From: Flavobacteriales bacterium
Lineage (GTDB): Bacteria; Bacteroidota; Bacteroidia; Flavobacteriales; BACL11
Direction of reading: 5' to 3'
Length of the DNA: 35,579 bases
Assembly (NCBI GenBank): GCA_014239655.1
Contig: JAAZYM010000048.1
Location: forward strand, 1 to 35,579
The translations under genes and the position numbers were made by a program. The notes beneath the pieces were generated by a model, which saw only the letters and a list, made by a program, of their open reading frames with translations, ran no database searches and was not told the DNA's origin. Positions 1 to 35,579 of the stretch are shown in pieces; the stretch's first letter is position 1, and the number at the start of each line of letters is the position of its first letter.

Positions 1-343
1 CTTTTGCTATTTTTAACATTTTTTCTGAAGACTTTATCATATCAGCAGTCCAATCTTTACCAGTATTAGTAAGTACTTTTGCATCTCCTTTTAGAACATC
101 AAATCCATCTCCTCCGTATATGTCACATATCTCTCTTGGGGTGCCAAATGAGAAATCTTCTGGACAAAACTGAATAAGTTTTACGGTGTTATAATCTAGA
201 AGTTTTAAAACACTTGGATATTCTCCGTAATTATCACCTTCAACACCACATTTTACGCCTGCTAAACAAGCACTGATTAGTATCCTTAAAGGATCTTGAG
301 CTGTTGGTTTCCGGAGGTTTCTTATATAATCTTTGTCAGGCAT
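1..343 (-). CDS. DUF523 / TudS-like thiouracil desulfidase, 3' end missing
   Basis: The reading frame enters from the left edge and begins at an ATG at 343, giving 114 N-terminal residues. The sequence shows the family pattern ILISACLAGVKC near the N-terminus, then QFCPEDFSFGTPR and GGDGFDVL, which match DUF523. Members characterised as TudS remove sulfur from 2-thiouracil using a [4Fe-4S] cluster held by conserved cysteines; two of the expected cysteine sites are visible here and the rest lie outside the window. The start is supported by a TAnnTTTG promoter box about 20 bases upstream. Family assignment is firm. The desulfidase role is transferred from characterised homologues and is not proven for this member. 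Confidence 0.85.
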   Translation of the reverse strand, partial: MPDKDYIRNLRKPTAQDPLRILISACLAGVKCGVEGDNYGEYPSVLKLLDYNTVKLIQFCPEDFSFGTPREICDIYGGDGFDVLKGDAKVLTNTGKDWTADMIKSSEKMLKIAK

Positions 344-362
344 TTTGATTTAATACAAAAAG

Positions 363-370
363 CAAAGATA
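363..370 (-). promoter_or_regulatory. Putative -7 promoter box for the DUF523 gene
   Basis: Read on the minus strand this is TATCTTTG, a perfect match to the Bacteroidota -7 consensus TAnnTTTG, followed by C. It lies 19 bases before the ATG at 343. No good -33 TTTG is seen at the usual spacing, so the call rests on one box. Confidence 0.45.
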
Positions 371-398
371 AAAAACGGCACAATTTTTAGTATTCCGC

Positions 399-436
399 TT
401 TGGTGGACCTTCCGGTCCTTATTTCGAACTTTTTTA
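399..436 (-). repeat. Short hairpin repeat, copy 1 (GNRA tetraloop on minus strand)
   Basis: This 38-base element is identical to the one at 2001-2038 except for two adjacent bases. On the minus strand it reads a run of A, then GTTCGAAATAA, then GGACC-GGAA-GGTCC and ACCAAA. The inverted GGACC/GGTCC arms enclose GGAA, which fits the stable GNRA tetraloop class. It sits between the divergently oriented DUF523 gene and the HLMGG protein gene. It contains a TTCGAA palindrome. It resembles a tRNA 3' end only loosely and has no tRNA body. Function unknown. Confidence 0.8.
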
Positions 437-471
437 AAGTATTTGCTAAAAGTAAAAGATAATTTTTTTTA

Positions 472-479
472 TATATTTG
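472..479 (+). promoter_or_regulatory. Putative -7 promoter box for the HLMGG secreted protein
   Basis: The box is TATATTTG, a perfect TAnnTTTG match, 29 bases before the ATG at 509. A TTTG at 442-445 is 26 bases upstream, which is longer than the usual -33/-7 spacing, so only the -7 box is well supported. Confidence 0.5.
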
Positions 480-508
480 TGGAGATGTTAAACAAAAAAA
501 TATCAATT

Positions 509-1954
509 ATGAAAAAATTCTTACTTTTTATCTTAGCAGTCAGTTTTTCAATATCTTCATATTCTACCCATTTAATGGGTGGTCAAATTACAGCAACTTA
601 CTTAAGCTCAGATTCAACAGGGGTACATTACGCTTTAGATTTAACAGCTTATAGAGATACTATTGGTATACCTATGGGTATAAATGCAATCTTTCAAGTT
701 AGCGTTATGGATACATCTGGAAATTGGAATCCTTTATTTATTTCTACTGTTAGTTATGACACATCTTCAGGGAATTTATTTCTGCCAGTTCAATCTGTTT
801 ATGGTGTTGAAGTATACATATACCAGGACACAATAACTCTTCCAGATAGTGGGTATTATCAAATATCTTATACTGAATGTTGTAGAAATGGTGCGATAAT
901 TAATATGGCCAGTCCACTTAATGAAAGTATGACTCTAGCTACTTATATTAATGTTGATAGTGCAAGTCCTAATTCTTCACCTGTATTTTTAACACCTCCT
1001 GTTTCTTATTTACCTGCAGATACTCTATGGCAATATAATCCGCTTCCGTTTGATCCAGATGGGGATTCTTTATCTTGGAGTTTAGCGACTCCTCTTGGTG
1101 CGAGTACTACAGTGAATGGTTATGTATATCTTTCGGATACGCTTTATTCTAACTCTACGGGTATTTTTTCTTTAGACTCAGTAACAGGTGTTTTAAGCTG
1201 GGATGCTAGCATGATTGGGCATTTTGAAGCTTCTTTTGTTATTGAGGAATTTAGAAATGGATCTAAAATTGGAGAAATGAGGAGAGATATGCAATTTATT
1301 GTTATTCCTGATACTTCAAATTTTATGCCCAATATATCTAATATGCAAACAGTTCCTACTAATTCTGGAGGGTATCCATATGTCAAAATAAATCCTGGAG
1401 TGAATTATCAATTACATTTACTTGGAAATGATGCAAATCCAAATGATGTGTTAACAATGACAGCTTATGGAGAATCTTTTGGATTGTCTATATCTCCTTC
1501 ATTATTTAATTTTAATTCTACAGGAAATGGTAATGAAATAGAAGGAACATTTTCTTGGACACCTGATATAAGTCACGTACGCGTACAGCCTTACCTAACA
1601 GTGTTTAGAACTTCGGATAATACATTCTATTTTGATAATACGATTCAATTTGAAGTTACTTTAAGTAGCAGTACAGGTGTTGATAATATTGACTTTATAA
1701 GTGTTAATGACTTATACCCAAATCCGGCAAATAATAGCTTTACATTATCTTTAAATTTAGAAAAATCACAAGATGTGCATTTAGATATATATAATGTATT
1801 AGGTGTACGAATTTCAAATCAGGAATTAAATTTATCTGCAGGAAATCATTTAATTGTTAAGAATATAGATTTATCTGTCGGACAATATTTTGTGAAGATT
1901 AGTGATCAAAATGGAGTTTCAATTACAACAAAAAGATTAGTTGTTGTCAGATAA
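509..1954 (+). CDS. Secreted HLMGG-family surface protein with type A T9SS sorting domain
   Basis: This 481-residue protein starts at the ATG at 509: the next residues, MKKFLLFILAVSFSISSYST, form a signal peptide, whereas the frame upstream lacks signal-like sequence and covers the promoter. After the signal comes HLMGGQIT (residues 21-28) and later ECCRNGAIIN, both marks of a Bacteroidota family of large surface proteins. The middle holds Ig/cadherin-like beta segments (for example PFDPDGDSLSWSL). The last 80 residues, from LYPNPANNSF to KRLVVVR, are a typical type A C-terminal sorting domain, so the protein should cross the outer membrane through the T9SS and be processed by PorU. The exact surface role is unknown. 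The gene stands alone and ends at a strong terminator. Confidence 0.8.
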   Translation: MKKFLLFILAVSFSISSYSTHLMGGQITATYLSSDSTGVHYALDLTAYRDTIGIPMGINAIFQVSVMDTSGNWNPLFISTVSYDTSSGNLFLPVQSVYGVEVYIYQDTITLPDSGYYQISYTECCRNGAIINMASPLNESMTLATYINVDSASPNSSPVFLTPPVSYLPADTLWQYNPLPFDPDGDSLSWSLATPLGASTTVNGYVYLSDTLYSNSTGIFSLDSVTGVLSWDASMIGHFEASFVIEEFRNGSKIGEMRRDMQFIVIPDTSNFMPNISNMQTVPTNSGGYPYVKINPGVNYQLHLLGNDANPNDVLTMTAYGESFGLSISPSLFNFNSTGNGNEIEGTFSWTPDISHVRVQPYLTVFRTSDNTFYFDNTIQFEVTLSSSTGVDNIDFISVNDLYPNPANNSFTLSLNLEKSQDVHLDIYNVLGVRISNQELNLSAGNHLIVKNIDLSVGQYFVKISDQNGVSITTKRLVVVR

Positions 1955-1977
1955 TCAGATTAATTATCTTTATAATA

Positions 1978-1997
1978 AAACCCACTCGGGTGGGTTT
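1978..1997. terminator. Bidirectional intrinsic terminator between HLMGG gene and methyltransferase
   Basis: An 8-bp stem (AAACCCAC / GTGGGTTT) closes a TCGG loop. A T-rich stretch follows on the plus strand and TTATTATAAAG on the minus strand. It serves the convergent genes ending at 1954 and 2036. Its stem and flanks closely match the hairpin at 2855-2878. Confidence 0.85.
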
Positions 1998-2000
1998 ATT

Positions 2001-2038
2001 TTTGGTGGACCTCTCGGTCCTTATTTCGAACTTTTTTA
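2001..2038 (-). repeat. Short hairpin repeat, copy 2 (GNRA tetraloop on minus strand)
   Basis: This is the second copy of the element at 399-436. It differs only in the loop: minus-strand GGACC-GAGA-GGTCC here against GGACC-GGAA-GGTCC in copy 1. Both loops obey GNRA. The element begins with the TAA stop codon of the methyltransferase gene (2036-2038) and runs straight into its terminator, so here it would form part of that gene's 3' untranslated region. Function unknown. Confidence 0.8.
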
Positions 2039-2821
2039 TTTCTTCGTAGCTTTTAGATTAAATACATAAGGTGTACTATTTTCCTTTCTTTTATCTAAAA
2101 CATATTTTCCTTTTTCTTTTTTAATCATCCCATCCAATAAGAATGGGCTATAATCAAATTCTTCAAAATGTGTTAGTTTCAATCCGTTTGATTCTAATGC
2201 AGAAAATATATTTGTTAGTGAATGATTCCACCAACATGTTTTGGTTACTAATTCTGAACCTCCATCAGTGTAAGTGCCGTTTTCAATTTCAATATCAGGA
2301 TTATTATCGTAGAAATAGTCGTATCCATTATCTTTTATAAGTTCTAAGAAAGGATGAAATTCAGTTAATAGAAAGAGACCTCCTTTCTTTAAATGATCGG
2401 AAATAGTTTTAGCCCACATATCTAAATCAGGAAGCCATCCAATTACTCCATAAGAACTAAAAACTATATCAAACTCTTTCTTAAGTTTTAAATCTAAAAC
2501 ATCACTTTCTATAAATTTAACATGTATATTAATTTTTTTAGCTAATTTTTTAGCTTCCTTTATTGCTACATCTGAGAAATCTACTGCAGTTACTTTGGCC
2601 CCCATTCTTGCCAAGGAGATACTATCTTGGCCAAAATGACATTGTAGATGAAGTAACGATTTTTCTGTCACATCTCCGATAGCATTAAGTTCAATTAATT
2701 TTAATGAATTTTTTCCTTTCATAAATTCATCATTATTATAAAAATTAGATTTTATATGAACAGGAGTTCTTTTATTCCAGGCTTTTTTATTAGTTTCTAT
2801 ATGTTTCTTAAATTCAGTCAA
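2036..2821 (-). CDS. Class I SAM-dependent methyltransferase
   Basis: This 261-residue protein has a Rossmann-type SAM site: LLHLQCHFGQDSISLARMG followed by AKVTAVD (about residues 56-80), and a later SSYGVIGWLPD motif-IV-like stretch. The N-terminus NKKAWNKRTPVH is typical of a family of stand-alone small-molecule or protein methyltransferases whose substrate is not known. The start is a TTG at 2821: an in-frame TAA lies five codons upstream and the next ATG is at residue 34, which would remove the conserved N-terminus. An AAGGA lies a few bases upstream and may help this weak start codon. The gene is bracketed by two related terminators, so its transcription may depend on its own weak promoter or on read-through from the tRNA. 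Confidence 0.8.
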   Translation of the reverse strand: MTEFKKHIETNKKAWNKRTPVHIKSNFYNNDEFMKGKNSLKLIELNAIGDVTEKSLLHLQCHFGQDSISLARMGAKVTAVDFSDVAIKEAKKLAKKINIHVKFIESDVLDLKLKKEFDIVFSSYGVIGWLPDLDMWAKTISDHLKKGGLFLLTEFHPFLELIKDNGYDYFYDNNPDIEIENGTYTDGGSELVTKTCWWNHSLTNIFSALESNGLKLTHFEEFDYSPFLLDGMIKKEKGKYVLDKRKENSTPYVFNLKATKK

Positions 2822-2854
2822 ATTTCCTTGGGATTATATTGTGCTAAAATAATA

Positions 2855-2878
2855 AAACCCACTCATTTGAGTGGGTTT
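2855..2878. terminator. Terminator hairpin between tRNA-Val and methyltransferase
   Basis: A 10-bp stem (AAACCCACTC / GAGTGGGTTT) closes ATTT. On the minus strand it is followed by TATTATTTT, which fits an intrinsic terminator for the tRNA transcript. It shares the sequence ATAATAAAACCCACTC and GTGGGTTTATT with the terminator at 1978-1997. Confidence 0.8.
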
Positions 2879-2886
2879 ATTCTAAG

Positions 2887-2961
2887 TGGGCAATGAGGGA
2901 CTCGAACCCCCGACTTCCTCCTTGTAAGGGAGGCACTCTGAACCAACTGAGTTAATCGCCC
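2887..2961 (-). tRNA. tRNA-Val (anticodon TAC)
   Basis: A 75-base cloverleaf can be drawn on the minus strand. The acceptor stem is GGGCGAT paired with ATTGCCC (one G-T pair), followed by discriminator A. The anticodon stem is CCTCC/GGAGG around loop CTTACAA, giving anticodon TAC. The T arm holds GGTTCGAGTCC. The terminal CCA is not encoded, since the discriminator is followed by CTTAG. A TAnnTTTG promoter box lies 12 bases upstream and a terminator hairpin 9 bases downstream, so it can be transcribed as its own unit. Confidence 0.95.
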
Positions 2962-2972
2962 TGAATTGTTTG

Positions 2973-2980
2973 CAAATATA
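2973..2980 (-). promoter_or_regulatory. Putative -7 promoter box for tRNA-Val
   Basis: The minus-strand sequence is TATATTTG, a perfect TAnnTTTG match followed by C, placed 11 bases before the mature tRNA 5' end. This allows transcription to begin only a few bases before the tRNA. No clear -33 TTTG is present. Confidence 0.5.
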
Positions 2981-3018
2981 TATGATTTCTTGAATATTTT
3001 GAATATTTGTAAAACTAA

Positions 3019-4221
3019 TTATAATACTTCTGCTACTACAAATGTGCTTCCTCCAATAAAGATTAAATCATCTTGCTCAGCTTGACTTATTGATTCTTGG
3101 TATGCTTCTTTAACTGAATTAAACGAATCTCCTTTAAGATTAAATTCTGCTGATTTATTTTTTAATTCAGTGGCATCCAAAGCTCTGTCAATTTTTGCTG
3201 CACAGAAATAATATTTTGCTTCTTTTGGAAGGAGCGCAAGTATTTTATTAGTGTCTTTGTCATTTACAGTTCCAAAAACAAAGTGTAATTTATTGAATGT
3301 TATATTATTTATTTCTTGAATAACATTTTTGATTCCATCTATATTATGTCCTGTGTCACAGATAGTTAGAGGTGACTTGCCAAGAGTTTGCCATCTCCCT
3401 TGAAGACCTGTATTTTTATGAATATTATTTAGTCCTTCTGAAATATGATGATTATCTATTTTCCAGTTTAGAATCTCAAGAGCGGCTATCATTGTATTGA
3501 TATTTTCAGTTTGATAATTTATAGATAGATTATTTGAAAGATAATTTTTGTTTTGTGCAAAATAGATAGAGCTGTTTTTTTTGTTAGCAATTTTTTTGAA
3601 TATATTTTTTGTTTCTTCTTGTCTTCTTCCAATTATTACTGGAGTTTTTTCTTTTATGATTCCAGCTTTTTCTTTTGCTATCTCTTCTAATGTGTTGCCT
3701 AATAAGTTAGTGTGATCAAAACCAATGTTTGTTATAATTGACAGCTCTGGTCTTATAATGTTAGTACTGTCTAATCTTCCTCCAAGACCAGTTTCAATGA
3801 TTGCAATATCTACATTTGATTTTGAGAAGTAGTTAAAGGCCATTGCAACAGTATATTCAAAGAATGACATTTTTATTTTTTCAAATTCTATTTTATTCTC
3901 ATTTACAAAATCTATGACTTCTTTTTTACTAATCATTCTTTCATTTATTCGTATCCTTTCTCTAAAATCTTTTAAATGAGGAGATGTGTATAGTCCAGTT
4001 TTAAATCCGGCTTCTTGAAGTACTGATGCTATCATATGAGCAGTAGATCCTTTTCCATTTGTCCCTGCTATATGTATACTTTTGAATTTTTCATGTGGAT
4101 TATCTAGTATCTCACATGCTTGTACAATATTTCCAATGTCTTTTTTGTACGCAGCGGCACCAGTTCTTTGATACATTGGAAGCTGAGAGAAAAGATAGTT
4201 TAAGGTATCTTTATAATTCAT
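3019..4221 (-). CDS. folC: Bifunctional dihydrofolate / folylpolyglutamate synthase
   Basis: FolC joins glutamate to dihydropteroate and then extends the gamma-glutamyl tail of folates in the cytoplasm, using ATP. The 400-residue length is usual for the family. The P-loop GTNGKGS is at residues 53-59, preceded by HIAG, with TSPHL and the RERI segment after it, and ETGLGGRLDSTNI and TNIGFDHTNLLG further on; these are diagnostic of FolC. The Mur-ligase-type C-terminal domain contains DTGHNIDGI. It is the last gene of the minus-strand cluster: its ATG overlaps the tonB stop codon by one base (TAATG), which suggests coupled translation. No folate genes lie beside it, so its place here probably reflects shared transcription only. 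Confidence 0.95.
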   Translation of the reverse strand: MNYKDTLNYLFSQLPMYQRTGAAAYKKDIGNIVQACEILDNPHEKFKSIHIAGTNGKGSTAHMIASVLQEAGFKTGLYTSPHLKDFRERIRINERMISKKEVIDFVNENKIEFEKIKMSFFEYTVAMAFNYFSKSNVDIAIIETGLGGRLDSTNIIRPELSIITNIGFDHTNLLGNTLEEIAKEKAGIIKEKTPVIIGRRQEETKNIFKKIANKKNSSIYFAQNKNYLSNNLSINYQTENINTMIAALEILNWKIDNHHISEGLNNIHKNTGLQGRWQTLGKSPLTICDTGHNIDGIKNVIQEINNITFNKLHFVFGTVNDKDTNKILALLPKEAKYYFCAAKIDRALDATELKNKSAEFNLKGDSFNSVKEAYQESISQAEQDDLIFIGGSTFVVAEVL

Positions 4222-5015
4222 TAATTAAGCTGGAAATTGTATATTATCTTTCCCTGTTGTCTTGATGGGGCAGATTCTTTAGCACTAAATTTAGTTTTTA
4301 ATGCTGCTTCTTTTGCTCTTTTAAGAAGCTGGGTGTTTAATGTAGTTGATCCTTTAACTCCAGGAATTGCATTAATAACGTTCCCTAATTGGTCAACAGT
4401 TATTTCAACAACTACTTTTCCTTCTAGTTGTACTTTATATATAGGTTTAGCTTTATAAGAAATACTCCTTCCTAATAATTGGTAGGCTTCTCCGTCTATT
4501 CCGATACCTCCTCCTTCATATTGAGTTGAATTGACATCTCCTTCTATAGAACCTTGATTTCCTTTTTTGTTTTTATTTCCATCTGTCTGTTTATTATTTT
4601 TTTTAGTGCCAGTATATAGTGCTTTCTTATTTATAACAGGTTCTATTTTTTCAATAATTATTTCTTCTTTCTCTTCTTCTGGCTCTTTTTCTTTTGGTTT
4701 TTCTTTTTTATTTTCTTTTGGCATCTCTATTACTTCAGTTTCAATTGATTCCTGAGTAACAATTTCTTGTTTTACTTCAATTGATTCTTGAATAACTTCT
4801 TCAACTATAGGATTAGATTCTAGAGAGTTGTCTTCAGGCTGAATTTCTTCAGATCCTTCATCAGTAAACCCAAAGTTAATTGATATTCCTTCTTCTGGAG
4901 GTGGTGGTATTCTATATGTTAGACCCATAAAAAGGAAAGACAAGAGTAATAAAGCATGAAAGAGTATTGTTCCAATAACACCATTTCTTTTATTTTTCTT
5001 TTCAGAAGAACTCAT
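4221..5015 (-). CDS. tonB: Energy transducer TonB
   Basis: The 264-residue protein has the TonB plan. A short cytoplasmic N-terminus precedes one membrane anchor at about residues 12-33 (GVIGTILFHALLLLSFLFMG). A long periplasmic stretch rich in Glu, Lys and Pro spans about residues 70-130, with the run KEKPKEKEPEEEKEE. A C-terminal domain from about 180 contains YKVQLEGKVVVEITVDQLGNV and ends in IIYNFQLN. TonB transmits energy from ExbB-ExbD to outer-membrane TonB-dependent receptors. The gene follows exbD by one base and overlaps folC by one base, so the ExbB-ExbD-TonB set forms one unit. A TolA-like role cannot be fully excluded because exbBD can pair with either. Confidence 0.85.
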   Translation of the reverse strand: MSSSEKKNKRNGVIGTILFHALLLLSFLFMGLTYRIPPPPEEGISINFGFTDEGSEEIQPEDNSLESNPIVEEVIQESIEVKQEIVTQESIETEVIEMPKENKKEKPKEKEPEEEKEEIIIEKIEPVINKKALYTGTKKNNKQTDGNKNKKGNQGSIEGDVNSTQYEGGGIGIDGEAYQLLGRSISYKAKPIYKVQLEGKVVVEITVDQLGNVINAIPGVKGSTTLNTQLLKRAKEAALKTKFSAKESAPSRQQGKIIYNFQLN

Positions 5016-5016
5016 G

Positions 5017-5409
5017 TTAATTTGGTTTTGTAGCTAAGACTATTTTGTATTTATTCCTATATGCAATATCCATTACTTTTACTACATGTTCAATATCCAC
5101 TGTTTTGTCAGCGTGTAGTATAATAGCTGGTTCAAGTTGTTTAGTTAGAACCTGTTTTAATTCATTCTCTAGGTTACTTTCAATTACTTTATTCTCATTT
5201 ATATAAAATTCAAGCTCTTTATTAATTGAGACGGATATAGTTTGCTTCTCTAATGTCTTAGCTTTACTGTTTGGTAGTAATAATTTTAGGGCATTTGGAC
5301 TAACTAGTGTTGATGTGAGCATAAAGAAAATAAGTAGAAGAAAGACAATGTCTGTCATTGAAGACATATTAAAGTTTGGGCTAACTTTATTTCTACTTTT
5401 TAATGCCAT
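5017..5409 (-). CDS. exbD: ExbD/TolR biopolymer transport protein
   Basis: The 130-residue protein has the ExbD signature: a basic N-terminus, then MSSMTDIVFLLLIFFMLTSTLV, a single membrane helix whose Asp (in MTDIVF) is the proton-path residue, followed by a small periplasmic domain with the pattern IILHADKTVDIEHVVKVMD. It forms the inner-membrane motor with ExbB. Its ATG overlaps the exbB stop by one base and it is one base from tonB. Only one exbD is present, whereas some Bacteroidota clusters carry two. TolR is the close alternative name; the adjacent TonB-type gene favours ExbD. Confidence 0.9.
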   Translation of the reverse strand: MALKSRNKVSPNFNMSSMTDIVFLLLIFFMLTSTLVSPNALKLLLPNSKAKTLEKQTISVSINKELEFYINENKVIESNLENELKQVLTKQLEPAIILHADKTVDIEHVVKVMDIAYRNKYKIVLATKPN

Positions 5410-6107
5410 TATTCATTATGATGTAATAGATCTAAAAACTCGGTAGTTCGAGCTTCTAATTGAAAAATCACCTTATCAACTTTACTAACGAGATAATTAT
5501 ATGCTATGTAGGCAATGATACCCACTATCAATCCTCCCACAGTAGTTACCATTGCTGTATATATTCCTTTTGAAAGCATTTCAACATCAATATTTCCTCC
5601 AGCACTAGCCATCTCATGGAAAGCAACAATCATTCCAATTACAGTTCCTAAGAATCCTATCATAGGGGCAGCTCCTGCAATAGTAGCAAGATTTGCGAGG
5701 TTATTCTCCATTTTATATACTTCAAGTTTGCCTTGGTTTTCAATTGCAGCTGATATATCAGTCATTGGTTTATCAATTCTATCTATTCCTTTTTCAATCA
5801 TTCTAGAAACAGGATTATCAGTGTTTTTGCAAAGTGTTTTTGCAGCCTGAATATCTTTTTGTTCAACAAAATTTCTAATGCTTTTAAGGAAGCTTTCATC
5901 TTCAACACTTGCTTTTTTAATAGTTGAGTATCTTTCAATTAAGATATAAATAGCATAGATTGAGAGTAGGCCTAATGCTCCCATTATAATATTACCTCCA
6001 ATACCTCCAGAGCTTATCAAGTCTATAATTGATAGTGTTTTCTCTTGCACGATTATATCAGATATTGTGTCAGAATTTATTGGTGTCTGTAGTAATATTA
6101 ATTTCAT
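5409..6107 (-). CDS. exbB: ExbB/TolQ/MotA-family proton channel
   Basis: The 232-residue membrane protein has an N-terminal hydrophobic segment, a first helix at about 38-58 (IIMGALGLLSIYAIYILIERY), a cytoplasmic domain, and a helical hairpin at about 130-210. The hairpin includes LANLATIAGAAPMIGFLGTVIGMI and the segment YTAMVTTVGGLIVGIIAYIAYN. The APMIGFLGTVIGM and TTVGGLIVGI motifs are diagnostic of the family. It would form the stator ring around ExbD and use the ion gradient to drive TonB. It is followed by exbD with a one-base overlap and lies 31 bases after nhaD, in the same direction. Confidence 0.92.
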   Translation of the reverse strand: MKLILLQTPINSDTISDIIVQEKTLSIIDLISSGGIGGNIIMGALGLLSIYAIYILIERYSTIKKASVEDESFLKSIRNFVEQKDIQAAKTLCKNTDNPVSRMIEKGIDRIDKPMTDISAAIENQGKLEVYKMENNLANLATIAGAAPMIGFLGTVIGMIVAFHEMASAGGNIDVEMLSKGIYTAMVTTVGGLIVGIIAYIAYNYLVSKVDKVIFQLEARTTEFLDLLHHNE

Positions 6108-6138
6108 ATTATTAAATAAAACGTTAGTTGTTTTTTAT

Positions 6139-7440
6139 TTATTGCATTAGGATATATGTTATAGCACCAGAAGCATATCCTATAAGGGCTAATATAGAGA
6201 TGTTTTTGAGGTACCATATAAAGTCAATCTTTAGAATACCCATCACTGCAACTCCAGCAGCAGACCCAATAATTAATACAGATCCACCAGTACCAGCGCA
6301 ATAAGCTAGAAATTCCCAAAACATACCATCAGCTGCATATAGTCCTGTTTCAGCAATTGGATACATCCCCATAGCTCCTGCAACAAGAGGAACATTATCG
6401 ACTATAGATGAAAGCAATCCAATTATTACATTTATTATATATATACCTTCTGTAGTTTGTCCATTAAATGTTACATCTAAATATTTTGCTACTATGTCTA
6501 GTTGGCCTGCTGATTGTAAAGAAGCTACTGCAAGCAGGATACCCAAGAAGAAGAAAATAGTAGGTGTGTCTACTTTTCTTAATACACCAATAACAGAAAG
6601 TTGTGATTTTTCTTCATGGTTTTTACTTCTGTGTATTATTTCAGTAACTAACCACAACACGCCAAGTGAAAGAATCATTCCTACATAAGGAGGAAGATGT
6701 GTAATTGTTTTAAAAATTGGAACAAATAATAATCCACACACACCTAAATAAAAAATTAATTTCCTTTCAAATGGAGTGGTAGGATTCTTTTTGTGTTCTG
6801 CTAGTTCTGAATTTACAGGTCTTTCTATATCACCTTTTAATTTAAATGTCAAATAAATTAAAGGGACTACAGCACAAACAATTGATGGGATAATTACAGA
6901 AGTAATAATGTTTTCAGCACTTACCTGTCCGCCTATCCAAAGCATAATGGTTGTGACATCACCAATAGGAGACCATGCCCCACCAGCATTTGCTGCAAGA
7001 ATAATTACACCAGCAAACAACCATAATGTCTCTTTGTCTTTTATGAGTTTCCCTAACAAAGCTGCCATTACAATAGAAGTTGTTAGATTATCAAGTACTG
7101 CAGAGAAGAAGAATGTGATTATACTTAGGATCCAAATTAAGTATACTTTTTTATTAGTTGTAATTTTATCCGTTATTATTGAAAACCCTTGATGGGCATC
7201 AACTAATTCTACAATTGTCATGGCACCTAATAGGAAAAATAATATTTCTGCGATATCAACAATATGATGTTGTATTTCATGTGTTAATGTATGATGGTCG
7301 ACACCTGAGAATGCAAATAATGCCCAGCCAAGACCTCCAATTATAAGAGCAGAAGCTGCTTTGTCTACTTTTATTGGGTGTTCAAATGCAATAGCAGTGT
7401 AGCCTAGAATAAAGACTACAATCATCAGAGTATATATCAT
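6139..7440 (-). CDS. nhaD: NhaD-type sodium:proton antiporter
   Basis: The 433-residue protein is strongly hydrophobic, with about 11-13 predicted membrane helices. Recognisable NhaD segments are LGYTAIAFEHPIKVDKAASAL near the N-terminus, LDNLTTSIVM, NAGGAWSPIGDVTTIMLW and, near the C-terminus, SSIVDNVPLVAGAMG. The acidic residues in the LDNLTT and VDNVPL repeats fit ion binding in the IT superfamily. NhaD exports Na+ (or Li+) in exchange for H+ and is common in marine and halophilic bacteria, which supports a saline habitat. It lies 11 bases after mscS and 31 before exbB, so salt balance and TonB energising genes probably share a transcript. Confidence 0.92.
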   Translation of the reverse strand: MIYTLMIVVFILGYTAIAFEHPIKVDKAASALIIGGLGWALFAFSGVDHHTLTHEIQHHIVDIAEILFFLLGAMTIVELVDAHQGFSIITDKITTNKKVYLIWILSIITFFFSAVLDNLTTSIVMAALLGKLIKDKETLWLFAGVIILAANAGGAWSPIGDVTTIMLWIGGQVSAENIITSVIIPSIVCAVVPLIYLTFKLKGDIERPVNSELAEHKKNPTTPFERKLIFYLGVCGLLFVPIFKTITHLPPYVGMILSLGVLWLVTEIIHRSKNHEEKSQLSVIGVLRKVDTPTIFFFLGILLAVASLQSAGQLDIVAKYLDVTFNGQTTEGIYIINVIIGLLSSIVDNVPLVAGAMGMYPIAETGLYAADGMFWEFLAYCAGTGGSVLIIGSAAGVAVMGILKIDFIWYLKNISILALIGYASGAITYILMQ

Positions 7441-7451
7441 ATTATTGGGGT

Positions 7452-8558
7452 TTAATTATTTTGCTGCAAATATACAGATGTAGATGGGAAGGCAAAATCA
7501 CTATTGTATTTTTTTACAATATCCATTATCTTGTAATTTATATCTTCTTTCGTATCTATAAGGTCTTCCCATTTTGGACTATTAACATAATATAAAACTA
7601 AGACATCAAGAGAGCTGGCACCAAATTCCTGGAACCGAACTCTTCCATCATCATTAGTTTTAGGGTGATCATTAATCATCTTTTGTATTTCTTGAACAAT
7701 ATCTTTTATTTGTTCTGTTGTTGTTGAATATGTTAATCCAACATAAAATTTAACTCTTCTAACTGGTCTCATGCCAAGGTTGTCAAGCTCTGCATCAACC
7801 ATCTTTTTATTTGGAACCGTAACAATACTTTTATCAAATGTTTTAATACGGGTACTTCTAAAACCTACTTTTTCCACTAAACCAGTGACAGCTCCTACTT
7901 TCACAACATCTCCAACTGTAAAAGGTCTATCTAAGAAGATTGTAAATGAGCCAAGAAGATTTTCAAGACTTTCTTTAGAGGCCATTGCCAGTGCAATACC
8001 TCCAATTCCCAGACCTGTTATAAGTGCAGTAACATTAATTCCTAGTACATTTCCTAGTATGATAAAAGCAGCAAAGACATAAATTATAAATTTAATGATT
8101 TCCATTACAAATGGAATTAGCTGATCATCCATTTTGTTTGACGTCTCCTCTGCTTTTTTTCTGAGTATTAAACCAATATAATCTACAATTCTTAGGAAAA
8201 CTTTTAAAACAGAATATATGTAAATTAACGAAAACCCTCTATGGAGTAGCATTCTAATGCCAAATTCATTTTTATTAGCTAGATTCCATTCTTGTGGGAA
8301 GCTAAGATGACTAAATCCAAAGTATAAAACAGAAAGCATAATAAGGAATGCAATTGGTTTTGTTAGTAAAGCATCAAATTTTTCAATACCAACATTATTT
8401 TCTTTTCTACCAATTACTTTATATAAAGAATGACTTAGATATCTTGAAATTAGGCCTTTCAAAGTAAGGCCTAAAATAATTGAAATTATAAAGATTAAAT
8501 AATTCACTCCTGAATTACCAAGATAGTCTGCTTGTAAAAAGATTTTAATTGGCGGCAT
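7452..8558 (-). CDS. MscS-family mechanosensitive ion channel
   Basis: The 368-residue protein has four or so N-terminal membrane helices and a conserved pore helix with GLGIGGIALAMASKESLENLLGS, followed by the beta domain IFLDRPFTVGDVVKVG and VEKVGFRSTRIKTFDKSIVTVPN. These are hallmark MscS features. The channel opens under membrane tension and releases solutes during osmotic downshock. The protein is longer than E. coli MscS because of the extra N-terminal helices, which is common in Bacteroidota. It starts 2 bases after the dehydrogenase stop and is followed closely by nhaD, giving an osmotic and salt-handling pair. Confidence 0.92.
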   Translation of the reverse strand: MPPIKIFLQADYLGNSGVNYLIFIISIILGLTLKGLISRYLSHSLYKVIGRKENNVGIEKFDALLTKPIAFLIMLSVLYFGFSHLSFPQEWNLANKNEFGIRMLLHRGFSLIYIYSVLKVFLRIVDYIGLILRKKAEETSNKMDDQLIPFVMEIIKFIIYVFAAFIILGNVLGINVTALITGLGIGGIALAMASKESLENLLGSFTIFLDRPFTVGDVVKVGAVTGLVEKVGFRSTRIKTFDKSIVTVPNKKMVDAELDNLGMRPVRRVKFYVGLTYSTTTEQIKDIVQEIQKMINDHPKTNDDGRVRFQEFGASSLDVLVLYYVNSPKWEDLIDTKEDINYKIMDIVKKYNSDFAFPSTSVYLQQNN

Positions 8559-8560
8559 TA

Positions 8561-9787
8561 TTATTTTAGTTTATTTAGTGCAATCTCAAAAGCTGTTTTT
8601 GCAATATTAGTTTTAATATTATTTGTTCTGTATGTTTCCTCTAATGCGTTATGTATTGTTTTAGATACTGCATCAAATATAGCAAAATCATTCATTTTAA
8701 TATTTTCCTGCATTAAATAAGAAAATGTTCGAGCCATTCCACAATTTGAAATAAAATCAGGGATAAGACTAATATTGCTGTCAGCTTTCTTAGCAATAGG
8801 TCCAAAGAAGATTTCTTTATCAGCAAATGGGACATTAGCTCCACAAGAAATAACCTCTAGATTATTGTTAATCATTTCTTCTAATTGATTATTTGTAATT
8901 AGTCTAGAAGCTGCAGCAGGAATAAAAATTTCTGCTCCGATTGACCATATTTCATTATTTGTTTTCTCAAATGACTGAACTTCTTTGTCTTCAAGATAGT
9001 TTGCCTTTCTTTTCTCTAAAAGTTCAGATATCTTATTGAATGAAAAACCATCATTTTTTAATAGTCCACCATGTTTATCTATAATTCCTACAATTTTAGC
9101 CCCAGCTTGAGCTAAATAGTATGCAGCAGTAGCTGCTACATTCCCCCATCCTTGTATGATTACTCTTTTTCCTGTTAATTCACCGCCATAGATATTATAA
9201 AAGTGGATAACAGACTCACAGACACCATATCCGGTGATTAGATCTCCGACACAATATTTGCTTGAATTTTCTGGGGCTAAACCTTTTGTTGTTACATTAA
9301 GAGGTACTCCTTGAGTTAATTGATTAATTATTTTTGTTTTTTTCTCTCCTGTTAGTTTAAAATGTCCACTCACAATTCCTTCTAATGGGAATAAGATTCC
9401 TTCATCTTTACAGAAAGGAATTACCTCATGGACTTCATCAACATTCATGTCCCCTCCAGTACCATAGTAGTTTTTTAGGATTGGTTTTGCAGCTTGAAAC
9501 CACCTTTTAAGGACTCCTTTCTTTCTGGGGTCTTTAGGGTCAAAATCAATTCCAGACTTTGCTCCTCCAATATTAGGGCCAGCAACTGAGAATTTAACTT
9601 CCATGGTTTTCGCAAGTGAAAGGACTTCATTTTTTGTAACCCCAACCCTCATCCTTGTTCCTCCGGCTGCTGCACCACCTCTAAGAGAATTAATTACTAT
9701 CCAGCCCTTAGCATCAGTCTCTTTGTCATTCCATTCAAAAACTATTTCAGGTTTCTTCTCTTCAAAAGCTCTCATTAATTCTTCCAT
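8561..9787 (-). CDS. Glu/Leu/Phe/Val dehydrogenase (glutamate dehydrogenase type)
   Basis: The 408-residue enzyme has an ELFV dimerisation/substrate domain with GGAAAGGTRMRVGVT, VAGPNIGGAKSGIDFDPKDP (carrying the catalytic-site Lys) and GTGGDMNVDEVHEVIP. A Rossmann domain follows, with VIIQGWGNVAATAAYYLAQAGAKIVGI. It would interconvert an amino acid and its 2-oxo acid with NAD(P). The specificity, glutamate or branched-chain amino acids, cannot be settled by eye. The start ATG is preceded by a TAnnTTTG box, making this the probable first gene of the seven-gene minus-strand transcript running to folC. Confidence 0.88.
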   Translation of the reverse strand: MEELMRAFEEKKPEIVFEWNDKETDAKGWIVINSLRGGAAAGGTRMRVGVTKNEVLSLAKTMEVKFSVAGPNIGGAKSGIDFDPKDPRKKGVLKRWFQAAKPILKNYYGTGGDMNVDEVHEVIPFCKDEGILFPLEGIVSGHFKLTGEKKTKIINQLTQGVPLNVTTKGLAPENSSKYCVGDLITGYGVCESVIHFYNIYGGELTGKRVIIQGWGNVAATAAYYLAQAGAKIVGIIDKHGGLLKNDGFSFNKISELLEKRKANYLEDKEVQSFEKTNNEIWSIGAEIFIPAAASRLITNNQLEEMINNNLEVISCGANVPFADKEIFFGPIAKKADSNISLIPDFISNCGMARTFSYLMQENIKMNDFAIFDAVSKTIHNALEETYRTNNIKTNIAKTAFEIALNKLK

Positions 9788-9812
9788 CTTTACTTAGGTT
9801 TTAAATGTTTTG

Positions 9813-9820
9813 CAAATATA
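9813..9820 (-). promoter_or_regulatory. Putative -7 box heading the dehydrogenase-to-folC operon
   Basis: The minus-strand sequence is TATATTTG followed by C, a perfect TAnnTTTG match, 25 bases before the ATG at 9787 and just outside the anmK stop codon. A TTTC lies near the -33 position but not a full TTTG. It could start the transcript of seven closely packed genes. Confidence 0.5.
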
Positions 9821-9823
9821 ATA

Positions 9824-10891
9824 TTACTTTGTAATATATGGCTGAAATACATCGCCTCCGCAATTATTTTTTAAGGCTCCAGTTACATCTTTTAAACAGT
9901 TTGTTTCATTTCGTAATTTTAATACCCCAAGAAATCCAAAGATCATAGCTTCTTTGTAATCAATAATGTCTTTTTGGGCGATAATAATTTCTGAATCAGC
10001 ATATTTCCTAATCTTATCACAGAGATATTTATTATAGGCTCCACCACCACTGATTAGTACAGATTTAGCTTGTAATAATTTTCCGATTTGATGTCCAATA
10101 TGCTCATAGAATGTAGCTAGTAAGTCTTTGATATCTATTTCTTTTATGTCAATTATATTTAAGATGTTTTCTTCTAACCATTCTCTAGAAAGAGATTTTG
10201 GTGCTTTTTGATTATAAAAAATTAGGTTGTTAAGTTGATTTAATAAATTAGTATTGCATTTTCCTTGCTTACCTAACTCTCCATTTTTGTCGTAATCAAA
10301 TCCTAATCTATTTGCTAAGTGATTTAGAATTATATTAACTGGACAAATATCAAAGGCTTTAATGGTAGATGATTCTTTTATTGAAATATTGGCGAATCCT
10401 CCTAGGTTGAGACAGTATTTGTATCTTGAGAACAGATAAAGATCTCCTACAGGAACTAATGGGGCTCCTTGTCCACTGAGCTTTACATCAAGTTCGCGGA
10501 AGTTTGAAATTGTTAATAGTTTAGTTGTGTTTGCGATTGTTTGTCCATCACCAATTTGTAATGTATATTTTTTTTCTGGCTGATGAAAAATGGTATGTCC
10601 ATGTGATGCTATAAAATCGACATTGAATTTATTTTTTTTTATAAACTTATTTATCTCTTTGCCAATTAAAGATCCATAACTAATATTTATTTCCTGAACT
10701 TTCTGTAATGGTTTTTTGTGTAATGTTTTTAAAATGTTAGACCATTTTTCTGAATATTTAATAGTTGTTCCTTCTTCAATTTTATAGCGCCACTTATCTT
10801 TCTTAGAAAACATGCATTTTACTAGGTCTAGCCCGTCTAAGGAGGTTCCGGACATCACTCCAATAACTGAATAGTAATTTATCTTACTCAT
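9824..10891 (-). CDS. anmK: Anhydro-N-acetylmuramic acid kinase
   Basis: AnmK phosphorylates and opens 1,6-anhydro-N-acetylmuramic acid released during cell-wall turnover, feeding it back to the amino-sugar pool. The 355-residue length fits the shorter Bacteroidota members. The ATPase-fold phosphate motif GVMSGTSLDGLDLV is at residues 11-24. ASHGHTIFHQP, LQIGDGQTIAN, GQGAPLVPVGD (containing the catalytic Asp) and NLGGFANIS follow in the family order, with LISGGGAYN near the C-terminus. The gene diverges from the acyl-CoA dehydrogenase gene and has its own TAnnTTTG box very close to the ATG. Confidence 0.95.
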   Translation of the reverse strand: MSKINYYSVIGVMSGTSLDGLDLVKCMFSKKDKWRYKIEEGTTIKYSEKWSNILKTLHKKPLQKVQEINISYGSLIGKEINKFIKKNKFNVDFIASHGHTIFHQPEKKYTLQIGDGQTIANTTKLLTISNFRELDVKLSGQGAPLVPVGDLYLFSRYKYCLNLGGFANISIKESSTIKAFDICPVNIILNHLANRLGFDYDKNGELGKQGKCNTNLLNQLNNLIFYNQKAPKSLSREWLEENILNIIDIKEIDIKDLLATFYEHIGHQIGKLLQAKSVLISGGGAYNKYLCDKIRKYADSEIIIAQKDIIDYKEAMIFGFLGVLKLRNETNCLKDVTGALKNNCGGDVFQPYITK

Positions 10892-10898
10892 CTAGAGT

Positions 10899-10906
10899 CA
10901 AAGATA
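10899..10906 (-). promoter_or_regulatory. Putative -7 promoter box for anmK
   Basis: The minus-strand sequence is TATCTTTG, a perfect TAnnTTTG match, only 7 bases before the ATG at 10891. If used, the transcript would be almost leaderless. It lies within 20 bases of the opposing box at 10919-10926. Confidence 0.45.
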
Positions 10907-10918
10907 GTTGAAAAAGTG

Positions 10919-10926
10919 TATTTTTG
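10919..10926 (+). promoter_or_regulatory. Putative -7 promoter box for acyl-CoA dehydrogenase and export genes
   Basis: The sequence TATTTTTG matches TAnnTTTG, 30 bases before the ATG at 10957. No TTTG is seen at the usual -33 distance. It would drive the dehydrogenase and, through short gaps, the two polysaccharide-export genes. Confidence 0.45.
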
Positions 10927-10956
10927 TTAGTTGGATTTAAAAATATAATAGATAGA

Positions 10957-12096
10957 ATGAATTTTGATTTAACTGAGGAACATAAAATGATTAGAGGGGC
11001 TGCAAGGGATTTTGCTCAAAATGAATTATTAGCTGGTGTTATAGAAAGAGATGAAGAGCAGCTTTTTCCTAAAGAAGAAGTTAGAAAGATGGCTGAATTA
11101 GGCTTTCTTGGCATGATGGTTAGTCCAGAATATGGTGGTGGTGGTATGGATACTATTTCATATGTCTTGGCAATGGAAGAAATCTCTAAAGTTGATGCTT
11201 CATGTGCTGTGATTATGTCTGTTAATAATTCTCTTGTATGTTGGGGATTAGAGACATATGGAAGTGAAGATCAGAAGAAAAAGTATCTTAAAAGATTAGC
11301 TACTGGTGAGATAATAGGTGCTTTCTGTTTGTCTGAGCCTGAAGCGGGTAGTGATGCTACTTCCCAACAGACAACGGCAGTTGATATGGGAAATTATTAT
11401 TTATTAAATGGTACTAAAAATTGGATTACAAATGGAAATTCAGCGTCATTATATTTAGTTATTGCTCAAACAGATGTTTCTTTAGGACATAAAGGAATTA
11501 ATGCATTTATTGTCGAAAAGGATACTGAAGGTGTTATAGTAGGTAAAAAGGAAAATAAATTAGGGATTAGAGGGTCAGATACTCATTCAATAATGTTTAC
11601 GGATGTTAAGGTTCCTAAAGATAATAGAATTGGAGATGATGGTTTTGGATTCTCTTTTGCAATGAAAACTTTATCAGGAGGAAGAATAGGTATTGCTGCT
11701 CAAGCATTAGGTATTGCTTCTGGTTCATATGAATTATCCCTTAACTATTCAAAACAAAGAAAAGCTTTTGGAAAGGAGATCTCAAAACATCAAGCAATAG
11801 CATTTAAATTAGCAGATATGGCAACAGAGATAGATGCAGCCCGGATGTTATGTTTAAGAGCAGCATGGTTAAAGGATAATGGGTTGAATTATGACAGAGA
11901 GGGAGCTATGGCAAAAGTATTTGCTTCTGAAACAGCTATGAAGACATCTACTGAAGCAGTTCAGATACATGGTGGATATGGTTTTGTAAAAGAATATCAT
12001 GTTGAGCGTTTAATGAGGGATGCTAAGATTACTCAAATATATGAAGGAACTTCTGAAATTCAACGTATTGTAATTTCTCGTTCTATTTTAAAATAA
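10957..12096 (+). CDS. Acyl-CoA dehydrogenase (short-chain type)
   Basis: The 379-residue flavoenzyme oxidises acyl-CoA to trans-2-enoyl-CoA in fatty-acid or amino-acid breakdown, passing electrons to ETF. It has the N-terminal helical domain, the FAD/substrate signature GAFCLSEPEAGSDA, KNWITNGNSA, and the C-terminal QIHGGYGFVKEYHVERLMRDAK and QIYEGTSEIQR. The Glu in YEGT (residue 363) is the expected catalytic base, as in short-chain (butyryl-CoA) enzymes. The ATG at 10957 gives the normal N-terminus MNFDLTEEHKMIR; an in-frame TTG at 10924 overlaps the promoter box and is rejected. The stop is 6 bases before the export gene, so they may be co-transcribed although unrelated in function. Confidence 0.93.
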   Translation: MNFDLTEEHKMIRGAARDFAQNELLAGVIERDEEQLFPKEEVRKMAELGFLGMMVSPEYGGGGMDTISYVLAMEEISKVDASCAVIMSVNNSLVCWGLETYGSEDQKKKYLKRLATGEIIGAFCLSEPEAGSDATSQQTTAVDMGNYYLLNGTKNWITNGNSASLYLVIAQTDVSLGHKGINAFIVEKDTEGVIVGKKENKLGIRGSDTHSIMFTDVKVPKDNRIGDDGFGFSFAMKTLSGGRIGIAAQALGIASGSYELSLNYSKQRKAFGKEISKHQAIAFKLADMATEIDAARMLCLRAAWLKDNGLNYDREGAMAKVFASETAMKTSTEAVQIHGGYGFVKEYHVERLMRDAKITQIYEGTSEIQRIVISRSILK

Positions 12097-12102
12097 AGTG
12101 TT

Positions 12103-14622
12103 ATGAAAAAATATTTTTTATTGTCTTTAATTATTATACAAAGTTTTACATTAATTAGAGCTCAGAATATAACTAGTGAAAAAGATTTTAAATCGGCTTA
12201 TAGAAATTTTTTACCATCTAATGCAAATCCAGATGACTTAAGACCAAGTGATATACCAAGTAAACAGGTGCTTAAGCAGATGGGGCTTAGTGAAGAGGAA
12301 ATCAAGGAAGCTATGGATTTTAAGTATGGGAAAGGAAAGTATGATAAGAGTAAAAACATCAGCAAGGATACAATTTCAAATATTGATAAGTTGTATTTAT
12401 TTTTTGAAGATTCACTGTCCTTTGATTCAGTAGAATATCCAAAAGCTAGAATTTTCGGTCAAGATGTTTTTCGTAATAATAGGTTAGCTTTTTATCAAAA
12501 AGCGTTAGATGCTAAGGCACCTGAAAACTATAAGGTAGGTCCTGGAGATGAGATAAGTATATCTATTTGGGGTTTTAATGATTTTTCTGAGACTTTGGAG
12601 GTAGATTCTAGGGGTTACATTTCACCAAGTTCATATGGAAGGATATATGTTAAGGGTTTAACATTTAAAGATATGCGTTCTATTTTAAAGAAGAAGTTCA
12701 GTACATTTTTTGATATGCAAAATTCTGAAATAGATGTTTCCTTATCATATTCAAAGGTTATTACTATCAATATAGTGGGTGAGGTTTATAATCCTGGGTC
12801 ATATATTATTCCTTCAATTAATACTGCTTTTAATGCTTTAATAGCTGCTAATGGACCTACTCAATTAGGTTCTGTAAGAAATATATATATAAAGAGAAAT
12901 GGAAAAACAGTTGATTCATTAGATATATACCAGTTTCTTTTTAATCCCGAAAAATCTAATGATATTTATTTGCAGGATGGGGATTATTTATTTGTTCCAC
13001 CTGCAGAAAGTATAGTTGAGATTACCGGAGCTGTAAATAGGCCTTATACATACGAAGCAAAAACTGGAGAAACAGTACAAGATATGATTAGGTATGCTGG
13101 AGGCTATTCAACAAAGGCATTTAGAGATATTATTACATTAAAGAGGTTAGACTATAATGATATTAAAGTCTATGATGTTCATTATGATGACATGGATTCT
13201 GAGATTATTAAGAATGGAGATGAGTTAGTGATTAATAATATCTCAAATAAGATCTCGAATGTAATTACTGTTACTGGGGATATTGGTGTTTCAGGAGAAT
13301 ATGAGTATAAGAAAGGCGAGAGCTTATTACAACTACTGCAGAGAGCAAAATGCATTTCACAAAAAACATTCACAGATAAAGTATATGTAATAAGATTAAA
13401 TAAGGATAGAACAAAAACACATATATCGGTTAATTTAGAAAGTATCATAGAAAATCCAAATCACGTTGATAATATTCAGATGCAAGAATATGATATTATA
13501 AATGTTCTTTCAATAGATGATTTTGATGATGATTTTTATATATCTGTACAAGGAGCAGTAAGGTCAGGGGGAGATTTTGATTATGGTGATGGAATGAGTT
13601 TGCAAGCTGCATTGTTTTTAGCAGGAGGATTAACTCAACAAGCTGAGGGAAGTAGAGTGGAGGTTTCTCGAATAATGGAGTATGATATTAATACAAATAA
13701 GTTAAAACCTAGGAGAGCTGTGGTGAAAAATGTAATGATTGGAAATGATTTAACCTTGAGTAATGAAGCAGAAGAATTTGAATTACAACCTTATGATCAG
13801 ATTTTTGTAAGATCAAATCCAGATTTTGAACCTGCTATCAATGTTAAGGTTATGGGTGAGGTAAGATATCCGGGGATATATTCTATTCTAAGAAAGAATG
13901 AAAAGATATCATCTTTAATTAAAAGAGCAGGAGGTTTAACGGATTATGCTTATTTAGATGGTGTAAAGATGTATAGAAAATTTAAAGTACTAGATAGAGA
14001 TAATGATTTAGAAGGCATGAATATATCAGATAAACTTAGAGAATCTATATTAAATGATCCAGAATCGGCTTCTATATATACTGAAGAATTAGAACAGAAT
14101 TCAACACTTATGCTTAGGGAATCAAATTTTGATAAAGAAATAGGCTTGGACATGGTATATTTAGATCTAGATAAGGCTCTTAAATCTGGTCAATCTAAGC
14201 ATAATTTAGTTTTAAATGAGGGTGATAGTATAATAATCCCTAAGATTATGGATGTAGTACATATTACTGGTGAGCTTATGAATCTTCAAGGGAATTCAAT
14301 TAGTGCGCCATATTTTAACAGTAAAAGAGCTAACTTTTATGTTAAGAATTTTGCAGGAGGGTTTAGTAGATCAAATGATAAAAGTAACACCGTTGTGGTT
14401 TATCCAAATGGTATTGCTAAGAAATCTAAAAATTTCATATTCTTTAAAGTATCTCCAAAAGTTTCAAAAGGATCTACAATTCGTGTGACAAGTAAGAACC
14501 AAAAAAGCAAAAGAAAGAATAAAGGTAATATAGATTGGAATCGACAGATAGAGAATGCAATGTTGAAAATTTCTGCAGTTTTAACTCTTTGGGTATTAGT
14601 TGATAGAGTCCAGACTCAATAA
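12103..14622 (+). CDS. Wza-like polysaccharide export protein with several SLBB domains
   Basis: The 839-residue protein has a signal peptide (about residues 1-20, cleaved near IRA|QN) but no lipobox cysteine, unlike E. coli Wza. A polysaccharide-export domain begins at about 143 (YKVGPGDEISISIWG), followed by several SLBB-type repeats recognisable by phrases such as VVGEVYNPGSYIIP-like IVGEVYNPGSYI, VEITGAVNRPYTYE, VQGAVRSGGDFDYGDG, VMGEVRYPGIYSI and VHITGELMN. The C-terminus ends in a single hydrophobic helix, MLKISAVLTLWVLV, that could insert in the outer membrane. It would form the outer-membrane exit channel for a capsule or exopolysaccharide. The gene sits 6 bases after the dehydrogenase and 8 before the Wzz-like partner. 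Confidence 0.9.
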   Translation: MKKYFLLSLIIIQSFTLIRAQNITSEKDFKSAYRNFLPSNANPDDLRPSDIPSKQVLKQMGLSEEEIKEAMDFKYGKGKYDKSKNISKDTISNIDKLYLFFEDSLSFDSVEYPKARIFGQDVFRNNRLAFYQKALDAKAPENYKVGPGDEISISIWGFNDFSETLEVDSRGYISPSSYGRIYVKGLTFKDMRSILKKKFSTFFDMQNSEIDVSLSYSKVITINIVGEVYNPGSYIIPSINTAFNALIAANGPTQLGSVRNIYIKRNGKTVDSLDIYQFLFNPEKSNDIYLQDGDYLFVPPAESIVEITGAVNRPYTYEAKTGETVQDMIRYAGGYSTKAFRDIITLKRLDYNDIKVYDVHYDDMDSEIIKNGDELVINNISNKISNVITVTGDIGVSGEYEYKKGESLLQLLQRAKCISQKTFTDKVYVIRLNKDRTKTHISVNLESIIENPNHVDNIQMQEYDIINVLSIDDFDDDFYISVQGAVRSGGDFDYGDGMSLQAALFLAGGLTQQAEGSRVEVSRIMEYDINTNKLKPRRAVVKNVMIGNDLTLSNEAEEFELQPYDQIFVRSNPDFEPAINVKVMGEVRYPGIYSILRKNEKISSLIKRAGGLTDYAYLDGVKMYRKFKVLDRDNDLEGMNISDKLRESILNDPESASIYTEELEQNSTLMLRESNFDKEIGLDMVYLDLDKALKSGQSKHNLVLNEGDSIIIPKIMDVVHITGELMNLQGNSISAPYFNSKRANFYVKNFAGGFSRSNDKSNTVVVYPNGIAKKSKNFIFFKVSPKVSKGSTIRVTSKNQKSKRKNKGNIDWNRQIENAMLKISAVLTLWVLVDRVQTQ

Positions 14623-14630
14623 AGAAAGAT

Positions 14631-15662
14631 ATGTCAAATAATCAAGAAATAGACTTGAGAGATATTTTCTTAACAATTAAAGAATTGAAAGATGAGATTC
14701 TTATTAATAAATTTAGGGTGCTCATATTTATTTTTCTTTGTATATCTGCTTCAGTCTTTTTAATTTCAATACAAGATTCAAAATTTAAAGCTGAATTAAG
14801 TTTTGTTGTTGAAGATACACAGAAATCACCATCACTATCTTCAATGTCTGGATTAGCTAGTACATTCGGATTTGATATGTTTGGATCTTCTAATTCAACC
14901 TTTAGCCAAAAGAATATTATGGAGCTTCTAAAGACTAGAGGGGTTGTGTCTAAGGCACTTTTACAATCAGCTATAGTCTCTGGGAAAGATGATTTGTTTA
15001 TACATCATTATATATCGATTTACGATTTAAATTCAGATTGGGATAAAAACCTAAAAAGATTAAGTTTTAATAATGATTTAGATTTAATGCATGATAGTAT
15101 AATGACAATGGTTTGGGTAAGAATTATTGAAGATGAACTGTCTGTAGAGATTAGAAATGATAAAACCGACATAATATACCTGTCCTTTATATGTTCTAAT
15201 GAGAAATTTGCAAAACTCTTTTCTGAGAGTTTAATTACTGAGATGAGTAGAATGTATGTTTTATATCAGACAAAACAATCAACGAATACTATTGATTTTC
15301 TTCAGAATCGTGCTGATTCTGTTTTTCTTGTTTTAGAAACAGCAGAAGAGGAGTATGCTAGGGTTAAAGATATTAATCAAAGAATAATTAAAGCATCTGG
15401 GAGATTGAAGGAATTGCAACTCATGAGGAATGTTGAGGTTCTAAATACTATGTATTTAGAACTTGTTAAGAATATAGAGATGTCAAAGCTCACTTTATTA
15501 AATAAAACTCCAATAATTCAAGTTATAGACAAACCTATTCTTCCGTTGGAGGATACTAAAATATCTGTTTTACTAATAAGTATTATTAGTTTTTTTCTAG
15601 CCTTATTTATTTCTGTTTTCTATATTATAATTAGAAAATTAGTGAATGACAGTTTAAAATAA
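14631..15662 (+). CDS. Wzz-like chain-length / polysaccharide co-polymerase protein
   Basis: The 343-residue protein has a membrane helix near residues 27-46 (FRVLIFIFLCISASVFLISI), a large periplasmic region with a coiled-coil stretch around 200-260 (FLQNRADSVFLVLETAEEEYARV) and a second helix near the C-terminus (ISVLLISIISFFLALFISVFYII) preceded by the proline-rich IIQVIDKPILPLEDTK. This two-helix plan and the proline motif are typical of Wzz/PCP proteins. No kinase domain follows, so it is not a BY-kinase fusion. It would set polymer length and connect with the Wza-like channel encoded just upstream. No glycosyltransferase, flippase or polymerase gene lies nearby. Confidence 0.87.
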   Translation: MSNNQEIDLRDIFLTIKELKDEILINKFRVLIFIFLCISASVFLISIQDSKFKAELSFVVEDTQKSPSLSSMSGLASTFGFDMFGSSNSTFSQKNIMELLKTRGVVSKALLQSAIVSGKDDLFIHHYISIYDLNSDWDKNLKRLSFNNDLDLMHDSIMTMVWVRIIEDELSVEIRNDKTDIIYLSFICSNEKFAKLFSESLITEMSRMYVLYQTKQSTNTIDFLQNRADSVFLVLETAEEEYARVKDINQRIIKASGRLKELQLMRNVEVLNTMYLELVKNIEMSKLTLLNKTPIIQVIDKPILPLEDTKISVLLISIISFFLALFISVFYIIIRKLVNDSLK

Positions 15663-15663
15663 A

Positions 15664-16923
15664 TTATAGGAGTCTTACTGTTTCTTCTAGTTTGATTGAT
15701 CTTGACCCTTTAATTAGGATTGTACTTTCATGGATCGGAGATTTAGATATGTAGGTGTTAAAATCATTAACATCTAAAAAAGCATTTTTGATTTTAAGTT
15801 TTGCAAATTCTTTACCAATAAAGTATGTTGTAATATTTAATTTTTTAATTAGTTGGGCTATTATAGTATGTTCTTTTTCTGAGACTTCTCCAAGTTCTGC
15901 CATATCACCTAAGATACATATTTTATTAGGTTTGTCTATGCTAGCAAAAGACTCTAACATTTCCTTCATACTTGAAGGATTTGCGTTGTAGGCATCTAGA
16001 ATTATGGTGTTTTTTTCAGAATTTATTACTTGGGACCTGTTGTTCTGAGGTTCATATATTGATAAGGCATTAGCAATCTTTTGAGTATGGATTTGAAAAT
16101 GCTTAGCAACACAGATGGCTAGCATGATATTGTAAAACTGATAGTTTCCAATTAAATTGGTTTTTATTATATGTTTATCATATAAGATGTTTATAAAGAA
16201 TGATCCTGCATGTATTTTTCCTTTAGTGTCTCCATTTTTTCCATATGAGATTGAATCTATATCTTTCGAAATTTCTTTTAATATATGATCGTCATTATTT
16301 ACAAAAACTTTACCATTTTTTTTATATATATAATCATATAATTCTTTTTTTGCTCTTTTTACTCCATCTGTGCTTTTAAACCCTTCAATGTGAGCTTTCC
16401 CAATATTTGTTATTATGCCATAGTTTGGTTGAGCAATCGTGCAAAGAAAATCTATTTCCTTTTCATGATTAGCACCCATTTCCACAATAGCTATTTGATG
16501 CTCTTTACTAATTCCTAAAATAGTTAATGGAACACCGATGTGATTATTATAATTCCCTATTGTTGCTGCGGTTTTAAATTTAGATGTAAGGCAGCAGTTT
16601 ATTAATTCTTTTGATGTTGTTTTTCCATTTGTCCCAGTTATTGCAATTATTGGAATGGTTAATTGTTCTCTATGGTATTTTGCAAGATCTTGTAGGGATT
16701 CTAACGCATCGTTTACTAATAAGAATCTATTATCTAGTTGGAATTTTTTGTCATCAATTACTGCATATTTACAACCGTTATCTATAGCTTGGCTTGCATA
16801 TCTATTTCCATTAAAGTTTTCTCCTTTTAGAGCGAAGAAAATAGAATTCTTCTTAATATTTCTACTATCTGTAGTTATATTCGGAAATTTTATAAAATAT
16901 TTATATAGTTCAGATATTTTCAT
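15664..16923 (-). CDS. murF: UDP-N-acetylmuramoyl-tripeptide--D-alanyl-D-alanine ligase
   Basis: MurF adds D-Ala-D-Ala to the UDP-MurNAc-tripeptide in the cytoplasm, the last soluble step of the peptidoglycan precursor. The 419-residue protein has the ATP loop AITGTNGKTTSKE (GTNGKTT at 97-103), ATIGNYNNHIGVPLTIL, EMGANHEKEIDFLCTIAQPNYGIITNIGKAH, and in the C-terminal domain DAYNANPSSM and LGDMAELG. The first Met gives the normal family N-terminus. The gene lies downstream of gldJ, as in other gliding Bacteroidota, but a terminator hairpin ends only 5 bases before its ATG. Its stop codon is one base from that of the Wzz-like gene on the other strand. Confidence 0.96.
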   Translation of the reverse strand: MKISELYKYFIKFPNITTDSRNIKKNSIFFALKGENFNGNRYASQAIDNGCKYAVIDDKKFQLDNRFLLVNDALESLQDLAKYHREQLTIPIIAITGTNGKTTSKELINCCLTSKFKTAATIGNYNNHIGVPLTILGISKEHQIAIVEMGANHEKEIDFLCTIAQPNYGIITNIGKAHIEGFKSTDGVKRAKKELYDYIYKKNGKVFVNNDDHILKEISKDIDSISYGKNGDTKGKIHAGSFFINILYDKHIIKTNLIGNYQFYNIMLAICVAKHFQIHTQKIANALSIYEPQNNRSQVINSEKNTIILDAYNANPSSMKEMLESFASIDKPNKICILGDMAELGEVSEKEHTIIAQLIKKLNITTYFIGKEFAKLKIKNAFLDVNDFNTYISKSPIHESTILIKGSRSIKLEETVRLL

Positions 16924-16928
16924 GCCAA

Positions 16929-16957
16929 AAAAAACTCCATTGGAAATGGAGTTTTTT
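16929..16957 (-). terminator. Intrinsic terminator after gldJ, abutting the murF start
   Basis: The arms AAAAAACTCCATT and AATGGAGTTTTTT pair fully (13 bp) around a GGA (minus strand TCC) loop, with more T on the minus-strand exit side. It lies 22 bases after the gldJ stop and ends 5 bases before the murF ATG. The minus-strand 3' arm holds GGAG, 11 bases before the murF ATG, which would be hidden when the hairpin forms. Confidence 0.85.
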
Positions 16958-16979
16958 ATAAAAAGTTATTGATTCTTAC

Positions 16980-18572
16980 TTAATTCTTTTTACTATAATC
17001 AGTACCTCTTCTTTGATTTTCTTTGTAGTTACTCTTTGGAGCACCAACTGTATCTATTGCACATCTAAATCCAATCGCATAAGATGACTGATCTTGATCT
17101 AGAAATCTTCTTGTTCCTGGGTTTAGCCAATATGCTCTATCTTTCCATGACCCTCCTTTATATACTCTCGTTCTATCAGTAATCATAGATGAATTACCAT
17201 AATCATACATTTCACTACTATTTCCAGTTTTTGCTGGATCCTTATATTTGGAAGCATTCGTGTTCCATTTATCTAATCTTATACTTGATGTGTCTTTATC
17301 AGATTTTTCACTAAAGAAGCTGTTCCAATCAATACCCATTTGAGATTCAATATCTCCATCAAGATAGTTGATGTTGTCTGCTTTCTTATAGTTCCTTCTA
17401 TAAGCATTATTTTGTACATCTACATCTGTTGTAATCATTCTACCTAGACTATCCTTTTCTGCAAGGAAACCATCTTCATCTGTTAGAGGTGTTTGATATA
17501 TATTACCTCTAAATGGTCGATGATCAGTTGTAGTGGTCTGTTCAGTAACGGGTCTATATACATCCATTACCCATTCAGATACATTACCTGCCATATTATA
17601 TAGTCCATAATCATTAGGCCAGTAATGGCGAACATCTGTTGTTATATCTGCATTGTCATTTAGATTCCCTGCAACTCCCATATTATCTCCTCTTCCTCTT
17701 TTGAAGTTTGCCATTATTTCTCCTTGATTATTTTTATCACTGTTTCTTAGAGAAGCGCCATTCCATGGAAATATTTTGCGATCAGCAACATTTTCTTCAT
17801 CTGTATTACCAACATAGCCTAAAGCCGCAAATTCCCATTCAGCTTCTGTTGGAAGTCTATACTTTGGAAGCAAGATACCATCTTCCATCTTTACTTTTCT
17901 GAATTTTTCTCCCGTTGACGGGTCATAGTTTCTTAGTAGTCTTCCTTGAATACCATCATATTGTCCTGCTAAATATGCTTCGGTATTAAATGTATTGTCA
18001 TCTATTTGTTCAGCATCTTCCCTTAAAATTCCCTCATTTATTAAAATCCTTTCATTTACTCTATCTGTTCTCCAAACACAAAAATCATTTGCTTGTGACC
18101 AAGAAACTCCAACGACTGGATAGTTGTCATAAGCTGGATGTCTTAAGTATCCAGTGATAAATGGTTCATTATAACCTAATTTGTCTCTCCATACTAGTGT
18201 GTCTGGCAAAGAGTTATTATATACTTCTGGATAAGAACTTCCATATACTCTTCTCAGCCAATTTAGATATTCACGATAATCTACATTTCTAACTTCTGTT
18301 TCGTCTAAGTAGAAAGATGATACTGTAACTCTTTTAGGTACATTATTCCAATCATACATAACATCCTGTTCAATTCTTCCTTGAGTAAAAGAGCCTCCTT
18401 CAATAAAAGTCAATCCAGGACCTGTCATCTGTTCTTTAAAGCTAGTGTTTACTTCAAATCCACCGTTTTTAGAATTATTATAATCCCAACCAGTAACAGT
18501 TGATTGTTGTTTAGAGCATGAACTAATTATACATATTATGCTAATTGCAGAGATTAATTTATTTATTTTCAT
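16980..18572 (-). CDS. gldJ: Gliding motility / T9SS lipoprotein GldJ
   Basis: The 530-residue protein begins with a lipoprotein signal (IICIISSCSKQ; lipidated Cys19). The following TGWDYNNSKNGGFEV is characteristic of GldJ. The rest is an FGE-sulfatase (SUMF1-type) fold with FIEGGSFTQG, FYLDETEVRNVDYREYLNWL, VVGVSWSQANDFCVWR, RLPTEAEWEFAALG, YNMAGNVSEWVMDVY and the closing VYKGGSWKDRAYW and IGFRCAID. In gliding Bacteroidota, GldJ is an outer-membrane lipoprotein needed for gliding, T9SS function and GldK stability. GldK is the related alternative, but the N-terminal motif and the neighbours murF, porU and porV point to GldJ. It lies 22 bases after the PorP/SprF-like gene, so the pair is probably co-transcribed. 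Confidence 0.9.
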   Translation of the reverse strand: MKINKLISAISIICIISSCSKQQSTVTGWDYNNSKNGGFEVNTSFKEQMTGPGLTFIEGGSFTQGRIEQDVMYDWNNVPKRVTVSSFYLDETEVRNVDYREYLNWLRRVYGSSYPEVYNNSLPDTLVWRDKLGYNEPFITGYLRHPAYDNYPVVGVSWSQANDFCVWRTDRVNERILINEGILREDAEQIDDNTFNTEAYLAGQYDGIQGRLLRNYDPSTGEKFRKVKMEDGILLPKYRLPTEAEWEFAALGYVGNTDEENVADRKIFPWNGASLRNSDKNNQGEIMANFKRGRGDNMGVAGNLNDNADITTDVRHYWPNDYGLYNMAGNVSEWVMDVYRPVTEQTTTTDHRPFRGNIYQTPLTDEDGFLAEKDSLGRMITTDVDVQNNAYRRNYKKADNINYLDGDIESQMGIDWNSFFSEKSDKDTSSIRLDKWNTNASKYKDPAKTGNSSEMYDYGNSSMITDRTRVYKGGSWKDRAYWLNPGTRRFLDQDQSSYAIGFRCAIDTVGAPKSNYKENQRRGTDYSKKN

Positions 18573-18594
18573 AATTTATATTTTTAAATATTAA

Positions 18595-19584
18595 CTAGAA
18601 TTGCGGGCAACTTATTGTGTTAAATGATTTAGATCTTGATTTGGTAGGCATATATAGAGTGAATGAAATTTCATGAGCACCTAATGTATTACTATTTTTT
18701 AAGTTACTTACAGTAATATCATAACTATATCCAAATTTAAAGTTATCTTGGATAAGTCCTACCATTAAGATAAAAGCATCGAAATTTTCTACACTGTTTC
18801 TAGCCCATAAACCACCAACAACAGGGCCTCTATACACATATATCCCATAGTTAAATTGTTTGAAGTCTTGTTGATTTTGATATAAAAAGTTTGGAGATAT
18901 TGTTGTTACATTATTTGCATATTTATTCAAAGGAAAATTACCCCCAGCATGTATTGTAAGTTTAGTTGGTAATTGACTCTCACTAATAAAACCTTGTTCA
19001 GGTTGAGTTAAGTGATGAGCAGCGAACCCAAAATACCAGTTGTCAGTATATCCAACAAAACCAGTTGAAAAATCAGGATACTGCACACTCTTAGGGTTGT
19101 TATCTATATTTTCTTGTGTTGGATAGATAAAACCATACTGTTGATCAATCATATCCCCAAATGTAAGTTTCGACCAATCAAGATTTAACATTCTAAATGA
19201 TGCTTCAAATCCTGCTTTAATAGCAAAGCTTTTATTGACTGCCAGGTTATATGAGTAAATAAGTGATGCGCTATTTAATTGGATGTTTCCATCACCACTT
19301 CTGTCATTTAGTACTAATATACCTAATCCACCTCCAACTTTATCTACATGTTTATCGTATGAAACCGACGTAGTAATAAATGTTCTTCCAATACCCGGCC
19401 ATTGATCTCTATAATTTAAGTTTGTTCTAGGAGCTCCTTTAGGGGCAGCACCTGCAAATGCAGGGTTTAAATATAAAGGATTTGCATAGAATTGACTAAA
19501 TGCAGGATCCTGAGCCTGAGAATCAATACTAGTAAAAATACATATTGTTAAAAGCAGTATTAATTTAGATATTTTATTAACCAT
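18595..19584 (-). CDS. PorP/SprF family type IX secretion membrane protein
   Basis: The 329-residue protein has a signal peptide cleaved near residue 24 (SQA|QD) and the hallmark PAFSQFYANPLYLNPAFAG at 27-45, followed by alternating beta strands typical of an outer-membrane barrel. Other family phrases are NYRDQWPGIG and, near the C-terminus, FKFGYSYDITVSNL and GAHEISFTLYMP. PorP/SprF proteins work with the T9SS; some are core parts linked to PorE/PorK/PorN and others are paired with particular secreted adhesins such as SprB. No adhesin lies next to it here. It is the first gene of the minus-strand porP-gldJ pair and diverges from porU across a 315-base gap. Confidence 0.9.
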   Translation of the reverse strand: MVNKISKLILLLTICIFTSIDSQAQDPAFSQFYANPLYLNPAFAGAAPKGAPRTNLNYRDQWPGIGRTFITTSVSYDKHVDKVGGGLGILVLNDRSGDGNIQLNSASLIYSYNLAVNKSFAIKAGFEASFRMLNLDWSKLTFGDMIDQQYGFIYPTQENIDNNPKSVQYPDFSTGFVGYTDNWYFGFAAHHLTQPEQGFISESQLPTKLTIHAGGNFPLNKYANNVTTISPNFLYQNQQDFKQFNYGIYVYRGPVVGGLWARNSVENFDAFILMVGLIQDNFKFGYSYDITVSNLKNSNTLGAHEISFTLYMPTKSRSKSFNTISCPQF

Positions 19585-19899
19585 ATTATCGTCTTTTCAT
19601 GATTTAAATCTCACAAAAATAAGCATTTTATTTGTTTTTCTCTTTTGCTTATGGGAAAAATGTGAAATAATTACAACAATACAGCGTTAATAAGTCTGAT
19701 TTAATTATTGATTATTAGCTTTGTTTAGACTGCTTTTTTTCTGTTTTTTGTAAGTAAATTTGTTGTTTTTACATGGTTAATTAAGTAGGTTATATTGTAT
19801 TTTGGGTAGTAAGAAAAACAAGAAAAATCTTATTTTCAGATAATAATTAATGATAATAATCGATATATCTAAGAAATAACGAATAATCCTCAAGGATAA
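19585..19899. other. Divergent intergenic region between porP-like gene and porU
   Basis: The 315-base stretch has no credible coding frame. It holds the TATTTTTG box for the porP-like gene (19614-19621, minus) and a 7-bp inverted repeat, ATAAGCA at 19619-19625 and TGCTTAT at 19646-19652, that overlaps the box. On the porU side only weak boxes are seen (for example TATTTTGG near 19797). I see no terminator, RNA gene or repeat beyond this. Confidence 0.5.
19614..19621 (-). promoter_or_regulatory. Putative -7 promoter box for porP-gldJ
   Basis: The minus-strand sequence is TATTTTTG, matching TAnnTTTG, 29 bases before the ATG at 19584. No TTTG occurs at the usual -33 distance. A 7-bp inverted repeat overlaps its upstream end. 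Confidence 0.45.
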
Positions 19900-22800
19900 A
19901 TGAGAAATACACTTTTTATTTTAATTCTTTTTTTTGGCATATCTAACCATTTGTTAGCACAAGAAAACTCTGTTCTTTCCTCTGGGGATTGGTATAAAAT
20001 TAGTGTTTCAAATGATGGTATTTATCAATTAACCTACTCTGACTTTCAAGATCTTAATATTTCTACATCCAATTTAGATATTAATTCTATCAAATTATAT
20101 GGTAATGGTGGAGGTATGTTACCCCCCTTAAACTCAGATTTTCGGAATAATGATTTACAAGAGAATGCAATTATGGTTATTGATGATAATAACAACGGAA
20201 TATTTAATAATAATGATTATGTGTTGTTTTATGCAGAATCAGCTCATGAATGGATCTATGATAGTTCTTCTCATGTTTTTAATTATAATGAACATCTTTA
20301 TGCAGATAGAAACTATTATTTTTTAAATATTGATAATTCTTCAGCTGGAAAAAGGATAGAGCAAAAACCTACTCTTACTAATTTTGACAAAACAATCGAT
20401 TCATTTAATGATTTTCAAGTTCATGAAATTAATAATGAGAACCTAATTCAATCTGGTAGAGAGTGGTATGGAGAACGTTTTGGTGTGATTGATTATTATT
20501 CGTTTTCTTTTAATTTTCCAAATCTGATTAATAGCCATCCAATTAGCGTGCAAACTTCAGTAGCTGCTAGATCATTAAATCCATCATCTTTTTCTGTTAG
20601 TGCAAATAACATTTTAATTTCAAATATTAATATTGGAAATATTGTTTATGATTATGCAACTCCATATGCAAAATCTTCTTTGAATACTGAGACATTCCTG
20701 TCTATTTCTGATCAAATAAATGTAGATTTAGAGTATAACTATTCTGAAAGCAATGCAATAGGTTGGCTTAATTATATTCAGTTGAATGCAAGGAGATATT
20801 TAACCATGAATAATGATTATCTGCAATTTAGAGATGCTGAATCGGTCTCATCTTCAGAGTTAGGAAAATATGTAATATCAAATGCAAATACATCTACTTT
20901 AGTCTGGGATGTGTCAGATGTTTTAAATGTCAAAACAGTCCCAACTAATTTAGTTGGCACGGAAGTGTCGTTTTTAGATTCTCTTTCTATTCTTAAAACA
21001 TATATTGCTTTTAACGGTAATTTTAAAAAAGTTGAGTTAGTTGGAGAAATTGAGAATCAGAATTTACATATTCTTGGTTCGGACGTTGAGTATGTTATCG
21101 TTTCACATCCTGATTTTTTGAGTGCTGCAGATAGACTTGCTGAATTTCATAACATTTATGATGATTTAACTTCTGTAGTAGTAACTCCACAGCAGATCTA
21201 TAATGAGTTTTCCTCAGGTAAACAAGATGTATCTGCAATAAGAGATTTTTTTAGAATGTTATATAAAAGAACAAATTCAAAGTTTAAATATGCATTGTTG
21301 TTTGGGGATGGGTCCTATGATAATAAAGAAAGAATAAGTAATAATACAAACTATATACCTACATTTCAATCTAAGAACTCTTTAAGCCCCACATTATCAT
21401 ATGTAACTGATGATTTTTATGCTTTGCTTGACGATAATGATGGTGATTTTATAAATGATTTAATTGATATTGGAATAGGAAGACTTCCTGCAAAAAGTTT
21501 GAGTGAGGCTAATGACATGGTAGATAAGATTGAAAAATACTATAGTTCTGAAACTTTAGGAGATTGGCTTAATTCCGTGACATTTATAGCAGATGATGGT
21601 GATGCAAAGGATGGTAATTTACATATGATACAAGCCGATAATCTTGCAGACTATATCGACACAAATTATCAGAATATTAATATTGAGAAAATCTATCTTG
21701 ATAGTTATCCTCAAGAATCAACTCCTGGAGGCCCTAGAAGTCCACAGGCTCAAGATGCAATTAATAGAAGAATAGATAACGGGTCTTTTCTTGTGAACTA
21801 TACAGGTCATGGCGGGCCCCTTGGTTGGACACAAGAGCGAATCTTAGAGGTAGATCAGATTAATAATTGGGATAACGAATATAGATTACCATTATTTATG
21901 ACTGCTACTTGTAAATTTTCATGCTTTGATGATCCAAATAAAGTATCTGCAGGCGAATATGTTTTGTTAAATAAGAATGGAGGAGCTATTGCATTATTAA
22001 CTACAACTAGATTAGTATACGCTAATCCTAATTATACACTTAACACTAATTTTGTTGATGTCCTTTTTGAAAAAAATAATGGTGAGTATCCAAGATTAGG
22101 AGATTTATATAAACAAACAAAAGTTTTAAGCGGCTCAGGTGCAAATACTAGAAATTTTATTTTGTTAGGAGACCCTGCAATCAGTTTATCTTACCCAAAA
22201 TACTCGATTTCCACGACAACAATCCCAGATACTATTAAAGCATTAGAGGAAGTTACTATTAATGGTAAAATCACAGATGATAATGGAGTGCTATTAGATA
22301 ATTTTAATGGTATAGTTTATCCTACAGTATACGATAAAGAGATTATTTCATATACCTTAGGTCAAGAATCATGCACGCCTATGCCATTTCGTAATCAAGA
22401 TAACGTGATTTATAAGGGAGAAGCTAGTGTAGAATCTGGAGAGTTCTCTTTTTCTTTTGTTGTCCCTAAAGATATTGAGAACAATTATGCTCATGGGAAA
22501 GTAAGTTTGTATGCTAAGAACGATGATGGAGAGGATGCTAGTGGTTATGATGATTCCTTTATCATTGGTGGTGTAGCTGAAGAGATTATCTATGATTATG
22601 ATGGGCCTTCTATATCTCTGTATATGAATACAAGAGATTTTATCTCTGGAGGAATGACAAATAGGAATCCGTTTTTACTAGTAGATATTCAAGACTTAAG
22701 TGGTATTAATACAGTAGGGAATGGAATAGGCCATGATATAACCGCGATACTTGACAATAATACGAGTAATCCCTTTATATTGAATGACTATTATAAATCA

Positions 22801-23256
22801 GATCTTGATGATTATCAAAAAGGAGTTGTTGAATTCCCATTTGAAAATTTAGAATTAGGAGAGCATACTATAACCTTTAAGGTATGGGATGTTTTTAATA
22901 ATTCTAGTGAGGGCTCTATTAATTTCTATGTTACAGAAGGAGATATTTTAATTATCTCAGAGTTTTTGAACTATCCTAATCCTTTTTATGGTAATACTGA
23001 TTTTTATTTTCAACATAACCAGTCTGCTCAGAATATTGATGTTTCCATTGAGATATATTCAATTAGAGGAGCACACATTAAAACGTTAAGCAATTCTTTC
23101 TATGATGATGGTTATAGAATTGGTCCAGTCAGATGGGATGGGAGGAATGAATATGGTAGAAATGTAAGTGCAGGTCTATATATTGCAAGATTAAATATTG
23201 AATTAGAGGATGGTTCTTATGAGACTAAATCAATTAGAATTGCAATAACTCCATAG
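19900..23256 (+). CDS. porU: Type IX secretion system sortase PorU
   Basis: PorU is the gingipain-like (C25) cell-surface protease that removes the C-terminal sorting domain from T9SS cargo and attaches the cargo to the cell surface. The 1118-residue protein has a signal peptide (cleaved near LLA|QE), N-terminal beta domains, and the C25 catalytic domain at about 390-770. His637 in NYTGHGGPLGW and Cys671 in FMTATCKFSCFDDP are the expected catalytic pair, 34 residues apart as in gingipains. Ig-like domains follow. The C-terminus (from FLNYPNPFYG to KSIRIAITP) is itself a sorting-domain-like fold, as known for PorU. It is followed 55 bases later by porV, its functional partner. Confidence 0.95.
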   Translation: MRNTLFILILFFGISNHLLAQENSVLSSGDWYKISVSNDGIYQLTYSDFQDLNISTSNLDINSIKLYGNGGGMLPPLNSDFRNNDLQENAIMVIDDNNNGIFNNNDYVLFYAESAHEWIYDSSSHVFNYNEHLYADRNYYFLNIDNSSAGKRIEQKPTLTNFDKTIDSFNDFQVHEINNENLIQSGREWYGERFGVIDYYSFSFNFPNLINSHPISVQTSVAARSLNPSSFSVSANNILISNINIGNIVYDYATPYAKSSLNTETFLSISDQINVDLEYNYSESNAIGWLNYIQLNARRYLTMNNDYLQFRDAESVSSSELGKYVISNANTSTLVWDVSDVLNVKTVPTNLVGTEVSFLDSLSILKTYIAFNGNFKKVELVGEIENQNLHILGSDVEYVIVSHPDFLSAADRLAEFHNIYDDLTSVVVTPQQIYNEFSSGKQDVSAIRDFFRMLYKRTNSKFKYALLFGDGSYDNKERISNNTNYIPTFQSKNSLSPTLSYVTDDFYALLDDNDGDFINDLIDIGIGRLPAKSLSEANDMVDKIEKYYSSETLGDWLNSVTFIADDGDAKDGNLHMIQADNLADYIDTNYQNINIEKIYLDSYPQESTPGGPRSPQAQDAINRRIDNGSFLVNYTGHGGPLGWTQERILEVDQINNWDNEYRLPLFMTATCKFSCFDDPNKVSAGEYVLLNKNGGAIALLTTTRLVYANPNYTLNTNFVDVLFEKNNGEYPRLGDLYKQTKVLSGSGANTRNFILLGDPAISLSYPKYSISTTTIPDTIKALEEVTINGKITDDNGVLLDNFNGIVYPTVYDKEIISYTLGQESCTPMPFRNQDNVIYKGEASVESGEFSFSFVVPKDIENNYAHGKVSLYAKNDDGEDASGYDDSFIIGGVAEEIIYDYDGPSISLYMNTRDFISGGMTNRNPFLLVDIQDLSGINTVGNGIGHDITAILDNNTSNPFILNDYYKSDLDDYQKGVVEFPFENLELGEHTITFKVWDVFNNSSEGSINFYVTEGDILIISEFLNYPNPFYGNTDFYFQHNQSAQNIDVSIEIYSIRGAHIKTLSNSFYDDGYRIGPVRWDGRNEYGRNVSAGLYIARLNIELEDGSYETKSIRIAITP

Positions 23257-23286
23257 GAATTTCGTTATGGCTACCAATAAAAGAAT

Positions 23287-23294
23287 TAAATTTG
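23287..23294 (+). promoter_or_regulatory. Putative -7 promoter box for porV
   Basis: The box is TAAATTTG, a perfect TAnnTTTG match, 19 bases before the porV ATG. It overlaps a perfect 12-base palindrome, AATTTGCAAATT, at 23289-23300. A TTTC near 23260 is the only -33 candidate. It would allow porV and ispF to be transcribed apart from porU. Confidence 0.45.
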
Positions 23295-23311
23295 CAAATT
23301 AATATTAGAGT

Positions 23312-24499
23312 ATGAAAAAACTTTTTTCTTTAATAACAGCAATTGTGATATGTTGTTCTGCTTTTTCTCAGAATGAGCTTACAGTTGATCAGCTTGATGG
23401 AGCTACTTTAAATACAATTACTACTGCTGTTCCTTTTTTATTAATTTCTCCTGATTCAAGAGCAGGAGGAATGGGAGATGTTGGTGTTGCAACTACACCA
23501 GATGCTAATTCACTTCATTGGAATCCCGCAAAATTTTCTTTTGTAGAAGATGAAGTTGGTTTTGCAGTATCATATGTTCCATGGCTTAGAGAATTAGTTC
23601 CAGATATTAATTTATCATATTTAGCAGGTTATAAGAAATTAAATGATAATGAAGCGGTAGCAATGGAGTTAAGATATTTTACTTTAGGAGACATAACATT
23701 CACAGATGTTATTGGAAATAATTTAGGTCAATATAAGCCAAGCGAGTTTACTATTGGATCTGCATATTCTAGAAAATTATCTGATCAGTTTTCACTTGCA
23801 ATTTCTGGAAGATATGTTTACTCTAATCTTACAGGTGGACAATCTGCTGGTGGGATCACTACAAATGCAGGGCAATCTATTGCTGCAGATGTTGCTGGAT
23901 ACTATAAAAAGACTGTTCGTATTGCTAAGAAAGATATGGATTTAGCTTTTGGTGCAAATATATCTAATATCGGAAATAAGATTTCATATACTGAGACATC
24001 GACAAGAGATTTTATTCCTATTAATTTAAGGTTAGGTACTGCGTTAAATGCTGATTTAGATGATTACAATAAAATAAGTTTTGCTTTTGATATAAATAAG
24101 TTACTTGTTCCTACACCTCCAATATATAATGATTCAATAGAGAATCAAATTGATTTTGGAAAAGATCCAAATGTATCAGTTGTTAGTGGTATTTTTCAGT
24201 CATTTGGAGATGCTCCAGGTGGATTTTCTGAAGAGATGCGTGAGATTAATTTTTCAGTTGGTACTGAATATTGGTATGATGATCAATTTGCTGTTAGAGC
24301 AGGTTATTTTAATGAGCATGACACAAAAGGAGGTCGAAAATTTTTCACATTTGGATCTGGAGTTAAATATAATGTTTTTGCGTTAGATTTTTCTTATTTA
24401 ATTAATGCAAGCAGGGCAATCAATGGTAATAATCCATTAGCAAATACTATGCGTTTCACATTGATATTTGATTTTGGTGAGATGGAAAATATTAATTAG
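23312..24499 (+). CDS. porV: Type IX secretion system outer-membrane protein PorV
   Basis: PorV (also called LptO) binds sorting domains of cargo leaving the SprA translocon and delivers them to PorU on the outer membrane. The 395-residue protein has a signal peptide (cleaved near AFS|QN) and the family marks VPFLLISPDSRAGGMGDVGVATTPDANSLHWNPAKF, then a FadL-like 14-strand barrel pattern with FTLGDITFTD and FSVGTEYWYDDQFAVRAGYF. The last residues NTMRFTLIFDFG fit a terminal barrel strand. The porU-porV order matches that in Flavobacterium johnsoniae and relatives. Its stop is only 2 bases from the ispF start. Confidence 0.94.
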   Translation: MKKLFSLITAIVICCSAFSQNELTVDQLDGATLNTITTAVPFLLISPDSRAGGMGDVGVATTPDANSLHWNPAKFSFVEDEVGFAVSYVPWLRELVPDINLSYLAGYKKLNDNEAVAMELRYFTLGDITFTDVIGNNLGQYKPSEFTIGSAYSRKLSDQFSLAISGRYVYSNLTGGQSAGGITTNAGQSIAADVAGYYKKTVRIAKKDMDLAFGANISNIGNKISYTETSTRDFIPINLRLGTALNADLDDYNKISFAFDINKLLVPTPPIYNDSIENQIDFGKDPNVSVVSGIFQSFGDAPGGFSEEMREINFSVGTEYWYDDQFAVRAGYFNEHDTKGGRKFFTFGSGVKYNVFALDFSYLINASRAINGNNPLANTMRFTLIFDFGEMENIN

Positions 24500-24501
24500 A
24501 A

Positions 24502-24990
24502 ATGAGTTTCAGAATAGGATTTGGTTTTGATGTACATCAGTTAGTAGAAGGAAGAGAATTTTGGTTGGGTGGGATTAATATTCCATTTAATAAAGGAGCT
24601 CTTGGACATTCTGATGCAGATGTTTTAATTCATGTAATCTGTGATGCTTTGCTTGGTGCCGCAAATTTAGGTGATATTGGGAAGCATTTTCCTGATTCTT
24701 CAGATGAATATAAAGATATTGACAGTAAAATTCTACTAGAAAGGGTAATGGAGCTTATTAGAAAGGGCGGATATGAGATTGGGAATATTGATTCTACTAT
24801 TTGCCTAGAGACTCCAAAATTAGAATCCTATATTGATCTTATGAGAGGGGAATTATCTAGATGTATGAATATTAAAGCAGATGTTATATCAATTAAAGCA
24901 ACTACAACCGAGAAATTAGGTTTTGTTGGTAGAGAAGAAGGAATCTCTGCTTATGCCATAGTTTTAATCAATAAAGTTGGGGTCTCTTAG
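24502..24990 (+). CDS. ispF: 2-C-methyl-D-erythritol 2,4-cyclodiphosphate synthase
   Basis: IspF forms the cyclic diphosphate in the non-mevalonate isoprenoid route. The 162-residue length is normal. The metal ligands Asp10 and His12 (GFDVHQLVEG) and His44 (in DADVLIHVICDALLGAA) are present, as are KHFPDSSDEYKDIDS and the C-terminal ATTTEKLGFVGREEGISAYA. It begins 2 bases after porV, so it is probably co-transcribed with it although unrelated in function. Its last 27 bases overlap the end of the broken DUF4442 gene on the opposite strand. Confidence 0.96.
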   Translation: MSFRIGFGFDVHQLVEGREFWLGGINIPFNKGALGHSDADVLIHVICDALLGAANLGDIGKHFPDSSDEYKDIDSKILLERVMELIRKGGYEIGNIDSTICLETPKLESYIDLMRGELSRCMNIKADVISIKATTTEKLGFVGREEGISAYAIVLINKVGVS

Positions 24991-25426
24991 ATATATTTGA
25001 ATTACAGCTTGTGCACAGACTATATTTTCATTATTTATAGCTGAAACTTCATTAGTTATTTCATGTTTTCCATTTAATAATAATGCATTTTCAACTTCTT
25101 TAATTTGCATGTCGGATATTTTAAAATTTAGTATGAGTGTTGAATTTGCAGGTGCTATATATTTAATTTCAGCGCTTTTTACCCAGACTATTAATTTTCT
25201 TTCTTTAAATATATTATAATACATTATTGGAAAATATGGATCACATGCCGAGAAGATACTTCCTCCAAAGACACTCTTATAATAATTAATATTAAAAGAT
25301 AGATTTCTTTAAAACAACATTCATTTCTTTATAATCTGATGAAATATTTTTTAAACAGATTCTATTGAAAAACAGCGGAGGAAAAAGATTGAGAGTTAGT
25401 TTAAGAAAGAATATCCGGAATTTCAT
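24964..25426 (-). pseudogene. DUF4442 (hotdog thioesterase-like) gene with a one-base frameshift
   Basis: From an ATG at 25426 the frame gives 44 residues, beginning MKFRIFFLKLTLNLFPPLFF and ending VLKKSIF, then hits TAA at 25294. If one T is dropped from the run of four at 25294-25297 (minus strand), the frame continues as NINYYKSVFGGSIFSACDP, then YFPIMYYNIF and the known-looking RKLIVWVKSAEIKYIAPANSTL, to a stop at 24964. The joined product would be 153 residues, the usual length of the DUF4442 family of hotdog-fold proteins related to acyl-CoA thioesterases. All conserved parts are intact apart from the single extra base, so this is a very recent mutation, a programmed shift or a sequencing error. 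It lies 12 bases after katG in the same direction. Confidence 0.85.
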
Positions 25427-25438
25427 TAAATTCTCTTT

Positions 25439-27655
<2,217 letters not shown>

Positions 27656-27687
27656 TTAAAGATATTAATTTTTTATAAAAGGTGTAA

Positions 27688-28407
27688 CTATTTTTTTGCA
27701 ATTAGAATCAATCTATCTGACTTTGATGCATCAAAGTCGTTAAGGTTATAGTTACCAAAGATATCTACGATTTTCATTTTATTTTTTTCTAACATTTTTG
27801 AAAAATCATAAAGAGTTAAAGCATGTACTTTCTCTTGGTATTTTAAATTGATTTCTTTATCAAAGATATTTATGTTTTTATAGATGTAATTATCAATCAG
27901 ATCTCTAGTTATCTCAAAACGGATGTTATCAATAGTTTTACTTTCTTTTGGGACGAGATTAATTATTGTTTTTTTTACATTCATAAAGTCAATTATTAGT
28001 ATACCATCTTGCTTAAGATTTTTGACCATAGCATTAATAGTTTTTTGTTCATCATTAGTATCATCAAAATATCCAAATGAAGTAAATAGGTTCGTCACAA
28101 TATCAAAGGAATTTTTTTTAAATACATTTCTCATGTCAAACTTGTAGAATTTTAAAGTTTTATTTTCAAATTCTTTTGCATTATTTATGCTATTAGATGA
28201 TAAGTCAATACCAACAACATTAAACCCTTGTTCATTAAAATATTTTGCGTGTCTCCCTTTTCCACAGGCAACATCTAATACGTTTCCTTTTTTTATATTT
28301 AAATACTTAGTAATGTTTTTCAGAAACTTAGTAGCCTCTTTATCATCTCTGTTTTTATATAAGATGTGGTAATACTTGGAGTCAAACCATTCTTCAAACC
28401 AAGTCAT
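27688..28407 (-). CDS. Class I SAM-dependent methyltransferase
   Basis: The 239-residue protein has a clear SAM-binding core: GNVLDVACGKGRHAKYFNEQG (about 37-58), GVIDLSS-like GIDLSSNSI, FDIVTNLFTSFGYFDD and GILIIDFMNV. The N-terminal WFEEWFDSKYYHILYKNRD is a conserved opening of a Bacteroidota family of small methyltransferases whose substrate is not known to me. It lies 3 bases after rlmB, probably translated from the same transcript, but that gives no firm hint of an RNA substrate. It differs clearly from the other methyltransferase in this window (2036-2821). Confidence 0.85.
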   Translation of the reverse strand: MTWFEEWFDSKYYHILYKNRDDKEATKFLKNITKYLNIKKGNVLDVACGKGRHAKYFNEQGFNVVGIDLSSNSINNAKEFENKTLKFYKFDMRNVFKKNSFDIVTNLFTSFGYFDDTNDEQKTINAMVKNLKQDGILIIDFMNVKKTIINLVPKESKTIDNIRFEITRDLIDNYIYKNINIFDKEINLKYQEKVHALTLYDFSKMLEKNKMKIVDIFGNYNLNDFDASKSDRLILIAKK

Positions 28408-28410
28408 TTT

Positions 28411-29151
28411 TTAATTCCTTTGCCTTATTGCTTCGTAACTTATAATGCCAGTTGCTACGGAAACGTTTAGTGATGAGATACTTCCGTTAATTGGGATTTT
28501 TGTTTTCATATCACACATTTTAAGGATTTCTTTTGATATTCCATCTTCTTCTGATCCAATAATTATAGCAGTAGGCTTGCAGAAGTCAGCGTTATATATA
28601 AAATCTTGGGTTTTTTCTGTGCATCCAATAAGTTGTATTCCAGAATCTTTAATTAGTTGTAAGCTTAACTTTAGATTCCATGTTCTGCTTATTGGTATTT
28701 TATGTAAAGCACCAGATGATGTTTTTACGGCATCTCCATTTATAGCGGCACTATTTTGTTCTGGGATTAAGATTGTATGGATTCCAGCACATTCTGCAGT
28801 TCTAGCGATAGCACCTAGGTTTCTTACATCTGTTATTCTATCAAGAACTAATATTAATGGGTTTTTTCCCTCTTCATATAACCTTGGGATGATATCTTCA
28901 ATCTTATGAAAATCTACAGGAGAAAGGAATGCAAAAACCCCTTGATGATTCTTTTTCGTCAGTCTATTTATTTTCTCAATTGGAACATGCTTGTAATTTA
29001 TTCTTCGGAGTCTAACTAATTTCCATAGTTCAGCAAAAGCATTATTATGCAGCCCCTTTTGAATAAATAATTTATCAATTGTTTTGCCAGCTTTTATTGC
29101 TTCAATTATCGCATGTATTCCAAAAATAAAATTCTTTTCCTCTTTATTCAT
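28411..29151 (-). CDS. rlmB: 23S rRNA (guanosine-2'-O-)-methyltransferase, SpoU family
   Basis: The 246-residue protein has an N-terminal substrate-binding domain (FIFGIHAIIEAIKAGKTIDKLFIQKG) and the knotted SpoU catalytic domain with LVLDRITDVRNLGAIARTAECAG, IIGSEEDGISKEIL and IPINGSISSLNVSVATGIISYEAIRQ. These are the three SpoU motifs. RlmB methylates the 2'-oxygen of G2251 in the peptidyl-transferase loop of 23S rRNA; the exact target is inferred from family similarity. Its start overlaps the end of rmuC by 8 bases and it is 3 bases from the next methyltransferase gene. Confidence 0.92.
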   Translation of the reverse strand: MNKEEKNFIFGIHAIIEAIKAGKTIDKLFIQKGLHNNAFAELWKLVRLRRINYKHVPIEKINRLTKKNHQGVFAFLSPVDFHKIEDIIPRLYEEGKNPLILVLDRITDVRNLGAIARTAECAGIHTILIPEQNSAAINGDAVKTSSGALHKIPISRTWNLKLSLQLIKDSGIQLIGCTEKTQDFIYNADFCKPTAIIIGSEEDGISKEILKMCDMKTKIPINGSISSLNVSVATGIISYEAIRQRN

Positions 29152-30250
29152 CTAATTTTGGTGTCTCAATTATATCTTCTTCAAAACCAATGTTATTTTT
29201 ACCAGAGGATATTTTTGTAATATCCTTGTCAATTTTATTAAATTCTTTTGATGATTTATTAAAATGATTAACAACTGTTCTGATTGTTTTTCCTAAGCTA
29301 TCGTGAGCATCTTTATATGCATTCATATGATTTGATAGTTTATCTATATTTTTTTGAATATCTTCTATAGATCTCTCTACTTTCATATTATGTAATGCTT
29401 TTACTGTTATTTGTAGCATTGGAAATAAACTCATAGGGGAAACAATCATTACTTTTTTTGTGTAAGCATAAGAGACTAAATCTTTGGAATTAATTTTTAA
29501 AGTTCCTACTCGGCTGTTTAGAAGGTCTTGGTATAATCCATCGGCAGGAATAAACATATATGCATAGTCTGTAGTTTTTTCTGATGGCCTAATATATTTA
29601 GACGTTTCATCTATTCTCTTTTTAATATCATCTTTAAATAATTTTTCTAAATCTTCAATCTCTGATTTATCCTCACTTTCAATCATCTTATTATAATTGT
29701 CTAGTGAGAATTTAGCATCAATTGGTATTATAAAATCTCCTACCTTCACTATTGCATCTACCATCTCACCATTACTAAAGCTATATTGCATGCTAAAAAG
29801 TTCAGGAGGTAATACGTTTGATAAAAGATTTTCAAGTTGGATTTCACCTAATATTCCACGTTGTTTTTGATTGCCAAGTATTTTTTCTAAGGTTTTCATT
29901 TGATTTGCAAATCCTAGTACTTGTTCATTGGTTCCTTTTATCTTTTCAAGTTCTGAAGTAACTTCCTTGATTACTTTATTAGAAGACACAAATTGTTTTT
30001 GCATATCTTCTTTTGAATTTTCTTGATATACAAATATCCCTTTATTAATATCGGTAAGTTTTTTTTCTATTTCTTGTCTTCCTTTCTCTGCGTTTTCTCC
30101 AACCTCCTTTCTTATCTCTTGTATTTCTTGTCTTAGTGAGTTGTTTAGTTGAATTAATAATTCTTGAGAATCCCCATCTTTCGTTTTTGTTTTTTTGAAG
30201 TAGAGCAGAGAAAATCCAAAAAGAATTAGTAAGAAGATAGCATATTCCAT
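29144..30250 (-). CDS. rmuC: RmuC family DNA recombination protein
   Basis: The 368-residue protein begins with a membrane helix (MEYAIFLLILFGFSLLYF), followed by a long charged coiled coil at about 25-125, then the RmuC domain with LGNQKQRGILGEIQLENLLSNVLP, VDAIVKVGDFIIPIDAKFSLDNY and a later YAYMFIPADGLYQDLL. RmuC proteins limit inversions at short inverted repeats in E. coli and resemble PD-(D/E)XK nucleases; DAKFS fits the nuclease-like core. The exact activity is not established. The gene lies 15 bases after the L,D-transpeptidase and overlaps rlmB by 8 bases. Confidence 0.92.
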   Translation of the reverse strand: MEYAIFLLILFGFSLLYFKKTKTKDGDSQELLIQLNNSLRQEIQEIRKEVGENAEKGRQEIEKKLTDINKGIFVYQENSKEDMQKQFVSSNKVIKEVTSELEKIKGTNEQVLGFANQMKTLEKILGNQKQRGILGEIQLENLLSNVLPPELFSMQYSFSNGEMVDAIVKVGDFIIPIDAKFSLDNYNKMIESEDKSEIEDLEKLFKDDIKKRIDETSKYIRPSEKTTDYAYMFIPADGLYQDLLNSRVGTLKINSKDLVSYAYTKKVMIVSPMSLFPMLQITVKALHNMKVERSIEDIQKNIDKLSNHMNAYKDAHDSLGKTIRTVVNHFNKSSKEFNKIDKDITKISSGKNNIGFEEDIIETPKLDE

Positions 30251-30265
30251 AGATGAAATGTAGAA

Positions 30266-30856
30266 TTATAAAATTAATACGAAAGTACCAATTGATACTC
30301 CGTTAAACAAATCAATTACATCTTTATTTCTCATTCTTATGCATCCATGTGATGCGGGCTGACCTATCCTTCCTTCCTCAGAAGTTCCATGTATATATAT
30401 GTATCTTTTGTACGAATCTATTCCATCACCTTTATTTATTCCTTTCTCCATTCCGTCAAGCCATAATATTCTTGATGTCACATCATCTGTTTTACTTATA
30501 GTTTTGTCTTGAAATATTTTAGCAATATCTCCATAGAATACTCTTCCAATCATCCTGCCATTTTCAGGGGTTTTTTCTCCATATTTTTCTTTTACTTTAT
30601 GTAATCCAAGAGGTGTTTTATTACTTCCTTGTTTATTGCCTACTCCATATTTAGATGAAGAAATGTTATAGCTCTGAATTATTTTCTCAGATTTGATATG
30701 AAATAGTTTTTGTTCATTAATTGAAACATAAATTATTTCTTCAAATCCTGTGTGACTCAGCATATAGTCATTTACTATCTTGAAGATATTTTTTTGAGCA
30801 TGTATTGTGTTAGTAAGAAGAAAAAGAGATAATAGTAGTATTTTTTTTATATCCAT
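30266..30856 (-). CDS. L,D-transpeptidase (YkuD domain)
   Basis: The 196-residue protein has a signal peptide (cleaved near IHA|QK) and a YkuD catalytic domain. The conserved IHGTSEEGRIGQPASHGCIRM places His156, His170 and the nucleophile Cys172 in the standard HGT...SHGCIRM arrangement. It also has SSSKYGVGNKQGSNKTPLG-type features near residue 65-85 (YNISSSKYGVGNKQGSNKTP). Such enzymes form or exchange 3-3 peptidoglycan cross-links or attach proteins to the wall in the periplasm. Its start overlaps the end of ung by 10 bases, so translation may be coupled. Confidence 0.92.
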   Translation of the reverse strand: MDIKKILLLSLFLLTNTIHAQKNIFKIVNDYMLSHTGFEEIIYVSINEQKLFHIKSEKIIQSYNISSSKYGVGNKQGSNKTPLGLHKVKEKYGEKTPENGRMIGRVFYGDIAKIFQDKTISKTDDVTSRILWLDGMEKGINKGDGIDSYKRYIYIHGTSEEGRIGQPASHGCIRMRNKDVIDLFNGVSIGTFVLIL

Positions 30857-31518
30857 TCTATTGGTTTTTTATTTAACGTTTTCAGGATTTTGTTTGTTTT
30901 AGAGAAATGTTGACACCCAAAGAACCCCCTATATGATGATAATGGTGAAGGATGAGCAGATTTTAATATGAAATGTTTTGATAGGTTTATATTTTTGATT
31001 TTCTTTATGGCATAATTTCCCCATAGAATAAATATAATATCTTTTTTCTCTTGAGCTATTATCTCAATTATTTTATTAGTAAAAACTTCCCAACCTTTCT
31101 CTCTGTGTGAAGCAGCTTGATTTTCTCTTACAGTAAGAATTGAATTTAACAGTAATACACCTTGTCTTGCCCAATTATTTAGATTGGTATTATTTGCATC
31201 TAATTTTAGATCATTAGAGAGTTCTTTAAGGATGTTTTTTAATGAGGGAGGTTTTTTGATCCCTTTGTTGACAGAAAAAGCTAATCCATTAGCCTGATTT
31301 ATTGCATGATAAGGGTCTTGTCCTATTATAACAACCCTTGTATTTTTAAATGATGTCTTATGTAAAGCCTCAAATCTGATTTCTTTTTCAGGATATACAT
31401 TAAAATTTTCTTCTTCTTCAGATATGTAGGATATGAGTCTAACAAAGTATGGCTTAGTAAACTCTTGAGCTAGTTTTTCTGCCCAATCTGATGAAATATT
31501 TATGTTGTTTTTCCTCAT
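30847..31518 (-). CDS. ung: Uracil-DNA glycosylase
   Basis: Ung removes uracil from DNA to start base excision repair. The 223-residue protein has the water-activating loop VVIIGQDPYHAINQANGLAFSV with catalytic Asp68, the FILWGNYA uracil pocket strand and the Leu-loop HPSPLSSYRGFFGCQHFS with His189. These are family 1 signatures and the length is standard. It is the first gene of the minus-strand unit running to katG and beyond, with a TAnnTTTG box 14 bases before its ATG. It diverges from the small lipoprotein/lipA unit across an 84-base gap. Confidence 0.97.
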   Translation of the reverse strand: MRKNNINISSDWAEKLAQEFTKPYFVRLISYISEEEENFNVYPEKEIRFEALHKTSFKNTRVVIIGQDPYHAINQANGLAFSVNKGIKKPPSLKNILKELSNDLKLDANNTNLNNWARQGVLLLNSILTVRENQAASHREKGWEVFTNKIIEIIAQEKKDIIFILWGNYAIKKIKNINLSKHFILKSAHPSPLSSYRGFFGCQHFSKTNKILKTLNKKPIEWI

Positions 31519-31532
31519 AATCTTATCAACAT

Positions 31533-31540
31533 CAAATATA
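31533..31540 (-). promoter_or_regulatory. Putative -7 promoter box for the ung operon
   Basis: The minus-strand sequence is TATATTTG, a perfect TAnnTTTG match, 14 bases before the ung ATG at 31518. No -33 TTTG is found at normal spacing. It could start a transcript of seven packed genes. Confidence 0.45.
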
Positions 31541-31561
31541 AATAACTATGACCTTTTATTA

Positions 31562-31591
31562 TTTGTTATAAAAAACAAAAATGTATTTTTG
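31562..31591 (+). promoter_or_regulatory. Bacteroidota promoter (TTTG-N18-TATTTTTG) for small lipoprotein and lipA
   Basis: TTTG at 31562-31565 is followed after 18 bases by TATTTTTG at 31584-31591. Both boxes and the spacing fit the Bacteroidota -33/-7 consensus, and this is the best promoter in the window. The ATG at 31603 is only 11 bases downstream of the -7 box, so the leader would be about 5 bases or less. Confidence 0.65.
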
Positions 31592-31602
31592 TAAAAAAAA
31601 AC

Positions 31603-31728
31603 ATGAAAAAGATCCTATTTCTCTTTAGCTTTTTCCTTATTGTTTCTCTTCTAAGTTCTTGTGGGCTGTATAAAGAACCTTGTGAAGGAGTTGGAAGTAT
31701 TAATGATAATTATGAAAATAATATATAA
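31603..31728 (+). CDS. Very small lipoprotein preceding lipA
   Basis: The 41-residue product has a lipoprotein signal, MKKILFLFSFFLIVSLLSSC, with lipobox LSSC and lipidated Cys20. Only about 21 residues remain after processing, including a second Cys and the phrase KEPCEGVGSIND. The gene has a strong promoter directly upstream, a good start and a clear stop, and it ends 6 bases before the lipA start, so the two are almost surely co-transcribed. I know of no function. A Cys-rich PC-GVG tail following a lipobox may recur as tiny lipoproteins in Flavobacteriales, but that is from memory and unverified. It could also serve mainly as a translated leader for lipA. Confidence 0.65.
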   Translation: MKKILFLFSFFLIVSLLSSCGLYKEPCEGVGSINDNYENNI

Positions 31729-31734
31729 TCTCTT

Positions 31735-32589
31735 TTGTCAGTTAAAGAGAGAAATAGGAAACCTAAGTGGTTAAAGGTTAAGCTCCCTACAGGTCAAGCT
31801 TATAAGAACGTTCGTGGTATAACAAAATCCCATAATTTACATACTATATGTGAGAGTGGAAATTGCCCAAACATGGGAGAGTGTTGGGGTGCAGGTACTG
31901 CTACTTTTATGATACTGGGAAATATATGCACTCGATCTTGTGGTTTTTGTAATGTGATGACTGGCCGTCCTCTACCGGTTGATGTTTTAGAGCCTTTAAA
32001 AGTTGCTAGATCAGTAAAGTTAATGAATGTCAAGCATGCCGTTATTACTTCTGTAGATAGAGATGATTTGAAAGATGGGGGTGCAAGCATCTGGGTAGAA
32101 ACAATATCTGCAATCAGAAAGCAAAATCCAGATACAACCATGGAAACACTAATTCCTGATTTTAAGGGTAAACAGAAGGACATACAATTAATTATTGATA
32201 CAAAACCAGAAGTTGTCTCTCATAATCTAGAGACAGTAAGGAGGCTAACAAAAAAAGTTAGAATTCAAGCAAAATACGATAGGAGTCTTGATACATTAAG
32301 ATATCTCTATGAAGGGGGAATTCGCACAAAATCTGGGATTATGCTTGGTCTTGGAGAGAAAGAAGATGAAATTATTGAATCAATGAAAGATTTAAGGAGT
32401 GTTGGAGTAAAGATTTTAACATTAGGCCAGTATTTACAACCTTCAAAAAAACATTTGCCAGTAGTTGAATTTATATCTCCTGAAAAATTCACGTACTTTA
32501 AAGAGGTGGGGCTTTCATTAGGCTTTGAGCATGTTGAAAGTAGTCCTTTAGTACGCTCTTCATATCATGCAGAGAAACATATAAAATAG
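31735..32589 (+). CDS. lipA: Lipoyl synthase
   Basis: LipA inserts two sulfur atoms into protein-bound octanoyl groups to make the lipoyl cofactor, as a radical SAM enzyme. The 284-residue protein has the auxiliary-cluster cysteines Cys39, Cys44 and Cys50 ([12 protein letters not shown]), the radical SAM triad Cys65, Cys69, Cys72 (CTRSCGFC) and the C-terminal RSSYHA (274-279). The start is a TTG at 31735: an in-frame TAA lies three codons upstream and the next ATG would remove the first cluster motif. The preceding lipoprotein gene stops 6 bases upstream, so translation may be coupled to it. No lipB is seen in the window. Confidence 0.95.
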
Positions 32590-32648
32590 TTTTTTTTCTT
32601 TTTAGCACATATTCTTAAAATTGGGTTTTAAAATAAGGTGATAATTGT

Positions 32649-32656
32649 TATATTTG
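32649..32656 (+). promoter_or_regulatory. Putative -7 promoter box for the M43 protease
   Basis: The sequence TATATTTG matches TAnnTTTG, 28 bases before the ATG at 32685. A TTG at 32621 is 25 bases upstream, a little far for a -33 box. Confidence 0.45.
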
Positions 32657-32684
32657 TTATCTAAAATTTAAATTTCAATTTAAT

Positions 32685-35138
32685 ATGAAAATAAGATCTC
32701 TACTTTTATTATTTGCTTTTTCATTTTCCACAGTAATTTTTCTCTTAGTTACTGCTACTTCTTCATTTTCTCAGGATGCTCATAATGAGTGTGGCTCATA
32801 TGATGGCTATCTTCAAGATGAACAAAAAAAGTTCCCTCAATTTTATAAAAGTATAGAAGAAAAAAACAAGCAGTTAGAAACTCAGAATGTGCAGTTTCTG
32901 AGTAAGATCAATCCAAATACAAAGAATACCGGGAAAAAAATAATTCCTGTTGTTGTTCATGTAGTTCATAATTTTGGAAGCGAAAATGTAACTGATAATC
33001 AAGTAGCTGATGCATTAAGAATATTAAATGATAATATTAATGGTCAAGATGCAGATTTCACATCAAGGACTCCTGATGTATTTGCTGCAGTTGTAGGTAA
33101 TCCAAATATTGAATTTCGTTTAGCAACAAAGGACCCTAATGGGAATCCAACTTCAGGGATTAATAGAATACAATCTGAATTGACGGATGTCCCTGATCCT
33201 AGAGACCAAGTGAAGGCTTTAAGTTATTGGAACTCATATCAATATTTAAATATTTGGGTTGTTAAGAAATTACCAACTGACAATGGTGGTGTTCTTCTTG
33301 GTTATGCTCAATTTCCATATTCAGGAAGTATGTCAACAGATGGTGTAGCGATTATCTCAAATCAGTTTGCAAGTACACAGTCAGCAACCCTAACTCATGA
33401 GGTGGGTCATTGGCTTGGATTGAGACATGTTTGGGGTGATGCGATATGTGGAGATGATCAGGTTGCTGATACTCCACCACAAAGATATTCTAATGGTTTT
33501 GGAGATAATCCAGGCCCTTTACCTACTACTAATTCTTTTCCATATCATGTTGGTTTACAAAATCAAGGCTGCATTGCAGATTCATTGAATTGGGCAGGAG
33601 AAATGTTTATGAATTATATGGATTATACTGATGATCAATATTGTACAATGTTTTCAGTAGGACAAGTAGGTGTGTTTGAGGAGACACTTGATGGAGTGGA
33701 GGGAGGTCTTGGTTATAGAGAATATATGTGGCAAGAAGATAATCTAATTAAAACAGGAACTAATGATGGTGCTGTACCCCCATCATGTAATAAAGAAGCA
33801 GATTTTAAAGAAGGCTTTGGAAACACTTCTATATGTCTAGGAGAGGAAGCTTGGTTTAAATCTAATAAATCAATGTTTGGATCAACAATTTCATCACTAG
33901 TATGGGATCTAGGGGATGGAACAACAAGTAATGTGGAAAACAATTTATTACATGAGTATAACCAAACAGGAGTATATGATGTGTCTTTAACTATTAATTA
34001 TGATGAGGTGACTCATGTTTCTTCAGATAATTTATCATCTTTAGATATTGCAAATGCATCATCCTATGATTCTACTACTACTACTACTATAGTTCAGGGA
34101 ACTCAAGCAGAATTAAATAATATTAATGCTAATAATATCACATCTCATAGTATCGATAGTTTGGGTATTTTCTGGGGGATTGATGGAACAACATATTATA
34201 GAGGAGAGGTTGATAAAACAATATATACTGCGTATTATAATAATTCTTGTACTTCAACTAAGGTGAAAGAAGCTTTTATAGCTGTTAATTCAACAACAGC
34301 TTCAAACTCAGCTTCTTCATATAATTATGGGTTTGATAATGCAAATGACATAGTTAATGATTGGAGAGTTATTAGTACAAATGATAATCCTAGTCAATGG
34401 TCTTTTAATACTAGCGCATTAACAAGTTGGGAATGGTATGGGGGGAATGATAATTCTTCATCATGTGTAATGATGCCATCAAAAGATGGTTCTAGTTTAA
34501 CTGTTGAGAATCTTCTTTCTCCTTCTTATGATTTAAGTGGATATACAAAACCAGCAATTAAGTTTAAATATACTGGAGCTGCAGTTAATACTTTTCCGTC
34601 TAATGAATTAAATGTGTACTATACAAATGATTGTGGAGATAATTGGGCGTTCTTAGGTAAATTAACAAATATTCATGTTGCAAGAGCGGGTCTATATACA
34701 AATAGTTATTCTCCAAATGGAGATTGGGCAGATACTCTTTTAACAAAGACTTCTCTTAAGAATGATAATATTCAATTTAAGTTTGAATATTCTAATAATG
34801 GGGCTAGTAATAATTTTTATCTAGATGATATTCAAATTGGAGAGGAAGATGACTTAATGAAAAAGGATGTTCAATTGTTATCTAGAATTAGTGTTTTTCC
34901 TAATCCTTCTTTAGGTATTACAAATATTGTCCTTAATGATTTAGAAGGGAAAAATATAAAAGTTAAAGCACATAATATATTAGGTAAAGAAGTTAAGGTA
35001 ATATATGAAGGTCTTGTTATGCAAGAAATGCTACAAATTGAGACAGATCTATCTTCTTTAGAAAAAGGCATCTATTTTATTAGTGTATATGAGGGGCATG
35101 ATGCCTTAATTACAGATAAGTTAATATTAGATAAATAA
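32685..35138 (+). CDS. Secreted M43-family zinc metalloprotease with PKD and T9SS sorting domains
   Basis: The 817-residue protein has a signal peptide (cleaved near SFS|QD), then the M43 (cytophagalysin/pappalysin) catalytic domain. The zinc site HEVGHWLGLRH lies at 238-248 with Glu239 as catalytic base, and the Met-turn is in MFMNYMDYTDD. The preceding VVVHVVHNFG is also typical of M43. A PKD-like domain follows (WDLGDGTTSNVENNLLHEY), then a beta-rich region with a carbohydrate-binding/MAM-like look, and a type A T9SS sorting domain from VFPNPSLGIT to ITDKLILDK. It should be exported by the T9SS and act outside the cell, perhaps on protein particles for feeding. It has its own promoter box and ends at a strong terminator. 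A run of five ACT codons (STTTTTI) lies near 34074-34088. Confidence 0.93.
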   Translation: MKIRSLLLLFAFSFSTVIFLLVTATSSFSQDAHNECGSYDGYLQDEQKKFPQFYKSIEEKNKQLETQNVQFLSKINPNTKNTGKKIIPVVVHVVHNFGSENVTDNQVADALRILNDNINGQDADFTSRTPDVFAAVVGNPNIEFRLATKDPNGNPTSGINRIQSELTDVPDPRDQVKALSYWNSYQYLNIWVVKKLPTDNGGVLLGYAQFPYSGSMSTDGVAIISNQFASTQSATLTHEVGHWLGLRHVWGDAICGDDQVADTPPQRYSNGFGDNPGPLPTTNSFPYHVGLQNQGCIADSLNWAGEMFMNYMDYTDDQYCTMFSVGQVGVFEETLDGVEGGLGYREYMWQEDNLIKTGTNDGAVPPSCNKEADFKEGFGNTSICLGEEAWFKSNKSMFGSTISSLVWDLGDGTTSNVENNLLHEYNQTGVYDVSLTINYDEVTHVSSDNLSSLDIANASSYDSTTTTTIVQGTQAELNNINANNITSHSIDSLGIFWGIDGTTYYRGEVDKTIYTAYYNNSCTSTKVKEAFIAVNSTTASNSASSYNYGFDNANDIVNDWRVISTNDNPSQWSFNTSALTSWEWYGGNDNSSSCVMMPSKDGSSLTVENLLSPSYDLSGYTKPAIKFKYTGAAVNTFPSNELNVYYTNDCGDNWAFLGKLTNIHVARAGLYTNSYSPNGDWADTLLTKTSLKNDNIQFKFEYSNNGASNNFYLDDIQIGEEDDLMKKDVQLLSRISVFPNPSLGITNIVLNDLEGKNIKVKAHNILGKEVKVIYEGLVMQEMLQIETDLSSLEKGIYFISVYEGHDALITDKLILDK

Positions 35139-35158
35139 GAAATAAGTTTTTATTTGCT

Positions 35159-35191
35159 AAAAAAGCACCAATATTATATTGGTGCTTTTTT
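35159..35191. terminator. Intrinsic terminator after the M43 protease
   Basis: The arms AAAAAAGCACCAATA and TATTGGTGCTTTTTT pair over 15 bases around a TTA loop. It lies 20 bases after the protease stop and ends in a T run. It is A/T-flanked on both sides and could act in either direction. Confidence 0.9.
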
Positions 35192-35238
35192 GTTATGCAA
35201 GACATAGTATTTAATTTCTATAATTATATGTTTGCCAT

Positions 35239-35412
35239 ATGAAACCAATCAATTTTATTTCAATAACAGCAATAATTATATTAATGTTTTTTCCAGTATT
35301 TAGCTTTGCATCATTCCCAATCCCTAGTGATACTATTCAAATACAAAAAGAAACGTTAGAAGAGTATCAAATAAGGATTAAAAAACAAATTTTAGTGGAA
35401 AACAAAAATTAG
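35239..35412 (+). CDS. Small exported hypothetical protein
   Basis: The 57-residue product has an N-terminal hydrophobic stretch, ISITAIIILMFFPVFSFA, that fits a signal peptide cleaved near FA|SF, followed by the short polar tail SFPIPSDTIQIQKETLEEYQ and a basic segment (IRIKKQILVENKN). The ATG has normal context and the gene lies between a terminator and a convergent gene. The ASFP-type junction after the signal is common in larger Bacteroidota exported proteins, so this may be a shortened relative, but no further homology is recognised. It could equally be a non-coding chance frame. Confidence 0.45.
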   Translation: MKPINFISITAIIILMFFPVFSFASFPIPSDTIQIQKETLEEYQIRIKKQILVENKN

Positions 35413-35449
35413 AAATAATACTAGGCCTCTCTAATGTTTATAATGTCAG

Positions 35450-35579
35450 CTAGAATTTCCTAAGTTCTAATTTTTTATCTGATAAAACAGCGTAACTGTA
35501 ATGGTGAATCCAATCTCCAATATTTATATAATTACACCTTTCATCAATCTTAATACTCATAGGAATGTGTCGGTGACCA
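35450..35579 (-). CDS. UDP-2,3-diacylglucosamine diphosphatase (LpxH type), C-terminal end only
   Basis: The frame enters from the right edge and ends at TAG at 35450-35452, giving 43 residues: GHRHIPMSIKIDERCNYINI, then GDWIHHYSYAVLSDKKLELR and KF. The opening GHRH is the last metal-binding motif of the calcineurin-like phosphoesterase fold, and the YINIGDWIHHYSYAV segment is typical of Bacteroidota LpxH-type proteins. The enzyme removes UMP from UDP-2,3-diacylglucosamine in lipid A synthesis. The start and most of the catalytic domain lie outside the window, so the name rests on the C-terminal signature alone. Confidence 0.75.
   Translation of the reverse strand, partial: GHRHIPMSIKIDERCNYINIGDWIHHYSYAVLSDKKLELRKF

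Follow-up and report, generated by a model that had tools for sequence, protein, structure and literature searches.

Tandem one-gene cassettes in marine Flavobacteriales bordered by a repeat resembling a tRNA 3' end, a probable site-specific recombination site

Tandem islands at tRNA and tmRNA gene ends are already known. In Dehalococcoides, ssrA islands lie in tandem downstream of the tmRNA gene with 20-bp repeats of its 3' end between them, and some lack integration genes of their own (PMC3146451). That system has one target gene, a serine-recombinase module and insertion in the T-loop (PMC3146451), whereas the arrays that we describe here adjoin RNA genes of several kinds and are inserted at their CCAC end; the units measure ~1 kb, the core that they share does not copy the target, and there is no such module. 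The direct repeats of Ca. Methylopumilus fGI-2 are the last 20 nt of one tRNA-Lys (PMC10872708). Like the present arrays, fGI-2 and Alteromonas fGI1 come from aquatic bacteria and consist of cassettes, variable in number, that are added at a tRNA gene; such additive flexible genomic islands reach tens of kb (PMC10872708, PMC4119200), whereas the present core is common to many genera and platforms. Tycheposons mediate tRNA-anchored gene exchange in aquatic plankton, measure 4–200 kb and carry a tyrosine recombinase (as described in PMC10872708); the one-gene units reported here have no tyrosine recombinase of their own.

Integrons share with the present arrays small cassettes with one site each, a single orientation, diverse cargo and a fixed platform. 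The present arrays differ in having no attC consensus, no IntI over the model cut-off, a tRNA or tmRNA gene as platform, and cassettes that often carry a promoter-like box. New here are a shared tRNA-mimicking site, one-gene cassettes exchanged between genera, and several RNA-gene platforms. Our literature search, made mostly without subscription papers, returned none naming this system in Flavobacteriales.

The core repeat and the cassettes that it borders

The window, a 35,579-nt stretch of DNA, is one entire contig of a 1.46-Mb genome (88.5% complete). All data are draft assemblies, many of them metagenomic. A first-pass annotation of the window had reported a pair of 38-base repeats differing only in the loop of a hairpin, and our analysis confirmed this: the copies at 399–436 and 2001–2038 are identical at 36/38 bases, and their loops read TTCC and TCTC on the plus strand and GGAA and GAGA on the minus strand. 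With up to one mismatch, GGACCNNNNGGTCC occurs twice in the window against an expected 0.11, so the hairpin pair is above chance. Copy 2 adjoins the stop codon of a minus-strand methyltransferase gene and a terminator lies beyond it, which bears out the earlier reading of this copy. Copy 1 is on the 5' side of a minus-strand gene that is cut off by the start of the contig and that, from its translation, we take to be DUF523-like.

The annotation had asked whether further copies exist, and they do: the genome holds nine, two in the window and seven elsewhere. Four of these seven lie in a row on one contig (C39), in the same orientation and 0.75–1.24 kb apart, with small genes between them. Contigs of this genome frequently end close to repeat copies. 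A covariance model built from the nine copies gave 199 matches in 77 regions. These correspond to 178 distinct copies of a core of 34 bases, GGTGGRCC-TYNC-GGTCC-nnn-TTCGAACTTTTTT, that stands between small gene cassettes in uncultured marine Flavobacteriales. The model matched 43/149 relatives. Across the order it matched 46/398 genomes; the window's own family accounts for 37, and the other matched genomes fall in three further families. Searched across 84,980 species, the exact pattern was found in 35 DNA stretches, all but one named Flavobacteriales, Flavobacteriaceae or Bacteroidetes. The lone exception, binned as Dehalococcoidales (L098), is 82–83% identical to flavobacterial cassettes and has 31% GC; this contig is probably misbinned. 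Two scans of viral contigs with the exact pattern, as a search for a cassette vehicle, gave no match.

We defined a cassette as an interval of 150–5200 nt between neighbouring core copies. The 132 cassettes have a median length of 1149 nt and are 85% coding, and 91 hold one ORF. Core orientation was uniform within the locus in 77/77 loci, with 160 cassette ORFs on the plus strand and 44 on the minus strand. The first gene most commonly starts at +60. A TAnnTTTG box, of the kind described for Bacteroidetes promoters, lies at +48 in 31/132 cassettes, mostly with an ATG 4 nt later. Many cassettes close with a conserved terminator (AAACCCACTC...GAGTGGGTTT), which in the window occurs at cassette ends only. 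The cargo is diverse and includes type IX-sorted proteins, acetyltransferases, hydrolases, ABC transporters and redoxins; no recombinase was found among the 25 most frequent cargo families. The features of the window are collected in Table 1. We also observed that a stretch like GGTTGTAATCCTGCTACCCCGAC recurs near several cassette ends (core flanks in L116, L112, L117 and L014), and this is possibly another dispersed element.

Table 1. Cassette array features in the window
Feature	Position	Strand	Remarks
Core copy 1, bordering cassette 1 on the left	402..435	+	putative crossover between 402 and 403
Cassette 1, 1602 nt	403..2004	+	core-to-core interval
Gene in cassette 1, encoding a secreted protein with a type IX secretion C-terminal sorting domain	509..1954	+	PF18962 at 3.7e-11; start codon chosen by us, open frame begins earlier
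Terminator ending cassette 1 (AAAACCCACTCGGGTGGGTTT)	1977..1998	+	same motif at cassette ends elsewhere
Core copy 2	2004..2037	+	putative crossover between 2004 and 2005
Cassette 2, outermost, adjoining the tRNA gene	2005..2885	+	88.2% identity over 824 nt to G051 cassettes
Cassette 2 gene, class I methyltransferase	2036..2821	-	PF13649 at 1.3e-14
Terminator ending cassette 2 (AAAACCCACTCATTTGAGTGGGTTT)	2854..2878	+	sequence
tRNA-Val(tac), putative platform	2886..2961	-	3' end (reverse complement GTGGGCAATGAGGGACTCGAAC) in core register

RNA-gene junctions and the exchange point

In 19 loci the array has an RNA gene on its right, and this gene is antisense in 19/19. Among non-redundant right flanks, the junction with the tRNA or tmRNA 3' end is in register with the core in 15/18. 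At the tRNA-Val junction, the cassette terminator runs into the gene end (...GGGTTTATTTT to the left of the junction, TGGTGGGCAATGAGGGACTCGAACC to its right), and tmRNA, Met and Phe junctions are built likewise; the window's own junction is slightly diverged (TTCTAAGTGGGC). Core and RNA gene have GTGG and TCGAAC in common, which are the CCAC and GTTCGA of tRNA in reverse complement; on its minus strand the core reads GTTCGAA, a small hairpin and CCACC. Because the CCAC end and the TCGAAC loop of the RNA gene take the place of a core, the core imitates a tRNA 3' end. Neither a full tRNA nor a direct repeat copying the 3' end of the target gene was found in it: the distance between the TTCGAA block and the CCA end is ~5 nt greater than that in a tRNA, Rfam calls no tRNA, and the core differs from the gene end in intervening sequence and length.

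RNA genes in relatives that have no cassette there end in CCAC, followed by unrelated DNA. Those beside a cassette continue CAAAAAGAAACCCACTC, a sequence that also supplies an encoded CCA. At five loci (L277, L279, L281, L265 and L269) where no cassette adjoins the tRNA-Val or tmRNA gene, the full CCA end is not encoded; an adjoining cassette, where there is one, provides it. For many arrays the available sequence shows no tRNA, and some arrays without one within reach terminate in a variant core, GGTGGGCCTTTCGGATCTCGAATTCAAATTT (L116, L118, L179, L183, L211 and L214). The DNA beyond the variant core is nearly identical in L118, L211 and L214, and the variant may be a second kind of platform.

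We compared cores between pairs of copies; these pairs are non-independent and we therefore claim no p-value. Where pairs shared the downstream cassette (97% or more), the core was the same in 12/13, with differences to its left; where they shared the upstream flank, it was the same in 0/10. Random pairs had the same core in 2.9%. In upstream pairs, core differences begin at position 1; in downstream pairs, flank differences extend as far as position 0. This places the exchange at G^GTGG, or CCAC^C as read on the tRNA strand, a point that coincides with the tRNA junction.

Near-identical cassettes were observed in distant genomes. Between genera, cassettes of G001 and G046 are 98.75% identical over 1.2 kb, compared with 67–69% (one stretch 85%) for the xerC/xerD regions of G046 and G000, a genome of G001's genus. 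Cassettes of G007 and G046 are 97.8% identical over 2.7 kb, and their xerC/xerD regions 67–68% (one stretch 86%). G040 and G111, which belong to different families, share 523 nt at 96.6%. Within one genome (G051), the same cassettes occur at 99.6% identity on two contigs, arranged C-B-A on one and C-[3.8 kb]-A-B on the other; deletion alone does not explain this difference, and an assembly error could account for it. No empty site or excised circle was seen in these draft assemblies, whose contigs end inside arrays.

Array anatomy, in-register tRNA and tmRNA junctions, the core travelling with its downstream cassette, the differing cassette order on two contigs of one genome and the near-identical cassettes in distant genomes can all be read directly from the assemblies. 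We consider it highly probable that site-specific recombination joins the mobile cassettes and that the repeat is the core of its site. Read in the direction of its core, each cassette opens with a single core; one or a few genes come next, then a terminator. Cassettes are joined head to tail, and the outermost abuts an antisense tRNA or tmRNA gene at that gene's 3' end. Since the core imitates a tRNA 3' end, the RNA genes would serve as platform, comparable to attI or attB, with the cores acting like attC. A recombinase would join DNA at G^GTGG. Excised cassettes, probably circular, would travel and insert again at a core or at the end of an RNA gene.

Candidate enzymes and alternative explanations

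No recombinase tied to the arrays was found, and none consistently adjoins them. Tyrosine recombinases lie near one or two arrays only. One of them, a 397-aa protein encoded just downstream of tRNA-Pro (L180 1–1717, in G026), is a few kb from an array; its homologue in G018 (L252) is 94.7% identical, the two genomes belonging to two genera. Its tRNA has the opposite orientation, and we treated it as a separate element, probably one that moved recently. The core-bearing genomes that we examined have just one kind of tyrosine recombinase in common, XerC/XerD-like proteins, and G007 (88% complete) has two tyrosine recombinases, both XerC/XerD-like. Serine recombinases are not common to the core-bearing genomes, and a search for a shared Y1 transposase (REP / IS200-IS605-type) gave one weak match in 10 genomes. 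Within the site-specific explanation, we lean towards a tyrosine recombinase acting in trans as the likeliest enzyme.

The first-pass annotation had suggested a minus-strand RNA, maintained as a GNRA hairpin, or a 3' UTR motif. Minus-strand loops are indeed GNRA in 149/160 copies, and the minus-strand core resembles a tRNA 3' end; yet column composition alone predicts 146 such loops, so there is no sign of GNRA selection beyond composition. Two loop types dominate (TCTC, 100; TTAC, 37). The third stem pair varies between A-T and G-T (79 and 56 of 137 rows), and G-T is a wobble on the plus strand and A.C on the minus strand. The A/G position faces T in 97% of cases, which suits the plus-strand stem and breaks that of the minus strand; 44% of copies carry the change that is A.C on the minus strand. 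Fully paired stems were found in 123/160 copies on the plus strand and 75 on the minus strand, and changes on both stem sides fill two cells only. Compensatory stem change together with GNRA beyond composition was thus not found on the minus strand. Cassette genes also lie mostly on the strand opposite to the proposed RNA (160 vs 44), and a 3' UTR motif leaves the single orientation, the tRNA-end junctions and the core travelling with one cassette unexplained. Selection for a GNRA hairpin is therefore not supported by the alignment, nor is the core as an RNA element, and we regard a structured RNA or 3' UTR element as very improbable. The inverted repeat is possibly a protein-binding or folded DNA site; predicted single-strand DNA folding of the core is weak on both strands. 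The annotation's third option, a small mobile repeat, came close, with the repeat itself appearing as the border marker of mobile cassettes.

Among DNA-based explanations, a very slight chance attaches to an integron, or a CALIN (cassette array lacking integron integrase). The arrays do have tandem small cassettes, one orientation and diverse cargo, and some relatives have IntI-like tyrosine recombinases (G048, G012, G014 and G025, at L146, L168, L169 and L163, with remnants in L124 and L125). These proteins match the integron-integrase model at both ends and not in its middle (about positions 182–238), lacking the IntI-specific segment, and do not adjoin arrays where checked. No protein above the TIGR02249 cut-off was found in 149 relatives or 14 core-bearing genomes (some incomplete), 0/178 cores lie in a RYYYAAC...GTTRRRY span (3 in shuffled sequence), and the platform is an RNA gene; we judge this reading the least credible. 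It is also unlikely that the cores are passive repeats, old remnants shuffled by RecA exchange after DNA uptake. No recombinase is tied to the arrays, as that account would have it, and terminator and core are conserved together, so that roughly 60–90 bp of similarity would be available for RecA; but exchange points cluster at one core edge (12/13 vs 0/10) and are not spread across the core, and the differing tRNA and tmRNA ends share just CCAC and the T-loop with it, too short for homologous recombination, yet their junctions are in register. Ordinary tandem accretion of tRNA-targeted genomic islands, with cores as degenerate attR copies and integrases lost, deserves more weight, although we still doubt it. 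Islands with tRNA or tmRNA 3'-end repeats are known, and crossing over at RNA-gene ends is shared with them; against this, one conserved core recurs across many genera and is not a copy of the adjoining tRNA, and each unit of ~1 kb carries a single gene and lacks an integration module. This account overlaps the site-specific explanation and lies close to it, with a different history.

Beyond site-specific recombination itself, we propose, at somewhat short of an even chance, that the arrays are a second integron-like gene-capture system, in which a tRNA-mimicking site would make any suitable tRNA or tmRNA gene a landing platform and an enzyme in trans, perhaps XerC/XerD or that of a visiting element, would move one-gene cassettes between marine genera. 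The putative crossover point is located narrowly enough for testing in laboratory strains. If the proposal is true, a recombination site can exploit features common to many tRNAs rather than one target gene, and uncultured marine Flavobacteriales could swap single genes, many of them for secreted proteins, between genera.
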